Source: Akkermansia sp.
Lineage (GTDB): Bacteria > Verrucomicrobiota > Verrucomicrobiia > Verrucomicrobiales > Akkermansiaceae
Direction: 5' to 3'
DNA length: 64,000 bases
Assembly (NCBI GenBank): GCA_017937215.1
Contig: JAGBDZ010000094.1
Coordinates: 62,001 to 126,000 of the forward strand
The notes below the pieces were generated by a model, which was not told where the DNA came from, ran no database searches, and saw nothing but the letters and a program-made list of their open reading frames with translations. Both the position numbers and the translations under genes were made by a program. Shown here piece after piece: positions 1 to 64,000 of the stretch (the stretch's first letter is position 1; each line of letters opens with the position of its first letter).

Positions 1-2
1 CC

Positions 3-557
3 AACACCAGCGCCGGCGGCTGCTGCACCGGTTCCGGCGTGGCGCCCACCAAGATTGACAAGATTATCGGCGTGTGCAAGGCCTATACCACCCGCGTGGG
101 TGCCGGTCCTTTCGTGACCGAGGACGATGAGATTGCCGACTACCTGCATGGTCTGGGCCGAGAGTTCGGCGCCACCACCGGGCGTCCGCGCCGCTGCGGG
201 TGGACGGACGGCGTGGTGCTTCGCTTCTCTGCCATGTTCAACGGTTTCGATGAAATGGCCATGACCAACCTGGACGGTCTGGACGAACGCGACAGCATCA
301 AGATCTGCACCGCCTACAAGATGGGCGATGAGATTCTGGAATACCCCCCTGCCCGTATCGAGGACTGGGACCTGTGCGAGCCGATTTACGAGACTCTGCC
401 CGGCTGGAAGCAGGACATTTCCAAATGCACCACCTGGGACGAACTGCCTGAGAACTGCAAGGCCTACGTGAAGCGCTTCGGCGAAGTGGTGGGCTGCCCT
501 GTGGGTTCCGTGGGCGTGGGTCCCGATCGCGAGCAGACTATTCCGGTTCCCTATTGA
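3..557 (+). CDS. purA: Adenylosuccinate synthetase, C-terminal part (gene begins before the window)
   Basis: This enzyme joins IMP and aspartate using GTP, the first committed step from IMP to AMP. The visible 184 residues read TSAGGCCTGSGVAPTKID and KAYTTRVGAGPF, which match the conserved C-terminal half of PurA (usual form TAGGxxTGxGxGPxxID and KAYxTRVGxGPFPTE). The reading frame is open to the left edge, so the N-terminal GTP-binding half lies outside. The doubled cysteine in the TAGG loop is uncommon but not in a catalytic position known to me. A strong terminator follows 28 bases after the stop. Confidence is high from the family motifs. Confidence 0.95.
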   Translation, partial: NTSAGGCCTGSGVAPTKIDKIIGVCKAYTTRVGAGPFVTEDDEIADYLHGLGREFGATTGRPRRCGWTDGVVLRFSAMFNGFDEMAMTNLDGLDERDSIKICTAYKMGDEILEYPPARIEDWDLCEPIYETLPGWKQDISKCTTWDELPENCKAYVKRFGEVVGCPVGSVGVGPDREQTIPVPY

Positions 558-584
558 TATCGGGTTGCCCGCTGATACATTTTC

Positions 585-619
585 ACCGCCTTGTTCCGCA
601 CCGGAGCAAGGCGGTTTTA
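585..619 (+). terminator. Rho-independent terminator after purA
   Basis: A 13-bp stem (585-597 with 603-615, one G-T pair) closes a 5-base loop and runs into a T-rich tail. It ends purA. The opposite strand lacks a T tract, so it probably does not stop the convergent gene at 617-1666. Confidence 0.9.
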
Positions 620-1666
620 TTTACTCCGGGCTCTCATCTGCTGCCGGTAAGCGCAGAGACCCAGGCAGCCGCCGGACATGAATACCAGCCCCCAGAACGA
701 GAGAAAAGCACCAGTTCCAAACATTGTCCTGGGGCACAGGGCCATAGCCTGCTCGGGAGCATCAGCGAAGTACAGAATGGTGGTTTCCAATCCCAGCAGC
801 GGTTCATTGAAGTATTCGGTGTTTTCGACCTTCTGGCGAAAAACAGAGCCCTGCGAGGTCCGGAATTCATAAATAGGCAGAAAAGCGTCTTTTTCTTTTT
901 TCTGAACCTCAACCACACGCCCTACCGTGCGCTCGGCGTGCAACAGGTAATAAAGCGGTTTCTCCAGCAGGAAAGTACTTCCATAGAAAGCAGCGCAGCC
1001 CATCAACACCATGGCCGATGCCATGAGCATCAATGATTTATCGGGCTTTCTCACAAAACGCTGCGAATCCGCCCAGTTCAAGTAGCGCGCATGTTCAGCA
1101 TCCGTCCGCGGAGGAAAAGACGCAGCGCTTGCAGCCAACGCATCGGCTACAGCATTCACATTGTTGATGCGTAAAAAGCCCAGCGGAGGGCGCTTCCCTG
1201 TGACATCCGGGCCGGTATTTTCATAGGCGAACACAATATCGCCGCTGCCATCGTTCCGCTCTACCACTTCCACCATCATGTTGGAGGCCAGAGGATAAGT
1301 CTGCACCCTGAATCCACGGAAAGGAAACCGCGGGCGCAACACCATTGCCCTCAGGTTAGTCACCACGTACACAGAATGACCAGCATTGAACATGCTGCTG
1401 CTCAATCCCAGGATGACACCAGCGGCTATAAGCCCCACAAAACCGGCAATAAACCACGCGAGCGGGTCGATTTCCTGACCGCCCAGCAAAAGGAGCCAGA
1501 ACACTCCTGCGAAAATAATATTCGCTCCCGATACCAGTACTGCATTCCGAACGTCCCGCCGACTGGAGGATGACCGAGGTCGCACATACCACTGCAAACG
1601 CTCCGTTGCATCCAGCTCGTTGCCAAGAACCGCCTGCTCGTGAAGACTGAGTGGCTGCGTAGTCAT
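617..1666 (-). CDS. Membrane protein with DUF3592-like C-terminal domain
   Basis: A 349-residue protein with about four hydrophobic segments: a pair near residues 40-95, one near 220-240 and one near the C-terminus. Between the pairs lies a soluble stretch with a bacterial PH-like pattern (YVVTNLRAMVLRP). After the third segment the sequence GRVVEVQKKEKDAFLPIYEF and a following TILYFADAPEQA stretch resembles DUF3592, a membrane-associated beta domain of unknown function. The ATG at 1666 was chosen because the frame upstream overlaps rsmI and has no hydrophobic or conserved content. It is the last gene of the bamD-lptE-rsmI operon, 13 bases after rsmI. Function unknown. Confidence 0.75.
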   Translation of the reverse strand: MTTQPLSLHEQAVLGNELDATERLQWYVRPRSSSSRRDVRNAVLVSGANIIFAGVFWLLLLGGQEIDPLAWFIAGFVGLIAAGVILGLSSSMFNAGHSVYVVTNLRAMVLRPRFPFRGFRVQTYPLASNMMVEVVERNDGSGDIVFAYENTGPDVTGKRPPLGFLRINNVNAVADALAASAASFPPRTDAEHARYLNWADSQRFVRKPDKSLMLMASAMVLMGCAAFYGSTFLLEKPLYYLLHAERTVGRVVEVQKKEKDAFLPIYEFRTSQGSVFRQKVENTEYFNEPLLGLETTILYFADAPEQAMALCPRTMFGTGAFLSFWGLVFMSGGCLGLCAYRQQMRARSK

Positions 1667-1679
1667 ATGAACGGAGGCA

Positions 1680-2369
1680 TCAGCTTCGCGGAGCATTCTG
1701 CCCACCGATAAGCACCACCATCTCACCCTTCGGGGGCTTGGCCTTGAATTCCTCCAGCACTGTGGCGGCCGAGCCGCGGTGGTAGGTCTCAAACACCTTC
1801 GTGAGCTCACGTGCCACGCAGATGGGCACCTCCGGGTCTATTTCGGCCAGCGCCTGCACCGTCTTGACTATACGGAACGGAGACTCGTAGAAAATGCTGG
1901 TGTGGCTGGCTTCCACTGCGGCTTTCAGCTGCGCAGCCTTGCGACCGGATTTCACCGGTAGAAACCCGCCGAAGAAGAAAGCATCACTTGGCAAGCCGGA
2001 GCCTACCAGAGCAGTCACCACAGCAGAGGGGCCGGGCAGGACGGTAAACGCCACGTCCCTGCTCTTGAGCTCCTGAATAAGGCGATACCCCGGGTCGCTC
2101 ACGCCAGGCATGCCGGCATCCGTCACCACGGCAAAGGATTCACCAGCCAGCGCGCGGGTGGCAATTTCCGGTGCACGCTGGGATTCATTGTGCTCATGAA
2201 GACTGATAAGCGGCTTGCGTATGCCGTAGTGTGCAAGCAGCATGCCCGTGTTGCGAGTATCCTCGCAACACACGCAATCCACCGACTCAAGCACTGCCAG
2301 AGCCCGCCGGGTTATATCCTCGCGATTTCCGATGGGTAACCCGACAAAGCTGACGGGATACTCAATCAT
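1680..2369 (-). CDS. rsmI: 16S rRNA (cytidine-1402-2'-O)-methyltransferase
   Basis: RsmI methylates the ribose of C1402 in the decoding centre of 16S rRNA using S-adenosylmethionine. The tetrapyrrole-methylase fold is evident: GLPIGNREDITRRAL at the N-terminus, CEDTRNTGMLLAHYGI, then the SAM-loop VTDAGMPGVSDPG and LPGPSAVVTALVGSG. At 229 residues it is shorter than many RsmI proteins (about 270-290) because it lacks the small C-terminal domain. Its start overlaps the stop of the lptE-like gene by 4 bases, so translation is probably coupled. Confidence 0.95.
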   Translation of the reverse strand: MIEYPVSFVGLPIGNREDITRRALAVLESVDCVCCEDTRNTGMLLAHYGIRKPLISLHEHNESQRAPEIATRALAGESFAVVTDAGMPGVSDPGYRLIQELKSRDVAFTVLPGPSAVVTALVGSGLPSDAFFFGGFLPVKSGRKAAQLKAAVEASHTSIFYESPFRIVKTVQALAEIDPEVPICVARELTKVFETYHRGSAATVLEEFKAKPPKGEMVVLIGGQNAPRS

Positions 2370-2875
2370 GGGTTCGTCAGATTGAAGACGATATTTTCGG
2401 CAACTAGACGAGAAGCATACGAAAGCGCAGAATCCATGGCAGAAACAGTATTCACGTCCTGGTTAAAGTAGTTACCCGTGGCTTCTTCGCTTCCCTTCTG
2501 AATCACCTTGCCGGTGCGGCGGTCGACAACTTCGTAAGACACATACACCGTCAGCCCGATTTCACTACTCACGTAAGTATCATCAGGGTCGGTACGCAAC
2601 GATTCTCTCTTGATATGCGTTACCGTGCCTTTGAGAATGAAATCAGCCTCGCTGCGCGGAGCCATGCGGTATGTACCGTCGCTCTGCAAGGTGTTACCCA
2701 TGGCTGTGGTCATCAGAATTCCCAGGGACGGCTGCACGGTATTGTTCTCGAACATTTCCACGCAGAACGTGTTCATGTCCTTCATGCTCTCCGGTTTGAC
2801 ACCACCCAGGTGATACCCACATGCACTAAATGCCAAAGCCGTCAGCCCGGCAATAACTGTTCTGATTTTTTTCAT
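2366..2875 (-). CDS. LptE-like LPS-assembly lipoprotein
   Basis: A 169-residue lipoprotein. The signal peptide ends in the lipobox FSAC at residues 16-19, followed directly by GYHLGG, the hallmark beginning of LptE/RlpB proteins. LptE plugs the LptD barrel and helps to insert lipopolysaccharide in the outer leaflet. The central part (ENNTVQPSLGILMTTAM, then a strand-rich VYVSYEVVDRRTGKVI) fits the family's alpha/beta sandwich. It follows the bamD-like gene after 2 bases, so two outer-membrane biogenesis lipoproteins are made together. The family is weakly conserved, so the assignment rests on the N-terminus, size and context. Confidence 0.8.
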   Translation of the reverse strand: MKKIRTVIAGLTALAFSACGYHLGGVKPESMKDMNTFCVEMFENNTVQPSLGILMTTAMGNTLQSDGTYRMAPRSEADFILKGTVTHIKRESLRTDPDDTYVSSEIGLTVYVSYEVVDRRTGKVIQKGSEEATGNYFNQDVNTVSAMDSALSYASRLVAENIVFNLTNP

Positions 2876-2877
2876 CT

Positions 2878-3852
2878 TTACTGGTCGGACTTGGCCGCAG
2901 CCTTGGCTGCAGCTTGTTTTGCTTTTTCAAGAAGCCCGGCAGCCTCCTTGGCGGCATCCGGATTAACAGACTTCTGGCGAATCACGTCCTCGAAACAGAA
3001 GATAGCAGAGGTATATTCATGGGAGCGCTCCAGGTAATAACGCCCCACCTCAAGCTGCTGCTGAACCATGAGGCGGTCCATGTTGGACGCCTCACCCATG
3101 GCTTTCTTAGCTTCGGGGTGCCTGGGGAAACGCAGGGTGAACTCCTCATATGCCTCGCGGGCATTGCTCAGATTCACGAGATTATTGTCGCCACGCGTAT
3201 GGCTGCTGGCCCAGAGCTGGGCAACCATGAGCTGGGACTCCGGAGCGTAGCGGCTGTCCGGATATTTCTCAACAAGACGAGCATACTCCACTCGGGCCTC
3301 CTCCGGGCGGTCCTGGTCCATCAGGAATTTAGCCAGAATGGAAGAAGCTGTTGCAGCCATGTCATTGTAAGGCGCCTTCTCCACAATCTCGCGGAGCCAG
3401 TTTACCACGACGCTGGATTCCATCGTGGTCTCCCAGGCCCCCCAGAAAACGGGCACTTTCATCTTGCCGCTGGCGGCATCCATGGCCATGGCCAGCTGGC
3501 GGTTCAGGGCATCGGCATACAAATTGCTCTGCGGATAGCGGGTAATCAGCTTGCTGTATTCCTTGAACGCGTCGCGGTAATCGCCTGTGGCCTCATAGGC
3601 CTGTCCCAGCATGTAGCGAGCCTCCGGCGCATTGGGAGCCAGAGCGTGATACCGGACAATCTCTTTCAACGGAGTGCGAGATTTCGAAACACGACCTTCC
3701 TTCTGGTATGCCTTAGCCTCTACCATCAAGGCATCTGCCTGAGGGTCAACAGCTTTTACCTGACCAATGGGAGGAGGTCCATCAAAGGAATCACACATCG
3801 ACAGCACCAGGGCCGATGTCGCGCAAAGGGATAACACTAGCGATTTTCTCAT
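2878..3852 (-). CDS. BamD/YfiO-like TPR lipoprotein of outer-membrane assembly
   Basis: A 324-residue lipoprotein with lipobox LSMC near residue 20 and several tetratricopeptide-like repeats (EARYMLGQAYEATGDYRDAF, KLITRYPQSNLYADA, EYARLVEKYPDSRYAPES, EFTLRFPRHPEAKKA). The pattern is that of BamD, which holds the BAM complex that inserts beta-barrel proteins. The C-terminus is an Ala/Lys-rich helix. The ATG at 3852 was chosen because it begins a clean signal peptide and lies 9 bases downstream of a promoter -10. An in-frame upstream extension would lie in the promoter. It heads the bamD-lptE-rsmI-DUF3592 operon. Confidence 0.82.
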   Translation of the reverse strand: MRKSLVLSLCATSALVLSMCDSFDGPPPIGQVKAVDPQADALMVEAKAYQKEGRVSKSRTPLKEIVRYHALAPNAPEARYMLGQAYEATGDYRDAFKEYSKLITRYPQSNLYADALNRQLAMAMDAASGKMKVPVFWGAWETTMESSVVVNWLREIVEKAPYNDMAATASSILAKFLMDQDRPEEARVEYARLVEKYPDSRYAPESQLMVAQLWASSHTRGDNNLVNLSNAREAYEEFTLRFPRHPEAKKAMGEASNMDRLMVQQQLEVGRYYLERSHEYTSAIFCFEDVIRQKSVNPDAAKEAAGLLEKAKQAAAKAAAKSDQ

Positions 3853-3861
3853 GTCAACTAA

Positions 3862-3891
3862 AGAATACCACGCATCCCCCCACTTGTGCAA
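3862..3891 (-). promoter_or_regulatory. Sigma70-type promoter of the bamD-like operon
   Basis: On the minus strand TTGCAC (3886-3891), 18-base spacer, TATTCT (3862-3867). The start codon follows after 9 bases, so the leader should be only a few bases. Confidence 0.7.
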
Positions 3892-3969
3892 GTTCAAATC
3901 TGCATCCGTTGTGTCTTATTCAAGCCAACCGTTTATCAACGCACAAGGGAGAGATTCACTCTCTGTCTT

Positions 3970-4467
3970 ATGAAAAGAATAAGCGCCTATTTGATTCTAC
4001 TCGCCGGCATTTGCACCGCCGCTGACACACGCCCGCAGAATAATGTTTCGCTCGACCGCTATATGGGGAGATGGTACGAGCAGGCCCGATATGAGAACTG
4101 GTTCGAACAAGGAATGGAGGGCGTATACACGGACTATACCGCACGCCCTGACGGCAGCATCCGGGTGCTCAACTGCGGTCACAATGCTAACGGAGAACCG
4201 GAACAGGCAACAGGCCGGGCGTTTCCCATGAGCCATGGCATATTGGAGGTATCATTTGTGTGGCCCTATTGGTGGTTCGGAGCTCCCTATCACATCCTGT
4301 ATGTGGATAAAGATTATCAGGCCGCATTAGTATCAGGCGATGATGATGATTACCTCTGGCTACTGACCCGCGAGCGCAAACCGGAACAAAGCACCATCAA
4401 TAAATTAAAGCAGGAAGCGGAGCGCCGCGGCTTTGACACCACGAAACTCCGCTTCACGAAACAATGA
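3970..4467 (+). CDS. Lipocalin family protein (Blc-like)
   Basis: A 165-residue protein with a short signal peptide (ISAYLILLAGICTA). The lipocalin signature GRWYEQARYENWFEQGM (GxW motif) is at residues 34-50, followed by eight-strand barrel-like sequence (YTDYTARPDGSIRVLNC, WWFGAPYHILYVDKDYQAAL, YLWLLTRERKP). Bacterial lipocalins bind lipids or other small hydrophobic molecules in the envelope, and Blc is an outer-membrane lipoprotein. Here the signal-peptide end (ILLAGIC) could be a lipobox. The ATG at 3970 was chosen over an upstream in-frame start because the signal peptide begins there. It diverges from bamD. Confidence 0.85.
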   Translation: MKRISAYLILLAGICTAADTRPQNNVSLDRYMGRWYEQARYENWFEQGMEGVYTDYTARPDGSIRVLNCGHNANGEPEQATGRAFPMSHGILEVSFVWPYWWFGAPYHILYVDKDYQAALVSGDDDDYLWLLTRERKPEQSTINKLKQEAERRGFDTTKLRFTKQ

Positions 4468-4480
4468 TTCCCTGCATTCC

Positions 4481-5425
4481 TCAGAAGCGGAAATCCACGG
4501 AACCGGAAATATACAAACCGGGGTGGTAGTGGTGGCCTTTCACGCGGTCCAGGTCAGAATTATAGTAGAGAAGATCTGCCGTGGTAATCAGAGTGCTGCC
4601 GACTGCCAGCGTAGCAAGGCGCTTGGTTTCGCCGGGTTTAGAGAAATCATAAGCAGCCTTCAGACCGGCCACCAGAGAACGGACGCGAAGCATGCGCGTG
4701 CCATCCGGAGTATTCACGGCCCAGGCACCACCTGCGCCATCTGCAAAGGCGCCCAGTTCCAGACCGTTTCCCATATCACGCATGATGCTGTAGTGCAAGC
4801 CGCTCAGGCGCATACTCCAATCCTCTGTCATTTTCCAGTCAAAGGAGAACACCGGCATGAAGCCCATGATAGTAGCATCCGGGGAGTGTCCCAAGCCGAC
4901 AGAGTAGGAGAAAGAGTCACTGTGCTGCACGCTGTAACTGAACAACAGGTTCACATGGAAGCTGTGGGCGCGGTGCACAAAGTCCGAAGCAAAGGCAGGA
5001 GCCACCACAAATATCACCATATCTCCATTATCGCGTGGCACAATCGCAGAAATCGGCACAGAGAAATTATAAAGTTCATTGCGGCGCAAATCAAACTCGC
5101 CATTGGTATCCATAAAGGTCACCTCGGAGTTGATGGAGGCATTGAACATCCAATCCTTACCACCGGACTGTCGCGGGTCAGCCAGCGGCACACACAAGCC
5201 CACTTTCTGCCAGCTCAGCGTGGAGCCACCATGGCGCTCTCCCATGTTGGAAACCGTCTCAAACGAGAAAAAGCTGGGGAACAGTCCACTCTCCGGCAAT
5301 TTGTGGTGCCAGTCGCTGTACATGGTCCAGGCAAAATCAGTGGTGTCATCAACCAGCGAATTAAACCAGTCTGTTGCATAGGTAGCAGGCGCCAGAGACA
5401 GAAGCAAAAGCAGGGACTTCTTCAT
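4481..5425 (-). CDS. Outer-membrane beta-barrel protein (DUF6268-like)
   Basis: A 314-residue exported protein with a signal peptide ending in PATYATDW. The rest alternates hydrophobic and polar residues in strand-length blocks (VNLLFSYSVQHSDSFSYSVG, FMPVFSFDWKMTEDWSMRL, GLYISGSVDFRF) and ends in phenylalanine, the usual C-terminal signal recognised by BAM. I think it belongs near the DUF6268 barrels, but this is a resemblance only. The function is unknown. The ATG at 5425 lies 6 bases after a promoter -10, and the nine in-frame codons upstream would overlap that promoter. It converges on the lipocalin gene with a 13-base gap. Confidence 0.75.
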   Translation of the reverse strand: MKKSLLLLLSLAPATYATDWFNSLVDDTTDFAWTMYSDWHHKLPESGLFPSFFSFETVSNMGERHGGSTLSWQKVGLCVPLADPRQSGGKDWMFNASINSEVTFMDTNGEFDLRRNELYNFSVPISAIVPRDNGDMVIFVVAPAFASDFVHRAHSFHVNLLFSYSVQHSDSFSYSVGLGHSPDATIMGFMPVFSFDWKMTEDWSMRLSGLHYSIMRDMGNGLELGAFADGAGGAWAVNTPDGTRMLRVRSLVAGLKAAYDFSKPGETKRLATLAVGSTLITTADLLYYNSDLDRVKGHHYHPGLYISGSVDFRF

Positions 5426-5431
5426 GCGCGG

Positions 5432-5459
5432 ATGATAGCAGACGAATGCCAAAAGTCAA
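5432..5459 (-). promoter_or_regulatory. Promoter of the outer-membrane barrel gene
   Basis: Minus strand TTGACT (5454-5459), 16-base spacer, TATCAT (5432-5437). The start codon at 5425 is 6 bases from the -10, which predicts a leaderless mRNA. Confidence 0.72.
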
Positions 5460-5511
5460 CATTTTATAGGCCTTAACATGAGTTTTTCAAACTGAGGGGT
5501 GGATAATTTAC

Positions 5512-5540
5512 TTGTCAACCACTCCTCATTGATATAGACT
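5512..5540 (+). promoter_or_regulatory. Promoter of the secreted cysteine-peptidase-like gene
   Basis: TTGTCA (5512-5517), 17-base spacer, TAGACT (5535-5540). The ATG at 5551 follows 10 bases later, giving a leader of about three or four bases. Confidence 0.65.
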
Positions 5541-5550
5541 CTGGCACCTC

Positions 5551-6363
5551 ATGCGATTCCTGCTACCAGCCCTGATTCTGCTACTTAGCTGCGCGCCGTG
5601 GTCAAGCGCCCAGCAACTCAAATCGCGCAGTGTCACTAGTGTAAAGGCTGCATATCCCTGGTGGAAAAGCATGCAAAGCGCCATCATGTCCATGCAGCGT
5701 ATCGGGCCGGGAGGCTACAGTACAGACGACGGCGCCAAACAAGCTCTGGTATCATCATTCATGTGGAACGAGAAGATGAAGCGTCCTGTTTTCAATCCGA
5801 TGGTGGCGCGACCCTCGTTCTGCTCATCAGCCGTGTGGGTGGCCACACTTTCAGCCCTGGTTCACTGGGAAACCCAGAACCGCTACCGGGCCATTTCGCC
5901 GGCCGCATGGCAGGCGCTCATGCCGCAGCTGGTGAAGGATGGCGAGGGCCCCTGGGGCTATGCCAACGCAAACGGCCCGGGATTTGCCCTGCTGGCGCAC
6001 CGACTGGGAGCAGGTGTCAATTTCACAGATTGGAAAATGGCCCGGCCTTCCGATATCCTGAAAATCTGGTGGAACGAGCACATCGGCGCCAATGAACGCG
6101 GTCACCTGGTCATTCTGGTTAAGGATGAGGGAGATACCGCCTGTGTCTGGTCATCGCACAAAGCGAGGGACGGCCAACCCGCAGGCTACGGCTTGCGCCG
6201 CATCCCGAAAAGCGCAATGAAGCGGGTGCTGTTCACGCGTATCACCCGCCCGGCTGCATTCAACCGGGCTCACAAGCTGCCGGATGAGCCTTGGCTCACC
6301 GAACTCATGCGCGCAAACACCACCTGGGCAGAGTGCGTGCGCCGCTGCGGTATCCACGATTAA
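5551..6363 (+). CDS. Secreted NlpC/P60- or CHAP-like protein
   Basis: A 270-residue protein with a signal peptide ending after WSSAQQ. A cysteine in the motif RPSFCSSAVW (about residue 92) and a later histidine in GANERGHLVILVK (about residue 188) have the order and local sequence of papain-like peptidoglycan hydrolases, in which the Cys begins a helix and the His begins a strand. The phrase RPSDILKIWW before the His resembles the GDI/GDL element of NlpC/P60 and CHAP domains. Cell-wall hydrolysis is therefore an inference. The stop codon overlaps the convergent HAD gene by 4 bases. Confidence 0.6.
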   Translation: MRFLLPALILLLSCAPWSSAQQLKSRSVTSVKAAYPWWKSMQSAIMSMQRIGPGGYSTDDGAKQALVSSFMWNEKMKRPVFNPMVARPSFCSSAVWVATLSALVHWETQNRYRAISPAAWQALMPQLVKDGEGPWGYANANGPGFALLAHRLGAGVNFTDWKMARPSDILKIWWNEHIGANERGHLVILVKDEGDTACVWSSHKARDGQPAGYGLRRIPKSAMKRVLFTRITRPAAFNRAHKLPDEPWLTELMRANTTWAECVRRCGIHD

Positions 6364-6986
6364 TCGCGCACCGGCGGGCATTCACCCACACGCACATAAT
6401 CCATGCCGCCGGCCATGGCTGCCTGAATCCCGGGCTCAGCATCCTCAAACACCACGCATTCCTGCGGATTCACGCCCATGCGCTCGGCGCAGAGCAGGAA
6501 AATATCCGGTCTCGGCTTTCCGAATCCGGGCGGCACATCCGCCGGAGTGACCATGATGGGGAATAAATCCGCCACACCGGCCGACTGCAGAGTCTCGGTG
6601 GCACCGCTGGGCATGCTGCCGGTGCCGATGGCATAAGGAATCCCCTGCTCTTTGAGACGGCGCACCAGATTCACCGTCTCCGGAATGACCGGCAAGGTTT
6701 CATTCTGGAGGAGCCAGGCATAGCGGTTGCGCTTGTCATCCGCCACGGTTTCAGGCTCCATGCTCAGGCCATAGGTCGCATTCAGGTCGGCTACAATATC
6801 CGGTGCAGCCATACCGCCGTGTGCCACAAATTCCTCCCACTGAAAAACATGATACGGAGCACCATGCTCATGCAGCGCCCAGCGCCAGGCCTTGAAATGC
6901 ACCGGCATACTGTCGACCAGTGTGCCATCAAGGTCAAAAATGTAGCCGGCGTAAATTTTCTCCGGCAGTGTTACGCGCGCACTCAT
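6360..6986 (-). CDS. HAD-superfamily phosphatase/phosphomutase of the beta-phosphoglucomutase group
   Basis: A 208-residue cytosolic protein with all four HAD motifs: FDLDGTLVDS (nucleophile Asp, residues 17-26), the threonine/serine loop IGTGSM, lysine in GKPRPDIFLL and the acidic VFEDAEPGIQAA. The cap between motifs I and II is the small helical C1 type. Such enzymes remove or move phosphate on sugar phosphates, but the substrate cannot be read here. It overlaps ktrA by 4 bases, and is last in the ktrB-ktrA-HAD operon. Confidence 0.85.
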   Translation of the reverse strand: MSARVTLPEKIYAGYIFDLDGTLVDSMPVHFKAWRWALHEHGAPYHVFQWEEFVAHGGMAAPDIVADLNATYGLSMEPETVADDKRNRYAWLLQNETLPVIPETVNLVRRLKEQGIPYAIGTGSMPSGATETLQSAGVADLFPIMVTPADVPPGFGKPRPDIFLLCAERMGVNPQECVVFEDAEPGIQAAMAGGMDYVRVGECPPVRD

Positions 6987-7696
6987 TCCCCCTGCAGGTC
7001 AAATTTTTCCACAAATCGCTGCAGGTCGCTATCCTTGCCGAATACGACGAGCACGTCCCCCAACTGGAACTCCAGCGTTGCATCCGGCATATCAATGACC
7101 GGCTGCTCCGGTTCGGAAAGCACCTCGTCAGAGGTCGGGTTCTCTTTCACCTTGCCTCGGCGCACCGTCAGCAGATTCAGGCGGAACTCCGAGCGCAGCC
7201 CCACATCAATGAGTTTGCGTCCCACCCATTCCTCAGGCAGACGCACATCCGCCAGGGAGTGCGTGGCATCCATGCGGCGCAGGCGCATCATACCTTCATT
7301 GGTGAATCGGGCAGCCAGCTGGCGGGCGGCCACATCCTCCACTCGGATAAGGTCATTCACACCGATGAGCTTGAGCAACTTGCCATGCAGTTCATTCACG
7401 CTGCGTGTCAGCAGATTGGTTGCACCCAGTTCCTTGAGCTGGGCAGTGATAAGCAGGTTGCGCTCAAACTGTTCACCCACCGCCACAATCACGTAGGTAT
7501 CCTCGCCGACCAGCTCCAGCTGGCGCAGCACGCGAATATCCGTGGCATCGCCCACCAGCGCATAGGTCACGCGGTCCTTCAGCTCGGTGATGATGGATTC
7601 GCGCTCGTCCAGAATGGTGACTTCAAAGCCCAGATCAGCAAGATGCAGGGCGAGAGCGCGGCCGAACTGACCAATACCGATAATAACGAATTTCAT
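6983..7696 (-). CDS. ktrA: KtrA/TrkA-type potassium-uptake regulatory subunit
   Basis: A 237-residue cytoplasmic RCK protein. The N-terminal Rossmann fold begins FVIIGIGQFGRALA (GxGxFG nucleotide-binding loop), continues with VTILDERE (acidic residue binding ribose) and ALVGDATD. A TrkA-C domain follows from about residue 140. RCK rings bind ATP/ADP or NAD(H) and gate the partner channel. The gene lies 9 bases after ktrB, the membrane subunit, as in classic Ktr systems. Confidence 0.9.
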   Translation of the reverse strand: MKFVIIGIGQFGRALALHLADLGFEVTILDERESIITELKDRVTYALVGDATDIRVLRQLELVGEDTYVIVAVGEQFERNLLITAQLKELGATNLLTRSVNELHGKLLKLIGVNDLIRVEDVAARQLAARFTNEGMMRLRRMDATHSLADVRLPEEWVGRKLIDVGLRSEFRLNLLTVRRGKVKENPTSDEVLSEPEQPVIDMPDATLEFQLGDVLVVFGKDSDLQRFVEKFDLQGE

Positions 7697-7705
7697 AACA
7701 ATCTA

Positions 7706-9496
7706 TCAGTTGAGGGGTAAACGAGTTTCCGGCAGGCGGATAGGATTAGGTTCCTGCTGACGGATGAAGATAAGCATGAAGGTAAACATGCCCACGCGAC
7801 CGAACAGCATATTGAGGGTAACGATAAACTTGGAAACATCTGAAATCTGAGTCAGGGCACCCAGGTCAAAGCCCGTAGTGGTATAAGCACTCACCTCCAT
7901 GAAGAGCAGCTTCACCACCCCTTGCGGCTGCTGCGCCACAGCGGGTTCCAGCAGCAGGAGCAGCAGCGTCGTGAACACAATCCAGAAAATCGAAAGCACC
8001 ACAGTGGCCATGGCGCGCTCCACGGTGTTGCGGGCAATGCGGCGATTATGCAGTTCCAGATCCTGCTTGCCTTGCAACACACGGTATACCTCCAGCAGGC
8101 AAAGCGCAAACACCGGAGCATACACACCACCACCCGTGCCGGCGGGGTTGCCGCCCACAAACATCAGAAATGCCAGAAACAGCTGGTACACCGGGCCATA
8201 TTCGCCTATGTCGCTGAGAGCAAAGCCTGCCGAGCGGCCCACGGCATTCCAGAGCGATTCCCATATATTAAAAGTACCGTGTGCCTGGTGGGCAGAAGGT
8301 TCAAATGCAGCCAGCAGAGTCAGTCCCACGGTACCGACCAGCATCACAATCAGCATCACGCGCAGCACCAGCCAGGAGTTTGTGCTCCAACGCTTTGCGC
8401 TGAGCTTTCCGGCCAGCTTATTCTTCAGGCGGGTCAGGCCTTCCAGATACACACCAAAGCCCACAGTGCCCGCCAGCACCAGAAGTATCATAACAAGCTG
8501 CACCGTCTTGCAGTTAGCCACGCCAACCTGTTCCATACCAGCCGGGAAGATATTGATTCCCGCATTACAGAAAGCTGAAACAGAGTGGAAGATGGCATAT
8601 CCCCACAAATCCTCCTGCGGGAATCCGGGCATTCCCTTCCAGAGGTAATACAGGCAGACTGCGCCTACAACTTCGGCCATGAGCGTCACGAAAAACACGG
8701 CACGCAGCAAAGCCGGCACTACATTCACCCCCTGCTGGTCGAGCATGCCGGATACGGACATACTGTCGCGCACCGCCAGGCGCTTGCCCACCATCATGAG
8801 AACGAAATACGAAAAGGTCATCACCCCGATAGCGCCAATCTGAATATCCAGCAGCAGCACCAGCTTGCCCAGCGGGGTGAACGTTGAGGCCACATCCACC
8901 GTCGTCAACCCGGTAATAGAAGTGGCAGATGCACAGGTGAACAAGGCATCCACCGGGGAAAGCGGTGCATTTGTGGCGCCAGGAGTGAGCAGCAGCAGTG
9001 TGCTCAGCAGCACCAGCACCACCATGTAGGTAAAGAATCGCACCGCCGGAGACCAGCGGCTGCCTTGCTTCGCCGGATTCGAACGTCGCGCGCGTATGAT
9101 ATTTCCAAGAGTTCCAATGGAAAACCCGCCCAGTAGAAAACTACACACCAGACTGGCCATGAAGGCCCAACGTCCGAAAATTTCCCAGACTCCGCCGTAG
9201 AAAATAACCGAGGCCACTATCCCCACCAGAAGCTGCACCCACAGGAAGCGGCCCGGCACACCATACCTCACCCACTCACTCACCAGGTGCAGAAAAACCA
9301 CCAGCGTATTGAACCACACCAGCCCGCACAGTATCAGGTGCGAGCCGTCGACAAAAGCATCACGATAAGCAGGCGAATTGGCCACGCCTTCAAAACAGGC
9401 TTCCCACAGCACCACGAAAAGCACCAGCAGACCGGACAGTAACTCCGGCAATTCCAGCACCCTGTGGCGGTGTTCTTTCTGAGTCTGCGGTCTCAC
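7706..9496 (-). CDS. ktrB: KtrB/TrkH-type potassium transporter
   Basis: A 596-residue membrane protein of the SKT superfamily. The four pore loops are visible: CASATSITGLTTV, FHSVSAFCNAGINIF, GRSAGFALSDIG and EVSAYTTTGFDLGAL, with the central glycine of each selectivity filter. The protein is longer than usual KtrB (about 450) because of about four extra N-terminal hydrophobic segments. The start is GTG at 9496, chosen because a near-perfect promoter ends 8 bases upstream. Works with KtrA for K+ uptake and osmotic adaptation. Confidence 0.9.
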   Translation of the reverse strand: MRPQTQKEHRHRVLELPELLSGLLVLFVVLWEACFEGVANSPAYRDAFVDGSHLILCGLVWFNTLVVFLHLVSEWVRYGVPGRFLWVQLLVGIVASVIFYGGVWEIFGRWAFMASLVCSFLLGGFSIGTLGNIIRARRSNPAKQGSRWSPAVRFFTYMVVLVLLSTLLLLTPGATNAPLSPVDALFTCASATSITGLTTVDVASTFTPLGKLVLLLDIQIGAIGVMTFSYFVLMMVGKRLAVRDSMSVSGMLDQQGVNVVPALLRAVFFVTLMAEVVGAVCLYYLWKGMPGFPQEDLWGYAIFHSVSAFCNAGINIFPAGMEQVGVANCKTVQLVMILLVLAGTVGFGVYLEGLTRLKNKLAGKLSAKRWSTNSWLVLRVMLIVMLVGTVGLTLLAAFEPSAHQAHGTFNIWESLWNAVGRSAGFALSDIGEYGPVYQLFLAFLMFVGGNPAGTGGGVYAPVFALCLLEVYRVLQGKQDLELHNRRIARNTVERAMATVVLSIFWIVFTTLLLLLLEPAVAQQPQGVVKLLFMEVSAYTTTGFDLGALTQISDVSKFIVTLNMLFGRVGMFTFMLIFIRQQEPNPIRLPETRLPLN

Positions 9497-9504
9497 GCGC
9501 GCTC

Positions 9505-9533
9505 ATTATACCAAAGAAATGCACCTTTGGCAA
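9505..9533 (-). promoter_or_regulatory. Promoter of the ktrB-ktrA operon
   Basis: Minus strand TTGCCA (9528-9533), exact 17-base spacer, consensus TATAAT (9505-9510). The GTG start is 8 bases downstream, so the transcript should begin at or within two bases of it. Confidence 0.82.
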
Positions 9534-9563
9534 GAGCATGCTGCCAAGTCTTTCATTTCCAAT

Positions 9564-9598
9564 AAAAAACGGCACTGAATCCAGCGGAAACAGTGCCG
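9564..9598 (-). terminator. Rho-independent terminator after the small ribosomal protein gene
   Basis: An 8-bp GC-rich stem (9570-9577 with 9591-9598) is followed on the minus strand by six T (9564-9569). It separates the gene at 9643-9747 from the ktrB promoter. Confidence 0.85.
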
Positions 9599-9642
9599 TG
9601 AAAAGAACAGCGTCGCTTGCGGACGTGGCCTAAGCGCGCAGC

Positions 9643-9747
9643 TTAGGACTTGTAACGCAAACGCTTCTTGTGGCGGTTCTGGCGCATGCGCTTGCTGCGC
9701 TTGTGCTTGTTAATCTTGGCCTTACGTCTCTTCTTAAGCGATCCCAT
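9643..9747 (-). CDS. 34-residue AURKAIP1/COX24-like (bS22/mS38-type) ribosomal protein
   Basis: The minus strand encodes a very basic peptide beginning MGSLKKRRKAKINKHKRSKR and ending RHKKRLRYKS. The pattern MGSxxKKRRKxxxxHKxxK with a second basic block is that of the bacterial AURKAIP1/COX24-domain proteins, small subunit components related to mitochondrial mS38 and to actinobacterial bS22. Such genes are often missed because of their length. Terminator directly downstream and its own promoter upstream (about 70-base leader) show that it is a single-gene unit. Confidence 0.85.
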   Translation of the reverse strand: MGSLKKRRKAKINKHKRSKRMRQNRHKKRLRYKS

Positions 9748-9819
9748 AATGATTTATGTGTCGTTTGTGGTTTTCTCGATTGGGAGAATTGTCGGTTGCC
9801 CTGGGGGCTAACGGGGGAA

Positions 9820-9849
9820 TATGTAACTATTTTTTACCAGAAAAGTCAA
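9820..9849 (-). promoter_or_regulatory. Promoter of the 34-residue ribosomal protein gene
   Basis: Minus strand TTGACT (9844-9849), 18-base spacer, TACATA (9820-9825); a TTACAT at 17 bases is equally possible. The leader would be about 65 bases, longer than for most genes here. Confidence 0.55.
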
Positions 9850-9878
9850 GCCGAAAGAGAATATTAAGACGGATTTTA

Positions 9879-10709
9879 TTACCTTTCTGTCATGACTCGG
9901 TCATGCCAGGCATGCAGGATTTCCATCACGCCGGGGGTGGAGGAAACATATTTTCCCTGCTCGTGCATCCAGGCCAGCACATCCGGGTGAGCAGTGGCAG
10001 GGGCCCCGCAGAATGCCTCGGGATACAGGCGGAAAGCGTGCAGGTCATTGTGACCATCGCCCAGCAAGGCCCAGTTCTTCGAAGGTACGCGCCATTCATT
10101 CGCCACGGTCTGCAGGGCGGTACCCTTGCAGTAGCGGGCATCGGCCAGGCGCATATAGCGCCCTGCCCGCTGGGCGCAAACACCTTCCAACCCGGCTACG
10201 AAGGGAGCCAGGAAAGCCATGATGGCATCCATCGTGGCAGAATCTGCCGCTTCCACGGAGAGAGGGTCGGTGGGGGCAATAATCCACTGCAGCTCGGGGC
10301 TGGCCGCGCGGAGTGCGCCTAGCTGCGCATGCAAAAACGGACGCACCTGCTCACGGACCAGCATATTGTGCTCATGGCAGCGTGCATTGTGCTCCCGCAG
10401 GGGTTGCAGAGTGCCATCCGCCTGTGCCACATAGGCGTAGCGCTCGCAGGTGCAGATGAAATCCGGCAGAAAGGGAGCAGTGGGCAGCAGTTCCTCACAG
10501 AGATACGGCAGAGTGCGTCCGGTGTTGATTCCCCAGCGAACGCCGAGGGCGCGCCACTCACGCATCAGTTCATAAAAAGCCACCGGCACCGGCTGCGCCG
10601 GGTCATGGCTACGCAGTGTCTCGTCGTAATCCAGCGAAAGAAGCCAGCGGCATTCACCGGCGAAAGGCAAGGCGCGGCCCGGCAGCACCTGACCTTCCTC
10701 AACGACCAT
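9879..10709 (-). CDS. HAD-family phosphatase (Cof/sucrose-phosphatase-like)
   Basis: A 276-residue cytosolic protein. Motif I is LSLDYDETLRSHD (nucleophile and acid/base Asp), motif II is INTGRTL, the lysine motif lies in ARYCKGTALQTVANEW and motif IV is LLGDGHNDLHAF. This arrangement, with a C2-type cap between motifs II and III, is typical of Cof-type sugar-phosphate phosphatases. The last region (CGAPATAHPDVLAW) matches the family's terminal strand. The ATG at 10709 overlaps the end of the OmpA gene by 11 bases. An upstream in-frame start would overlap far more. Confidence 0.78.
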   Translation of the reverse strand: MVVEEGQVLPGRALPFAGECRWLLSLDYDETLRSHDPAQPVPVAFYELMREWRALGVRWGINTGRTLPYLCEELLPTAPFLPDFICTCERYAYVAQADGTLQPLREHNARCHEHNMLVREQVRPFLHAQLGALRAASPELQWIIAPTDPLSVEAADSATMDAIMAFLAPFVAGLEGVCAQRAGRYMRLADARYCKGTALQTVANEWRVPSKNWALLGDGHNDLHAFRLYPEAFCGAPATAHPDVLAWMHEQGKYVSSTPGVMEILHAWHDRVMTER

Positions 10710-11985
10710 TTCTGCCCTTTTTCTTGTTCTGCTCTGCTTTCTTGCGGGCAGCTTCGGCAGCGGCTCGTTCCTCCTGGCTGGCACCCACCGGCAGACGGAA
10801 AGCCGGAGTCTCCGGCACCTTCACCCCCTTGGCCAGCTGCTGGCTGATTTTGGTGGTCAGGTCCACCTGGTACTTGTAATCGCAGGCACCGGCGGGCAAT
10901 TCCTCACCACCGGCGCGCATGTGAATTTCCACGCGGCGGTTCAGTTTCTGCTGGTCGCGGTCGCCGGTAGTAGGAGCCAGGGGCATGGAACTGCCGCAGG
11001 AGCGTACATATACATTCTCCACCGGCACGCCGTTGCCCACAAGCCAGGCACGCACAGCCGCCGCACGCTGCAAGCCCAGCAGTGCATTATAAGCAGCTCC
11101 ACCCACACTGTCGGTGTGCCCCTCAATCACGAAATAGGTGTGCGGGTTTTTCTGGATAAGAGCCGCCAGCTGCAGCATGGTGATGCGGGCGGAGTTTTTC
11201 AGCTGGCATTCATTGAAGCCGAAGAGCACGTCGGCCCCCAGACGGGCCACACCGGAACCGGAGCCCAGGTGCTCCTCGCCCATAAGCTGGGCCAGGCTGC
11301 GGGTATCGCTGGGCAGATTGGAATTACCGGCCTCGCTGGCGGCCTTACGCAGGTCCTGCTCCATGAGAGAGGAAGCATCGTCCAGCACCTCGGACTGGGC
11401 GGTAGCGGCTGCCACAACCTCATTGCTGTTCACCGGTGTGGGCTCAGGGATGGCGAGTGCTTCCTCCGTCAAATCCTTAGTCTGCAAGGAGTTCAGATCC
11501 AGCTGGGCGGGCGGCATCTCGCTCACCGGGGTCTGCTCCTCAGCGGCATACACAGGTTCAGACACCGCAAGTTCCGTGGGGCCGGGCGCCATCACCAACT
11601 CCGGCACATCCACGTCCAGGATGTCGATTTCTTCAGGTTCATGCTTGATTTCCTCGATTTCCTGGGGCTGCTGCTCCACAATCTCCTGCTCCTGAGCCTC
11701 CTCTATTTTTTCCTCCTTGGGCGGTTCTTTCACCACCACACGCACGGTATCACGGTCATTCACCTCAGCAGGCACATCCACCAGCTTGCCCAGGCCCAGC
11801 ACCGATAAGGAGGGGAAGTACACCCACAGCATGGCATGCACCACCACAGCAGCCGTCGCGGCCCCCATAGCAATGGGCACCATATCGCGCTGACGCGTCA
11901 GCTCGTACCCATTGCGGCGGCGGTTGCCTACTCGCTTGGGTATATTCAAAGCGCGGTCTATTTCTGCGTAGGGATCTGTATCCAT
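10699..11985 (-). CDS. OmpA-domain protein anchored to the inner membrane
   Basis: A 428-residue protein. Residues 1-35 are basic and cytoplasmic, residues about 36-62 form one membrane segment, then a long acidic Glu/Pro-rich linker (about 75-220) spans the periplasm, resembling TonB-type architecture. The OmpA peptidoglycan-binding domain occupies about 255-365, with FVIEGHTDSVGGAAYN and the later RRVEIHM. The C-terminus is Lys/Ala-rich. The combination suggests a link between inner membrane and peptidoglycan. It is the middle gene of hydrolase-OmpA-HAD, 5 bases after the hydrolase. Confidence 0.82.
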   Translation of the reverse strand: MDTDPYAEIDRALNIPKRVGNRRRNGYELTRQRDMVPIAMGAATAAVVVHAMLWVYFPSLSVLGLGKLVDVPAEVNDRDTVRVVVKEPPKEEKIEEAQEQEIVEQQPQEIEEIKHEPEEIDILDVDVPELVMAPGPTELAVSEPVYAAEEQTPVSEMPPAQLDLNSLQTKDLTEEALAIPEPTPVNSNEVVAAATAQSEVLDDASSLMEQDLRKAASEAGNSNLPSDTRSLAQLMGEEHLGSGSGVARLGADVLFGFNECQLKNSARITMLQLAALIQKNPHTYFVIEGHTDSVGGAAYNALLGLQRAAAVRAWLVGNGVPVENVYVRSCGSSMPLAPTTGDRDQQKLNRRVEIHMRAGGEELPAGACDYKYQVDLTTKISQQLAKGVKVPETPAFRLPVGASQEERAAAEAARKKAEQNKKKGRNGR

Positions 11986-11990
11986 TTATC

Positions 11991-13100
11991 TCAGAGTCTG
12001 ATATTGGAAGAAGTCAGGTCGGGGCGGGCGGGTTCACTCACGCGGGGAGCCTCCACAGCATCCACCACGCGATCGTTTATCCAGTGAACGATGGAGCTCA
12101 TGGCGCTATCCTCATCCGGCAGCAGCCCCACCAGAATCGCCTCACCACGGCGGCCTCGGCCCACCGTCAGCTCGCGGTGAGTGGCACCGGCCGGGTCGGC
12201 ATCGCTGCGCAGCGTCCACACATCGCGCTGGTCGCTGCGCAAGCGGCGGTAAATGGTCACTGCATCCTTGAAATTGCTCACCGGACTGTCCTGCACCAGG
12301 TTCACCACCAGCACCGGCACATTGCGGTCCATATCAGCCGCCTGCTCCACCGGAGCCACATCGAAACTCTCCATCCCTGCTGTGCGACGAATGCGCTGGT
12401 CCATGAGCCACATCACCACCGGGCGCAGCAGGCCCTCCGGCATCGTGCGTTCCACCGACTGCCGCAGCGAGGCATAAGCATCTATGGATACCAGACCTCG
12501 AATGCGTGGTTCTGTGGCCGCAGCCTGCAGCAGCAGACCGGCACCGTAGCCCTGCCCCACAGCAGCAAAAACAGGGTCCGGCTTGCCGGAGCGCGCAGCC
12601 ACTGCATTCAGCAGCAGGGGTACATCACGGCATTCCTTGAGCCCATGAGTGCAATAGGGACGGCGGTCATCCTTGCCACGCGGCTCCCAGAGCACACAGG
12701 TGAGCCCAGCCGCGGTAAGCGACTCCGCCACCGGCAGCGCAGAGCGAATGCCGTGATCCCAGTCCACACAGACGAGCACATAATCAATCTGGTGCAGACG
12801 CTCCACCGGGTGGTGCATCAAATCACCAATAACACTCAGCTGGCGGGACGACTCCTCGCCATCCTTCACGGCAATCACGGCCTGCACCTCGCCACCATCC
12901 CAACCGGTGAAGGTAAAGGGCTCCATGCGCAGACCCGGTGCCTTGCGGGGCACATTCGTGTATCCCACGTACGATTGATTCAGCGGCGTCAGAACAGGCT
13001 GCACTAAATCGTTCACATAGAACCACGTAGACACGCCGCCCCACACCGCAGCAACTAGCGCGATGCACATCAGGAAGCGTCTGGGTCCGCGGCCTCTCAT
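11991..13100 (-). CDS. Membrane-anchored alpha/beta-hydrolase-like protein
   Basis: A 369-residue protein. One N-terminal membrane segment (about residues 8-28) is followed by an alpha/beta-hydrolase-like domain: strands DYVLVCVDWDHG and LTCVLWEP, then VFAAVGQGYGAGLLLQAA where the nucleophile elbow should lie. The elbow reads GQGYG, that is Gln instead of the usual Ser in GxSxG. The later VPVLVVNLVQDSPV and an ATHREL histidine resemble the acid and His positions. The enzyme may therefore be inactive or use another nucleophile. The ATG at 13100 was chosen because the promoter ends 12 bases upstream and earlier in-frame codons read low-complexity sequence. Confidence 0.65.
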   Translation of the reverse strand: MRGRGPRRFLMCIALVAAVWGGVSTWFYVNDLVQPVLTPLNQSYVGYTNVPRKAPGLRMEPFTFTGWDGGEVQAVIAVKDGEESSRQLSVIGDLMHHPVERLHQIDYVLVCVDWDHGIRSALPVAESLTAAGLTCVLWEPRGKDDRRPYCTHGLKECRDVPLLLNAVAARSGKPDPVFAAVGQGYGAGLLLQAAATEPRIRGLVSIDAYASLRQSVERTMPEGLLRPVVMWLMDQRIRRTAGMESFDVAPVEQAADMDRNVPVLVVNLVQDSPVSNFKDAVTIYRRLRSDQRDVWTLRSDADPAGATHRELTVGRGRRGEAILVGLLPDEDSAMSSIVHWINDRVVDAVEAPRVSEPARPDLTSSNIRL

Positions 13101-13112
13101 AATAACGCGCAC

Positions 13113-13141
13113 ACTATACCAGAGCTTCCCCGATTCCGCAA
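13113..13141 (-). promoter_or_regulatory. Promoter of the hydrolase-OmpA-HAD operon
   Basis: Minus strand TTGCGG (13136-13141), 17-base spacer, TATAGT (13113-13118). The ATG follows 12 bases after the -10. The rest of the 13101-13284 gap holds the divergent birA promoter and no gene. Confidence 0.7.
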
Positions 13142-13249
13142 TTGCAAAGTAGGGCATGCCCGAACTTTTTGGCGCGCGTACGCGGACGCATTTTGTGTCA
13201 ACGCCACAGAAATAACGTGATTTTCTCAAAAAAATTGCGTGTTGGGGGG

Positions 13250-13278
13250 TAGACTTAACTTCACTTGTGGTGTAGAAT
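13250..13278 (+). promoter_or_regulatory. Promoter of birA
   Basis: TAGACT (13250-13255), 17-base spacer, TAGAAT (13273-13278). The GTG start at 13285 is 6 bases beyond, so the mRNA is predicted to be leaderless. Confidence 0.6.
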
Positions 13279-13284
13279 GGAGCT

Positions 13285-14010
13285 GTGAGCGCAAAATGGA
13301 CAGTAAAGGAAGTTGAGGAATGCGAATCCACGTTCAATGTGGCTCGCAAATTACCAGCTTGGACCATCGTGACCACCCAGCGTCAGACTCGCGGCCGTGG
13401 TCGCTTCAACCGTGCCTGGTTCGGCAACACCGGCGGGCTCTGGGCCACCTATAATCTGCCGATTGATTCCAAACTCAACCGCCACTGGGGTGTGCTCCCG
13501 CTCGTAGCCGGAGCCGCCGTCATCGAGACGCTCAAGGAATACAACATCAAGGGGCTGCGCCTGCGCTGGCCGAACGATGTGCTGGTAGGCAAGGCGAAGC
13601 TGGCCGGCATCCTGGTAGAGCGGCCCTCCGCCAGCATGGCCTCCATTGGTGTGGGCATCAACATGTTCAACGACATCAACGAAATCCGGGACAAAGCCGC
13701 AGACCCGGTCACACGCCTGTGCGAACTTCTGCCGGCCTGTCCTTCCATCAAAAAGCTCCGCACGCTCCTGGGCGACACCCTGGCTGAGATGTTCAGCTAC
13801 TTCGTGGAAAGCGGGGTCGACAGCATCCTGCCCATCCTCGGCTCCGCCTGGGGCGAATCACTCCCGGTGGTGGCCATCACTGATAAGGAACGCCACGTAG
13901 GCCGCTTCATCGGCGTGGATTTCGATGGCTCCCCCATTCTTGCCAGGGCCGATGGCACGCGCTACGTGGTTCCGGGCATCACCGTGAACCGCCTTAAAGA
14001 GCTTATCTGA
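13285..14010 (+). CDS. birA: Biotin-[acetyl-CoA-carboxylase] ligase, lacking the DNA-binding domain
   Basis: A 241-residue enzyme that attaches biotin to the carrier domain of acetyl-CoA carboxylase through biotinyl-AMP. The catalytic loop [16 protein letters not shown] is at residues 29-44, [18 protein letters not shown] at 92-109 carries the biotin/ATP-binding lysine, and IGVGINMF follows. The C-terminal SH3-like domain is present ([14 protein letters not shown]). There is no winged-helix N-terminus, so this is a group I, non-regulatory BirA. The start is GTG. Confidence 0.92.
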
Positions 14011-14033
14011 TTCAGATACTCTGGATTTTCCTC

Positions 14034-14069
14034 GCCCCGCTGGTTTTCCCGGCGGGGCTTTTCTTTTTT
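14034..14069 (+). terminator. Rho-independent terminator after birA
   Basis: A 7-bp all-GC stem (14034-14040 with 14052-14058) is followed by a T-rich tract of eleven bases interrupted once by C. The pyrC -35 begins 9 bases later. Confidence 0.88.
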
Positions 14070-14078
14070 ATCATACTC

Positions 14079-14107
14079 TTGAAAAGCGGTGGGAGCTGTG
14101 GTAGAAT
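14079..14107 (+). promoter_or_regulatory. Promoter of the pyrC operon
   Basis: TTGAAA (14079-14084), exact 17-base spacer, TAGAAT (14102-14107). The ATG at 14115 lies 7 bases beyond the -10, giving a predicted leaderless mRNA and excluding the in-frame start at 14079, which lies in the -35. Confidence 0.8.
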
Positions 14108-14114
14108 GCCGGGC

Positions 14115-15122
14115 ATGGAAATAACGCTGAATTCCCCGCTGGATATGCACCTGCACCTGCGCGATGGCGACATGCTGAAGCTGACCGCGCCGCTTTCTGC
14201 CGATTTTGCCGGAGCCGTGATAATGCCGAATCTGGTTCCGCCGGTAACCACACCGGAGATGATGCAGGACTATGCCGCGCGCATTGAAGCCGCGCTGGAT
14301 GGGGCTGCGTTCACTCCGTACATGACTCTGTTCTTCACTGCACTGGGAGAAAAGGAATTGCTTGCCGCAAAGGCAACTCCTGGCTTCTTCGGCTTTAAGC
14401 TCTACCCGGCCGGCATTACTACCAACAGCGAGGGCGGCGTGTCCGACATGGCCCAGGCTGATAGCACACTGCGTCTCATGGAGGAACTGGGCATCCCCCT
14501 GCTGGTGCATGGCGAAAGCCACGGCTTTGTGATGGACCGCGAGCAGGAGTTCCTGGCCGTATACCGCCACCTGGCCACCAAGTATCCGAAGCTCAAGCTG
14601 AGCATGGAGCATATCACCACTGCAGCCGCGCTGCAACTGCTGGATGAGTTCCCGAACATCTGCGCCACAGTCACCCTGCAGCACCTCATCATCACACTCG
14701 ATGATGTGGCGGGTGGTGCCCTGCGACCGCACCTTTTCTGCAAGCCCATTGCCAAGCGCCCGGAAGACCGCGATGCCCTGCTCCGCGCTGCGCTGGCCGG
14801 TCACCCGCGTCTCTTCTTCGGCTCTGACTCCGCCCCGCACCCACGCTGCAAGAAGGAAGCATGCGGCTGCGCTGCCGGCGTATTCACCGGTCCGGTGGCC
14901 CTGCCCAGGCTGGCGGAAATCTTTGCCACACACGGCGCTCTGGATAAATTGCAGGGATTCGTGAGCGACAACGCCTGCAAGTGGTATGGTCTCACCCCGG
15001 TGCAGAAGCAGATAAAACTGCACGACACACCCATGAGCGTGCCGGCTGCATACCGCAGCTATGGGCAGGAAGTGGTGCCGATGTATGCCGGCGAGAGCAT
15101 AGGCTGGAGCGTGGTCCGCTGA
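14115..15122 (+). CDS. pyrC: Dihydroorotase
   Basis: A 335-residue class II dihydroorotase, the zinc enzyme that cyclises carbamoyl-aspartate in pyrimidine synthesis. The zinc site begins with [10 protein letters not shown] (HxH, residues 10-19). The carbamylated lysine is in GFKLYPAG, followed by the ligand histidines in LLVHGESHG and SMEHITT, and the catalytic Asp in [15 protein letters not shown]. Length and motifs match the E. coli enzyme. The stop shares one base with the next start. Confidence 0.96.
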
Positions 15123-15415
15123 TGGAAGTCGCCCCCATACCAACGGCTGATGACCTGCGGCAGCTGCTTGCAGACATAGCATCCACGCACATGCCCTACG
15201 GCATGTACGGCCCGAAAAATTACCCACCGGATGGCTGTCCGCTCATGGATCTGCCCACGGAATATCTGGACTGGTTCTGGCAACGCGGCTGGCCCAAGGG
15301 TAAACTGGGGCGCCTGATGGAGCAGACGCTCCTCATCAAGAACAGCGGGCTGGATAATCTCTTCAATCCATTCCGCGCCGCCGCCGGCGGCCGCCGCCAC
15401 TTCCCCCGCAAATAA
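15122..15415 (+). CDS. DUF3820 family small protein
   Basis: A 97-residue protein. The core, with PYGMYG at its beginning, then LMDLPTEYLDWFWQRGWPKG, KLGRLMEQ and NSGLDNLF, matches DUF3820, whose usual form is PFGKYKGxxxxDLPxxYLxWFxxxGFPxGxLGxL. The family is of unknown biochemical role and has been proposed to be a quorum-sensing-linked factor in some species. Starts inside the last codon of pyrC (TGATG), so it is translated with it. Confidence 0.85.
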   Translation: MEVAPIPTADDLRQLLADIASTHMPYGMYGPKNYPPDGCPLMDLPTEYLDWFWQRGWPKGKLGRLMEQTLLIKNSGLDNLFNPFRAAAGGRRHFPRK

Positions 15416-15434
15416 CACGCATCTTCCCCTTCTC

Positions 15435-16343
15435 ATGAGCAAACTTCGTTCCATTATCCTGGCCGCCAGGCCCAAAACCCTCCCCGCCGGCTTCGTTGCA
15501 GTGTGGGCCGGTTGCCTCATTGTCTGGAAATTCCAGCAGCATTTCCCGGAAACAGGTATCCGACTCGACTGGTGGCTTGCCGCATTCACCGCGCTCAGCT
15601 GCGCCTGCATCCAGATTGCCTGCAACTTCTTCAACGACGCCATTGATGCCGCAAAAAATGCAGATACAGACAAGCGGCAGGGGCCGCGCCGCATCACGGC
15701 CAGCGGTGATATGAAGCCCCTAACCGTTAAATTGTGGGGGTGTTTCTTCCTGGTTGCAGCCTCGGCATTCGGGCTGCCGCTTATACTGGCGCAGGGCTGG
15801 CCGGTGCTGCTCATCGGTATTCCGAGCCTGTTCTTTGCCTATGGCTACACCGGCGGCCCCTGGCCCCTGGCCTATCATGGGCTGGGTGAGCTCTTTGTGC
15901 TGCTTTTCTTCGGGCTGGTTGCGGTAGCCGGCACGGTATTTGTGCAGATTGGCTGGCAGCCGGGTTATGAGGAAATCTATGCCGGCGCCTTTGTGCTGGG
16001 TATCCAGTGCGGGTTGCTCTCCTGTCTGCTCATCGAGGTGAACAACATCCGCGACCGCAAGGAAGACGCCACCACCGGCAAACGCACCCTCGCGGTGCGT
16101 CTGGGCGACAAACGAGCCCGCGGACTGGCCTCTGCCTTTCTTATTGCGCCCTACGTCACCCTGAAACAGACCGCTTTCTTCCTGCCCGGTTTTCAGTGGA
16201 ATCTGGTGTGGCTGGCCGCTATCATCGTGGGCGGGTTCATCCTGCTGAAGCTGCACACCATGCCGGCCAATAAGAAGATGAACATGCTGCTGGGGCTCTC
16301 CTCTCTGCACATGGGGCTTTTCCTGCTGGCGCTCACTATCTGA
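15435..16343 (+). CDS. menA: 1,4-dihydroxy-2-naphthoate polyprenyltransferase (UbiA family)
   Basis: A 302-residue membrane protein with about eight hydrophobic segments. MenA transfers the polyprenyl chain to dihydroxynaphthoate in menaquinone synthesis. The N-terminus ARPKTLPAGF matches the MenA family (ARPKTLxA). The first acidic motif is CNFFNDAIDAAKNADTD (NDxxDxxxDxD type, Mg-diphosphate binding) and the second is EVNNIRDRKEDATTGKRTLA. The organism thus probably respires with menaquinone. The start is preceded by a CT-rich stretch instead of a Shine-Dalgarno sequence. Confidence 0.9.
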   Translation: MSKLRSIILAARPKTLPAGFVAVWAGCLIVWKFQQHFPETGIRLDWWLAAFTALSCACIQIACNFFNDAIDAAKNADTDKRQGPRRITASGDMKPLTVKLWGCFFLVAASAFGLPLILAQGWPVLLIGIPSLFFAYGYTGGPWPLAYHGLGELFVLLFFGLVAVAGTVFVQIGWQPGYEEIYAGAFVLGIQCGLLSCLLIEVNNIRDRKEDATTGKRTLAVRLGDKRARGLASAFLIAPYVTLKQTAFFLPGFQWNLVWLAAIIVGGFILLKLHTMPANKKMNMLLGLSSLHMGLFLLALTI

Positions 16344-16356
16344 TTTTCTCTCTGCC

Positions 16357-16812
16357 ATGAAACGCATTTCCTCCCTGCTCCTCCCGCTGGTTCTGCTCAG
16401 CTGCACTCAGAATCAGCTCATCCTCGACCCTTTCGACGAGGGCGAAAGCCTCATGATTGAAGATGAGGAGGCCATTCTCCAATTCGAACAGTTGATGGCC
16501 GATGTGGCAAACCCGGACAATGTATACAAAGCCCGCTCCAGAGAGCGCAACTTCTTCGACTCGGCGGATGTCATCAGCACCTTTCAGGACACCCAGCCTG
16601 TCATAGGCATCTGCCGCAGTGGGGAGAAGGAATATTACTACCACATCGAGCGGGACCAGGACAACAAGCTCATCACCGATATGGACCTCGGGGTGACCGA
16701 TTACGTGGTCTCCCGCGAAAAGTATGAGCAGATCCGCGACTTTATCAGCCTGCACACACCGGTGAAACCCGAGTATGAACCGGAGGAAACCGGCGAGGAG
16801 GACGACGAATGA
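16357..16812 (+). CDS. Small lipoprotein of unknown function
   Basis: A 151-residue protein with a signal peptide and lipobox VLLSC at residues 12-16. The mature part is very acidic (runs of Asp/Glu at residues 23-40 and EPEETGEEDDE at the end). I do not recognise a family. It is 13 bases after menA and overlaps the DUF2238 gene by 4 bases. Confidence 0.7.
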   Translation: MKRISSLLLPLVLLSCTQNQLILDPFDEGESLMIEDEEAILQFEQLMADVANPDNVYKARSRERNFFDSADVISTFQDTQPVIGICRSGEKEYYYHIERDQDNKLITDMDLGVTDYVVSREKYEQIRDFISLHTPVKPEYEPEETGEEDDE

Positions 16813-17396
16813 GCCGACGCATCCCCCATATTCTGTTCACGCTACTGGTGGTGCTGACCGTGTGGTCCGCCATCTGCCCGCATGATGTGCAGGTGTGGTG
16901 GACCGAAATGAGCTCTGTTTTCCTGCTGGTCGGAGCATTGACCATCACCTACCGGCAGTTCCGCTTTTCGAACACCGCCTATGCATGCATGGCAATCTGG
17001 TGTGCCATGCAGATAATCGGTGCGCACTACACCTTTGAGTTCGTTCCCTTTGGTTTCATTACCGATTTATTCGGTTTTGAACGCAACCACTACGACCGCG
17101 TCGCCCACTTTGCTGTGGGGCTCGGCGGTATCGCCATTGCCGAACTGCTCTGGCGGCGGCGCATGGTGAACAGCGTGCCCACTGCTGCGTGGTTCAGCCT
17201 GGTATTCATTCTGGCGCTGGCCGGGCTCTGGGAACTGGTGGAGTGGATATACGCCGAAATCGACGGTGGCACCGCCGGCCAGGCCTTCCTGGGTTCCCAG
17301 GGCGATGAATGGGATGCGCACAAGGACATGCTGCTCGACACCCTGGGCGGAGCATTGGCTGCCCTCGTCTTTTACATCTGGAACCGCCGGGGCTGA
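16809..17396 (+). CDS. DUF2238/YjdF-like membrane protein
   Basis: A 195-residue protein with about six membrane segments. Conserved phrases of the family are present: GAHYTFEFVPFG, NHYDRVAHFAVG, LWELVEWIYAE and DAHKDMLLDTLGGALA. The histidines and acidic residues in membrane-adjacent positions are typical, but the function of the YjdF group is not established. ATGA overlap with the preceding lipoprotein. Confidence 0.85.
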   Translation: MSRRIPHILFTLLVVLTVWSAICPHDVQVWWTEMSSVFLLVGALTITYRQFRFSNTAYACMAIWCAMQIIGAHYTFEFVPFGFITDLFGFERNHYDRVAHFAVGLGGIAIAELLWRRRMVNSVPTAAWFSLVFILALAGLWELVEWIYAEIDGGTAGQAFLGSQGDEWDAHKDMLLDTLGGALAALVFYIWNRRG

Positions 17397-17477
17397 GCAA
17401 AGCATGCGACCGCTCCCCTGTTTTGAACAGGAATGCGGGAATGACATCCAACTATTCAAGACGAACACGCAAGATTC

Positions 17478-17506
17478 TTGACATTTCTGCGTATTCATAG
17501 TAGACA
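17478..17506 (+). promoter_or_regulatory. Promoter of the FKBP gene
   Basis: Consensus TTGACA (17478-17483), 17-base spacer, TAGACA (17501-17506). The ATG at 17534 implies a leader of about 20 bases, without a Shine-Dalgarno sequence. Confidence 0.78.
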
Positions 17507-17533
17507 CTTAGTCAACCAAAGTACATCACATAT

Positions 17534-18556
17534 ATGAAGAAGACGTACATCATGATTCTGGCAGGTCTGGCCATCGTAGGTGCCACGACCACATACTGCT
17601 TCTCTCAGAGCAATCAGGAAGTTGCCGTTACCACCCCCGCCCCGGCGGAGGCCGTGGTTGCGACCGAAGCTGCTGCCGCGGCTAACCCGATGGCAGCCCT
17701 CCCCGAGGTTTCTGAAGAGGATGCCAAGAAAGCTTTCTCCTACTTCATCGGCTACCGCTTCGGTCAGGAAGTTTCTGCCGGTGCCACCACCCTCACCACC
17801 GAGGACTTCGACAAGGACACCTTCTTCCAGGCTCTGGAGGACAGCCTCGCCGGCAAACAGCCCAGCATGGACCAGGCCGCCATTGAGGCAGGCATGAACA
17901 CCTTTGTCATGAACATGCAGCGCCGCGAGCAGGTGAAGTCCGAAGCCAACCTGGCCGCCGGCAAGGCTTATCAGGAAGAGTTCGCCAAGGGCGAGGGCGT
18001 AACCAAGACCGATTCCGGTCTGCTCTACCGCGTCATCACCGCCGGCGAGGGTCCCAAGTACAACCCCGAGACGGATGGCCCCGGCGCCCTCTGCAACGTG
18101 ATGTACGAAGGCAAGCTGATTGACGGCACTGTGTTCGACAAGAGCCCCTCCCCCATCGATATGCCCATCGACCGCGTGGTTCCCGGCTTCTCCGAGGCAC
18201 TGAAGAGCATGCCCGTGGGCTCCACCTGGGAGGTGTGCATCCCCTCTGAACTGGCCTACGGTCCGCAGGGTCCGGGCCCCATCGGCAACAACAGCACCCT
18301 CATCTTCACCATCACCCTGAACTCCATCTCCAAGGCTCCGGAGCCCCAGATGGAATCCCGCTCCCTGCAGCAGCTTCCCCCCGAGATTCTGCAGCAGCTC
18401 CAGCAGCAGGGTCTTGAAATCGAGGCCGATAATGCCGCAGCTGAACCCGCCGGTGAAGCCCTGCCCGCCCCCGCTGCCGAAGCTGCACCTGCTGCTCCCG
18501 CAGCTCCGGCCCCCACTCCGGCTGCTGAGGCCATGCCCGCTGCCGATTCTTTCTGA
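17534..18556 (+). CDS. Exported FKBP-type peptidyl-prolyl isomerase
   Basis: A 340-residue periplasmic or surface chaperone. After a signal peptide (residues 1-25) and an Ala/Val-rich linker, an FkpA/Mip-type helical dimerisation domain runs about 55-150 (KKAFSYFIGYRFGQEVS). The FKBP domain covers about 160-260, with VMYEGKLIDGTVFDKS, VVPGFSEALKSMPVGSTWEV and IPSELAYGPQGPG. The C-terminal 60 residues are Gln-rich and then Ala/Pro-rich, a low-complexity tail beyond the usual family end. It catalyses proline isomerisation in exported proteins. Confidence 0.92.
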   Translation: MKKTYIMILAGLAIVGATTTYCFSQSNQEVAVTTPAPAEAVVATEAAAAANPMAALPEVSEEDAKKAFSYFIGYRFGQEVSAGATTLTTEDFDKDTFFQALEDSLAGKQPSMDQAAIEAGMNTFVMNMQRREQVKSEANLAAGKAYQEEFAKGEGVTKTDSGLLYRVITAGEGPKYNPETDGPGALCNVMYEGKLIDGTVFDKSPSPIDMPIDRVVPGFSEALKSMPVGSTWEVCIPSELAYGPQGPGPIGNNSTLIFTITLNSISKAPEPQMESRSLQQLPPEILQQLQQQGLEIEADNAAAEPAGEALPAPAAEAAPAAPAAPAPTPAAEAMPAADSF

Positions 18557-18581
18557 AGCGCAGCAGTTCCCATTTATCACA

Positions 18582-18613
18582 CCGCTCCATTGCCCGCAAT
18601 GGAGCGGATTTTT
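18582..18613 (+). terminator. Rho-independent terminator after the FKBP gene
   Basis: A perfect 10-bp stem (18582-18591 with 18598-18607) closes a 6-base loop and is followed by T5. Confidence 0.9.
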
Positions 18614-18640
18614 ATATCATGGCAGCCGGAGCGTTTTTGC

Positions 18641-18669
18641 TCGACAGCGACAAAAAAACACGTTATACT
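18641..18669 (+). promoter_or_regulatory. Promoter of the cmk-plsC-recF operon
   Basis: TCGACA (18641-18646), 17-base spacer, TATACT (18664-18669). The ATG at 18679 follows after 9 bases. The in-frame ATG at 18619 lies upstream of the -35 and is excluded. Confidence 0.75.
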
Positions 18670-18678
18670 GCTGTCAGT

Positions 18679-19320
18679 ATGAATCCCCCTGCCATCGCTA
18701 TCGACGGTCCCGCAGCATCCGGTAAATCCACCGTTGCCAAACTCATTGCAAAAGAGCTTGGTTTCACGTTCATCAACACGGGTGCCATGTATCGCGCCGT
18801 GACCTGGTACACCCTGCAGAAAGGCGTGAACCCCGCCGATACCGCCGCTGTAGAAGCCCTGCTGCCCGGCATTCCGCTGAGCTTTGGTAAGGAAGGTGCC
18901 AACTCCACCGTTGTCTACGAGGGCCGGGTCCTCACCACCGAGCTCACCGAAAAATCCACCAACGACAACGTGTCCGCCATTGCCTCCATCCCCGCCGTGC
19001 GCGCCCTGCTGGTAGAAAAGCAGCGAGAATACAACACCCGCGAAGCCGTGGTCATGGAAGGCCGCGACATCGGCACCGTCGTCTTTCCCGACACGAAGTT
19101 CAAGTATTTTGTGACCGCCTCCGAGGAAGTGCGCGCCGCCCGCCGCGCCGCTGAAGGCATCACCGATTCCATTGCCGAGCGCGACCGCAAGGACTCCCAG
19201 CGCGCCTGCGCCCCGCTCAAGAAGGCTGATGACGCCATGCTGGTGGACACCTCCGATATGACCATCGACCAGGTCGTGGCATTCATCGCCGCCGATATCC
19301 GCGCCAAACTCGCCTGCTGA
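18679..19320 (+). CDS. cmk: Cytidylate kinase
   Basis: A 213-residue enzyme that phosphorylates CMP and dCMP with ATP. The P-loop IDGPAASGKSTVAK is at residues 8-21, then the NTGAMYRAVTW substrate motif, EGRDIGTVVFPD and the lid region AARRAAEGITDSIAERDRKD. The length fits the family. First gene of an operon with plsC and recF. Confidence 0.95.
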   Translation: MNPPAIAIDGPAASGKSTVAKLIAKELGFTFINTGAMYRAVTWYTLQKGVNPADTAAVEALLPGIPLSFGKEGANSTVVYEGRVLTTELTEKSTNDNVSAIASIPAVRALLVEKQREYNTREAVVMEGRDIGTVVFPDTKFKYFVTASEEVRAARRAAEGITDSIAERDRKDSQRACAPLKKADDAMLVDTSDMTIDQVVAFIAADIRAKLAC

Positions 19321-19339
19321 CACCCTTTTTCTCTTCATC

Positions 19340-19966
19340 ATGAACCGTTCCTTACTTTACCTGTTAATCCGCGGTACCGCCAGCTGCTTCTTCAAGTCGT
19401 TCTTCAACTACAAAGTCATCGGCCAGGAGAAGCTCATCGAGGAAGGCCCCTGCATCATCGTGGCCAACCACCAGAGCTTCCTTGACCCGCCCCTGGTGGG
19501 TTCCCTGTACCGCAACGAGGTATTCTTCCTGGCCCGCAAGACTCTCTTTGACGCTCCCCTGCTCAAGCAGGCCCTGCCGCACTGCAACACCATCCCCGTG
19601 GACCAGACCCGCCCCGACCCCGCCAGCATCATCCAGGTGTTGCGCACCGTCAAGAACGGCGGCCGCATCATCATCTTCCCCGAAGGCTCCCGCTGCCCGG
19701 ACGGTAAGATTCACGACGCCATGCCCGGCATCGGCCTCATCCTCAGCAAGCTGGCCCATGTGCCGGTGCAGCCCATCCGCATCGAAGGTGCGTATGATTG
19801 CCTGCCCATCCACAGCAGCAAGCTGAAGTTCCGCCCCATCACCCTCTCCGTAGGCGATCCCATCAAGTTCACCCCCGAGGAACTCAAAGCCAAGGGCCGC
19901 GATGCCCAGCGCGCCATCGGCAAGAAGATTATGGACGCCATCCGCGCCCTGCCCACCGAGGTCTGA
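19340..19966 (+). CDS. plsC: 1-acyl-sn-glycerol-3-phosphate acyltransferase
   Basis: A 208-residue membrane-associated enzyme that adds the second acyl chain in phospholipid synthesis. The catalytic motif ANHQSFLDPP (HxxxxD) is at about 39-48 and the phosphate-binding FPEGSRCPDG at about 114-123. A hydrophobic N-terminus serves as the membrane anchor. Preceded by a CT-rich stretch. 19 bases after cmk. Confidence 0.92.
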   Translation: MNRSLLYLLIRGTASCFFKSFFNYKVIGQEKLIEEGPCIIVANHQSFLDPPLVGSLYRNEVFFLARKTLFDAPLLKQALPHCNTIPVDQTRPDPASIIQVLRTVKNGGRIIIFPEGSRCPDGKIHDAMPGIGLILSKLAHVPVQPIRIEGAYDCLPIHSSKLKFRPITLSVGDPIKFTPEELKAKGRDAQRAIGKKIMDAIRALPTEV

Positions 19967-19989
19967 TTGACTTTCTCACGACGGATTCC

Positions 19990-21039
19990 ATGCTCACCAC
20001 TCTGCGTCTGAGCAACTTCCGCTGTTACAGCACCCTCCGCTGGTCCATACCGGCCGAGGGTGCCGTGTTGCTGGGAGCTAACGCGCAGGGTAAGACCAGC
20101 CTCATGGAGGCGCTCTGCTTCGCCCTCACCCTGCACAGCCCCCGCGCCACCAGGCTCGATAAACTCGTGAAACAAGGGCAGCCGAACTTCGGCATCTCGC
20201 TGGAGACGGAAGACGACACCCGCCGCCTGGTATGGAATGACCGCAAGCTCAACCTCCAGGTAAACGGCGCCGAACGCCGCGATTTCAGCGACTACCTGGC
20301 CGATACCCACCCTGTCACCTGGCTGGCCAACAGCGATATGAGCCTCGTGAACGGCCCGGCCGATGAACGCCGGCGCTACCTCGATTTTCTGGGCAGCCAG
20401 TGGCATCCCGCCTATCGACAGGCCCTGCAGGCCTACCGCAAAGCGCTCAAAAGCCGCAATGCCCTGCTCCGCAACCCGCGCCGCAGCGCAGCCTCCCTGC
20501 GCAGCTATGCGCGTCTCCTGGCGGCCAACGGCGAAATCATCTGCCGCCTACGCCACCAGCTTCTGGAGCGGCTCCAGCCCCACGTGGCGCACCACCACCG
20601 CGGTATCTCCGGCGGAGCCGAGCAAGTGCAGCTCGTCTATTGCCCCTCTTGCGAGTCCGACCTGGAACAAGCCATCGAAAACGCCCTCCCAGCCGATGAA
20701 CGCGCCGGCTTCACCACGGTGGGCCCGCACCGCGATGACTTTGCCCTCTACATCGGTGGCATGCCCGCCGCTGAATTTGCCTCCGAAGGCCAGCAACGCA
20801 CCCTCGCCATCGCCCTGCAGATGGCCCAGGGCGCCCTCCTTCAGGAAGAAACCGGCAAGGCCCCCATCCTCCTCATCGATGACATCTTCGGCGAGCTCGA
20901 CACCGCCCGCCGCCGCGCCCTGCTCGCCCTTCTCCCCGCCGAAGCCCAGGTATTCATCACCACCACCACCCTCGACTGGCTCGGCGACATGTCCCTCTCC
21001 CTCCCCATCGTCCGCATCAACGCCGCCGCTCTTGCCTGA
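19990..21039 (+). CDS. recF: DNA replication and repair protein RecF
   Basis: A 349-residue SMC-like ATPase that helps to load RecA at gaps. The Walker A loop GANAQGKTSLMEALCF is at about 31-46, the signature region reads SEGQQRTLAIALQMAQ, and Walker B is PILLIDDIFGELD. RLSNFRCY at the N-terminus is typical. The ATG at 19990 starts the conserved domain. The in-frame region upstream overlaps plsC in another frame and is not conserved. Usually recF sits by dnaA/dnaN. Here it follows cmk-plsC. Confidence 0.93.
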   Translation: MLTTLRLSNFRCYSTLRWSIPAEGAVLLGANAQGKTSLMEALCFALTLHSPRATRLDKLVKQGQPNFGISLETEDDTRRLVWNDRKLNLQVNGAERRDFSDYLADTHPVTWLANSDMSLVNGPADERRRYLDFLGSQWHPAYRQALQAYRKALKSRNALLRNPRRSAASLRSYARLLAANGEIICRLRHQLLERLQPHVAHHHRGISGGAEQVQLVYCPSCESDLEQAIENALPADERAGFTTVGPHRDDFALYIGGMPAAEFASEGQQRTLAIALQMAQGALLQEETGKAPILLIDDIFGELDTARRRALLALLPAEAQVFITTTTLDWLGDMSLSLPIVRINAAALA

Positions 21040-21051
21040 CATCCGGCCCCT

Positions 21052-21239
21052 CTAGCGCAGCATATCGAGCGCGCGTGCGGTGGCGGACAGGGCTGAGTCT
21101 ACTTCGTCCATGGTGTTGTAGAGGGCGAAGGAGTAGCGGGTGGTGCCGGTGATGCCGAGGGACTGCATGAAGGGCTGGCAGCAGTGGTGGCCGGTGCGCA
21201 CGGCTATGGCCATCTGGTCCAGCAGGGTGCCGAGGTCGT
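21052..21239 (-). pseudogene. Detached 3' end of sufS (cysteine desulfurase fragment)
   Basis: On the minus strand this reads DLGTLLDQMAIAVRTGHHCC and continues to ARALDMLR followed by TAG, which is the last 60 or so residues of SufS. It has no start codon and nothing conserved upstream. The protein sequence is the same as that of the intact gene at 22139-23350 over this length, including the catalytic-loop RTGHHCCQP. See the repeat entry and the finding for its relation to the HEPN-MNT cassette. Confidence 0.9.
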
Positions 21240-21387
21240 TTACTCAGGCTCAGCCAGTTTTCACCCTTCACACGCGCACCGCGTGTTTTCACGAAGGAGA
21301 TGGTGGTTGAATTTCCCCATGGCCGCGCTTAGTGGGCTGGTTTTGCTATATCGGGAACAATATCCGCTCGCCTGCGGGAAGCGTACG

Positions 21388-21711
21388 TTATGACTGAAGC
21401 CCCGAGGAACGGAGCCACCAGAGGTGGCCGTGCTGCCGGATGTGGCGGCGGACATCGGGGGATTGCAGCATGGTATCTGCCAGCAAATCAACATCAATAG
21501 GTAATGGGAGGTCATCTATTCCACGATGAAGTTGCAGAAGTTCGTTCATGCCAATTTTCTCGCCCACAAGAAAAAGGTCAACATCCGATGCAGGTTTGTA
21601 ATTACCCATGGCGCGGGAGCCAAAAAGGATGGCTTCTTTCACAGCCGGGCAAGCCTCAAGTACAGACGCAATCATGCTGCGCTGTTTCTGTGTCAGGCCA
21701 TCATTCTTCAT
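21388..21711 (-). CDS. MntA-type minimal nucleotidyltransferase (antitoxin)
   Basis: A 107-residue protein with the nucleotidyltransferase core ILFGSRAMGNYKPASDVDLF (GSx10DxD), and a third acidic strand PIDVDLLAD. In HEPN-MNT modules the MNT protein neutralises the HEPN RNase, in characterised MntA/HepT pairs by adding AMP groups to a tyrosine of the toxin. It overlaps the end of the HEPN gene by 11 bases, so the two are translationally coupled, toxin first. Confidence 0.88.
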   Translation of the reverse strand: MKNDGLTQKQRSMIASVLEACPAVKEAILFGSRAMGNYKPASDVDLFLVGEKIGMNELLQLHRGIDDLPLPIDVDLLADTMLQSPDVRRHIRQHGHLWWLRSSGLQS

Positions 21712-22105
21712 GAGCTAGGGAGTTGAGATGCTGAACGCAGGCTCGCACCATGGGGAAATAATCATCCATCACGCGTTTCAACGCTTGCTGTGCCATTTCC
21801 TCATTGTAAGCGTGCGTAAAGATGTTACGCGTCAGCAGAGCATCCAGCCAGGGTTCGGCGTCCTGTATCAGGCCCACAGCAAAAGCCTGTTTTATCGTCT
21901 CTTTGGGGCTGGCCACATCTATGCCTTCATCAGCAAGTTTATCTTTGAGCGTTTTCCAGCAGAGCTCAAACGCCATCTGGAAAAAATGAAGGATACCGGC
22001 CTGCTGACGTTCATCCTCGGGCGCAGTGGCACAGGCGCGCGCAAGGCAATCATACGCCCGGTTCAGATTCTGTAACCGCTGCTGCCATCTGTCATCTCTA
22101 CTCAT
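21701..22105 (-). CDS. HEPN-domain protein of HI0074/HepT type (toxin)
   Basis: A 134-residue all-alpha protein. The sequence RWQQRLQNLNRAYDCL near the start and FFQMAFELCWKTLKDKL match the HI0074 group of nucleotidyltransferase-partner proteins. The RNase motif RNIFTHAY (about residues 93-100) fits RX4HXY, in which R and H make the HEPN active site and the tyrosine is the residue modified by MntA in studied systems. Positioned 33 bases after the sufS stop. No convincing promoter of its own was seen, so it may depend on sufS transcription. Confidence 0.85.
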   Translation of the reverse strand: MSRDDRWQQRLQNLNRAYDCLARACATAPEDERQQAGILHFFQMAFELCWKTLKDKLADEGIDVASPKETIKQAFAVGLIQDAEPWLDALLTRNIFTHAYNEEMAQQALKRVMDDYFPMVRACVQHLNSLAHEE

Positions 22106-22138
22106 CGTTCTACTTTCTCTTTCTTATATTATGGGGCA

Positions 22139-23350
22139 TCAGCGCAGCATATCGAGCGCGCGGGCGGTGGCGGACAGGGCTGAGTCTACTTCGTCCATGG
22201 TGTTGTAAAGGGCGAAGGAGTAGCGGGTGGTGCCGGTGATGCCGAGGGACTGCATGAAGGGCTGGCAGCAGTGGTGGCCGGTGCGCACGGCTATGGCCAT
22301 CTGGTCCAGCAGGGTGCCGAGGTCGTAGTGGTGCACGCCGGGCACGGTGATGGAGATGAGCGCGCCGCGGTTCTCGCGGGGGCCGAGGATGTGCACGCCG
22401 AGCTCCTGCAGACCATCGTACATGCGGCGGGTGAGCGCCATTTCATGCGCATCTATCTTCTCGAGGCCGATATCCTGCACATAGCGCAGGGCGGCAGCAA
22501 GTACAATGTTGCCGCCGATGTTGGGGGTGCCGGCTTCGTATTTGAAGGGCAGCGTGTTGTAGGTGGTTTTCTCGAAGGTGACCTCGCTTATCATCTCGCC
22601 GCCGCCGAGCCAGGGTGGGAGCATCTCCAGCACTTCCTCGCGCCCCCAGAGGGCGCCGGTGCCGGTGGGGGCATAGACCTTGTGGCCGGAGAAGGCATAG
22701 AAGTCGCAGCCGAGTTCCTGCACGTTGACGGGGAGGTGCGCGGTGCTCTGCGCGCCGTCCACCAGCACAAGGGTGGCGGGATTGTTGCGCCTGGCATCGG
22801 CTATAATCTGCTGCACGGGGTTGATGGCCCCCAGGGCGTTGGAGATATACGGCACGGCTACCACTCTGGTGCGGGGAGAGAGGAGGCGGTGGTATGCCTC
22901 CATGTCGAAGGTGAGTTCCGCCGTGAGCGGCACAGGGAGCAGCTTTGCGCCCACGCGGCCGCAGAGCATCTGCCAGGGGACGATGTTGGAGTGGTGCGCA
23001 TCGGTGGTGACGATGATTTCATCCCCTGCCCCGATGAGGCCGGAGAGCGCCAGAGTCTGCGCCACGAGGTTGATGCCGGCGGTGCAACCGCTGGTGAAGA
23101 TGACCTCGCGTGAGCTGGCGGCATGCAGAAAATCCGCCACGGTTTCGCGTGCTTTCTCGTGTTCCTCGGTAGCCAGGCGACTGAGGTAGTGCGCACCACG
23201 GTGGATGTTGGAGTTCTGCTGCTCGTAATACCGGCGTCCAACCTCCAGCACGCAGGTGGGTTTCTGGGTGGTGGCGGCGTTGTCAAGGTACACCAGCTGG
23301 CGCTTGCCCAGCTTCGTGGACAGGATGGGGAAATCGGCGCGGTAATCCAT
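22139..23350 (-). CDS. sufS: Cysteine desulfurase, SufS type
   Basis: A 403-residue PLP enzyme that takes sulfur from cysteine for Fe-S cluster assembly. YLDNAATTQKP at about 21-31, ITTDAHHSN-like VTTDAHHSNIVPWQ, the PLP lysine in FSGHKVYAPTGTGALWG, and the catalytic cysteine loop RTGHHCCQPFMQSLG near the C-terminus are all present. The group II type is shown by the absence of the long CsdB-like insertion. The ATG at 23350 shares one base with the upstream stop (TGATG). A GTG one codon earlier is also possible. No sufBCD or sufU genes are nearby. Confidence 0.93.
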   Translation of the reverse strand: MDYRADFPILSTKLGKRQLVYLDNAATTQKPTCVLEVGRRYYEQQNSNIHRGAHYLSRLATEEHEKARETVADFLHAASSREVIFTSGCTAGINLVAQTLALSGLIGAGDEIIVTTDAHHSNIVPWQMLCGRVGAKLLPVPLTAELTFDMEAYHRLLSPRTRVVAVPYISNALGAINPVQQIIADARRNNPATLVLVDGAQSTAHLPVNVQELGCDFYAFSGHKVYAPTGTGALWGREEVLEMLPPWLGGGEMISEVTFEKTTYNTLPFKYEAGTPNIGGNIVLAAALRYVQDIGLEKIDAHEMALTRRMYDGLQELGVHILGPRENRGALISITVPGVHHYDLGTLLDQMAIAVRTGHHCCQPFMQSLGITGTTRYSFALYNTMDEVDSALSATARALDMLR

Positions 23351-24759
23351 CACTTCTCCCCCTCTTCCTTGATGTGCTCCACGAGGCGACAGGCGGTTTC
23401 CGGCACATACTCGCTCCAGTGCTCATCCCCGGTCTTGATCATGCGCACGATATCGCGCGGGGTCTGGAACAGGAGCTTCTGGTTGAAATACGGCACCTCG
23501 ATGATGCACCCGGTCTCTCGCAGGTGACGGTAGAGGTAGTGGTACTTCTCCGGGGCCTTGTAGGTGCCGGCAGTCACGAACTCGCCGGTGGTGCGGTTAA
23601 TCCAGGGAGTCACGTAGAACTTGGTCTTGTTCACGAAGATATGGCCCGCCGTAGCCAGAATGCCGCCGGGGGTGTCCTCTGCCCATTTATCCTTGAAAAT
23701 CTCGTTGAGCAGGCCGATGGAGAGCGCAATGGCCACCGGTTCCTTCGTGTACTGGCTGAGCAGTGTGGAAATGCGGTGGAAGCGGGCGATATCAGTCACC
23801 ATCACCATCTTACCCTCGGCGGCGAGCGCCTCGATACGGTCCAGGAACTCGAGCAGGTCCACATTTTTGCCGCGCAGGAGGTTGGAGAGCGAAATCTCGC
23901 AGATATCCACCACGCGGGAGTGCTGCTCCACCGGCAGGCTCTCCAGGAACTTGGTGCGCACGGCATCCATCATCTCCAGGTGAATGTTGCACACCGGAAG
24001 GAAGCTGCCACGCATGAGCACGATGGGGCGCGTGTAGAGGTAATCCGCCGGCTGGGCCACCGAGCCATCCGGGCAGATGAGGGTGGCCTCCGAGAGGCCG
24101 TTGTGCACCAGCTCCAGCGCCAGGATGCGGTTATCGAACATGCCGAAGCCGTGGCCGCTGAAGCGCATGAAGTCAATCTCATAGAACGCGCGGTCCAGAT
24201 TATCGCCCACGCTCTGCACAAACTGCTCCATACGGTCCAGTTTGTAGAAAAGAGCATACAGCAGATTCACGCCCAGAATGCCGAGGATGCGCATCTGCAG
24301 GTCGTGGTCAGGCACAAGCAGGCGCACATGCATCACGAAATCGCTGGCGGGCATGCCGGGTTTGAGCTGGAACCGCACGCCAATCCAGGCAGACCAGGGG
24401 CCGTTGTCGCGGTAGCCCTTGGCCTTCACTGTGTTGCAGAATGAGAAGAAGCAGGTGTCCTTGCCGCGTTTCTCGCCGAGGCGGTCGAGCAGCTGGGTGT
24501 ACTCATAATCCATCATCTGCTTGAGGCGCTCCTCGGAGACATAGCGTCTGGCCTGACCATAGAGCGTATCGCTCACGGTCATATCATAGGCTGAGATGGT
24601 CTTGGCCACCGTGCCGGCCGCACCGGAGGAGCGGAAGAACCAGTTGGCCGTCTCCTGGCCGGCGCCGATTTCGGCAAAGGAGCCGTACACTCCCTTGTCC
24701 ATGTTGATTTCGAAGGCCTTTTCCTGAGTGGCAGCAAGGGTCTGAGTAAAAGAATCCAT
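23350..24759 (-). CDS. Conserved protein of unknown function (MDSFTQTL family)
   Basis: A 469-residue soluble protein beginning MDSFTQTLAATQEKAFEI and continuing with GVYGSFAEIGAGQETANWFF. Proteins of this type occur in Bacteroidota and Verrucomicrobiota and have been given unreliable names such as TonB receptor or nicotinate adenylyltransferase. I see neither a barrel nor an HxGH nucleotidyltransferase site. Residues 100-330 alternate strands and helices. The ATG at 24759 was chosen instead of a TTG nine bases upstream. The gene lies between the penicillin-binding protein and sufS with a 9-base and a 1-base junction, so the three form one operon. Confidence 0.7.
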   Translation of the reverse strand: MDSFTQTLAATQEKAFEINMDKGVYGSFAEIGAGQETANWFFRSSGAAGTVAKTISAYDMTVSDTLYGQARRYVSEERLKQMMDYEYTQLLDRLGEKRGKDTCFFSFCNTVKAKGYRDNGPWSAWIGVRFQLKPGMPASDFVMHVRLLVPDHDLQMRILGILGVNLLYALFYKLDRMEQFVQSVGDNLDRAFYEIDFMRFSGHGFGMFDNRILALELVHNGLSEATLICPDGSVAQPADYLYTRPIVLMRGSFLPVCNIHLEMMDAVRTKFLESLPVEQHSRVVDICEISLSNLLRGKNVDLLEFLDRIEALAAEGKMVMVTDIARFHRISTLLSQYTKEPVAIALSIGLLNEIFKDKWAEDTPGGILATAGHIFVNKTKFYVTPWINRTTGEFVTAGTYKAPEKYHYLYRHLRETGCIIEVPYFNQKLLFQTPRDIVRMIKTGDEHWSEYVPETACRLVEHIKEEGEK

Positions 24760-24768
24760 AGAACGCAA

Positions 24769-27378
24769 TTATATCTGAAGTGGTACGAGGGGGAGGTGAC
24801 GCAGCGGACGCGGGGCGTTTATCTGCAAATCGGTATCAATGACAGGGGTATCCACCTCTTCCGGGGTGGAATCATCATCTGCCCCGCTCACTTCCTCGGC
24901 CGTGGCGGCACTGTCAGCCAGGTCGGTTGCATCCTTATAGCGGGGATTGAGCGTCAGCTCACAATCATAAGGGTCCTCGCCAATGAGGGCGGAGCTGCGG
25001 GGCAGCACCGGCACCATCGGCAGCACGCGGGAGGAGTTCATGTGCTCCGGGTGAGATTCCATGAAATCCATGAGCGAGGGGCTGCCGTCGCCATGAACGA
25101 GACACTGGCCGAGCTGCACATCCCCCTTGGGGATATATTCCAGATAGGTGGGGCGCACATAGCCGGGCTTGCCATCCTTCATCACGGTCTCAAAGCAGAA
25201 GTTCGTGGCTATCTGGCCGGAAGAAAGGCAGATTTCCACCTCTTCCGTGTCCGGCGGCACCGGAATGGGAGAGTCTTCATGTCTACCGGCGGAAGCAGCC
25301 AGCACAGCGGCAAAAATGGGAGCGCAGGTATCGGAACCGAATGCCTGAGGATAGATGGGCTGGTGGTCATTCAGATAGCCCATCCAGATACCGCAGGTGA
25401 AGCTGCTGGTGTAGCCGAAGAGCGAGTTATCCGAGAAATCGTAATTGGTGCCGGTTTTGACCGCACCGGCAAAGGTCTCGGGCAGCAAAGGGCGCACACG
25501 CTGAGCAGAGCCTTTTTCCATAGACTCGCGCATGATGCTGTGCAGACGATACGAGGTGCACGGCGAGGTGCTGCGCACCATGCGGTGCGTGACGGAGAGC
25601 GGATTTTCCCACAGGATTTTGCCGTTGCTGTCGGTAATCTTGGAGACAACGTAAGGGGCGATGGGGCGTTTACCTCCATTGGGGAACACGGTGTATGCCA
25701 TGGTTACCTCCTTGAGCGAGACCGGCTCCGTGCCGAGGTAGACGCGGGGATAGTACTGGGGCTTCAGCTCGGTGCTGTTCGGGTTACGCGGCGGCGGGGT
25801 GATGCCCACAGCGGTGAGGGTATCCTGGAAACAACGCGCGCCCTTGGTCGGATGAGACCCCAACGCAATGCCCAGGCGCGCCGATGCCGCAATCTTGGAC
25901 CACTCCAGACTCTGACGCAGGGTGATGGAATCCAGATAGCGCCCCTTCTCTACCTCCATACCCCACTCCCCGAGAATGCCCTCCGTGCCGCCAATGCCGG
26001 CCAGGCGGTTATCCAGCGCGTCGTCCAGCAGTCGGGAACAGGGAGAGTAGCCGTTGTCAAACGCGCACATGTAGAGGAACGGCAGCATGGCCGTGCCCAC
26101 GGAGCGGCGGCCGCTCTCGATAATGTCGAAGTTATCGCGGTCAAAGCTGCGGCCCCCCACATAGGCCAGCACGCCGCCGGTGTTGTTATCAACGGCAAAC
26201 ACAGCGCCATCCACGTAGCGGTGCTGGGCGCAGCGCGGGTCATTGGTCTCATTGAAGCGCACGTGGGTGTAATCCTCGCGGGCCTCCATCTTCTCCAGCT
26301 GGCTGCGCAGGGTCTGCTCGGCAGCCTCCTGCATGCGCCGGTCGATGGTGGTGTAAATCTTGATGCCGCGGCTCTTCACGATTTCCTCGCCGCGCTCAGG
26401 GTTCTGGAAGATGCTGATAGCCTGCTGCTGCACCAGGGCATGCAGGAACGAGGTATTTCGCTTCAGGGGCTTCGGATTGAGCCCGAGCTCCGTCTCCTTC
26501 TGGCGGGCAGCCTCGCCGGCGGTGAGCATGCCGGCACGCTGCATGCGGTCAATCACGTCGTTGCGCCACTTCCAGTTCAGCTTGGCATTGCGCAGCGGGT
26601 TATAGTTTTCCGGGTTCTTGATGAGAGCCGCGATACTGGCAGCCTCGCGCACGGTCAAATCGGCGGGTTCCTTGCCGAAATAGCCAAGAGATGCCGCACG
26701 GATACCATAGAAGCCGCGACCGAAATACACACGATTGATGTAGAACTCGAGAATCTGCTGCTTGTCGTACTTCTGCTCAATACGCATGGCAAGGAAGATT
26801 TCCACCACCTTGCGTTCGTAGCGGCTGCCACCGCGGGCCGCGGTGCGCTGCTCCAGGTCATAGGCATTGCGGGCAAGCTGCTGTGTAATGGTCGAGGCAC
26901 CCTGATTCGCCTGGCCACCGGCGGCTGCGGCCTCCTTGGCCGCGCGAATGATACCCACCGGGTCGAAGCCGTTGTGAGTCCAGAAATTCTTATCTTCCTG
27001 GGCCACGAGCGCATCAATCATCGCGCGGGAAATCTTATCGTAGGTCACGTAGCTGCGGTTCTCATCGTAGATACGGCCGATTTCCTCGCCATTGCGATCA
27101 AAAATAATGCAGGGATGGTCCAGGTTATTGATATCCTCCAGATTGAACTCCTCTGCCCATTTCTGGTACTTGGCTGTTACAGAGGTAAAAAGCGTGTACC
27201 CGATGAGTGAAAGCGTAACAAGAGCCACGGTCAGCACCATACCGACGCGCAGCAAAACACGCCGCCACCAGCTGGTGGGAGCGCGGTTGATGACTACTTT
27301 TTCCTTGGCAGCACGACGCTTGCGGCGGCGGTCGGCCGCAGCCTTTCGGGCGTTCTGGTAGTCATCGAGGTTATCCAT
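24769..27378 (-). CDS. Class A penicillin-binding protein with a degenerate transpeptidase domain
   Basis: An 869-residue protein: basic cytoplasmic tail, one membrane segment (about 43-66), GT51 glycosyltransferase (about 80-260) and transpeptidase-like domain (about 330-700), then an acidic tail. GT51 is intact: VAQEDKNFWTHNGFD with the catalytic Glu at 128 and QGASTITQQLARNAY. In the transpeptidase part the SxxK motif, expected as GSSFKPF, reads GTAMLPF (residues 428-434), SxN reads SKI (494-496), and only KTG (641-643) survives. The enzyme should still polymerise glycan strands, but probably does not cross-link. It heads the operon leading to sufS. Confidence 0.9.
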   Translation of the reverse strand: MDNLDDYQNARKAAADRRRKRRAAKEKVVINRAPTSWWRRVLLRVGMVLTVALVTLSLIGYTLFTSVTAKYQKWAEEFNLEDINNLDHPCIIFDRNGEEIGRIYDENRSYVTYDKISRAMIDALVAQEDKNFWTHNGFDPVGIIRAAKEAAAAGGQANQGASTITQQLARNAYDLEQRTAARGGSRYERKVVEIFLAMRIEQKYDKQQILEFYINRVYFGRGFYGIRAASLGYFGKEPADLTVREAASIAALIKNPENYNPLRNAKLNWKWRNDVIDRMQRAGMLTAGEAARQKETELGLNPKPLKRNTSFLHALVQQQAISIFQNPERGEEIVKSRGIKIYTTIDRRMQEAAEQTLRSQLEKMEAREDYTHVRFNETNDPRCAQHRYVDGAVFAVDNNTGGVLAYVGGRSFDRDNFDIIESGRRSVGTAMLPFLYMCAFDNGYSPCSRLLDDALDNRLAGIGGTEGILGEWGMEVEKGRYLDSITLRQSLEWSKIAASARLGIALGSHPTKGARCFQDTLTAVGITPPPRNPNSTELKPQYYPRVYLGTEPVSLKEVTMAYTVFPNGGKRPIAPYVVSKITDSNGKILWENPLSVTHRMVRSTSPCTSYRLHSIMRESMEKGSAQRVRPLLPETFAGAVKTGTNYDFSDNSLFGYTSSFTCGIWMGYLNDHQPIYPQAFGSDTCAPIFAAVLAASAGRHEDSPIPVPPDTEEVEICLSSGQIATNFCFETVMKDGKPGYVRPTYLEYIPKGDVQLGQCLVHGDGSPSLMDFMESHPEHMNSSRVLPMVPVLPRSSALIGEDPYDCELTLNPRYKDATDLADSAATAEEVSGADDDSTPEEVDTPVIDTDLQINAPRPLRHLPLVPLQI

Positions 27379-27393
27379 GCTAGAGATACCGGT

Positions 27394-27422
27394 ACTTTAG
27401 CAGAAACTGCTGAATTTTGCAA
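27394..27422 (-). promoter_or_regulatory. Promoter of the penicillin-binding protein operon
   Basis: Minus strand TTGCAA (27417-27422), 17-base spacer, TAAAGT (27394-27399). The ATG follows 15 bases beyond the -10. Confidence 0.7.
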
Positions 27423-27437
27423 GCGGCAAATACGCAG

Positions 27438-28874
27438 TTACTCAGCTTTCTGCCCCCTGACCTTCACCAGGCGGAAAAAAGCAAGAGAACACACGGCAGC
27501 AACGGCGAGGCCAATGCCCGTGGCGCAGGTCAGCGACAGCTTGATTCCACACTCCGGAGCATAGAAAAGGAAGGTGGCGCACATGCAGGACATGAACACG
27601 GCAGGGATGAACGCAATGATATACCAACGACCCGCGCGGCGGAGACAGGCGGCAATTGACCAAAGCGTAATGCAGGCGAGAGTCTGGTTACCCCAGCCGA
27701 AGTAGCGCCAGATGACACTGAAATCGAGCTGGGAAATAATAATCACCAGAACAAACAGCGGCACTGCCAGAGCAAGGCGGGACACAATGCGGACCTGCTT
27801 CACATGAATAACATCTGCCAGCATGAGGCGGCAGGAACGCATTGCGGTATCACCACTGGTGATGGCCAGCACCACCACACCCAGCACCGCCACACTGCCG
27901 CCAGCATCTCCCAGCAGGAAATTGCAGGCCGCACGCACCGCTGCGGAGGGATTCGCCACCGTGAGCTGGCTCAGGGACTGCGTATCATTCATGAGCACAT
28001 CGCGCAGAGTCAGCCCCACCACAGCCCACACCAGAGCCACCATACCCTCCACTACCATAGCACCGTAGAATACACGGCGGAGGTTGCGGGCATCCGGCAG
28101 GCAGCGCACCATCATGGGGCTCTGCGTAGCATGGAAGCCGGAAATAGCGCCACACGCAATGGTCACAAAGAGCATGGGCCAGATAGAAGTGCCCACCGGG
28201 TGCATGTTGGTAAAGAAATCCAACTGAGGCAGCACGGGGTGCCCGCAGAATGGCAGGGTCATCACCAATCCCACGGCCATGAAGAGGAAAACTGCACCGA
28301 AAATCGGATAAATGCGGCCGATGATAGCACCTATGGGCAGGATAGTGGCGAGGAAATAATAGGAGAGGATGATGATGCTCCACTGCATGGTGGTCAGCCC
28401 GCCCCATATGCCGCTGAGCATACCAGCCGGCAGAAGAGTGAACACCACGCCCACCATCAGCAGCAGAAAGATACAGACAAAGCGCATGGCATGACGCGCG
28501 GCCTCACCAAGATTTTCTCCCACTAATTCGGGCAGGTTGCTACCACCGCGGTCAGCAGACATCAGAGCTGCCAGAAAATCATGCAGAGCGCCGGCCAGCA
28601 CGCAGCCCAGCACAATCCACAGCAAGGCCACGGGACCGAACAGGCAGCCGGATATGGCACCCACCACCGGGCCAAGCCCCGCAATATTCAAGAGCTGAAT
28701 GAGAAAAATCTTCCAGGTCGGCAGCGCTACATAATCCACTCCATCCGGCGACTTCACGCATGGCATGACCATGTTTTCATCGAGGCCGTACACCCGCTGG
28801 GCAAATCGGCCGTAAAACACATACCCCAGCACCAGCAGAACCAGACAAAGAATAAAAACTAAAATACCCAGCAT
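27438..28874 (-). CDS. CstA-family carbon-starvation-type transporter
   Basis: A 478-residue membrane protein with about 13 hydrophobic segments. LGYVFYGRFAQRVYGLDE, FLIQLLNIAGLGPVVGAISG and GALHDFLAALMSADRGGSNLPEL are the conserved CstA features. CstA/BtsT proteins import pyruvate or peptides. The shorter length (E. coli CstA has about 700 residues) places it in the compact branch. Substrate unknown. The ATG at 28874 begins the first membrane segment. The longer frame upstream runs through the preceding terminator hairpin. Confidence 0.85.
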   Translation of the reverse strand: MLGILVFILCLVLLVLGYVFYGRFAQRVYGLDENMVMPCVKSPDGVDYVALPTWKIFLIQLLNIAGLGPVVGAISGCLFGPVALLWIVLGCVLAGALHDFLAALMSADRGGSNLPELVGENLGEAARHAMRFVCIFLLLMVGVVFTLLPAGMLSGIWGGLTTMQWSIIILSYYFLATILPIGAIIGRIYPIFGAVFLFMAVGLVMTLPFCGHPVLPQLDFFTNMHPVGTSIWPMLFVTIACGAISGFHATQSPMMVRCLPDARNLRRVFYGAMVVEGMVALVWAVVGLTLRDVLMNDTQSLSQLTVANPSAAVRAACNFLLGDAGGSVAVLGVVVLAITSGDTAMRSCRLMLADVIHVKQVRIVSRLALAVPLFVLVIIISQLDFSVIWRYFGWGNQTLACITLWSIAACLRRAGRWYIIAFIPAVFMSCMCATFLFYAPECGIKLSLTCATGIGLAVAAVCSLAFFRLVKVRGQKAE

Positions 28875-28880
28875 AATACA

Positions 28881-28921
28881 GGAAAATAAATCAGCCAGCG
28901 GGAGAGTACACCCGCAGGCTG
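28881..28921 (-). terminator. Rho-independent terminator of the 34158-28964 operon
   Basis: An 11-bp stem with one mismatch (28892-28902 with 28911-28921), followed on the minus strand by a T-rich tail (28881-28891). The CstA gene begins directly after. Confidence 0.75.
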
Positions 28922-28963
28922 ATAAATTCAAGCATTTAGTGGCATGCTGCCACAATGCAGCGG

Positions 28964-30037
28964 TTAAAAGTCGTCGCCCTCAAAATCGGCATCCGTCGTA
29001 TCGGCGTCGGGAGCAGCCGGAGCATCGTCATCCGCAGCGGGAATAGAGGTGCTGCCCATGGCTGTGTTGCCGGTTGTGCCGGAACTGTTACCATCATCGG
29101 GCGTGTTGCCGACACGGTTGATTTCCGTCGGGATGGGGTCATCCGTCAGCTTGCCACCCTCCACCCAGATGACGATTGCGCCCTCGGCATATGCGCCATA
29201 AGTAGAGTTGGGGTCGATATTACGCATCTCGGTGTACAACGCACGGAGGCGTTCCTTGGAGGCGGGAGTACGCCCCTCACCGCCACGGCGGAGGTGGCCG
29301 GCATAGGCAGCCATAATCATCTGACGCTGAAGCTTGGAATACCCACCCTGAGCCATCATGTTGCGCACGTAGGAATTGGCAGAAGCATAGTCCTTGGTCT
29401 GCAGGGCCTCCACCACCGACAGGGGGTCAAACTCCATACGATTTCCCAGGCCGGATTCATCCTCGAGCGCCTTGCGCTCATCCTTGCCCACCACACCTGA
29501 GGGCATATTGAGGTCAATATCCGAAGCAGCCAGCAGGAACTCTGCTTTCTTTTCACCCTTGGCCTTCTTCGCTTTCTCAATCAGCTTATCCTGAGCGTAG
29601 AAGTTATCGATAAGCTTCTTCAAGGCAGCCAGGGCTACTTCCGGGTCCTTCATTTCTTCCGGGGACTGCACGGCACCGCGCAGATTCCCCTTGGCATCAA
29701 TCACCGCCAGACAGGGATAACTGCGAATACCACCCGGCATGCGCTTATTACCAAGTCGTTTTTCCATGTCCTTCTTCTCGCGGTCAGAGGGCATCTGGTA
29801 CAAAGGCATCTCCAGGAAAGTGCACTGCCTTACGTAAGGCGCAATCTTGTTCTTTTTGACAAAGGCCTCGTACGTTCTTTCACTCACCTTATCGTAATTA
29901 GCACCGTAAATGAAGACGACAATGGGGTTCTTACCGGTTTTGGCCAGCGCATCCGGGTAGGTATTGGCCCTTGCGGCCCACGTGGGAGCAGCCATCAGCA
30001 CGCCCAGAAGCAGAGTCGTGAAAACTTTCTTAATCAT
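28964..30037 (-). CDS. Exported thioredoxin-fold-like protein
   Basis: A 357-residue protein with a signal peptide (LLLGVLMAAPTWA). Residues 30-125 resemble a thioredoxin fold (NPIVVFIYGANYDKVSERTY, and the cis-proline-like IRSYPCLAVIDAKGNLRG), but the CxxC motif is absent: the expected position reads GANYDKV. A helical region follows, and the C-terminus is rich in Asp and Thr. It probably binds a partner and is not a disulfide enzyme. Last gene of a three-gene operon, 17 bases after the transglutaminase-like gene. Confidence 0.65.
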   Translation of the reverse strand: MIKKVFTTLLLGVLMAAPTWAARANTYPDALAKTGKNPIVVFIYGANYDKVSERTYEAFVKKNKIAPYVRQCTFLEMPLYQMPSDREKKDMEKRLGNKRMPGGIRSYPCLAVIDAKGNLRGAVQSPEEMKDPEVALAALKKLIDNFYAQDKLIEKAKKAKGEKKAEFLLAASDIDLNMPSGVVGKDERKALEDESGLGNRMEFDPLSVVEALQTKDYASANSYVRNMMAQGGYSKLQRQMIMAAYAGHLRRGGEGRTPASKERLRALYTEMRNIDPNSTYGAYAEGAIVIWVEGGKLTDDPIPTEINRVGNTPDDGNSSGTTGNTAMGSTSIPAADDDAPAAPDADTTDADFEGDDF

Positions 30038-30054
30038 AGCATTAGTTCTTTCTG

Positions 30055-32598
30055 TTAGTTTTTCTGGGGCTTACCGTAAACATAGAAACCGGCAATACCA
30101 GGCTCATACTTATCACCTTCGCGAAGCATGCGGACAAACTTACCGGCGGCATCGCTATCCTTCAGATTGAAACGGATTTCTCCCCCCAGGATCTCGCCGT
30201 TCGGGCGCACGCGGTACCAGTTCTGGCCGTCATCCGACACCTCCAGATAGAATGGGCGGTCTTTCTTGAGGGCTTTCTCATGAGTCATGCACACCACGCC
30301 GACAATGTCACACTTCTTCTCAAGCCCGACCGTAAGGCCAGCCTTACCTTCAAACTTGCCAGGCATGGTACCACCGAATCGCTGAAGCACACCCCAGTGC
30401 AGGCAGCAGTTGGACATGTCACCGATGGTTGTGGCGGTATCAATCCAGCCAGTAGCAGAAACCACTCGCCCGGAGAAGCCCTTGATGCGGGGCCCCTTCT
30501 TGTTGAACTTCTTCTTGCACTTATTGTATGCAAGACGGCCGATAGCCTGGAAAGTACGGCGCTCCTTATTCTTGGCGGCGGCGTGAATAGCCTCGCCCAG
30601 AGTAGCCCAGGTTTCATCCAACTGTTTGCTGGAAGCACCGGAACGACTCATGGCCTGCACAAGCATATTGGTGAATTCTTCCTGAATCTTACCATCACCC
30701 TCCGGCAGCTGAGAAATGTAGCCCAGGCCCCAGGTCAACACGGCTCCGGAATAATCGGGGCGCTTCATGAGCACACGCAGCACCTCTCGCAGATAGGCGG
30801 TCTTCTCCTCATTGGTGGCGCAGGTGGAAATCTGAGCATCCAGAATAGGAGCAATATCCCAGCGGTTGGCCCCCCAGTCCTTGAAGTGAGCAAAGAGACC
30901 GGAATACATCTTGTTGAGCTTGGCGCGGTCCTTCACCAGCGGAGCCAGGTTCGGGTACACATAGCGGGCCTGCATGGTGGCCGCGGCGTGATAATGTTCC
31001 TTGCCCATACCATCCATCACCGTGTCATGCAGAGTCATCCACTTCTCGCGATCCTCAGGAGCCTTGAGCTTCAGGTAGGCAGCATAGCGCTTGAGCGCCG
31101 GCCAGTTGTTCGGCTGGGCCTTCACGGCAATCTCATAGCTGCTGAATGCGGCCTTCATCTTGCGACGAGCCGTCAGGAAGTCAGCCATCGCGACAAGCTG
31201 GTCGGCAGCCAGCGTCTTGAAACGCTCCTCATAGAGTTTCTGGGTCAGGTGCAAGTACCCCCATTCGTGTTCATCCCAGAACGTTTTATGCAGACTGTGC
31301 TGCCAGTATATGGAGTTACCACGGCGCCATTCATTGCCGATTCGCACAGCGTAGGCACAGTGACCGGGCTCACCCATGGTCGCAGCAGGAAGACCGGCAG
31401 CCAGCGCGCTGAACGTGGCATAATGCGACAAGGCACCGCAAACGCCACCGATTTCGCGGTATGCCCAACCGGTGGTAAAGTTCACATACTTCCAGATGGG
31501 GGCCAGGTACTCAGCAGAGAATACCGAGTCACCGGCCACGTTGCGCAGGCGATAGGCGAGCTGACATTCGGAGCCCAGGTATTGCTCCATAGGCAGACGC
31601 ACATTATCGCGGTGCCAGGCAAGGTTGCGGGGGCTGCCCCAGTTGCCGGCACCTTCGCTGGGCTGCTTGCAGCCGGTCACAAATCGGGTTTCCCAATATT
31701 GAAGCTGGTCGAAGTAAGAGTTCAGCTTACCTTCCTTCCAACTGTCGTTATAGTAATTGAAGCGGTTGAGCATATCATGCTCGTTCCAGCCCTCGCGGGC
31801 AAACTCCAGCGCGGTGGTAGTAGCAATACGGCGGGTGGTCGGAACCTTGAGCTCTTCCTCGCCCACCTTGCCATAGATTGTTTCCAGATAGCAGAGGGCC
31901 TGCTCCATGTTCTTGGTAGGGCCGGAGTGCAACAGGTTGGACATCCAGTTAAGGTCTGAGGTCAGCGCAGCAAGTAACTCTTTGCCTTTCGGACGCACCG
32001 AAATGCTGCGAATGCCCTGGGAGCCGGTTTTACGAATGAGCGTGATTCGCTCAAGGTCGAGACGATTCGCGGGGTTCTGGAGGTATTTGATAATGGTGGC
32101 ATCATCCAGCTTACCAAGCTTGCTGATAACCCGATCAGCAAGAGTGAAGTACACATTCTCCGGATCAGCCCAGGCAGCAGCACCGAACTCGTTATTCGTG
32201 TAGTTCTCTTTTTCCTGCTTCTCCAGCATGTCGGTCAAGCGACGCATCTCACCCAGAGCAGAGGTAAACTGGGACTGAACACGAGCCTCCGGCACCACAT
32301 TCTGTTTGGCATCAATCGGCACATCCTCCTCATCGAAAGTCTCGTCATCCTGCCGTGCCACTCGGCGGTCGGGCGTTGTATCCTCAGGTTCTTCCTCCCA
32401 GGTAGAATCCCCATCATCCACCGTTTCATCATCGTGGCTCCAGTCATCAACCTTGGTATCACGCACTATGGACGGACCGGTAGTTACCTTTGTTACCTTC
32501 TTCTCCACTTTAGTGGGGAAAAAGACGGGAAACAAGGCCACGCCCAGGCAGAAAAGCAGAAACGAGGCCGTTAAGAGTTTGATAAGTCGTACTGTCAT
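30055..32598 (-). CDS. Large exported protein with transglutaminase-like and discoidin-like domains
   Basis: An 847-residue protein with an N-terminal membrane anchor (residues 5-25), an acidic Asp/Glu linker (about 40-95), a helical region, then a transglutaminase-like core: Cys in GGVCGALSHYATFSALAA (about residue 386), His in GEPGHCAYAVRIG (about 409). TPR-like helices follow (about 470-680). The C-terminal 130 residues have the feel of an F5/8 type C (discoidin) carbohydrate-binding domain: GMSN-like DMSNCCLHWG, FYLEVSDDGQNWYRV and IAGFYVYGKP. It may cut or cross-link at surface glycoproteins. The substrate is unknown. Confidence 0.68.
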   Translation of the reverse strand: MTVRLIKLLTASFLLFCLGVALFPVFFPTKVEKKVTKVTTGPSIVRDTKVDDWSHDDETVDDGDSTWEEEPEDTTPDRRVARQDDETFDEEDVPIDAKQNVVPEARVQSQFTSALGEMRRLTDMLEKQEKENYTNNEFGAAAWADPENVYFTLADRVISKLGKLDDATIIKYLQNPANRLDLERITLIRKTGSQGIRSISVRPKGKELLAALTSDLNWMSNLLHSGPTKNMEQALCYLETIYGKVGEEELKVPTTRRIATTTALEFAREGWNEHDMLNRFNYYNDSWKEGKLNSYFDQLQYWETRFVTGCKQPSEGAGNWGSPRNLAWHRDNVRLPMEQYLGSECQLAYRLRNVAGDSVFSAEYLAPIWKYVNFTTGWAYREIGGVCGALSHYATFSALAAGLPAATMGEPGHCAYAVRIGNEWRRGNSIYWQHSLHKTFWDEHEWGYLHLTQKLYEERFKTLAADQLVAMADFLTARRKMKAAFSSYEIAVKAQPNNWPALKRYAAYLKLKAPEDREKWMTLHDTVMDGMGKEHYHAAATMQARYVYPNLAPLVKDRAKLNKMYSGLFAHFKDWGANRWDIAPILDAQISTCATNEEKTAYLREVLRVLMKRPDYSGAVLTWGLGYISQLPEGDGKIQEEFTNMLVQAMSRSGASSKQLDETWATLGEAIHAAAKNKERRTFQAIGRLAYNKCKKKFNKKGPRIKGFSGRVVSATGWIDTATTIGDMSNCCLHWGVLQRFGGTMPGKFEGKAGLTVGLEKKCDIVGVVCMTHEKALKKDRPFYLEVSDDGQNWYRVRPNGEILGGEIRFNLKDSDAAGKFVRMLREGDKYEPGIAGFYVYGKPQKN

Positions 32599-32622
32599 AG
32601 TAGTCGAGAGTGAAAAGTGTAT

Positions 32623-34158
32623 TTAGTTGTAACGAGAATTGATAGCATCAAGAGTGGCGCGGGCCGAGTGGCGGATAATGGAATCCGGGTAATCCAGATA
32701 CGCTTCCACAGCGGGGCGGGCTTCCGCAGTTCCCTTGTCTTCCAGGTATTTGAGGATAGAGGTAATAAGTCTCAGATTTTTGGTTCCTGACAGGCGCTGC
32801 ACCAGCGGGGTCTGCACCCTCTCCCCCAGCTGGGCAAGCATTTCGCCCCAGGCAATGGGGTTCTCACACCAGAAATCAATGACCGGATTGACCATGGCCT
32901 CCGGAGCTTCGCGAATGAGGTAATGCGTTACCTCCGGGGATACATTCCGACTCAGAACCCGGCGAGCCTCGAAATAGTCGTAGCACAATTTGATCGCCTG
33001 TGCGTCTCTGGGATTACTGTACGTCACCAGAGCGTCAATCAATGCAGCATAGGTATCCGGATCTGTCGACCAGGGTTCACGAAGCACCTCCACGAGAGTA
33101 TCGCGAATTTCGGTACGCAGGACCCGCACGTTGGAATTCGCCAGAGAGCGGGCAGACATACGCACGCGCATGGGGTCCAGGCAACGCAGCTCACTCAGAT
33201 TCGCCGTTACATACGCGTTATTCATGGGCGAGGTGAGCACCTCCGATGAGTACTGGCTGACCAGATTTGCCTTATCTGCATCGAAGCGCACTTCATATAC
33301 ACCCTTCTGCGGCTCCGCGTATGTAACAGTACCAAAGCGAGTGAGCACATCCGAAATGTTGCGTCGGGCTTTGGGCACATTGGTCGCAACATACAATGCA
33401 CCGTTCGCGCGAGTATAGGCACGCGTGTACTCTGCCTCGAGCAGACGGTTCAGAGCCTCACGCACCAGGCTTCGCGCTCTGCTATCCTGGTTATCAATAA
33501 AAACAGCATAGTGCGAGATACGCTGAGAAGGAGTACGCAGCGCATAAAACACCTGCAAATCGGCATCTGTCAGCAGCGGACCGTTCTTTTCCGATTCTGC
33601 CGGTTGGTTCTCCTGCTGAATCTGCTGTTCCTTTATAGCAGCCTCCGCCTCCAGTTTTGCTTTCTCACGTAAAGCAGCCTGGAGCATATTGGGCAAATAC
33701 CAACCAACAGCCAGCACGACCGCTGCGGCCAGCAGCGCAAGCTTCCGGTACCGGAAAGAGGCTGATGCCACCAACACTGCTGCCACAACACACAACACCA
33801 TGGAAAACAGGCGCTGTGATTCCATATCCAGCTCCGCAAGGAATGTCACCCCGGTATTCTTATCGCTCACCAGGAAGAGAAAACAACAAATCAGGAAAAT
33901 AACCAGACCCAGCGTGGCTCTCAGCTTGCCGGCCACACTGAATGCTTTACCCGAAGCATACATAGAGCCCAGTTGCTCAGCGCGCGCCGACTGTCTTTTC
34001 AGAGACGCCTTGTATTCAGCAACAAGCTCTTCTCTTTCCTCAGCATTCAGAGCCATGGCCTTGGTGGAGAACTCGAGCTTCAGGCAATCCGGGCAGACCG
34101 TCATGCCTTCACGGGTCGTATGAAACTTGCGCTGACACTTACTGCACTCAATCTCCAT
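32623..34158 (-). CDS. Zinc-ribbon membrane protein with HEAT-like C-terminus
   Basis: A 511-residue protein. An N-terminal CxxC...CxxC ribbon (CSKCQRKF and CPDCLKLEF, residues 4-25) is followed by a helical stretch, three or so membrane segments (about 78-170), a Gln/Glu coiled coil (about 175-205) and a large soluble part whose last 200 residues show helical HEAT-like repeats (ALIDALVTYSNPRDAQAIKL, LITSILKYLEDKGTAEARPA). The ribbon is on the cytoplasmic side. First gene of the operon with the transglutaminase-like and thioredoxin-like genes. Function unknown. Confidence 0.7.
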   Translation of the reverse strand: MEIECSKCQRKFHTTREGMTVCPDCLKLEFSTKAMALNAEEREELVAEYKASLKRQSARAEQLGSMYASGKAFSVAGKLRATLGLVIFLICCFLFLVSDKNTGVTFLAELDMESQRLFSMVLCVVAAVLVASASFRYRKLALLAAAVVLAVGWYLPNMLQAALREKAKLEAEAAIKEQQIQQENQPAESEKNGPLLTDADLQVFYALRTPSQRISHYAVFIDNQDSRARSLVREALNRLLEAEYTRAYTRANGALYVATNVPKARRNISDVLTRFGTVTYAEPQKGVYEVRFDADKANLVSQYSSEVLTSPMNNAYVTANLSELRCLDPMRVRMSARSLANSNVRVLRTEIRDTLVEVLREPWSTDPDTYAALIDALVTYSNPRDAQAIKLCYDYFEARRVLSRNVSPEVTHYLIREAPEAMVNPVIDFWCENPIAWGEMLAQLGERVQTPLVQRLSGTKNLRLITSILKYLEDKGTAEARPAVEAYLDYPDSIIRHSARATLDAINSRYN

Positions 34159-34168
34159 ATGCGCGCCT

Positions 34169-34197
34169 ATTCTACCAAAGCAGAAATGCTAATGCAA
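34169..34197 (-). promoter_or_regulatory. Promoter of the zinc-ribbon/transglutaminase operon
   Basis: Minus strand TTGCAT (34192-34197), 17-base spacer, TAGAAT (34169-34174). The ATG at 34158 is 10 bases beyond the -10. Confidence 0.75.
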
Positions 34198-34250
34198 GCC
34201 AGAATCAGGCACCATGCAGCAGTATTTACACAAATGGGAAGTATCTATGC

Positions 34251-34808
34251 TCAAAAGGCATAACGCACAGAGCTGGCAGGAAGGGAAATATACCCACCCT
34301 GACGATGATGCTGCGCAGGCTGCTGTACATTGGGCACCTCAATCACAGTAGAATACTGCCCGCGGGTAATTGTCACGCCGCTCACCTCAAATGTGGGGCG
34401 CGAAGACTCCACGCGAATGGAGGTACACTCTGCCAGGTCGTTGGAAAGAGCCGGAATCAGCAAAGGCGCAGCGTTGCGATCAACCGCCACAGTGGCAGCT
34501 GCGGTTCCCACGCCTGCCTGACCGGCCGGATACATGGCATACCCCACAGCAACAACTCCAAGACACAGGGTAGATGCACCGAAAGCCAGTCGCCCACGTC
34601 CAAAATTGCTGAGCATCTGCATCAGGTGCGCCAACAGATGGCGGCGGGCCGGGCAGCAGACGGCCTCGCGGGCCACTCGCTCATGAAATTCGCATAAAAA
34701 ACGTCCCTCAAAATCAGCCTCCTTCACTGGTTCAACACGTAACGTTGCAAGCAAGGCTACCAGTTGTTCTTCAGAGCAAGGAGAATTTGAGGGAGAAATT
34801 TTGGACAT
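34251..34808 (-). CDS. Single-pass membrane protein, anti-sigma-like layout, unknown function
   Basis: A 185-residue protein. Residues 1-65 are soluble and helical with Cys/His clusters (FLCEFHERVAREAVCC), one membrane segment runs about 73-98, and the outer part is beta-rich (SIRVESSRPTFEVSGVTITR). The cytoplasmic helical part plus membrane segment resembles anti-sigma factors, but no sigma gene is adjacent and no ZAS motif (HxxxCxxC) is clear. A TATTCT -10 lies 6 bases upstream of the ATG with a poor -35. A 25-bp near-palindrome (34855-34879, arms TTCAG/CTGAA) lies just upstream of that. Confidence 0.6.
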   Translation of the reverse strand: MSKISPSNSPCSEEQLVALLATLRVEPVKEADFEGRFLCEFHERVAREAVCCPARRHLLAHLMQMLSNFGRGRLAFGASTLCLGVVAVGYAMYPAGQAGVGTAAATVAVDRNAAPLLIPALSNDLAECTSIRVESSRPTFEVSGVTITRGQYSTVIEVPNVQQPAQHHRQGGYISLPASSVRYAF

Positions 34809-34903
34809 AATCGCAGAATAACGGTTCGCGGTGTTATGGTGTAGACACTAACTTTTCAGAAATGTTCAACTTTCCTGAAAAAAATCAGATATTTTCGACG
34901 TAC

Positions 34904-35953
34904 TCAGGGTTTAGCCGATGAGAAAACGCGTTTTTTGAGCAGGAGCGGTGCATTTTCCGCCACCCAATCGCGAATCATCTGCTCACAGCTGGCAATCTCC
35001 GCAGCGCGGTGGTGGCGGGTTTCTTCCGTCATCTTCTCCATGGCGTCCATATCGTAGACGTAGACATCGTCCACCAGGCCACAAGCCGGGTCCACATTGC
35101 GGGGAACAGACAAATCAATAAGGAACAAGGGGCGGTGGCGAGTCTGCTGCACCTGCTCCAGCACAGGCGGTGATACGACATAGACCGGAGAAGCGGTGGA
35201 TACAATGACGATGTCGATATTTTCCAGATAGGGAATCCACTCCGTGAAGCGGATGACCCGGCCGCCCACCTGATTTGCCAGCTCCACAGCCCGGTCGTAC
35301 GAGCGATTCGCCACGAAAATACTTTCGGCACCTCGGGAGCGCAGGCTCTGCGCCGTGGTGCGGGCTACTTCCCCAGCCCCCACAACCAGCACATTGGTAC
35401 CCCCCAGATTACCCAGAATTCCCTGGGCCATCTGCACCGCGGCAGCCCCCACAGAGGTAGGCCCGCTGGTAATGCGGGAGGAACTGCGCACCTTTTTACC
35501 GATGGTAAATATGTTCTGGAATGTGCGATTGGAAAAGCCACCGGTCACCCCGCATTCCAGAGCCGCGCGGTAGGCATCCTTCAACTGGCCGAAAATCTCG
35601 GTTTCGCCCACCACCATGGAATCCAGGCCTGAAGCCACTGCAGCCAGATGAAAAAGCGCTTCAGCCCCCTGATAATGGTAGAAAAGCTGGCGGCGGGTGG
35701 CAGCATCCGGGGCATCCCCGAGGAAATATCCCAGAATCGAGGGTAGCGCAAGGGCATCATTCTCGCTCCAGTAGTAAAGCTCTGTGCGGTTGCAGGTGGA
35801 AAGCAGCACACACTCCGCAATGCCCGGCAAAGCAGCAATGGCGGCGTTCACCTCGGCAAGGCGATTCTTACCCACGGCAAACTGCTCACGCACTGCCACC
35901 GGACAGCTGCGATAGTTCACCCCCAGGCAGAACATCTGTAGCTCATCCACCAT
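34904..35953 (-). CDS. hemA: Glutamyl-tRNA reductase, short form
   Basis: A 349-residue enzyme that reduces glutamyl-tRNA to glutamate-1-semialdehyde for tetrapyrroles. The catalytic cysteine is in LLSTCNRTELYYW (about 47-59), then GLDSMVVGETEIFGQLKDA, VLVVGAGEVARTTAQSL (NADPH binding) and FLIDLSVPRNVDP. It ends about 70-80 residues before most HemA proteins (about 420), so the C-terminal dimerisation domain is reduced to one or two helices. 5 bases after cobA-hemD. Confidence 0.93.
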   Translation of the reverse strand: MVDELQMFCLGVNYRSCPVAVREQFAVGKNRLAEVNAAIAALPGIAECVLLSTCNRTELYYWSENDALALPSILGYFLGDAPDAATRRQLFYHYQGAEALFHLAAVASGLDSMVVGETEIFGQLKDAYRAALECGVTGGFSNRTFQNIFTIGKKVRSSSRITSGPTSVGAAAVQMAQGILGNLGGTNVLVVGAGEVARTTAQSLRSRGAESIFVANRSYDRAVELANQVGGRVIRFTEWIPYLENIDIVIVSTASPVYVVSPPVLEQVQQTRHRPLFLIDLSVPRNVDPACGLVDDVYVYDMDAMEKMTEETRHHRAAEIASCEQMIRDWVAENAPLLLKKRVFSSAKP

Positions 35954-35958
35954 GCCGG

Positions 35959-37485
35959 TTACTTCAACTTCTGCACCGCTTCAACCAGACTGGGAATGGT
36001 GTGCGTGGCGGCTTCGATATCAGGCTTAAGGCCATACTCAGCCAGCGTAGCCGATGTCACCGGGCCGATGCTGGCGATGCGGCATCCCTGCGGCAGAGGC
36101 AGATTCAGCGCCATGAAGTGGCGCACCGTGCTGCTGCTGGTAAAGGTGATGATATCTGCACCCTCCTCACGCAAGCGTGCCTGAGCCCCGCAGGGGTCCT
36201 CGGTTTCCGCCACCGTGTTATAGGCCAGACACTCATCCACAATAGCCTGGCGCTTCATGAGCTCATCATAAATCACGCGGCGGGCCTGCTCACCATGCAC
36301 CCAGAGCATCGTGACATTGGCAACTCCGCCGAACTCGTCCCCCTTGCGGTCAAACTCAGCAATCAGCTCCTCAGCCACGGCTTTCTGCGGCATCACATCC
36401 ACCATCAGGCCGTATTTCTTCAATTCAGCAGCCGTGCCGGGGCCTACTGCCGCAATGCGGGCGCCGCCAATTTCGCGGATATCCTCGTACACAGCAAAGA
36501 AGGCCTGGAAAAACCGACGCACGCCATTCGGGCTGGAGAAAATCAACCAGTCATAGTGCGGGGCATCCACCACAGCCTCGGCAAAATCGCGTTTATCAGT
36601 CGGGTCCGCAATGCGGATGGTGGGCAGCTCAATGACATCTGCCCCGAGCTGCTCCAGCTGCGAACTCAGCTCGCTGGCCTGTTCGCGGGTGCGGGTCACC
36701 ACCACGCGCTTACCGAACAGCGGCAGCTTACTGCGCCAGTCCAGCTGCGGCGCCAGCGCCACAACCTCGCCGATAACCACCACCGCAGGCGAGGAAATAT
36801 CGGCTTTTTCCACAGCGTCAGCCAGAGTGGCAACCGTTGCCATCACACTCTTCTGGCGGCCGGTGGCAGCCCACTGCACAGCTGCGGCAGGCACATCGCC
36901 CCCCTGCCCGGCTGCAACCAGCGCCGCAAGGGTTTCGCGCAGCCGGCTCATCCCCATCAGCATAACCTTGGTTCCCCTGGCCGCAGCAATACCGGCGATA
37001 TCCAGGGTAGACTCCGTCTTGCCGGCATCCTCGTGGCCGGTGAATACAGTGAACTGAGTGCAGCACTCACGGTGTGTCACCGGGATACCGGCATAGGCAG
37101 GACCGGCAATGGCCGAGCTGATACCCGGCACCATTTCAAAGCACACACCGGCGGCATGCAGAGCCATAGCCTCCTCGCCACCACGCCCGAAGACGTAGGG
37201 GTCGCCACCTTTGAGGCGCACCGTGCAGGAATACTTCTCCGCACACTCCACCAGCAGACGGTTGATTTCCGCCTGGGGCATGGCATGGTTTCCGGCCCGC
37301 TTGCCCACATAAATCTTTTCGCAGCCCGGCTTGGTCCAGGCCAGCATGGCGGGAGCCGCCAAGGCATCGTACACTAGGCAATCCGCACGGGAAATAAGCT
37401 CCTTGCCCTTCAGCGTCATCAGACCGGGGTCACCGGGTCCGGCCCCAATCAGGTAAACAGTCCCCTTATTCGAATTCTTGCTCAT
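35959..37485 (-). CDS. Fused uroporphyrinogen-III methyltransferase / uroporphyrinogen-III synthase
   Basis: A 508-residue bifunctional protein. The N-terminal half is a CobA/CysG-type SAM methyltransferase: YLIGAGPGDPGLMTLKG, VRLKGGDPYVFGRGGEE, MVPGISSAIAGPAYAGIPVT and VMLMGMSRLRE. The C-terminal half (about 255-505) is HemD, the synthase that closes and inverts ring D. HemD is poorly conserved, but GKRVVVTRTREQASELSSQL and the final IASIGPVTSATLAEYGL are typical. The fusion makes precorrin-2 directly, for siroheme, cobalamin or heme. It overlaps the deacetylase gene by 4 bases. Confidence 0.92.
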   Translation of the reverse strand: MSKNSNKGTVYLIGAGPGDPGLMTLKGKELISRADCLVYDALAAPAMLAWTKPGCEKIYVGKRAGNHAMPQAEINRLLVECAEKYSCTVRLKGGDPYVFGRGGEEAMALHAAGVCFEMVPGISSAIAGPAYAGIPVTHRECCTQFTVFTGHEDAGKTESTLDIAGIAAARGTKVMLMGMSRLRETLAALVAAGQGGDVPAAAVQWAATGRQKSVMATVATLADAVEKADISSPAVVVIGEVVALAPQLDWRSKLPLFGKRVVVTRTREQASELSSQLEQLGADVIELPTIRIADPTDKRDFAEAVVDAPHYDWLIFSSPNGVRRFFQAFFAVYEDIREIGGARIAAVGPGTAAELKKYGLMVDVMPQKAVAEELIAEFDRKGDEFGGVANVTMLWVHGEQARRVIYDELMKRQAIVDECLAYNTVAETEDPCGAQARLREEGADIITFTSSSTVRHFMALNLPLPQGCRIASIGPVTSATLAEYGLKPDIEAATHTIPSLVEAVQKLK

Positions 37486-38621
37486 AACGCATTCAGGTCA
37501 AGAGATTCCAGATTCAGCGGAGTTTCCGAATCGCTGGCTGCGTGAGGGTCAGCAGCAGCGGGTGTTTCTACCGGTGCAACCGGTTCGGGCTGCGCCGTTT
37601 CCGTGGCTTGTTCTGCGGGAACAGGCTCAACCGGAGCAATAGGTTCGGGCACCGCAGGAGCGGCGGGCTCGGCCACAGCCGGGGCCTGGGCAGCCTCGGC
37701 AGCGGCGGCGGCTTCGGCAGCTTCGCGCTTGCCAATGTCCATCAGTTCCGATACCGTCACGAGCTTGAAACCGCGGGCCTGCAGACCACTCACAATGCCC
37801 TCCAGTGCAGCAATGGTAGAGGCGTGAATATCATGCACCAGGATGATGGAACCGGGTTTGGCCTTGGTCACCGCCGTATTGATGACCTTGCTCACCCCAG
37901 GCTTGCGCCAGTCCACCGTATCAACATCCCAGAGGATGGATGCCATACCGTAGCGGTTGTACATGTGGTCCACCAGGGTCTTGTTCGTGGCACCAAAGGG
38001 CGGGCGCATCACGCGCGGCGTAACTCCGGTAACGCTACCAATCAGATTCTGCGTGCGGCTGATTTCGCTGTCGACCTTGGCGCGGGAGCAGGAGTTCATC
38101 TTGATATGGCTCCAGGTGTGCACACCGATTTCATGACCACCGGCGGCAGCGGTGGATACAATCGTCTTATAGCGGGCAACATTCTGCCCGAGCACGAAGA
38201 ACGTACCCTTGGCGCCGTGGCGGTTCAGAATCTCCAGTGCCTTCTTGGTAAGAGAGGGATGCGGACCGTCATCAAAGGTGAGAGCCACGTATTTTCCTTT
38301 CATGGGTACATGAGACACTCGCTTGCCCAGCGGCTTGAGTTTCACAGGCTCGGGCACAGTCGGGGTCTCGGCGCCTGCGGTAATTTCAGCCTGACCGGGC
38401 ACAGGCTCGGCAGGAGTGGCAGGGGTCACAGGCTTGACAGGAGCAGCCGGTCTGACAGGCTTGACAGGGGGCTTCGGCTGAGTCGGCTTCACAACAGGCT
38501 CCGCGGGTTTGACCGTGGGCGTGACAACCGGTTCAACCGTGTTCTGGCTCTGCTGGTTACAGGAAAAGAGTCCAATGAAAACAAAGGAACAAGCTAAATG
38601 TTGTACAATCTTCATGCGCAT
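37482..38621 (-). CDS. Lipoprotein polysaccharide deacetylase (NodB/CE4)
   Basis: A 379-residue lipoprotein with lipobox LFSC near residue 20. A Pro/Val/Lys-rich linker (about 25-80) leads to a CE4 domain: VALTFDDGPHP (catalytic Asp pair), HEIGVHTWSHIKM (metal HxxxH type), RPPFGATNKTL and IILVHDIHA. These enzymes remove N-acetyl groups from peptidoglycan or other glycans. A second Ala/Pro/Glu-rich tail (about 290-370) follows. The first ATG of the predicted transcript (38621) was taken; ATG 38615 two codons later is equally good. Upstream partner of the tetrapyrrole genes in an operon. Confidence 0.87.
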   Translation of the reverse strand: MRMKIVQHLACSFVFIGLFSCNQQSQNTVEPVVTPTVKPAEPVVKPTQPKPPVKPVRPAAPVKPVTPATPAEPVPGQAEITAGAETPTVPEPVKLKPLGKRVSHVPMKGKYVALTFDDGPHPSLTKKALEILNRHGAKGTFFVLGQNVARYKTIVSTAAAGGHEIGVHTWSHIKMNSCSRAKVDSEISRTQNLIGSVTGVTPRVMRPPFGATNKTLVDHMYNRYGMASILWDVDTVDWRKPGVSKVINTAVTKAKPGSIILVHDIHASTIAALEGIVSGLQARGFKLVTVSELMDIGKREAAEAAAAAEAAQAPAVAEPAAPAVPEPIAPVEPVPAEQATETAQPEPVAPVETPAAADPHAASDSETPLNLESLDLNAL

Positions 38622-38634
38622 GACGGAACGCAGC

Positions 38635-38663
38635 ATTGTACTCCCCGCGTGCGTAATAAGCAA
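38635..38663 (-). promoter_or_regulatory. Promoter of the deacetylase-cobA/hemD-hemA operon
   Basis: Minus strand TTGCTT (38658-38663), 17-base spacer, TACAAT (38635-38640). The first ATG is 13 bases beyond. Confidence 0.7.
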
Positions 38664-38685
38664 CCCCGTATAGCGTCATTTTGCA

Positions 38686-38714
38686 TCGACAGCGCGTACC
38701 TGTCGTGCTAAAGT
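38686..38714 (+). promoter_or_regulatory. Promoter of the alcohol dehydrogenase gene
   Basis: TCGACA (38686-38691), 17-base spacer, TAAAGT (38709-38714). The ATG at 38721 lies 6 bases beyond the -10. A GGAG lies just before the ATG but would be at or before the transcription start. Confidence 0.62.
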
Positions 38715-38720
38715 GGAGCC

Positions 38721-39914
38721 ATGCTGAACTTCAATTACCGCAATGCCACCCAGTATGTCTATGGTCCCGGTGAACACCGCAACACAGGAGCCTTGCTCAA
38801 GCCCTACACCACAGGCAAGGTCCTGCTGCACTACGGCGGCAACAGCTGCATCCGCAGCGGGCTTCTGGCCTCGGTGCAGCAATCATTGCGCGCAGCCGGC
38901 ATTGATTTCGTGGAACTGGGTGGAGTGAAGCCCAACCCCAGCGTCTCCCTGGTTCGCCGCGGCATTGAACTCTGCCGCCGCGAGGGGGTAACGCTTGTGC
39001 TGGCAGTGGGTGGCGGCAGCGTGATTGATTCAGCCAAGGGCATCGCCGTGGGAGTGCCGAACAGCTGCGATGTATGGGAACTCTATTCCCACAAGGGGTC
39101 CGTGCCGGAGCATGGCCCCCTGCCCGTAGCCACCGTGCTCACTCTGCCCGCTGCTGGCAGCGAAAACAGCCCCAACAGCGTGCTGAGTGATGAAGCCACC
39201 GGCCGCAAGCTCGGCTTCAAGCACCTGGGGCTGCGCCCGGTGCTCAGCGTGGTGGACCCCGCCCTTTTCCTCACCCTGCCCCGGGAGCAGATGGCCTACG
39301 GTGCCTGCGATATGATGTGCCACATCTTTGAGCGCTACTTCACCAACACGAAGCAGACCGATTTGACCGATGCCCTGGCTGAAGCCACCATGCGCACCAT
39401 CATGCATGAATCCCGGCGTCTGAATGCAGACCTGCAGGACGTAGACGCCTGGGGACAGCTCGCCCTCTGCGGCACGGTAGCGCACAATGACCTGCTGGGA
39501 CTCGGCCGCGAGCAAAGCTGGGCATGCCACGCGCTGGAGCATGAGCTGTGCGCAGTCTACGACGTGCCGCACGGCGGCGGGCTGGCCGTGGTGGTTCCGG
39601 CCTACATGAAAGCCGTGTGGCAGTATAACCCCGGCATCTATGCCCAGTGGGCCACGAACGTGATGGGAGTCTCCCCACACCGCGACACCGAGGCCGTGGT
39701 GCTCGATGGCATTGCCCGCCTGCAGGCCTGGTACAGAGAACTCGGGCTTCCGCAGAACATGCAGGAGCTCGGCATCCCGGCCGATGCCGATTTCGCAGCC
39801 ATGGCACGCGCGGCATGCAAGGTCTATGGTGGCGGAGCCGCCATTCCCACCCTGCCCGGCGTACACCCCCTCACCGCAGAGGAAGCCACGGCCGTATACC
39901 ACGCCGCCATCTAA
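38721..39914 (+). CDS. Iron-containing alcohol dehydrogenase (YqhD/BdhA-like)
   Basis: A 397-residue cytosolic group III alcohol dehydrogenase. The nucleotide-binding VLAVGGGSVIDSAKGIA is at about 93-109. Metal-binding histidines and Asp are in DMMCHIFERYF and CHALEHELCAVYDVPHGGGLA, the latter nearly the YqhD signature. YqhD-type enzymes use NADPH to reduce aldehydes such as butanal or to detoxify them. The start is ATG 38721, fixed by the promoter. Single gene. Confidence 0.92.
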   Translation: MLNFNYRNATQYVYGPGEHRNTGALLKPYTTGKVLLHYGGNSCIRSGLLASVQQSLRAAGIDFVELGGVKPNPSVSLVRRGIELCRREGVTLVLAVGGGSVIDSAKGIAVGVPNSCDVWELYSHKGSVPEHGPLPVATVLTLPAAGSENSPNSVLSDEATGRKLGFKHLGLRPVLSVVDPALFLTLPREQMAYGACDMMCHIFERYFTNTKQTDLTDALAEATMRTIMHESRRLNADLQDVDAWGQLALCGTVAHNDLLGLGREQSWACHALEHELCAVYDVPHGGGLAVVVPAYMKAVWQYNPGIYAQWATNVMGVSPHRDTEAVVLDGIARLQAWYRELGLPQNMQELGIPADADFAAMARAACKVYGGGAAIPTLPGVHPLTAEEATAVYHAAI

Positions 39915-39956
39915 TTGTGATGGACAGCGGAGGCTCATTCTGCCATCATGGGTGGC

Positions 39957-40241
39957 ATGACTACTCAAGCTGAACTATGGCAAGCCGTGCACACGGCTTA
40001 TGAGGAACGCAATCCGGATGAAGCACGCCGCCTGCTCCACACAGGAGCAGCAGCGCCGGATTGCAGCGTTGTCCTGCGCTGCGGCGATGAGGATTACATC
40101 CGCTGGCTGCTCAGCAATGAGCTCATCATCCCACCCACCGTCACCGAAGTGTGGCCGGAACTGCAGGAGTTGCAGCTGCAATGCCCGGCTCTGCCGGAAG
40201 CAGACCGCCCGGCATGCATTCTGAATGGAGATTTGAAATAA
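39957..40241 (+). CDS. Small protein of unknown function, possibly ankyrin-like
   Basis: A 94-residue protein beginning MTTQAELWQAVHTAYEERNP. The helix pairs AVHTAYEERNPDEARRLLH and RCGDEDYIRWLLSNELI look like one and a half ankyrin-type repeats. No family is recognised. The ATG at 39957 rather than 39948 is supported by TGGACA (39921-39926), 17 bases, CATCAT (39944-39949), which puts the -10 7 bases before it. That -10 is weak. Confidence 0.55.
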   Translation: MTTQAELWQAVHTAYEERNPDEARRLLHTGAAAPDCSVVLRCGDEDYIRWLLSNELIIPPTVTEVWPELQELQLQCPALPEADRPACILNGDLK

Positions 40242-40269
40242 ATATGCCCCTGCATGGCAATTTTGATGC

Positions 40270-40299
40270 TTGCCAGACAGGGGTTCCCTATGCTAGCAT
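40270..40299 (+). promoter_or_regulatory. Promoter of the M23 peptidase-nadD operon
   Basis: TTGCCA (40270-40275), 18-base spacer, TAGCAT (40294-40299). The ATG at 40306 is 6 bases beyond the -10. Confidence 0.65.
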
Positions 40300-40305
40300 G
40301 CTGCC

Positions 40306-40989
40306 ATGTTGCGTTTGCTCCAGTTCCTGTTCCTCATGTCTGCTCTCGTCATAGCAGCTATTGGTTCACACGCAGAGGCCGTTGTCATGGCAAAAAAAAC
40401 GCCGGATGGCAAATGGGCTTTCGTTCCGCTGGCAGATGGGTTTGACTTCCCCGTCGGCAAACCGGACGGCAAGGGCTATTACAAGTCCCGAGGGCTGCGT
40501 CTGGCCACACCCCGCCACCTGGGCGAGGACTGGAACGGCAACGGCGGCGGCAATTCAGACCTGGGCGATCCGGTTTATTCCATCGGCATGGGGCTCGTGA
40601 CCTACGCAGCCGATGCCCGCGGCCGCTGGGGCAAGGTGGTCATCGTGCGCCATGCCTTCCGCGAGCCGAAGAGCGGCAGAGTGCTCTGCTGCCAGTCGCT
40701 CTATTCCCACCTCGACCGCATCGATGTGCGCCTGGGGCAGCTGGTGGGGCGCGGTGCGCAGGTAGGCACCATTGGCACCAACAACGGCATGTTCACCGCC
40801 CACCTGCATGCTGAGCTCCATTTCAACGTGCTGGTCAACTGCGGCCACCAGGGCATCCCGAAGAACGCCGCCAACTACGGCAATCTGAGTGAATTCATCA
40901 AGCACTACCGCCGCCTGCCGGTGGAAAAGAAGTTTGTGAAGCTTCCCATCGGCGGCTTCCTGCCCTACAAGAACACCGAGGGTCTGTAA
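40306..40989 (+). CDS. Exported M23 family metallopeptidase
   Basis: A 227-residue protein with a signal peptide (FLMSALVIAAIGSHAEA). The LytM/M23 zinc site is visible: HLGEDWNG (HxxxD) at about 70 and the HxH in TAHLHAELHFNV at about 165, with the intermediate GKVVIVRHAF and LYSHLDRIDVRLGQLV strands. These enzymes cut peptide bridges of peptidoglycan. The stop codon directly abuts the nadD start. Confidence 0.9.
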   Translation: MLRLLQFLFLMSALVIAAIGSHAEAVVMAKKTPDGKWAFVPLADGFDFPVGKPDGKGYYKSRGLRLATPRHLGEDWNGNGGGNSDLGDPVYSIGMGLVTYAADARGRWGKVVIVRHAFREPKSGRVLCCQSLYSHLDRIDVRLGQLVGRGAQVGTIGTNNGMFTAHLHAELHFNVLVNCGHQGIPKNAANYGNLSEFIKHYRRLPVEKKFVKLPIGGFLPYKNTEGL

Positions 40990-41556
40990 ATGAAAACGTG
41001 TCTGTTCGGCGGCTCGTTTGACCCGGTGCATGCCGGGCACCTCACCATTGCAGCAGCCGCGCAGCAACTTTGCAGTCTGGACGAAATCGTCTTCCTCCCG
41101 GCTGCCTGTTCCCCCTTCAAACAGGGGAAAAGCACGTATTTTACCGATGCGCAGCGCTTGCACATGCTGCACCTGGCCACGGCAGATCTGCCCTGGGCCA
41201 GCGTGAGCGAACTGGATTTGCAGCTTCCACCGCCCAGCTGGAGCTGGCGCATCGCCGAACACTGGCACCAGCAGCACCCGGAGGCAGAATTATACTGGCT
41301 CATGGGCACCGACCAGTGGGAGCAGCTGCACCGCTGGGCCCGCTACGATTACCTCTGCGAGCTGCTCCACTTCATTGTCTACCATCGCGACGAAGCCCCT
41401 CAGCCCCGCCCCGGGGTGCGCAGCACCTTCATCTGCACTGGTATGCACCCGGCCTCCTCCTCCGTTATCCGCGAGGCTCTGAAAAACAACGCTCCCATTC
41501 CGGAAGGCTGGCTCCACCCCGCAGTGGCAGATTACATTGTCTCCGCCGGGGAATGA
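40990..41556 (+). CDS. nadD: Nicotinate-nucleotide adenylyltransferase
   Basis: A 188-residue enzyme that forms nicotinate adenine dinucleotide in NAD synthesis. CLFGGSFDPVHAGHLTIA (GxFxPxHxGH) is at residues 3-20, LPAACSPFKQGKST contains the substrate-contacting region, YWLMGTDQWEQL the middle motif and HPASSSVIREALKN the C-terminal ISSTxIR-type motif. Length is normal. Follows the M23 gene without any gap. Confidence 0.95.
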   Translation: MKTCLFGGSFDPVHAGHLTIAAAAQQLCSLDEIVFLPAACSPFKQGKSTYFTDAQRLHMLHLATADLPWASVSELDLQLPPPSWSWRIAEHWHQQHPEAELYWLMGTDQWEQLHRWARYDYLCELLHFIVYHRDEAPQPRPGVRSTFICTGMHPASSSVIREALKNNAPIPEGWLHPAVADYIVSAGE

Positions 41557-41589
41557 TAGCAGCAGGCTAAGCTTCTGACAACCCCAAAA

Positions 41590-41625
41590 AAAGACCGCCG
41601 GAATCTCCTCCGGCGGTCTTTTTAT
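41590..41625. terminator. Bidirectional terminator between nadD and tryptophanase
   Basis: A 12-bp perfect stem (41591-41602 with 41609-41620) has A-runs before and T-runs after, so it works for both convergent genes. A further palindrome GCAGGCATTGCCTGC lies at 41627-41641. Confidence 0.93.
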
Positions 41626-41650
41626 TGCAGGCATTGCCTGCCGAATGTTT

Positions 41651-41685
41651 ACTTCGTACTTTGTACCTCGTACATCGTACTTTTA
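41651..41685. repeat. Tandem heptamer repeat next to the tryptophanase stop
   Basis: Four exact-phase 7-base units of form ACNTCGT/ACTTTGT (41651-41678) and a fifth imperfect unit that runs into the tryptophanase stop codon. Confidence 0.8.
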
Positions 41686-43134
41686 CAGGCTTTCGCCGAA
41701 GTCCTCGCGGAACTTTGCGGCCAACTTCTCCTGCCAGTCGCTGAGAGGCTGCAGGCGCCCGAAGAAGAAGCGAAGCACCTCGGGCTCTTCCACCCACTTC
41801 AGACCGCCGATGAGCTCGCGGTTGTCGTACAACCACTTCACGCGGTCGGCGCAGTACTTCACCTGGGAGAGGGTGAACACGCGGCGCGGGCAGGCCAGAC
41901 GCACCAGCTCCAGCTCGGCGTAGTTCTCAGAGCCATCGGGGTTGCGCTGCTCGGAAAGGGAGCCGCGCTCCATGCCGCGGATACCGCCGGCAATGTACAG
42001 GGCCGTGGCCAGGGCACCGGCGGGGTACTGCTCATGCGGAATGTTGGGCAGGAATTCAGAAGCGTTGATGTGGGCACCCAGACCACCGGCAGGCTTCACC
42101 ATGGGCACGCCGTATTCGGAGAGCTCCTTCACCAGGTACTCGATGAAGATGGGGCCCTGGTTGATGATTTCCTCGTCGAGGGTCTCCATGAGGCCCACAG
42201 CCATAGCTTCCATGGCGCGCACTTCCATACCGCCGTAGGTCAGGAAACCTTCGTACAGCGGGATAAAGGCTTTCATCTTGAGGATGAGGTCCTCGTGGTT
42301 GGAGATGATGGCACCACCGCGGGCGAAACCGAGCTTGCGGCTGGAGAAGTAGATGAGGTCCATCTGATCCGCAATCTTGCGGATGATTTCAGCCACCGTC
42401 ATGTTCTTGGCGGCTTCCTCGCGGGTCTTGATGAAGTACAGGTTGTCCTGCAGCAAGGAAGCATCCAGCACAGACATGATGCCGTATTCCTTACACACGG
42501 CGGCCACATCCAGCATGTTCTGCATGGAAAGCGGCTGACCGCCAATCAGGTTGGTACCGGCTTCGATACGCACAAAGGGAACGTGGTCAGCACCCACCTC
42601 TTCGATAAGGGCACGCAGGCGGGCGATATCGAAGTTGCCCTTGAAGGGGTACTCCAGGTTCGGGTCGAGGCCCTCGGGGATGATGAGCTCCTCCACGCGG
42701 CCACCCTTGCGAGTGATGTGGGCCTTCGTGGTGGTGAAGTGGAAGTTCATGGGCACCACGTCGCCTTCCTTCACGAAGGTCTCGGCCAGAATGTTCTCAC
42801 AGGCGCGGCCCTGGTGGGCGGGCAGGAAATACTTGGTACCGAACACATGCTCAATCACACGGGAGAGACGGTTGAAGGTCTCGGAACCGGCGTAGGAATC
42901 GTCCGCCTGCATGGAGGCAGCAACCTGGTTGTCGCTCATGGCGTTCACACCGGAGTCGGTGAGCATATCCATGAACACGTCCTTATTCTGCAGCAGGAAC
43001 GTGTTGTTACCGGCCTCGCGCAGCTTCTGCACGCGCTCTTCTACCGTGGGCAGGTACAGTTTCTGCACCACGCGCACCTTGTGCATTTCCAACGGCACCT
43101 GGTGCTCTTCCTTATAGAACTTGACAATAGACAT
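41683..43134 (-). CDS. tnaA: Tryptophanase / tyrosine phenol-lyase family beta-eliminase
   Basis: A 483-residue PLP enzyme, very likely tryptophanase, which cleaves tryptophan to indole, pyruvate and ammonia. LTDSGVNAMSDNQVAASM, FLPAHQGRACENIL and MNFHFTTTKAHI match the family. The PLP lysine is K267 in YFSSRKLGFARGG, where E. coli TnaA has SAKKDAMVPMGG, so the loop around it is divergent. No tnaC-like leader peptide or tnaB permease is adjacent. The substrate (Trp or Tyr) cannot be settled from motifs alone, therefore the symbol is tentative. Confidence 0.85.
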   Translation of the reverse strand: MSIVKFYKEEHQVPLEMHKVRVVQKLYLPTVEERVQKLREAGNNTFLLQNKDVFMDMLTDSGVNAMSDNQVAASMQADDSYAGSETFNRLSRVIEHVFGTKYFLPAHQGRACENILAETFVKEGDVVPMNFHFTTTKAHITRKGGRVEELIIPEGLDPNLEYPFKGNFDIARLRALIEEVGADHVPFVRIEAGTNLIGGQPLSMQNMLDVAAVCKEYGIMSVLDASLLQDNLYFIKTREEAAKNMTVAEIIRKIADQMDLIYFSSRKLGFARGGAIISNHEDLILKMKAFIPLYEGFLTYGGMEVRAMEAMAVGLMETLDEEIINQGPIFIEYLVKELSEYGVPMVKPAGGLGAHINASEFLPNIPHEQYPAGALATALYIAGGIRGMERGSLSEQRNPDGSENYAELELVRLACPRRVFTLSQVKYCADRVKWLYDNRELIGGLKWVEEPEVLRFFFGRLQPLSDWQEKLAAKFREDFGESL

Positions 43135-43197
43135 GATAAAGTGTTTTCGGTATGTAGTAATTGCTGCTTCCGAACCGAGGCACAGAAACGCGCGCTG

Positions 43198-43226
43198 ACT
43201 CTACCAGACTCACTTTCTTGTGTCAA
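43198..43226 (-). promoter_or_regulatory. Promoter of tryptophanase
   Basis: Minus strand consensus TTGACA (43221-43226), 17-base spacer, TAGAGT (43198-43203). The leader to the ATG at 43134 is about 57 bases, one of the few long leaders here, with no obvious reading frame or terminator in it. Confidence 0.8.
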
Positions 43227-43294
43227 TCATTATATCTCCTTTATCGTGCCATACTTCCGCATCTTATCGGGCTCGTTTAATCATAGTATAAAAA

Positions 43295-43348
43295 CAGGAA
43301 TAATGTCCTGATGCCAGATTGACAGCTACCCACTGAGTAGATTACAAT
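43295..43348 (+). promoter_or_regulatory. Promoter of the metal-uptake gene, with an upstream palindrome
   Basis: TTGACA (43319-43324), 18-base spacer, TACAAT (43343-43348). The ATG at 43356 is 7 bases beyond the -10, whereas the in-frame ATG at 43347 overlaps the -10. The palindrome CAGGAATAATGTCCTG at 43295-43310 lies 8 bases upstream of the -35 and could be a metal-regulator operator. Confidence 0.72.
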
Positions 43349-43355
43349 GGGGTTC

Positions 43356-44213
43356 ATGAAGAATTTCACGTTAGGGATATGGATGTTATTCCTCTGCGCC
43401 ATGGGGACGCAGGGAGCCCTGAAGGTGGCGAGTCTGCACCCGCTGCTCAGCGATATGGCCCGTCAGATAGGAGGTGACCAGGTGGAAGTGGTGAACCTGT
43501 TTCCGGACAATGGGGAGCTGCACGCCTTTGAACCCACCGCAGCAGATGTGGCCGCCGCCGCAGGCGCAGAGCTGGTGCTGGCTTGCGGCAAGGGAATTGA
43601 ACCGTATCTGGAAGACCTGCGAGACTCCCTGCCCGCCCGGACTAGAATTGTGGACCTGGGTGCAGCCGTGCCGGAGGTCTACCTGCCGGGCAGCCGGATT
43701 GCAGACCCCCACTGGTGGAACAGCCCAGCGGCCATGAAGCGGGCATCCCGAGCGCTGCGCGCCGCGCTGGAGCAGGCTGCACCTGCCCGGAAAACCACTT
43801 TCGCCAAAGGCCAGCGCACTTATTCTGCGCAAATGGACACACTCACCCGCGAAGCTAAGCTGGCCTTTACCGCCATTCCCATGGAGAAACGCACCCTCGT
43901 CTGCTCCCACGCCGCCATGAGCCATTTCTGCGATGCCTTCGGGTTTTCTGCCATTGCGGTACACGGCATAGCCCAGGAGAGCGAGGGCGATACCGCATCC
44001 CTGGCCCGGGTGCTGGCAAACCTGCGGGCAAAAGCGGTTCCCTGTCTCTTTTATGGGGTAAACGAATCGCCCAAGGTACTGCAGACGATAGCTGACCAGG
44101 TGGGAGCCAAAGCGCTTCCTCTGGTACTGGATGGGATTAACCCATCCACGCCGACCTATGCGGAGCTTTTCCGTTTCAATGTGAAGAATATCGTAGACGG
44201 TCTGACCCGCTGA
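43356..44213 (+). CDS. Metal-binding protein of a zinc/manganese ABC transporter
   Basis: A 285-residue exported cluster A-I solute-binding protein (ZnuA/TroA type) with a signal peptide ending MGTQGA. Ligand positions fit the family: His in ASLHPLLSDM, His in ELHAFEPTAADV, His in VCSHAAMSHFCDAFG and an acidic residue in PLVLDGINPS. The His-rich loop that many ZnuA proteins carry is absent. The gene overlaps the next by one base (TGATG). The ATPase and permease lie 2.4 kb downstream. The metal cannot be decided from the sequence. Confidence 0.87.
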   Translation: MKNFTLGIWMLFLCAMGTQGALKVASLHPLLSDMARQIGGDQVEVVNLFPDNGELHAFEPTAADVAAAAGAELVLACGKGIEPYLEDLRDSLPARTRIVDLGAAVPEVYLPGSRIADPHWWNSPAAMKRASRALRAALEQAAPARKTTFAKGQRTYSAQMDTLTREAKLAFTAIPMEKRTLVCSHAAMSHFCDAFGFSAIAVHGIAQESEGDTASLARVLANLRAKAVPCLFYGVNESPKVLQTIADQVGAKALPLVLDGINPSTPTYAELFRFNVKNIVDGLTR

Positions 44214-46198
44214 TGAGATTTCTCCTGTACAGTCTTGCCATTTTCCTGCCGGTACTGGCACAGGAGATGCCGCCCGCCTACGTGTGCGGGCGGGCGGAGG
44301 CACCTATCGTGATTGATGGTCGCGGAGATGATACCGCATGGCAGGAAGTGCGGGAGCTCTCCCCCCTGCGCGACATTGAGGGCGCAGCCATCCCACACCG
44401 CTGCCGCATCAAGATGCTGTGGGATGATGACTACCTCTACATTCTGGCAGACATGGACGAGGAGCACCTGTGGGCCACACTCACGGAGCACGACTCTGTC
44501 ATCTACCACGACCCGGATTTTGAAGTATTCATCGACCCGGATGGCGACGGGCTGAACTACATTGAGCTTGAAATCAACGCACTGAATACCGTCTGGGATT
44601 TATTCCTTGCCCGCCCCTATCGCTTCAATGATTCGAATATCCTGCACGACTGGGACATCCGCGGGCTGAAACACGCTGTAAACCTGCGAGGCTCACTGAA
44701 TAATCCGGCAGATACGGATGACGGATGGAGTGTGGAGCTGGCCATTCCCTGGAGCAGCATCACCAGCCATGCCCACCAGCCGCGCCGCAGCCAGGCCCCG
44801 GCACCGGGCACCTGCATGCGCTTCAATTTCTCCCGCGTGAACTGGCAGGTGCGCCCTGCCCCTGGCTCTCCCAGCGGCTATGAAAAATTACCGGTGCCGG
44901 AAAGCAACCACGTATGGGCTCCCACCGGCAAAGTGAATATCCACCTGCCTGAGCACTGGGGGCGAATCATCTTCAGCAATCAGCCGGGCAGCACCTGGGT
45001 GGCTGCGCCGCCAGCCCCGGAAGACACTGCACGGCTGGCGCTATACCGAATACTCAATACTCAGCTGGCACACCGAGGCCGGCATGGTACCTTTGCAAAG
45101 GAAATCCCGCTTCCGGATGGGGTGCAGATGAGTTTTGCAGCGCCGGATTTCTTCGTACTCACCACTACCTGCCGCCACAGTGGCACCCACATGCGGCTCG
45201 ACTGCGAGGGGCACTTCTATGCCACGGCACCGGAATCACGCAGACCGGAACTCTACCTCTGGGTTCATGGCAACAAGGAACGAAGCGATGAAGAATGGGG
45301 CGAACTATTCCACGGCTATGCACAGGCCGGAATCAGCACCCTCATCATCGATGGATCCGCAGCTCAACTGAAAAAACTGGTTCCGCTGGTCCGCGCGGAG
45401 GGCATGAAAGCCTTTGCCTGGCTCTGGGCTCTGAACCGCCCGGGAGATGAGACCGCCCTGCTGCACCCGGAATGGTACGCCGTGAATGCCGAAGGAAAAT
45501 CCTGCCATGAGCCTCAACACCGCCCCTTCGTTGACTATTACCAATTTCTCTGCCCGAATAACAAGCAAGTCAGAGAGCATCTGCTGCAACAGGTAAGGAC
45601 AATGGCCGCCATTCCCGGACTCAGTGGTATCCAGGTGGATTACATGCGCCTGCCGGATGCAGAGTTGCCCCACGCCCTGTGGCAGAAATATGGGCTGAAT
45701 ATGAGCACGCCCGCACCAGCATTCGATTACTGTCACTGCTCCACCTGTCGGCAGGAATTCAGCAACAACTCCAGCCAAAAGGACTGGAGAGAATTCCGTC
45801 TGCAGAGTGTAGCTGATTTATTTAACGAACTTGCTGCTGAAATCCGCAGCCACGGACTCGTTGCCGCCTGCGCGGTATTCCCCAGTCCCGAACTTGCCTC
45901 GCGCATGGTACACCAGGATTGGAGTCGCTTCCATGCCGACCTGGTGTTGCCCATGACCTACCACTCTTTTTACGGTAAACCAGCCGGGTGGGCCGCGAGC
46001 ATCTCTCGCGAAGCACAGCAGCAGACACAAGGGCGCCTCCCTATGGTCCCCGGGGTGCACCTGCCCGATTTTTCAGCGGAAGAACTCCCCGCCCACCTGG
46101 AGCAGCTTCGCGCAACCGGTGTGCCTGGCATCGGTATTTTCAGCAGCGATGAACTTACCTCGGAACATCTGGAAGCACTCCGGCTCATGTCTCGATAA
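44213..46198 (+). CDS. Exported CBM9-like plus GHL10-like glycosyl-hydrolase-type protein
   Basis: A 661-residue protein with a signal peptide (YSLAIFLPVLAQ). Residues 20-245 resemble a family 9 carbohydrate-binding/DOMON module: APIVIDGRGDDTAWQEV, LWDDDYLYILADMDEEHLW, DPDFEVFIDPDGDGLNYIEL, VELAIPWSSI. Residues about 350-655 resemble the DUF187/GHL10 TIM barrel: GISTLIIDGSAAQLKKLV, AFAWLWALNRPGD, GIQVDYMRLPD and LVLPMTYHSFYG. Related proteins act on alpha-linked or peptidoglycan-derived sugars. It is coupled to the metal-binding protein gene, an unusual position. Confidence 0.72.
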   Translation: MRFLLYSLAIFLPVLAQEMPPAYVCGRAEAPIVIDGRGDDTAWQEVRELSPLRDIEGAAIPHRCRIKMLWDDDYLYILADMDEEHLWATLTEHDSVIYHDPDFEVFIDPDGDGLNYIELEINALNTVWDLFLARPYRFNDSNILHDWDIRGLKHAVNLRGSLNNPADTDDGWSVELAIPWSSITSHAHQPRRSQAPAPGTCMRFNFSRVNWQVRPAPGSPSGYEKLPVPESNHVWAPTGKVNIHLPEHWGRIIFSNQPGSTWVAAPPAPEDTARLALYRILNTQLAHRGRHGTFAKEIPLPDGVQMSFAAPDFFVLTTTCRHSGTHMRLDCEGHFYATAPESRRPELYLWVHGNKERSDEEWGELFHGYAQAGISTLIIDGSAAQLKKLVPLVRAEGMKAFAWLWALNRPGDETALLHPEWYAVNAEGKSCHEPQHRPFVDYYQFLCPNNKQVREHLLQQVRTMAAIPGLSGIQVDYMRLPDAELPHALWQKYGLNMSTPAPAFDYCHCSTCRQEFSNNSSQKDWREFRLQSVADLFNELAAEIRSHGLVAACAVFPSPELASRMVHQDWSRFHADLVLPMTYHSFYGKPAGWAASISREAQQQTQGRLPMVPGVHLPDFSAEELPAHLEQLRATGVPGIGIFSSDELTSEHLEALRLMSR

Positions 46199-46202
46199 CG
46201 CA

Positions 46203-46231
46203 TTGACAATTTGGCTGCGCATTCCTACAAT
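46203..46231 (+). promoter_or_regulatory. Promoter of the downstream ABC block
   Basis: Consensus TTGACA (46203-46208), 17-base spacer, TACAAT (46226-46231). The ATG at 46246 follows 14 bases later. It separates the ATPase/permease block from the binding-protein block. Confidence 0.82.
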
Positions 46232-46245
46232 GCGCCTCGTTCACT

Positions 46246-46665
46246 ATGTCGCCGCGCATCACATTTCTGCTCACCCTCGCGGGGGTTCTGCTGGTAGGTC
46301 TGCCCCTGCCCGTGCTTACCCGCAGCGCAGAGGTACAGAGTGCTGCTGCCCCCGCAGCCACAGTAGAGAAGGCAACTGCATGGGCCGCTCTTTCATACAC
46401 CGGTAATCCCCAGAGCATCAGGCTGCGCCCGGTCGGCGGCACCTGGATGGAGGTGGATTGCACCACCGGCAGCTCCGATCTAGAACTCGAGCTGCCCGCC
46501 GGTGCCGCTGTAGAAATAGAAGTTGAGGCTGAGTGGGAGAATGCGGAAGCCCTGCAGGCTCTTTCTCTGAGTCTGGAACCGGCAGGCAGGGAAACCCGGA
46601 CTGAAACCCAATGGAAAGAAGAAGGCAGCCGGACGCTGCATAGCATTTTCACATTCAAATGGTAA
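46246..46665 (+). CDS. Small exported protein of the metal-uptake locus
   Basis: A 139-residue protein with a signal peptide (FLLTLAGVLLVGLPLPVL) and a mature part of about 110 residues rich in strands and acidic residues (SSDLELELPAGAAVEIEVEA). No family is recognised and there is no His cluster. Its end overlaps the ATPase gene by 7 bases, so it is part of the transporter operon and may act in the periplasm with it. Confidence 0.65.
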   Translation: MSPRITFLLTLAGVLLVGLPLPVLTRSAEVQSAAAPAATVEKATAWAALSYTGNPQSIRLRPVGGTWMEVDCTTGSSDLELELPAGAAVEIEVEAEWENAEALQALSLSLEPAGRETRTETQWKEEGSRTLHSIFTFKW

Positions 46666-47423
46666 GCGAGCATCACGACCACATCTGCTGGGGCGGCGGC
46701 CACCACCACCACACGCACCACCACCTGTTGCTGCGGGGCATCACCGCCGGTTATGCAGATGCCCCCGCGCTGGAAGATATCAGCTTTGAGGCAGAATGCG
46801 GCAGCACGCTCGCTCTCATCGGCCCGAACGGCGCAGGCAAATCCACCCTGCTCAACACCCTGGCAGGCCTCATCACCCCATGGAGCGGTGATATGCTGTG
46901 GAACGGCGCTCCACTGGGTGAACACCGCCACGAAATCGCTTATCTTCCCCAGCGCAGCGAAGTCGACTGGCGCTTCCCCATTACCGTGCGCCAGCTGGTG
47001 GAAATGGGGCGCTACCCGGCGGTCGGCATGTGGAGAGCCATGCGCGCTCACGACCGCGACATCGTGGACAAAGCGCTCTGCACCCTGAGTATTGAGGATT
47101 TGCAGCACCGGCAGATCGGGGCTCTGAGCGGCGGACAGCAGCAACGCTGTTTCCTGGCTCGTGCTCTGGCGCAGGAGGCTCACATCCTGCTGCTGGATGA
47201 GCCCTTCACCGGACTGGATGTGCCCGGCAGCGAATCTCTGTCCACTCTGCTGCGTTCCCTGGCCGAGGAAGGGCGCCTGGTCATCGCATCGCACCACGAC
47301 CTGGCAACAGCCCCGCAGATTTTCGACCAAGCCCTGCTCCTGCGCCGCAAGTTGATAGCTGCAGGCCCTGTCAACCAGGTGCTGGCCCCGGAGAACCTGA
47401 AACAAGCCTTTAACCGCGCATGA
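46659..47423 (+). CDS. Metal ABC transporter ATPase with a histidine-rich N-terminus
   Basis: A 254-residue ZnuC/TroB-type ATPase. Walker A LIGPNGAGKSTLLNTLAG is at about 47-64, the Q-loop YLPQRSE, signature LSGGQQQRCFLARAL and Walker B ILLLDEPFTGLD. Before the first strand there is an unusual segment, HHDHICWGGGHHHHTHHH (residues 5-22), eleven His in eighteen residues, apt to bind Zn, Ni or Cu. The permease gene overlaps it by 4 bases. Confidence 0.92.
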   Translation: MVSEHHDHICWGGGHHHHTHHHLLLRGITAGYADAPALEDISFEAECGSTLALIGPNGAGKSTLLNTLAGLITPWSGDMLWNGAPLGEHRHEIAYLPQRSEVDWRFPITVRQLVEMGRYPAVGMWRAMRAHDRDIVDKALCTLSIEDLQHRQIGALSGGQQQRCFLARALAQEAHILLLDEPFTGLDVPGSESLSTLLRSLAEEGRLVIASHHDLATAPQIFDQALLLRRKLIAAGPVNQVLAPENLKQAFNRA

Positions 47424-48262
47424 ACGAGTTTCTCCAATTCCTGAGCGAACCCCTGGCCCAGCGCAGCCTGTGGGCCTGTGGCGTCATCGGCTTTTCCAAT
47501 GGGTTTGTGAGCGCCCTGGTCGTGTTGCGCCGTTCATCTCTGCAAATCGGCACCCTGTCCTGCGCCCTGCTGCCCGGCATAGCCCTGGCCATTCTGCTGT
47601 TCGGCTTATTCCAGCTGAGTATCCTGCTGGGGGCTGTGCTGGCAGGGCTCATGGTGGGGCTGGGTTCCCTGTTTGTTTCGCGCACCTCCCGCGTGGACCA
47701 GGACACAGCCCTCTCCGTGCTGCATACCACAGCTTTCGCCCTCGGCTACATCATCCTCATCGGCCTGGGGCTCCAGCAAAAGGTAGATGACTGGCTTTTC
47801 GGCAATATCATGAGCATGGGAGATGCCGACCTGTGGATTGCCTACGCCATCGGCTCCGTGGCTGTGCTCAGCATCACCGCACTGCAGAGGCCGCTCCTCA
47901 TCTCCCTCTTCGATGCCCGCAGCGCTGCAACCATGGGCATTCCCACTCGTGCCTTCAACTACGGCATCTTCGCCCTCATCATCCTGGTGCTGGTTTCCTC
48001 GCTCCAGGCCGTGGGCGCCTTCCTGACCCTGGGGCTGCTGGTAGCACCGGCCGCCACCATGTACCTGCTCACAGATAAGACCTCCTGGCTTTTCTGGGGC
48101 GGCGGACTCATCGGCGGGCTGGGGGCCATTGCCGCATTCTTCCTTTCCTACCCTCTGGGCTGGCACCTGGGAGCCACCATCATCGTGGTGCTGGGTGCTC
48201 TCTTCCTCATGGCTTACGTGTTTTCTCCGAAGTACGGTCTGCTGCGTCGCCGCGGAAAATGA
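47420..48262 (+). CDS. Metal ABC transporter permease
   Basis: A 280-residue membrane protein of the ABC-3 family (ZnuB/TroC) with about eight segments. The stretch SLQAVGAFLTLGLLVAPAAT in the second half is the conserved permease loop and MGIPTRAFNYGIFALIILVL precedes it. It makes the channel used by the ATPase and the binding protein of this locus. Confidence 0.9.
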   Translation: MNEFLQFLSEPLAQRSLWACGVIGFSNGFVSALVVLRRSSLQIGTLSCALLPGIALAILLFGLFQLSILLGAVLAGLMVGLGSLFVSRTSRVDQDTALSVLHTTAFALGYIILIGLGLQQKVDDWLFGNIMSMGDADLWIAYAIGSVAVLSITALQRPLLISLFDARSAATMGIPTRAFNYGIFALIILVLVSSLQAVGAFLTLGLLVAPAATMYLLTDKTSWLFWGGGLIGGLGAIAAFFLSYPLGWHLGATIIVVLGALFLMAYVFSPKYGLLRRRGK

Positions 48263-48293
48263 GCCTAGTCGGCCATGAGTACGCCTTTTCTGC

Positions 48294-48322
48294 TTGCGCG
48301 GCGGCGGGGTATATGCTAGTAT
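48294..48322 (+). promoter_or_regulatory. Promoter of the pilin-like gene and DAHP synthase
   Basis: TTGCGC (48294-48299), 17-base spacer, TAGTAT (48317-48322). The ATG at 48332 is 9 bases beyond the -10. Confidence 0.6.
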
Positions 48323-48331
48323 GATGCGCGT

Positions 48332-49042
48332 ATGAAAATCTCACTTTCTCCCCGCTCTGCCAAGGGTTTCACCCTTATCGAGCTGATTATCGTCATCGGC
48401 ATTCTGGCCACTCTTGCCAGTATTGCCTATCCTACCTATATGAGCATTCAGGAAAACGCCGCTCGCACTGCTGCCAAAAAGGTCTGCACCGACATTGTTT
48501 CCGCTGTGGAAAGCTTCAAGCAGGACAACAACGGCATGCTTCCCTACGATTCTGAAATGGTGGAACCCGATGCCAAGGACCAGATGTACCTGACCACTAC
48601 CGCCGGCGAAGACGCCAACCTCATCAAGGTGCTCACCAACCGCGAAGACGATGAAGACCGCCGCCTGAACTCCACACGCGACATCTACCTGCGCTCCGAC
48701 GAGCAGGAACAGCCCCGCGATGGTCTGTTCGTGGACGCCAGCGGAGAACTGCACTTCTACGACCCCTGGGGCAAGCCCTACTACATCGTTCTCTGCGAAG
48801 AGGATGAGGGCTGCATCGACCCCTTCGGTACCCGCCGCTATCGTGGCAAGAACTGCCTCGTCTACTCCACCGGTCCTGATATGGAAGGCAAAGCCGTTGC
48901 TGCTGCTTCCACCAGTTCTGCCGAAGACAAGCCCAAGGGCAAGAAGGCTAAGAAGGCCGCTGCCGAAGCTGCCGCCGCTGCTGCTGAGCTCGCAGAAGAA
49001 GCCCTGGAGGACAACGTATACTCTTGGAAGAACCAGAAGTAA
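48332..49042 (+). CDS. Type IV pilin-like / pseudopilin protein
   Basis: A 236-residue protein with the prepilin peptidase site KGFTLIELIIVIGILATLAS at residues 11-30 (cleavage after G, E5 present). The middle part (about 40-175) has the GspG-like pattern DIVSAVESFKQDNNGMLP and DPWGKPYYIV. The last 45 residues form an Ala/Lys-rich tail (KGKKAKKAAAEAAAAAAEL). It may be a minor pilin or type II secretion pseudopilin. No assembly genes lie nearby. Confidence 0.85.
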   Translation: MKISLSPRSAKGFTLIELIIVIGILATLASIAYPTYMSIQENAARTAAKKVCTDIVSAVESFKQDNNGMLPYDSEMVEPDAKDQMYLTTTAGEDANLIKVLTNREDDEDRRLNSTRDIYLRSDEQEQPRDGLFVDASGELHFYDPWGKPYYIVLCEEDEGCIDPFGTRRYRGKNCLVYSTGPDMEGKAVAAASTSSAEDKPKGKKAKKAAAEAAAAAAELAEEALEDNVYSWKNQK

Positions 49043-49045
49043 TTA

Positions 49046-50110
49046 ATGAACCAATATATAACAGACGACGTACGTCTCACGGGTATTCGCCCGCTGATTT
49101 CCCCCGCCATTCTCATGGAGGATTTTCCGGCCTCGCCGGAGGCCACCCGCATGGTCTTTGAAACGCGACACGCGTTTCAGAACATCCTCCACGGCAAAGA
49201 TGACCGCCTGGCAGTGATTGTGGGGCCCTGCTCCATTCACGACACCAAGGCAGCCATCGAATACGCCGGTCTTCTGGCCGAAGCTGCTAAGAAGTACGAG
49301 AAGGACCTGCTGCTCATCATGCGCGTGTATTTTGAGAAGCCCCGCACCACCGTTGGCTGGAAAGGGCTCATCAACGACCCGTTCATGGATGAAACCTACA
49401 ACATCAACAGTGGTCTGCGCATGGCTCGCGGGCTCCTGGTGCGACTCGGCGAGATGGGGGTTCCTGCCGCCACCGAGTTCCTCGATGTGATTACCCCGCA
49501 GTATATCAGCGACCTCATCGTCTGGGGTGCCATCGGCGCCCGCACCACCGAAAGCCAGGTACACCGCGAACTGGCCAGCGGTCTTTCCATGCCTATCGGC
49601 TTCAAGAACGGCACCACCGGCTGCGTGCAGATTGCGGTGGATGCCATCGTCTCTGCCGAGCATCCGCACTGCTTCCTCTCCGTGACCAAGCAGGGCGTGT
49701 CCGCCATTGTCTCCACCAAGGGGAACGAAGGCTGCCACCTCATCCTGCGCGGCTCCACCGATGGGCCAAACTACGGTCCGGAACACGTGCAGCAGGCCTG
49801 GGCTACCCAGCAGAAAGCCGGTATCTCCAACCGCATCATGATTGACTGCTCCCACGGCAACAGCCACAAGGACTGGAAACAGCAGCCCACCGTGGCCTGC
49901 AGCGTGGCCGAACAGCTGGCCGCCGGCTGCGACCACATCGGTGCCGTCATGATTGAAAGCAACCTCTGCTCCGGCAACCAGAAATACGGCCCGGACATTA
50001 AGTACGGTGTCAGCATCACTGATGCCTGCATCGACTGGAACGGCACCCTCGGCATGCTCGATATGCTCGCCGCCGGTGTGCGCGCCCGCCGCACCAGGCT
50101 CGGTCGGTAA
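49046..50110 (+). CDS. 3-deoxy-7-phosphoheptulonate synthase, class I (AroG type)
   Basis: A 354-residue enzyme that condenses phosphoenolpyruvate and erythrose-4-phosphate, the first step of aromatic amino acid synthesis. IVGPCSIHDTKAA is at about 55-67, then LIMRVYFEKPRTTVGWKGL, ATEFLDVITPQY, GARTTESQVHRELASGLSMP and IMIDCSHGNSHKD. All metal and PEP ligands are present. Which feedback type (Phe, Tyr, Trp) cannot be read reliably. It starts 3 bases after the pilin-like gene and is thus probably expressed from its promoter. Confidence 0.93.
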   Translation: MNQYITDDVRLTGIRPLISPAILMEDFPASPEATRMVFETRHAFQNILHGKDDRLAVIVGPCSIHDTKAAIEYAGLLAEAAKKYEKDLLLIMRVYFEKPRTTVGWKGLINDPFMDETYNINSGLRMARGLLVRLGEMGVPAATEFLDVITPQYISDLIVWGAIGARTTESQVHRELASGLSMPIGFKNGTTGCVQIAVDAIVSAEHPHCFLSVTKQGVSAIVSTKGNEGCHLILRGSTDGPNYGPEHVQQAWATQQKAGISNRIMIDCSHGNSHKDWKQQPTVACSVAEQLAAGCDHIGAVMIESNLCSGNQKYGPDIKYGVSITDACIDWNGTLGMLDMLAAGVRARRTRLGR

Positions 50111-50131
50111 CCCGGATTTACCTCCAACGAA

Positions 50132-50166
50132 AATCCCCTGTGGTTCAAACCGCAGGGGATTTTGTT
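50132..50166 (+). terminator. Rho-independent terminator after DAHP synthase
   Basis: A 14-bp stem (50132-50145 with 50148-50161, one wobble) ends in a T-rich run. Confidence 0.88.
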
Positions 50167-50184
50167 TCTCTGGAGAACTGTATT

Positions 50185-50460
50185 TACGCGTTGGAATAAT
50201 TAATTCGCAACTGGATATTCAGCATCACCAGCAAGCAAATTGATTGATAAATCAGAGTTTAATTCGTCTCGGGCGGACGGAACGTCCGCGGAATTTTGAG
50301 CCCGACTGGGCGGAACTTTCCGTAGAGTCCGGGGTGTATCGTCCCCTGAATGGGGCTTAGTTTCACGCTCGCCATAGAAGGGCTAAACTCTGATTTATCA
50401 ATCCTTTCTCCAAGAAAATCGATTAGATTTCAGCGATGCCGTTAATTATTCCAACGCGTA
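50185..50460. repeat. 276-bp element with two nested perfect inverted repeats (MITE-like or structured RNA)
   Basis: The outer arms are 50185-50203 and 50442-50460, 19 of 19 complementary (TACGCGTTGGAATAATTAA). The inner arms are 50242-50261 and 50384-50403, 20 of 20 (GATTGATAAATCAGAGTTTA). The two 38-base spacers between outer and inner arms are equal in length but not complementary. The core (50262-50383) is GC-rich with a GCGGACG/CGTCCGC hairpin at 50273-50289. TA dinucleotides sit at both outer ends. No reading frame of interest lies inside; this covers the gene gap 50111-50590 together with the two terminators and the RHS promoter. Confidence 0.9.
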
Positions 50461-50480
50461 TCGGGATATTCCTGAAATCG

Positions 50481-50521
50481 AGTGAGCATGGGAGACGAGA
50501 TTTCCCCATGCTCGCTTTTTT
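50481..50521 (+). terminator. Rho-independent terminator after the inverted-repeat element
   Basis: A 12-bp stem (AGTGAGCATGGG with CCCATGCTCGCT, 50481-50492 and 50505-50516) is followed by T6. No protein gene ends just before it, so it suggests that the palindromic element is transcribed. Confidence 0.9.
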
Positions 50522-50554
50522 GTGTGAAACGCGGTTGCCCCTTGTGGAAGATTC

Positions 50555-50583
50555 TTGCTGCGGGGAAGAATCCGCTTTATGGT
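50555..50583 (+). promoter_or_regulatory. Promoter of the RHS/YD-repeat gene
   Basis: TTGCTG (50555-50560), 17-base spacer, TATGGT (50578-50583). The ATG at 50591 is 7 bases beyond the -10, which picks this start over TTG 50555. Confidence 0.65.
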
Positions 50584-50590
50584 ACTGTGC

Positions 50591-53500
50591 ATGGCAATTG
50601 GACCAGAAACCACTGCTGGCTCCGCCGCCTTTACCCGTGGCGAGAGTGCAACCATATCATCAACAACTAACCCTGAACCTGATTCCTCTATGAATAACAT
50701 GACACCCACAACTAATGACGGCATCGCTCCTGCCAGCGATACTCCCCGGACCCGCACCTACACGGAAATTGCTGCTTTCGGCAATCCCATCTGCAAACTG
50801 CCTGCCAGCGGGGAGGAGTTTAAGGAGCTTGAACTCGGTACCTTCACCATCAAAACAGGCGGAGCCAACGTGATGGCGCAAATCACGGTCGATGATGAGG
50901 GCGATCTCACCATTTTAGATTCCGCTGAGAACAAGATAATGTCCATCAGTTCCAAGGTAGGGGCCGACTGGCCCAAAACTCAGGACTCGACCTATTGGCA
51001 GAAAAAATCGGATTTGTTCTTCCTCCCGGCCGGAACCTATACCCTCACCGGTAATCTGAAGAATGTCGATATGGGCAGTTCCAATGTCAACAATCTTGCC
51101 TACTTCCGCTACGAGGTCGTTGCACAGTATACGGAAATCATCAATGATAACAGCACAGATAATGAGGAACCGGTGGTGGAAGACGATATGCAGGAAGAGC
51201 CGCCCGTGTGCAATCCCTGCGGCTGCTGCAGCCCGGATGGCGGCCCTGGAAACAAGCCCTCCGAACCGCTCCATAGCGAACCCGGCGCCGAATGCCCCGG
51301 TGGTGTCGAGCCTTCCGGTAATTCTCCTGCGTCTGCCCCGGCTGCCATCATGCTGGCAGATGATGCCGGAAGCACCCCGGTGGCGGGGCTCCGCAGCACC
51401 ACGATGCGTCGCAACTCCATCTGGGGCTGGAAGGCTCAGCTGCACGAAGGGGTGCTGACGATACGTCCCACCACGGGCCGCCGCATGAGCTTTGCTGTGC
51501 AGGAGGGCTCCTCCGTGGCCCTGCCCACCGGCCTCACCCGCCATCACAGTGTGCGGGTGGAGCTGCAGAATGCGGACCTGAGCGCCTGCACCACCGGTTC
51601 CCCCGCTTTCTGGACTCTCACCGAGGCTTCGGGCCGTCGCGTGCGTTTCGAAACAGCCACCGGCACTGTGGCGGCCGTGGTGGCCGCTTCCGGCAAGGTA
51701 ACCACCGCTGCCGAACACAGCGCCCAGGTGCAGGAGAACTTCGATGCTGCCGGCAACCTGCTTTCCTGCTATTCCCCCACGCAGGGTCTCATGCTCACCT
51801 CTGTGGATGAATCCGGCGCCACCGTCCTTTCCTGGTATACCCCCGCCCAGGTCAGCACCGATTCGGAGGGCAATTACACCACCACGGGCGAACCCTACAA
51901 GACCGCCGCCTATACCACCACCCTGGTCAATGGTGTGGAAACCACCACTGTGCTGCGCCAGCAGGCCGGGCTGCCCGCCCACTCCGTCACCCACGTGGTC
52001 GATGGCAATACTGTGACCGTCACCAAGGGTACGGGTGAGGATGCCATCATCCGCACTTGGGTCACCACTTACCCCGAGCCGGGCATGACTCAGCGTGTGG
52101 AAACCGTGCGCCGCGGGTCGGCGGATGCCGCCCCCGCTTCCTGCTCCTGCCAAGTGCGCAAGCTCTCCGCGGGCGGCTGGCTCACCATCAGCGAGACCGA
52201 GGGCTACGGCACTAACCTGGCCCGCACCACCTCCTACGAATACAACGCTCAGTTCCTCGTCTCCCGCATCAACCGCCCGGACGGCGGCTACACGGAATAC
52301 GAGTATGATGCCGATGGCCGCGTGACGAAGGAGACCACCCCCTGGGGTAATGGGGGTAAGAAGCGTACTCGATATGTGTACAATGCTAATTCCACCCGCT
52401 TCTACGATACCCGCCCGGTGAAGGTCTACACGGATTATCAGGATGCCGGCTCCACCGCCTGGCTCAATATCAAGGTGGTCGATTATACCTACGCGGATTC
52501 CGCCGATGTCATGCGAACCACTGCTACTACCTATGCTGCCGGTGTAAGCCATCAGCAGGTGAGCATCGAGGAATCCTACGGCGAATCCCCCGCCTATGCC
52601 TATGCTGCCGGCAAGCCGAAGTTCAGTCAGGAGGTTGACGGGGTGCAGACCTGGCATGACTACGAAGCCACCACGGAGCACGGCGCCGTGCACAAGCACA
52701 CCACCACCACCATGGCCGCCGGTGCGCTGGTGGCTGCTCAGAGCCGGAAGACGGAGGAGTTCATCGCGGCGGATGATACCGTCACCTTCGAGCAGGAGAG
52801 CATCTGGAACGGCACGGAGTGGCTGCTGCTGTCCACCACCGCTTATGAGTACGACGCCCAGCAGCGCGTAGTGAAGACCACCCGCGGCAATGGCCGCTTC
52901 TCCACAAGCTCGTGGATGTGCTGCGGCAAGCTCTCCGAGACCGATGAGGACGGCATCACCACCACCTATGGCTACAACTCCGCCCACGAACTGGTGGAAA
53001 GCATCCGCGCCGAGGTGAAGGATGGCGCGGTGGTGGTCACACCCGAAACCATCACCACCTATACCCGCGATGCCGCCGGGCGCACCCTGGGCACCCGCCG
53101 CGATACCGGCGCCATGACCACCACGGAAGCCACCGCCTATGATATCCTGGGCCGCGTGGTGAGCCGCACGGATGCGCTCGGCCGCGTGACCACCACCGCC
53201 TACAGCGCAGATGGTCTCACCACCACCGTGACCACCCCCGCCGGGGCCACCACCATCACGCAGCAGAACCCCGATGGTTCCACCGCCCGCATTTCCGGCA
53301 CGGCGCAGCGCGAGGTGGTGTATACCCACAGCGTGCAGGGCAACTGCCTGTGCGAAATGCAGCAGCTGGCGGATGGCACTATCATTGCCCAGACCACCAC
53401 CAATGGCTTCGGCCAGGTTGTGGTGCAGGCTCAGCCCAATACCCAGGGCGGCTTCATCTGCTCCCGCAGCGAATACAACGCCAAGGGGCAGCTGGTGAAA

Positions 53501-56017
53501 ACCTGGGCCGATACCGGCCTTGATACCACCCCGACTGCCGCCACGCTCTACGAGTATGACTCCATGGGCAATGTGGTGAAACAGACTCTCGCCCTGGCAG
53601 AGCAGCCTTCGCCGGAGAACTCCCCCATTACCGAATCTTCTTTCGGTGCGGAATCTCTGCAGGATGGTGTGTACAGCCTCACCACCACCACGCGCTACAA
53701 TGCCGCCGGCCAGCCGCTCTCCAGCGTGCAGAAGCAGCTCATCTCGCAGCTTTCGGGCACGCTGGAGTCGAAATCGGTTTTTGTCAGCGAACGCGGCTTG
53801 ACTTCCACGCAATGGACGGTGTATAGTGGAGGCACGAAACGAGTGCAATACAGTACGGTACCAGGCTCATCCATCACCGCCGAGACGGTGACGGTGGATG
53901 GAGTCGTGCGCTCGCAGAAGGATACCGCCGGTATCACGACCACCGCCACCCGCAGTTACACGGCAAATGGTATGGTGCTCACGCAGACGGATGGCCGAGG
54001 CAACACAACCACCACGGTGACAGATAAGGCCGGGCGCGCCCTCATGGTGACGGATGCCGCCGGTAACGTGACTACCACGGTCTACTGCGACTGCTGTGAC
54101 CAGCCTGCCACCATTACCGATGCTCAAGGCAACACCACTTGCTACCGCTATGACATCCGCGGCCGCAAGGTGGCGGAATGGGGCACGGGCATTCAACCCG
54201 CCACCTTCGGCTACGATGATGCCGGGAATATGACGAGTCTCACCACCTTCCGTCATCCGGGTGCCGTCATCAGCAGCGACCCGGCAGAATGGGAAGGCCT
54301 GGTGCAGGATACCACCACCTGGACCTTCGACCCCGCCACCGGGCTGGAGCTTAGCAAGACTTATGCGGACAACACCGCCGTGGTGAAGACCTACGATGCC
54401 CACAACCGCCTGGCCACGGAAACCAACGCCCGCGGCAGGGTGAAGGTGCATACCTACGAACATGCCCGCGGTCTGCTGCTTAATACCACCTGGTACCACC
54501 CCGCAGAGGAAGGCGGGGAAGCGGTTGCCGACAGTTATTCCCCGAGCCGCAGCTTCACCTACAACCACCTCGGCCTGCTCACGCAGGTTGTGGAAAATGC
54601 CTTGTCAGGCCAAAGCTCCGCAGGAGCGGCGGCTGACAGTACCCGTACCATCGGCTACAACCAGTACGGCGAGCAGGAAACGGATTCGCTGGTGGCGGAT
54701 AACGATACCCACCTCATCACCGAAACGCGCGATACCCAGGGCCGCTCCACGGGCTATGTGTACAGCAAGAACGGCAGCACCCAGCAGACGGTGACCACCG
54801 GCTACGGCACGGATGGCCGCATCGCAAGCGCCGGCTTCCTGCATGGTGGCGTGGAGCGGCAGTTCAGCTACTCTTACCTGCCTGGCACAAACATGCTGCA
54901 GACGCTCACCAAGCCGAATAACATGACGCTCACACAGAGCTACGAGCCGCAGCGCAACCTGCTCACCGGCATGCTCTACAAGCGTGGCAATACGGCAGTA
55001 GCCCAGCGTACCTACACTTACGATACGCTCGGTCGTCCGCTCACCCGCACCACCGCCAGCAATGGCCAGACGGTGAATGATACCTTCGGCTACAACAACC
55101 GCAGCGAACTTACCACCGCCACGGTGAACGGCGGCGCCTATGCTTACGATTACGATAACATCGGAAATCGTAAGACGGCCCAGGAGGCAGCGGAAGAGAT
55201 TACCGGCTACACGGCCAACAACCTCAACCAGTACACCGCCCTCACGGTGGATGGTGATGTCGACTTCCAGCCGGAGTACGATGCGGATGGCAACCAGACG
55301 CGCGTGAAGACCAGCACCGGCATTTGGACTGTGAGCTACGACGCCGAAAACCGCCCCCTCGATTTCTACCGGATCGATTCCACGGGCGGCACCACTGTGC
55401 ACTGCACCTATGACCACATGGGCCGCCGCGCCACAAAGCAAGTAACTGTGGGCAATAACGTGACGCTGCACCAGCTCTATATCTACCGCGGCTATCTGCA
55501 AATCGCCAGCATTGACCTCACCCGCAGCCACCACCCCGCGCTGTGGTATATCACCTGGGACCCGACGCAGCCCGTAGCCACCCGCCCGCTGGCCATCCAG
55601 AAGGACGGCTCCTGGTTCTCCGCCCCCGCTCGCCTTGCAAAGCAAGGGTTCCGCTCACAGGTGTGTTCGCGGCTCGGGGGCTGGTTGCTTAAGCCGCACC
55701 CAGCCTACGGCTGGGACCTCACCAAGAATATCTGTGAACTCTACGGCCCCTCCGGCTACATCCGCACCGCCTATACATACTCCCCCTATGGGCAGGTAAC
55801 CTCCACAGGGGATGTGGATCAGCCTATCCAATGGAGCAGTGAGTACAACGATACTGAACTCGGCCTGGTCTACTACAACTACCGCCACTACAACCCAGTG
55901 GATGGTAGGTGGACGGGGCGAGATCCTATTTCTTATTTTTCGGATAGGAATCTGTATACTAAGGATTTTCAAGAGGAGGAGTTTTATACAACCTTGAAAG
56001 AACTGATGAATCAATAA
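50591..56017 (+). CDS. Giant RHS/YD-repeat protein
   Basis: A 1808-residue protein. Residues 1-55 are Ser/Thr/Pro-rich without a clear signal peptide. About 60-185 is a strand-rich domain (GTFTIKTGG, AQITVDDEGDLTI, FFLPAGTYTLTG). A cysteine knot-like CNPCGCC lies near 206. YD repeats run from about 300 to 1750 (EYEYDADGRVTKE, YVYNAN, YDHMGRRATK). The RHS closing motif YNYRHYNPVDGRWTGRDPI is at about 1762-1780. Only 28 more residues follow (SYFSDRNLY then an unrelated acidic tail), coded by AT-rich DNA unlike the rest. RHS shells enclose C-terminal toxins. This copy's tip is replaced or truncated. Composition changes near base 55930. Confidence 0.9.
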   Translation: MAIGPETTAGSAAFTRGESATISSTTNPEPDSSMNNMTPTTNDGIAPASDTPRTRTYTEIAAFGNPICKLPASGEEFKELELGTFTIKTGGANVMAQITVDDEGDLTILDSAENKIMSISSKVGADWPKTQDSTYWQKKSDLFFLPAGTYTLTGNLKNVDMGSSNVNNLAYFRYEVVAQYTEIINDNSTDNEEPVVEDDMQEEPPVCNPCGCCSPDGGPGNKPSEPLHSEPGAECPGGVEPSGNSPASAPAAIMLADDAGSTPVAGLRSTTMRRNSIWGWKAQLHEGVLTIRPTTGRRMSFAVQEGSSVALPTGLTRHHSVRVELQNADLSACTTGSPAFWTLTEASGRRVRFETATGTVAAVVAASGKVTTAAEHSAQVQENFDAAGNLLSCYSPTQGLMLTSVDESGATVLSWYTPAQVSTDSEGNYTTTGEPYKTAAYTTTLVNGVETTTVLRQQAGLPAHSVTHVVDGNTVTVTKGTGEDAIIRTWVTTYPEPGMTQRVETVRRGSADAAPASCSCQVRKLSAGGWLTISETEGYGTNLARTTSYEYNAQFLVSRINRPDGGYTEYEYDADGRVTKETTPWGNGGKKRTRYVYNANSTRFYDTRPVKVYTDYQDAGSTAWLNIKVVDYTYADSADVMRTTATTYAAGVSHQQVSIEESYGESPAYAYAAGKPKFSQEVDGVQTWHDYEATTEHGAVHKHTTTTMAAGALVAAQSRKTEEFIAADDTVTFEQESIWNGTEWLLLSTTAYEYDAQQRVVKTTRGNGRFSTSSWMCCGKLSETDEDGITTTYGYNSAHELVESIRAEVKDGAVVVTPETITTYTRDAAGRTLGTRRDTGAMTTTEATAYDILGRVVSRTDALGRVTTTAYSADGLTTTVTTPAGATTITQQNPDGSTARISGTAQREVVYTHSVQGNCLCEMQQLADGTIIAQTTTNGFGQVVVQAQPNTQGGFICSRSEYNAKGQLVKTWADTGLDTTPTAATLYEYDSMGNVVKQTLALAEQPSPENSPITESSFGAESLQDGVYSLTTTTRYNAAGQPLSSVQKQLISQLSGTLESKSVFVSERGLTSTQWTVYSGGTKRVQYSTVPGSSITAETVTVDGVVRSQKDTAGITTTATRSYTANGMVLTQTDGRGNTTTTVTDKAGRALMVTDAAGNVTTTVYCDCCDQPATITDAQGNTTCYRYDIRGRKVAEWGTGIQPATFGYDDAGNMTSLTTFRHPGAVISSDPAEWEGLVQDTTTWTFDPATGLELSKTYADNTAVVKTYDAHNRLATETNARGRVKVHTYEHARGLLLNTTWYHPAEEGGEAVADSYSPSRSFTYNHLGLLTQVVENALSGQSSAGAAADSTRTIGYNQYGEQETDSLVADNDTHLITETRDTQGRSTGYVYSKNGSTQQTVTTGYGTDGRIASAGFLHGGVERQFSYSYLPGTNMLQTLTKPNNMTLTQSYEPQRNLLTGMLYKRGNTAVAQRTYTYDTLGRPLTRTTASNGQTVNDTFGYNNRSELTTATVNGGAYAYDYDNIGNRKTAQEAAEEITGYTANNLNQYTALTVDGDVDFQPEYDADGNQTRVKTSTGIWTVSYDAENRPLDFYRIDSTGGTTVHCTYDHMGRRATKQVTVGNNVTLHQLYIYRGYLQIASIDLTRSHHPALWYITWDPTQPVATRPLAIQKDGSWFSAPARLAKQGFRSQVCSRLGGWLLKPHPAYGWDLTKNICELYGPSGYIRTAYTYSPYGQVTSTGDVDQPIQWSSEYNDTELGLVYYNYRHYNPVDGRWTGRDPISYFSDRNLYTKDFQEEEFYTTLKELMNQ

Positions 56018-56021
56018 ATAT

Positions 56022-56471
56022 ATGAAGGAACTATCGTTGATATGTATAAGTGTATTGTCTTTATTGCTTATGAGGTGCAATTACTGTAATAGCGATATTC
56101 TGGACAACAATATAGCAGTTGTGTGGATTTCATATGATGAATTTGAGTTAAATGCTCAGGAGCTCATGAAGCTGCCGCATGTAGAATTGTCTTTCTCTGA
56201 GAAGAATGCTGTCGCAAGAAGTCTTGAGCTATTAAATCAAATGACAGAAGAAGAGATGATGGTACCTACACCTGCAGCCGTTGTTGCCAATATAATGATG
56301 CAGAAGACGGGAGATTTTCGGTTTATTTGCAATGAGAAAGTAGTGCTATCTATATCTGAGCATCCTTCATATTTTCACGCATTGCTCTCGATAAACCGCC
56401 CAAAGGAGTGGGCTAGTATCGTGAACCAGATATCCTCAAAGATGGAGCTGGCAAAAAAGATGCGTAATTAG
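56022..56471 (+). CDS. AT-rich lipoprotein-like gene behind the RHS protein
   Basis: A 149-residue protein with a hydrophobic N-terminus (LICISVLSLLLMRC) and a cysteine at about residue 19 in a poor lipobox. No family is recognised. The DNA is AT-rich (many ATA, AAT, TTT codons), unlike neighbours but like the last 90 bases of the RHS gene, so both were probably acquired together. It begins 4 bases after the RHS stop. The position is that of an immunity gene in RHS systems, but that is inference. A GC hairpin at 56499-56519 follows it. Confidence 0.65.
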   Translation: MKELSLICISVLSLLLMRCNYCNSDILDNNIAVVWISYDEFELNAQELMKLPHVELSFSEKNAVARSLELLNQMTEEEMMVPTPAAVVANIMMQKTGDFRFICNEKVVLSISEHPSYFHALLSINRPKEWASIVNQISSKMELAKKMRN

Positions 56472-56601
56472 GAATCGATGCTATAAGAGTGGATTTGGAG
56501 GAGAGGCCCCCCCTCTCCTGCTTTAGTACAACCGGCGCGATATCCGTACTACTGCGAGAGTTGCAAGGAGCCGCGATGATGCGGAATATAATTGTCAATT
56601 G

Positions 56602-56694
56602 CAGTACGACGCCATGGGCAATGTGGTGAAACAGACGCTTGCCCTGGCAGAGCAGCCTTCGCCGGAGAATTCCCCCATTACCGAAACTTCTTTC
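56602..56694 (+). pseudogene. Detached fragment of an RHS core
   Basis: Bases 56602-56694 match 53552-53644 inside the RHS gene with eight or so differences and read in frame as QYDAMGNVVKQTLALAEQPS plus ENSPITETS, the counterpart of the RHS residues EYDSMGNVVKQT. It has no start codon and is cut off at both ends. The rest of 56472-56730 has no gene that I can support. One in-frame stretch ending at 56578 (YPYYCESCKEPR then stop) may be the tail of another lost gene. Confidence 0.8.
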
Positions 56695-56695
56695 C

Positions 56696-56723
56696 TTGCA
56701 CCAGGAACCAAGGCTGCTATAAT
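56696..56723 (+). promoter_or_regulatory. Promoter of the lipoprotein gene at 56730
   Basis: TTGCAC (56696-56701), 16-base spacer, consensus TATAAT (56718-56723). The ATG at 56730 is 6 bases beyond. It starts right where the RHS fragment ends. Confidence 0.7.
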
Positions 56724-56729
56724 ACCGCC

Positions 56730-57320
56730 ATGAATCAGCTTCGTTGCATCATCTCCGTGGCACTTGCCATTGCCTTGTCCAGCTGTATGCAGCTTAATAC
56801 AGCGGGGTTGATAGATAACATCGGGCGGGAATACGATGCGGCCCTGGTGTATAAGGGCACCAGCATCTACAGCAAGAAGCCCTTGAACTGGGATGCTTGT
56901 GAAGCAGACGGCAAGCTGTACATCAAAGCCAGGAAAGCGGTTATCCGCGAACAGACGTGGTGGCTGAGAGACGGCGCGTTCACGCAATTACCGCACAAGG
57001 GTTTTCACTACGATGGCGAACTGGGCGAACTTTGCTACTATCACGATGGTGAACTCAGCACAGAACGCCCGGAAGGAGCCACCGATACTACCATAGCAGC
57101 AAATTCGGTCTACCCTTTCTACACCGTGCAATCGTCGCGGGAGATAAAGCCGCCCGTGCGGCTATACGAGCCGATCTGGCTGGAGGAACGGCCCAACCCG
57201 CACCGCTTCTATACGACGCCCCTTTCGTGGATTGCCGCTGTGGCAGTGGATATTCCGGGCAGCCTCCTTTTCACGACCCTGGCTCTGCCGGGTGAAATCT
57301 ATTCTGCCATTTCTGACTAA
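56730..57320 (+). CDS. Lipoprotein of unknown function
   Basis: A 196-residue protein with a signal peptide and lipobox LSSC at residues 16-19. The mature part has a strand-rich region with many Tyr and Trp (LVYKGTSIYSKKPLNWDAC, TWWLRDGAFTQLPHKGFHY). The last 30 residues (SWIAAVAVDIPGSLLFTTLALP) are hydrophobic and resemble the C-terminus of YceK-type lipoproteins (AIDLPLSLVTDTVLLP). That resemblance is only suggestive. The ATG at 56730 is set by the promoter. Confidence 0.7.
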   Translation: MNQLRCIISVALAIALSSCMQLNTAGLIDNIGREYDAALVYKGTSIYSKKPLNWDACEADGKLYIKARKAVIREQTWWLRDGAFTQLPHKGFHYDGELGELCYYHDGELSTERPEGATDTTIAANSVYPFYTVQSSREIKPPVRLYEPIWLEERPNPHRFYTTPLSWIAAVAVDIPGSLLFTTLALPGEIYSAISD

Positions 57321-57325
57321 ATTTC

Positions 57326-57354
57326 TTGCGTAGGCGTGGGGAATCTGCTACCCT
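57326..57354 (+). promoter_or_regulatory. Promoter of the helicase gene
   Basis: TTGCGT (57326-57331), 17-base spacer, TACCCT (57349-57354). The ATG at 57372 implies a leader of about ten bases. Confidence 0.55.
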
Positions 57355-57371
57355 CGAGCCGCCCCGCAGCT

Positions 57372-59375
57372 ATGGCAGAGAAATTCGACATCAACAGCCT
57401 GAATGCCGCCCAGAAACAGGCGGTGCAGACCCTGAACGGCCCGGTTCTCATCCTGGCCGGCGCCGGCACGGGCAAGACCCGCACCGTGACCTGCCGCATT
57501 GCGAACATGATTGCCAAGGGGGTGAACCCGCGTGGCATCCTGGCCCTCACCTTCACCAACAAGGCCGCCAATGAAATGGCCGACCGTGTGGCCGGCCTGG
57601 TAGACCGCAAAGCCGCGCGCGCCATGACGGTGTGCACCTTCCACTCACTCTGTGTGCGCATTCTCCGCCAGGATATCGGCCGCCTGGGCTACAAAGAGAA
57701 CTTCTCCATCTACACCGGCAGCGACCAGAGCGGCCTGCTCAAGCGCCTGATTATGGAATACGGCGCCCGCCGCGAGAAACTGGAACCCGCCCAGGTGCTG
57801 GCCGAGATGTCGCGTGTGCGCAACAACGGGCTGGAGATTGAACATATCGAGGATACCCTCATTGCTGCCGTGGCAAAAGCCTACATGCGCGAGCTGAAGG
57901 CCCAGAATGCGGTCGATTTCGATGATCTGCTCATCCTCACCGAGCGACTGCTGCGCTGCTATCCCACCATCCACGAGAAGTGGAACAAGCGCTTCTCCTA
58001 CATCACCGTGGACGAATTCCAGGACACCAACTCCCTGCAGATGAGCCTGCTGCGCCAGCTGGTGGGGCCGGAGCACAATGTGTGCGTGGTGGGCGACGAC
58101 GACCAGTCCATCTACGGCTGGCGCGGTGCGCAGATTTCCAATATCCTGGATTTCGAGAGCTTCTTCCCGAACCCGACAGTCATCAAGCTGGAGGAGAACT
58201 ACCGCTGCACCCGCCAGGTGCTGGATTGCGCGAATGCCCTCATCAAGCACAACGCCGGGCGCCGCGAGAAAACGCTGCGCACCAACAAGGACGGCGAATA
58301 CCCGGTGCGGCTCATGGCCATGCCCGGCTCACAGGAAGAGGCCGAATTCATTGCCGATGAAATCGAGCAGATTCGCGCCCGCAACACATTGCCATGGGAA
58401 GCCTTTGCCATCCTCTTCCGGGCGAATGCCCAGAGCCGCGCGCTGGAAATGGCCATGCGCGAGCGCCACATTCCCTACCGCATGGTGGGCACCAAGAGCT
58501 TCTTCGACCGCCGAGAGGTGAAAGACCTGCTGAGCTACCTGCAGATGATGGATAACCCGGATGCCGACCTGCACCTGCTGCGCGTGCTGAACACCCCGCC
58601 CCGCGGCATCTCGCCCACCACGGCATCCTTCGCTATCGACTGGAGCCGCGACAACAAGAAGAGCCTGTGGGCCACGCTGGTGGATATCTCCTTCCTCTCG
58701 GAATGCTCCACACGCTCCCAGAACAGCATCGAGGCCTTCACCGAGCTGGTCACCCGCTACGGCTCTGAGTTTGCCGCCAGCGAGCGGCCCTTTGTCGATA
58801 TCCTCCAGGATTTCCTGAACGAAACCGGCTACGAGGAATACATCGCCAAGAACTGCAAGACCGAGGAGGAAAAGATGCGCCGCCAGGCGGCCATCGATGA
58901 CATCAAGGTCGCGCTGCGCCAGTTCTGGCTGCCCGGCCACAAGCTCACCGATTTCCTCGCCGGCATCTGCCTGGACGACAGCCGCGATGAAGACGATATC
59001 GAAAGCAAGAGCGGCGTATGCCTCATCACCATGCACGCCGCGAAGGGACTGGAGTTCCCACAGGTCTACATAGTGGGCGTGGAGGAAGGGCTGCTGCCGC
59101 ACACCCGCTCGGTGGACGAAGGCAGTATGGACGAAGAGCGCCGCCTGTTCTATGTGGGTATCACCCGCGCCCGCGAACGCCTGACCATGACCTACTGCGC
59201 CAAGCGCAGCCGCTACGGCCAAGAGGAGCGCTGCCAGCCCTCCAGCTTCATTCACGAGATACCCAAGCACATGTACGAGTTTGTGGACTACGACAAGCTC
59301 ATGAAATCCCCCGCCACCGAGGACGAATGCGCCGATTTCTTCTCCTCCATGCGCGACCTGCTGGCGGATGATTAA
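57372..59375 (+). CDS. UvrD/PcrA/Rep-type superfamily I DNA helicase
   Basis: A 667-residue ATP-driven 3'-5' helicase. NSLNAAQKQAVQT (Q motif) is followed by Walker A ILAGAGTGKTRTVTCRIAN (about 24-42), motif Ia LALTFTNKAANEMADR, motif II VDEFQDTN, motif III VVGDDDQSIYGWRGA, motif IV ILFRANAQSRALE, motif V CLITMHAAKGLEF and motif VI RRLFYVGITRARERL. All catalytic motifs are intact. The C-terminus is short and lacks the PcrA tail that binds RNA polymerase, so Rep or a short UvrD form is possible. ATG 57372 starts the conserved part. Confidence 0.93.
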   Translation: MAEKFDINSLNAAQKQAVQTLNGPVLILAGAGTGKTRTVTCRIANMIAKGVNPRGILALTFTNKAANEMADRVAGLVDRKAARAMTVCTFHSLCVRILRQDIGRLGYKENFSIYTGSDQSGLLKRLIMEYGARREKLEPAQVLAEMSRVRNNGLEIEHIEDTLIAAVAKAYMRELKAQNAVDFDDLLILTERLLRCYPTIHEKWNKRFSYITVDEFQDTNSLQMSLLRQLVGPEHNVCVVGDDDQSIYGWRGAQISNILDFESFFPNPTVIKLEENYRCTRQVLDCANALIKHNAGRREKTLRTNKDGEYPVRLMAMPGSQEEAEFIADEIEQIRARNTLPWEAFAILFRANAQSRALEMAMRERHIPYRMVGTKSFFDRREVKDLLSYLQMMDNPDADLHLLRVLNTPPRGISPTTASFAIDWSRDNKKSLWATLVDISFLSECSTRSQNSIEAFTELVTRYGSEFAASERPFVDILQDFLNETGYEEYIAKNCKTEEEKMRRQAAIDDIKVALRQFWLPGHKLTDFLAGICLDDSRDEDDIESKSGVCLITMHAAKGLEFPQVYIVGVEEGLLPHTRSVDEGSMDEERRLFYVGITRARERLTMTYCAKRSRYGQEERCQPSSFIHEIPKHMYEFVDYDKLMKSPATEDECADFFSSMRDLLADD

Positions 59376-59395
59376 CCTTCCATTCAAATTATCAT

Positions 59396-59809
59396 ATGGC
59401 CCTTACCGACACCACGCGATTCATTGAAGTAGATTTTCCAAATCTGAACGAAACAGTTCCGGCATTCATCGAGGCGCTACGCCACCGCGGGTTTGCCGTG
59501 GAGGAACATTGTCTGGCCGGTAAGGTCTGGGAGCTGAGCCTGAACAAAGGCAGCCAGTTGATGCAGCTTATGGGGCTGCAGGTGGGGCTCAAGCTTCAAA
59601 TCTGGCCGGAAAACGGTGGAGTAGCGGTACGAATGAGCCCCAATCTGCTCACCCGCCAGGGGATTCAGGCCGCCGCGCTGTACATCATCTGGGCCCCTGC
59701 ACTGCTGCTGCCCGCCTGGGGGCTGCTGCAGCAATACAAGCTGGATGAGGAGCTTCTGGAGCTCCTCATCCGCTGCCTGAAACATCGTCCGGTCACAGCG
59801 GTGCGCTGA
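59396..59809 (+). CDS. Small protein of unknown function with a C-terminal membrane segment
   Basis: A 137-residue protein. The first 90 residues look like an alpha/beta fold (FIEVDFPNLNETVPAFIEAL, VGLKLQIWPENGGVAVRM). A hydrophobic stretch (ALYIIWAPALLLPAWGLL, about 96-113) is followed by a helical, charged end. No family recognised. 20 bases after the helicase and probably transcribed with it. The end lies 9 bases from the convergent metalloprotease. Confidence 0.6.
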   Translation: MALTDTTRFIEVDFPNLNETVPAFIEALRHRGFAVEEHCLAGKVWELSLNKGSQLMQLMGLQVGLKLQIWPENGGVAVRMSPNLLTRQGIQAAALYIIWAPALLLPAWGLLQQYKLDEELLELLIRCLKHRPVTAVR

Positions 59810-59818
59810 ACCGGCTCC

Positions 59819-60958
59819 TTACTTCTTCGGGAATGAAATCTTCACTTTCTTGCCCTTCCAGGCACGAGTGAAAGCCTGCTCCATGCGGTCAGCAGAGCGA
59901 TACGGCTCAATGAGAGTCTCGGCGGCTTCCTCGTTACTCTTACCATCAAGCAAAGCCTGGAGGTAAGATTTCATGGCTTCCAGCCCTCGCTTGCCATCGA
60001 GGTGCACATAAAAAGTAACCATCAGGGTAGCAAGCATGTAGGTATCCTTGCCCTGGGACATGTAACCATACATGGTCTGCTGGTCCATGGTCAGGAAATC
60101 GGCCATCTTGAACTCATAATCCAGCGCATTAGCTGCCGAGCGTTTTTTGGCCTCATGCAGAATGAGGGAGAACCCGCGGTCAAAGTCCAGGTCTTCGCCC
60201 ACATACGGCACGTAGCCCACATACTCAGCCCAGCCTTCATTGGCCCATATGGGAAGGGTATTGAGCAGGAATTGCTGGTGAGTCAGCTCATGCACCAGCG
60301 CGTGTGTGTCGATATCCTCCCGCTCCACCGCACCGGTGCTGCCCAGCCCCAGCGACTGGAACGGAATCATCACCTGGTCCATGGCAATATCTGTTTCCTT
60401 GATCGGACGAGCGCCCTTGCGATACTGACCGAAGAACACGCCGGCCGAGCCCTTCGGGCCACCTGCGGCATGATACGCCGCCATGGTGGGCTGCAGTGTC
60501 ACCACAAACTTGCGACCGCCACGGTCCGTAGACGGACGAGGAACGGGAATCACCTCAGAAATAGCCTTATTGGCAGCAAAGGCGCACTCGCAGAGACGCG
60601 CAACAGTCTTCTGCGCACTGGATTCCAGTTTCACCGGGGAGAAGTATACGAAATTGTTGGACGCATACATATGCCCGGTTCTGCCGGGTGGCAGTGGCTG
60701 TTCCTGCAGCTCGGTATCCTTGGGGACAGCCACCTTGCGAGGCCAGTCGCCGGGCGCCTTTACGCGCACGTTCTTGACTCCCATTTCCCGCAGGGCCTTG
60801 CGTTTGTTGCTGGCAGCCTTGCGCACATTGCGCTCGGTGCTCTTCTTCTTTTTCGCCTTTTTAGTGCTGGAAACAGGCGCATCATCATCTGCCCACACCT
60901 GCGGGGAGAACAGGATGAGGGCCGCCAGCGAGCTCAGAAGTAAGAACAAGCGGTACAT
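59819..60958 (-). CDS. Exported HExxH metalloprotease-like protein
   Basis: A 379-residue protein with a signal peptide (FLLLSSLAALILFSPQVWA), a very basic Lys-rich linker (about 30-65) and a peptidase domain of the MA/gluzincin type: HALVHELTHQQFLLNTLP (HELTH, about residue 223) followed by WANEGWAEYVGYVPYVG, where the Glu is the likely third ligand. DUF1570-like proteins share this layout. The gene is 8 bases after argJ and probably in its operon. Confidence 0.8.
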   Translation of the reverse strand: MYRLFLLLSSLAALILFSPQVWADDDAPVSSTKKAKKKKSTERNVRKAASNKRKALREMGVKNVRVKAPGDWPRKVAVPKDTELQEQPLPPGRTGHMYASNNFVYFSPVKLESSAQKTVARLCECAFAANKAISEVIPVPRPSTDRGGRKFVVTLQPTMAAYHAAGGPKGSAGVFFGQYRKGARPIKETDIAMDQVMIPFQSLGLGSTGAVEREDIDTHALVHELTHQQFLLNTLPIWANEGWAEYVGYVPYVGEDLDFDRGFSLILHEAKKRSAANALDYEFKMADFLTMDQQTMYGYMSQGKDTYMLATLMVTFYVHLDGKRGLEAMKSYLQALLDGKSNEEAAETLIEPYRSADRMEQAFTRAWKGKKVKISFPKK

Positions 60959-60966
60959 ATGGGCAA

Positions 60967-62223
60967 TCAGCGGGTAAGGCCATCGCGCTTGGCCTGGTTC
61001 CAGTAAGCGTATTCAGAGCGGTTGAAATCCACGTATTCCGGGGAGAGGTCCGTGGTATACACCACGTAGTCCTCGCTGCCCAGGTTGAGATTGATACGGA
61101 TTTCGAACTCGCGGGCCTGAACCAGCTCGCGCAAGTCATCGCTGGGAGTATCCGTCTGTTCGCCACCGCGGCAGGCGGGCAAGCCGGCAATGTCGATATC
61201 AATCTTTTCCTCCACCACACGGGAACCGGAGTAACCCACGGCGTGGATGATGCGGCCCCAGTTCGGGTCGCCGCCATTCCAGGAGCTCTTCACCAGGTTG
61301 GACTTGGCCACACCTTCGGCCACCTTCTTAGCCTCTTCCTGGGTGGGGGCTCCCTCCACCTTCACCGTCACAAACTTGGTCACGCGCTCGCCGTCCTGCA
61401 CAATGCGCTTGGCCTGCTCCAGCATCACGTGATGCAGGGCTGCCACGAACTCATCCCAGCCTTCGGCACCGGGAGCCAGCTGCACACCGGAAGCACCATT
61501 GGCCATCACAATAGTGGTATCATTGGTGCTCATATCACCGTCGATGGTGATGCGGTTGAAAGAATGCTCCACACCGCTGCGGGTAATGGCGTCCAGGTCC
61601 TCGCGAGCTACGCCGGCATCGGTGCAGATGAGGCAGATCATGGTGGCCATGCAGGGAGAAATCATACCAGCACCCTTGCAGCAGGACCCGATGCGCACCG
61701 GCTTGCCGCCGATGGTAATTTCCACCGCCACCTCCTTCTCACGGGTATCACTGGTAATGATGGCAGAGGCCACGTTGTGCCCTTTCTCAGCAGAAAGGTC
61801 AGAGCAGAGCTCAGGCAGACGCGGGGTGATGCGCATCATCGGCATAGGCAAGCCGATAACGCCGGTGGAGCACACCGCCACCTCGCTGGGATTCAGCCCC
61901 AGCTGCTCAGCCACCACGCGACATTCGGTGCGGGCATCTTCCACGCCACGCACGCCGGTGCAGGCATTGGCGTTGCCGCTGTTGGCCACGATAGCGCGAA
62001 TATTGCCGCGGCTCAGATGATGCTCGCTCACGCGCACACAGGCCGCGCGCACGCGATTTGTCGTAAAGGTGCCGGACGATGTGGCCGGCAGTTCAGAATA
62101 CACCAGCGCCAGATCAAGGCGAGTTGCCTCCGGCTTCTTGATTCCGCAGCTCAGTGCGTTTGCCACATACCCCTTGGCGGCGGTCACGCCGCCCTCAATG
62201 CTCTTCATCGTGCAATCAGACAT
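60967..62223 (-). CDS. argJ: Bifunctional ornithine acetyltransferase / N-acetylglutamate synthase
   Basis: A 418-residue enzyme that recycles the acetyl group from N-acetylornithine to glutamate in arginine synthesis. IEGGVTAAKGYVANAL is at the N-terminus. The self-cleavage site is in KGAGMISPCMATMICLI, cut between Ala and Thr. NGASGVQLAPGAEGWDEFV, NLVKSSWNGGDPNWGRII and the final NRSEYAYWNQAKRD fit. ATG 62223 was chosen because the conserved part begins there. A GTG at 62262 would give 13 extra unconserved residues. A strong promoter and a long leader precede it. Confidence 0.94.
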   Translation of the reverse strand: MSDCTMKSIEGGVTAAKGYVANALSCGIKKPEATRLDLALVYSELPATSSGTFTTNRVRAACVRVSEHHLSRGNIRAIVANSGNANACTGVRGVEDARTECRVVAEQLGLNPSEVAVCSTGVIGLPMPMMRITPRLPELCSDLSAEKGHNVASAIITSDTREKEVAVEITIGGKPVRIGSCCKGAGMISPCMATMICLICTDAGVAREDLDAITRSGVEHSFNRITIDGDMSTNDTTIVMANGASGVQLAPGAEGWDEFVAALHHVMLEQAKRIVQDGERVTKFVTVKVEGAPTQEEAKKVAEGVAKSNLVKSSWNGGDPNWGRIIHAVGYSGSRVVEEKIDIDIAGLPACRGGEQTDTPSDDLRELVQAREFEIRINLNLGSEDYVVYTTDLSPEYVDFNRSEYAYWNQAKRDGLTR

Positions 62224-62390
62224 GGTAAATGTAAGATTCTTTGTACCACCACAATTTGCCACATTTTCCCCTCATCTTCAAGCTTAATCGCTGACCATGC
62301 CGAAAAATGAACCGCCCCGGTCACCTCTCAGCGGCCGGGGCAGTGTCAACTTTTCTCTCTCTTTTACTGAACCACGCTCTCGCGGGTTGC
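62224..62390 (-). promoter_or_regulatory. Long structured 5' leader of argJ
   Basis: From the predicted start near 62390 the leader is about 167 bases. It contains a 7-bp GCCCCGG/CCGGGGC hairpin (62314-62320 with 62335-62341) followed on the minus strand by a T-rich stretch (T5 at 62303-62307), and a four-codon reading frame (MVSD) at about 62298-62284. The layout resembles an attenuator or an RNA-level control site. No known riboswitch class is recognised. Confidence 0.5.
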
Positions 62391-62396
62391 AGGTGC

Positions 62397-62424
62397 ATTA
62401 TATATCATTTTCCTACCAAGTCAA
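62397..62424 (-). promoter_or_regulatory. Promoter of argJ
   Basis: Minus strand TTGACT (62419-62424), 16-base spacer, consensus TATAAT (62397-62402). Confidence 0.82.
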
Positions 62425-62463
62425 GAGGATATTCGCATTTTATTGTTTTTTCTTCTCCGGAGT

Positions 62464-62505
62464 ATAAAAAGAAACCAGCCTGCACGCTACTGCATGCAGG
62501 CTGGT
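62464..62505 (-). terminator. Rho-independent terminator after rpsD
   Basis: An 11-bp perfect stem (62474-62484 with 62495-62505) and a T-rich run (TTTCTTTTT in the minus sense). It ends the ribosomal-protein transcript 30 bases after rpsD. Confidence 0.93.
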
Positions 62506-62534
62506 CAAAATGAGTTTTATCGGGAACCCCGTTA

Positions 62535-63146
62535 TTAGCGGGAGTAAAGCTCAACAATGAGCTGCACGTTCACGATGGGGGCAATCTCCTCGACGGAGGG
62601 GATGCGGGTCACCTTGCCGGTAAGCTTGGCGGTGTCCACCTCCAGCCAATCGGGGGTGGTAGCGCTGGCAGCCAGCTCCACGAAACGGTTGGCAAGGGCC
62701 TGGGAGCGAGCCTTGGCGGCCACGCTGATCACGTCGCCGGGCTTGCAGGAGTAGGAGGCGATGTTCACCTTCTTGCCGTTCACGGTCACGTGGCCGTGGG
62801 ACACCATCTGACGAGCAGCGGCGCGGGTGGTGGCAAAGTTGAGGCGGTAGATGACGTTGTCGAGGCGGAGCTCCAGCAGCTGCAGGAGGATATCGCCGGT
62901 CACGCCGCGACGGCGGGAGGCTTCCTCATAGTACTTGCGGAACTGACCTTCGAGCACGCCGTACATGAAGCGAAGCTTCTGCTTCTCGGCAAGCATGATG
63001 CCGTAGTCAGACTTCTTCTTGCGACCGGCGCGGGCACCGTGCTGACCCGGAGGGAAAGGACGACGGGCAAAAGCCTTGGAGGCACCGAAGAGCTCAACGC
63101 CGAAGCGGCGGCTGATCTTGGCGGTAGGACCTGTGTAACGAGCCAT
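62535..63146 (-). CDS. rpsD: 30S ribosomal protein S4
   Basis: A 203-residue primary 16S rRNA-binding protein. ARYTGPTAKISRRFGVELFG and PPGQHGARAGRKKKSDYGI at the N-terminus, LRLDNVIYRLNFATTRAAA and the S4 RNA-binding loop ARQMVSHGHVTVNGKKVNI are conserved. The four zinc cysteines of the C+ form are absent (C- type). Preceded by an A-rich region and no Shine-Dalgarno sequence. Confidence 0.97.
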   Translation of the reverse strand: MARYTGPTAKISRRFGVELFGASKAFARRPFPPGQHGARAGRKKKSDYGIMLAEKQKLRFMYGVLEGQFRKYYEEASRRRGVTGDILLQLLELRLDNVIYRLNFATTRAAARQMVSHGHVTVNGKKVNIASYSCKPGDVISVAAKARSQALANRFVELAASATTPDWLEVDTAKLTGKVTRIPSVEEIAPIVNVQLIVELYSR

Positions 63147-63184
63147 AATGTTCTGTTATCTTTCTTGGTTCTTGTTAAACTCTA

Positions 63185-63715
63185 TTAGGCGCGACGAGCC
63201 TTGGGAGGACGGCAACCGTTGTGGGGGATGGGGGTCACATCAGCGATGGAGGAAATCTCCAGACCGATGGCCTGCACGGCACGCACAGCGGACTCACGAC
63301 CGGAACCCGGTCCCTTCACGCGAACCTCGACCTCCTTGAGGCCGTGGCCCATGGCCTGACGGCAAGCGTCCTGGCACACAACCTGACCGGCATAAGCGGT
63401 GCTCTTGCGGCTGCCCTTGAAGTTGAGCTTGCCGGCGGAGGACCAGCCAATCACGTTGCCCTTCAGGTCGGTCACGCTCACCACGGTGTTGTTGAAGGTG
63501 GAGGAGATGTGCACGATACCGGTGGTAACGTTCTTGCTGCCCTTAGCCTTGAGAATCTTGACCTTGTCGTCATCATCAGCGAGACCCAGCTCGGCAAAGA
63601 TGTCGCGACGCCCCTCGGGCTTCTTCTGCTCGGCGGGAGCGGGAGCCTCGGTCTGAACGGGAGCCTCGGCGGCCACTACGTCCTTCACTTCTTCCTGGAT
63701 GGTTTCTTCAGCCAT
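63185..63715 (-). CDS. rpsK: 30S ribosomal protein S11 with an acidic N-terminal extension
   Basis: A 176-residue protein of the small-subunit platform. The canonical S11 begins at about residue 55 ([20 protein letters not shown]) and ends [15 protein letters not shown]. Usual S11 has about 129 residues. The additional 47 or so N-terminal residues are Glu/Ala/Pro-rich ([20 protein letters not shown]) and then [20 protein letters not shown]. Start at 63715 is the only plausible one: no other Met occurs before the conserved part. Confidence 0.95.
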
Positions 63716-63742
63716 TTTCAGTATATTCTCTTAAAGGGTTAA

Positions 63743-64000
63743 TTACTTCTTGGCGCCCACAGTCTTCTTGCGGCCCTTACGGGTGCGGGCATTGGTGCGG
63801 GTGCGCTGACCGCGGACCGGAAGGCCCTTGCGGTGGCGGATGCCGCGCAGACAGTTGATGCTGGTCAGACGCTTGAGAGCCATCTGCTTCTCACGGCGCA
63901 GGTCACCCTCGATGAGGATGTTGTTGCTGGTGATAGCCTGGACGATCTTGGTCAGCTGAGCGTCAGAGAGCGTGCCGGTGCGAAGGTCCGGGGAGATACC
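63743..64000 (-). CDS. rpsM: 30S ribosomal protein S13, C-terminal part (continues beyond the window)
   Basis: The last 85 residues are visible. [40 protein letters not shown] and [12 protein letters not shown] are the S13 C-terminal region, which contacts the P-site tRNA and 16S rRNA head. The 5' end lies past the right edge. It is followed by rpsK after 27 bases, the normal start of the alpha operon. Confidence 0.96.

What the first reader, a model, noticed from the sequence alone, without database searches (positions are those of the whole stretch)
50185..50460. Nested perfect inverted repeats with equal spacers between two terminators
Outer arms of 19 bp and inner arms of 20 bp are both perfect, separated on each side by exactly 38 non-complementary bases, with a GC-rich core hairpin. 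TA at each outer end fits a TA target site (Tc1/mariner, IS630-type MITE), but a transcribed structured RNA is also possible: a potential promoter TTGGAA (50191-50196), 17 bases, GATATT (50214-50219) lies at the left end and a strong T6 terminator follows at 50481-50521, with no protein gene between. It lies just upstream of the RHS gene.
Basis: partly seen in the sequence, partly recalled or inferred. Interest (0 to 1): 0.68.

Follow-up and report, generated by a model that had tools for sequence, protein, structure and literature searches.

The report
Miniature transposon with nested palindrome
This is a 274-base non-coding mobile element in a gut Akkermansia genome, with ends that match IS982-family transposons and a shrunken hairpin element of a second transposase system inside it; it is an ordinary kind of genomic parasite with an unusually neat Russian-doll layout.

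Summary
In detail: 19-bp and 20-bp perfect arms with 38 bases between them on each side, far beyond chance (20 bp against at most 13 in 100 shuffles). It is a MITE, but not of the Tc1/mariner or IS630 type.
The outer arm (ACGCGTTGGAATAATTA) is dispersed through the genus Akkermansia: 120 places in 16 of 59 genomes, up to 51 in one. It is identical to both termini of a 1,034-bp IS982-family insertion sequence in a relative. Nine of 26 two-ended copies carry 7-9 bp target duplications, as IS982 elements can. T does not always precede the arm, so TA targeting is rejected.
The core is the shrunken remnant of a different element. Its hairpin matches palindromes that bracket this genome's RAYT-type (Y1) transposase genes, and the hairpin stem covaries between copies. 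Related cores sit inside at least four other kinds of terminal sequence, and once with none.
The equal spacers are a coincidence. The outer arms do not covary, so a structured RNA is not needed to explain them. This copy lacks a target duplication and lies at a synteny break, and one flank fits another copy, which suggests recombination between copies. Function beyond mobility is not shown.

The parts
50186..50202 (+). Left terminal inverted repeat, ACGCGTTGGAATAATTA (IS982-type). The extra T (50185) and A (50203) extend the perfect arm by chance or local identity.
   Evidence: identical to both ends of the 1,034-bp IS982 element of G010
50443..50459 (-). Right terminal inverted repeat, same 17-mer on the - strand
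50204..50241 (+). Left subterminal sequence of the MITE shell (38 nt). It resembles the left end of the C98 copy of the same genome (...CTGG.TTTTC.GCAT...GATTGATAAAT).
50404..50441 (+). Right subterminal sequence of the shell (38 nt). The shell end GATTAGATTTCAGYGATGCCGTTAATTATTCCAACGCGT recurs at G000:C148 and in G051 (C37).
50242..50261 (+). Left inner arm; border of the inner palindromic unit (AAATCAGAGTTT, variant of the border AAATTGGAATTT seen at other cores)
50384..50403 (-). Right inner arm; border of the inner palindromic unit
50262..50383 (+). Inner core: internally deleted RAYT-type palindrome
50273..50303 (+). Covarying hairpin GCGGACGGAACGTCCGC plus GGAATTTTGAGCCC, shared with many other copies and with the left arm of the RAYT gene locus on C17
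   Evidence: 100% over 31 nt with C18; RAYT arm alignment score 30 against a shuffled maximum of 22; stem covariation
50130..50163 (+). Terminator of the upstream DAHP synthase gene (49046-50110); flank, not part of the element
   Evidence: conserved in G077
50481..50521 (+). Second terminator-like hairpin right of the element; flank, possibly brought here by recombination
   Evidence: Sequence; similar hairpins follow orthologues of the gene beside the C146 copy

Best explanation
A 274-bp non-autonomous element (MITE). Its ends are those of IS982-family insertion sequences of Akkermansia, so an IS982 transposase supplied in trans would cut at ACGCGTTGG... and insert it with a duplication of about 8 bp. 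The interior is a shrunken palindromic unit of the kind that brackets RAYT/Y1 transposase genes, which either jumped into the shell or was captured by it. The two levels of inverted repeat are therefore two nested mobile elements with different transposases. The present copy is probably a fixed or recombinant relic: it has no target duplication, and the right flank differs from that of the closest relative, as expected after homologous recombination between dispersed copies. Shown: multiple copies, termini shared with IS982 elements, target duplications in sister copies, core shared with RAYT-gene flanks, synteny break. Inferred: trans-mobilisation, order of nesting, recombination.
For: TIR: 120 matches with at most 1 mismatch in 16 of 59 Akkermansia genomes, 1 match for the reversed control pattern. 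Organism: the exact 17-mer scan of 84,980 genomes is dominated by Akkermansia MAGs. IS982: the 1,045-bp element in G007 encodes a protein at E = 3.4e-58, 197 bits (cut-off 130), to NCBIfam IS982; the 1,034-bp element in G010 scores 167 bits and its two TIRs match the window arm 17/17. The closest relative G077 has a decayed copy between such TIRs, and the own genome has an IS982 fragment next to such a TIR. Target duplications of 7-9 bp with at most 1 mismatch in 9 of 26 copies, against 4 of 650 mismatched pairings. Core: 30 own-genome matches, mostly to the core; palindrome arms bracket RAYT genes; alignment of the C17 RAYT left arm with a dispersed core scores 54 (shuffled maximum 24) and with the window core 30 (maximum 22). 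Recombination: G077 has the element at the same site with another core and another downstream gene; right flank ATCGGGAT equals the left flank of the C146 copy.
Against: Only 17-18 bp are shared between the intact IS982 elements and this MITE. The TIR has the AC end and the TT at positions 15-16 of the published IS982 consensus, but G rather than T at position 9. The own genome, a 95%-complete MAG, shows no intact IS982 transposase. This copy has no target duplication, and no base-exact empty site was found. The window core is degenerate and matches the RAYT arm over only 31 nt.
Confidence: 0.87

Rival explanations
1. Tc1/mariner or IS630-type MITE with TA target duplication.
For: T before the left arm and A after the right arm in this copy.
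Against: The base outside the arm is T in 68 of 124 ends, and A, C and G all occur. Target duplications are 7-9 bp. The transposase between identical TIRs is IS982.
Confidence: 0.03
2. A transcribed structured non-coding RNA about 300 nt long, with its own promoter and terminator, conserved for its fold.
For: Strong fold, z = -8.2; a terminator-like hairpin downstream; covariation in the small core hairpin.
Against: No Rfam match. The promoter as proposed is not found by the scan. Outer arms differ between the two ends in 23 of 26 copies without compensation. Spacers and core are not conserved between copies, and the orthologous copy in G077 has a different core.
Confidence: 0.06
3. The whole nested unit is one element moved by a RAYT/Y1 transposase, and the outer TIR is incidental.
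For: The core belongs to the RAYT-associated palindromes. Cores occur with several outer sequences and once naked.
Against: The outer TIR also bounds IS982 transposase genes and elements of varied interior, with 7-9 bp duplications. Y1 enzymes of this class do not normally leave such duplications (established knowledge).
Confidence: 0.06

Closest known systems
MITECca01, IS982-derived MITE of Cardinium cOegib (PMC9769881)
   Same: About 240 bp, no gene, TIRs of an IS982-family element (ISCca4), mostly intergenic, many copies.
   Different: That MITE keeps a short subterminal stretch of its parent IS. Here only the TIR is shared with the intact IS982 elements examined, and the interior is a RAYT-type palindrome.
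IS982 family insertion sequences (PMC7335449)
   Same: AC-starting TIRs, length about 1 kb for the autonomous relatives, direct repeats of variable length (2-10 bp), IS982 transposase model.
   Different: No transposase in this element; the TIR has G at position 9, where the published consensus has T.
RAYT-associated palindromes / TIRs flanking RAYT genes (PMC3733652)
   Same: The core hairpins are the same kind as the arms flanking Y1 transposase genes here; that paper reports long TIRs flanking some RAYT genes and dispersed TIR families.
   Different: Here the palindrome remnant lies inside an IS982-type MITE shell. The GTAG tag was not tested.

Membership tests
IS982-derived MITE | TIRs shared with an autonomous IS982-family element | tested here: met
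   17/17 at both ends of G010:C61:14754-15787, whose protein scores 167 bits (cut-off 130) to NF033520
IS982-derived MITE | Short, no transposase gene | tested here: met
   274 bp; no gene inside
IS982-derived MITE | Multiple dispersed copies | tested here: met
   14 TIR matches in the own genome, 120 in the genus sample
IS982-derived MITE | Target duplication of 2-10 bp, when present (PMC7335449) | tested here: inconclusive
   9 of 26 family copies have 7-9 bp (null 4/650), but this copy has none
IS982-derived MITE | TIR consensus 5'-AC(N)6T(N)5TT (PMC7335449) | tested here: inconclusive
   AC and TT at 15-16 present, position 9 is G
IS982-derived MITE | Moved by IS982 transposase | not testable with these tools
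   Needs a transposition assay
Tc1/mariner or IS630 MITE | TA target duplication | tested here: not met
   Flanking base not conserved; duplications 7-9 bp
RAYT-associated palindrome (core only) | Same palindrome flanks a RAYT gene | tested here: met
   Dispersed cores match both sides of two Y1 genes and one side of a third; window core against the C17 arm
RAYT-associated palindrome (core only) | Hairpin conserved by compensatory change | tested here: met
   34 of 50 distinct contexts form the hairpin; up to three pair types per position
RAYT-associated palindrome (core only) | GTAG-type tag at the hairpin foot | not tested
   -
Known RNA family (Rfam) | Match at gathering score | tested here: not met
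   0 matches in the window

The most novel reading that the evidence does not exclude
Akkermansia MITEs are modular: one palindromic cargo of the RAYT type is exchanged among at least five unrelated terminal shells (IS982-type and four others), so that hairpin elements lacking their own transposase spread by riding in the MITEs of unrelated transposases.
Probability: 0.3. Interest if true: 0.5.

Novelty: new member of a known kind. Interest (0 to 1): 0.33.

Why it matters
It explains the structure as two nested mobile elements, names the enzyme likely to move it, and adds an apparently undescribed repeat family to Akkermansia (no paper in the held library links Akkermansia with IS982 or with MITEs). 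These repeats sit at contig ends and synteny breaks, so they probably fragment Akkermansia assemblies and drive rearrangement. The sharing of one core among several terminal shells would be a tractable case of cargo exchange between non-autonomous elements.

Tried and rejected
Rfam: nothing. TA-target MITE: rejected. Equal spacers as a design feature: related copies have very unequal spacers (about 13 and 47 nt in G049:C41, read), so this is coincidence. Base-exact empty site: tried with the joined flanks of the C98 copy and with the reconstructed C146/window junction; one side is conserved in relatives, the other not, so no exact empty site was obtained. Literature: no paper on Akkermansia with IS982, with MITE plus inverted repeat, or describing REPs of Akkermansia.

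Full report
Observation. The sequence is as described: outer arms 50185-50203 / 50442-50460 (19 bp, perfect), inner arms 50242-50261 / 50384-50403 (20 bp, perfect), 38 bases between them on each side, and a GC-rich core. The longest perfect arm in 100 dinucleotide shuffles was 13 bp. There is no gene inside, no Rfam family, and the proposed promoter is not found by the scan.

Copies. A search of the window's own genome (2.48 Mb, 151 contigs) found 30 places similar to parts of the element, mostly the core. The outer arm was searched as a pattern: 16 matches in the own genome with at most 3 mismatches, 1 for the reversed control. In 59 genomes of the genus, 120 matches with at most 1 mismatch fell in 16 genomes, 51 of them in one genome, with 1 control match. 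Many lie at contig ends, as dispersed repeats do in draft assemblies. A scan of 84,980 species genomes for the exact 17-mer returned mostly Akkermansia MAGs from animal guts, so the genus is Akkermansia.

What owns the ends. In G010 two arms facing each other, 17/17 identical to the window arm, bound a 1,034-bp element. In G007 near-identical arms bound a 1,045-bp element. Their ORFs match the DDE families PF01609 and PF13612 and the NCBIfam IS982 transposase model with 167 and 197 bits, cut-off 130. The closest relative, G077, has a decayed IS982 element between such arms, and the own genome has an IS982 fragment beside one. Of 26 two-ended copies of any interior, 9 have target duplications of 7-9 bp with at most one mismatch; pairing flanks of different copies gives 4 in 650. 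The IS982 review gives ends starting with AC and direct repeats of 2-10 bp (PMC7335449). The flanking base is T in 68 of 124 ends, so TA targeting is excluded. The outer arms of most copies differ between left and right without compensation, which fits transposase-binding sites rather than a helix kept for pairing.

What the core is. The core shares 31 identical bases with a place on C18 and is closely similar at over 20 other places. The own genome has three Y1/RAYT-type transposase genes (PF01797). Dispersed cores match palindromic sequence on both sides of two of them and on one side of the third. A dispersed core aligns over 43 bases with the left arm of the C17 gene, border included (score 54, shuffled maximum 24); the window core aligns over 31 bases (30 against 22). 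The hairpin GCGGAC-GGAAC-GTCCGC occurs elsewhere as CGGGCT-GAA-AGCCCG and others, with changes on both sides of the stem. This fits an enzyme that acts on single-stranded hairpins, though an RNA constraint is not excluded. The window core is therefore most likely the internally deleted remnant of a RAYT-type palindromic unit.

Modularity. Of 27 own-genome cores examined, 2 have an IS982-type arm upstream, 7 ACACGTGTCCCAAAG, 4 GGGACTTCTAAAAACTC, 4 GGCAATTAAAGATTGATG, 3 CTCCGGCAATTAAAG, and 7 none of these. A second core type of about 100 bp is 99% identical between an IS982-type shell on C98 and a different setting on C130, and 89% identical to the core of a 154-bp MITE with other TIRs in G051. 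In G051 it also occurs without a recognisable shell.

History of this copy. In G077 the DAHP synthase gene, its terminator and the left end of the element are at the same place (alignment runs to window base 50203), but the core and the downstream gene differ. Neither downstream region is found in the other genome. The right flank of the window copy, ATCGGGAT, equals the left flank of the C146 copy. Orthologues of the gene beside the C146 copy are followed by hairpins resembling the second terminator right of the window element. The simplest reading, an inference, is recombination between copies. It would explain the missing target duplication and the orphan second terminator.

Verdict. A non-autonomous IS982-type MITE carrying a nested, shrunken RAYT-type palindrome; a new member of a known kind. 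A comparable IS982-derived MITE is known from Cardinium (PMC9769881). No paper in the held library describes these repeats in Akkermansia; that library is incomplete.

Noticed in passing
L202 (G051), downstream of the DAHP synthase gene: A different complete MITE of 154 bp (TIR GGGGACTTCTAAAAACTCACTAAA, flanked by ACTT) lies at the corresponding intergenic place in another Akkermansia species, with the same type of core as the C98 copy.
   Followed up: partly
L039 / G000:C12:322-357: Two IS982-type arms in direct tandem (TACGCGTTGGAATAATTA TACGTGTTGGAATAATTA) at one end of an element.
   Followed up: no
L062 (G000:C88) and L063 (G000:C150): RAYT/Y1 transposase genes lie inside long inverted repeats made of the palindrome arms that are dispersed without the gene elsewhere.
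   Followed up: partly
G000:C98:6748-6955: A second IS982-type MITE also sits at a synteny break: only its right flank is conserved in relatives.
   Followed up: partly
window 50555-56017: Large RHS-repeat ORF (1,820 aa) just right of the element, absent at this place in the closest relative; the first 1 kb found no match in G077, G010 or G051.
   Followed up: no
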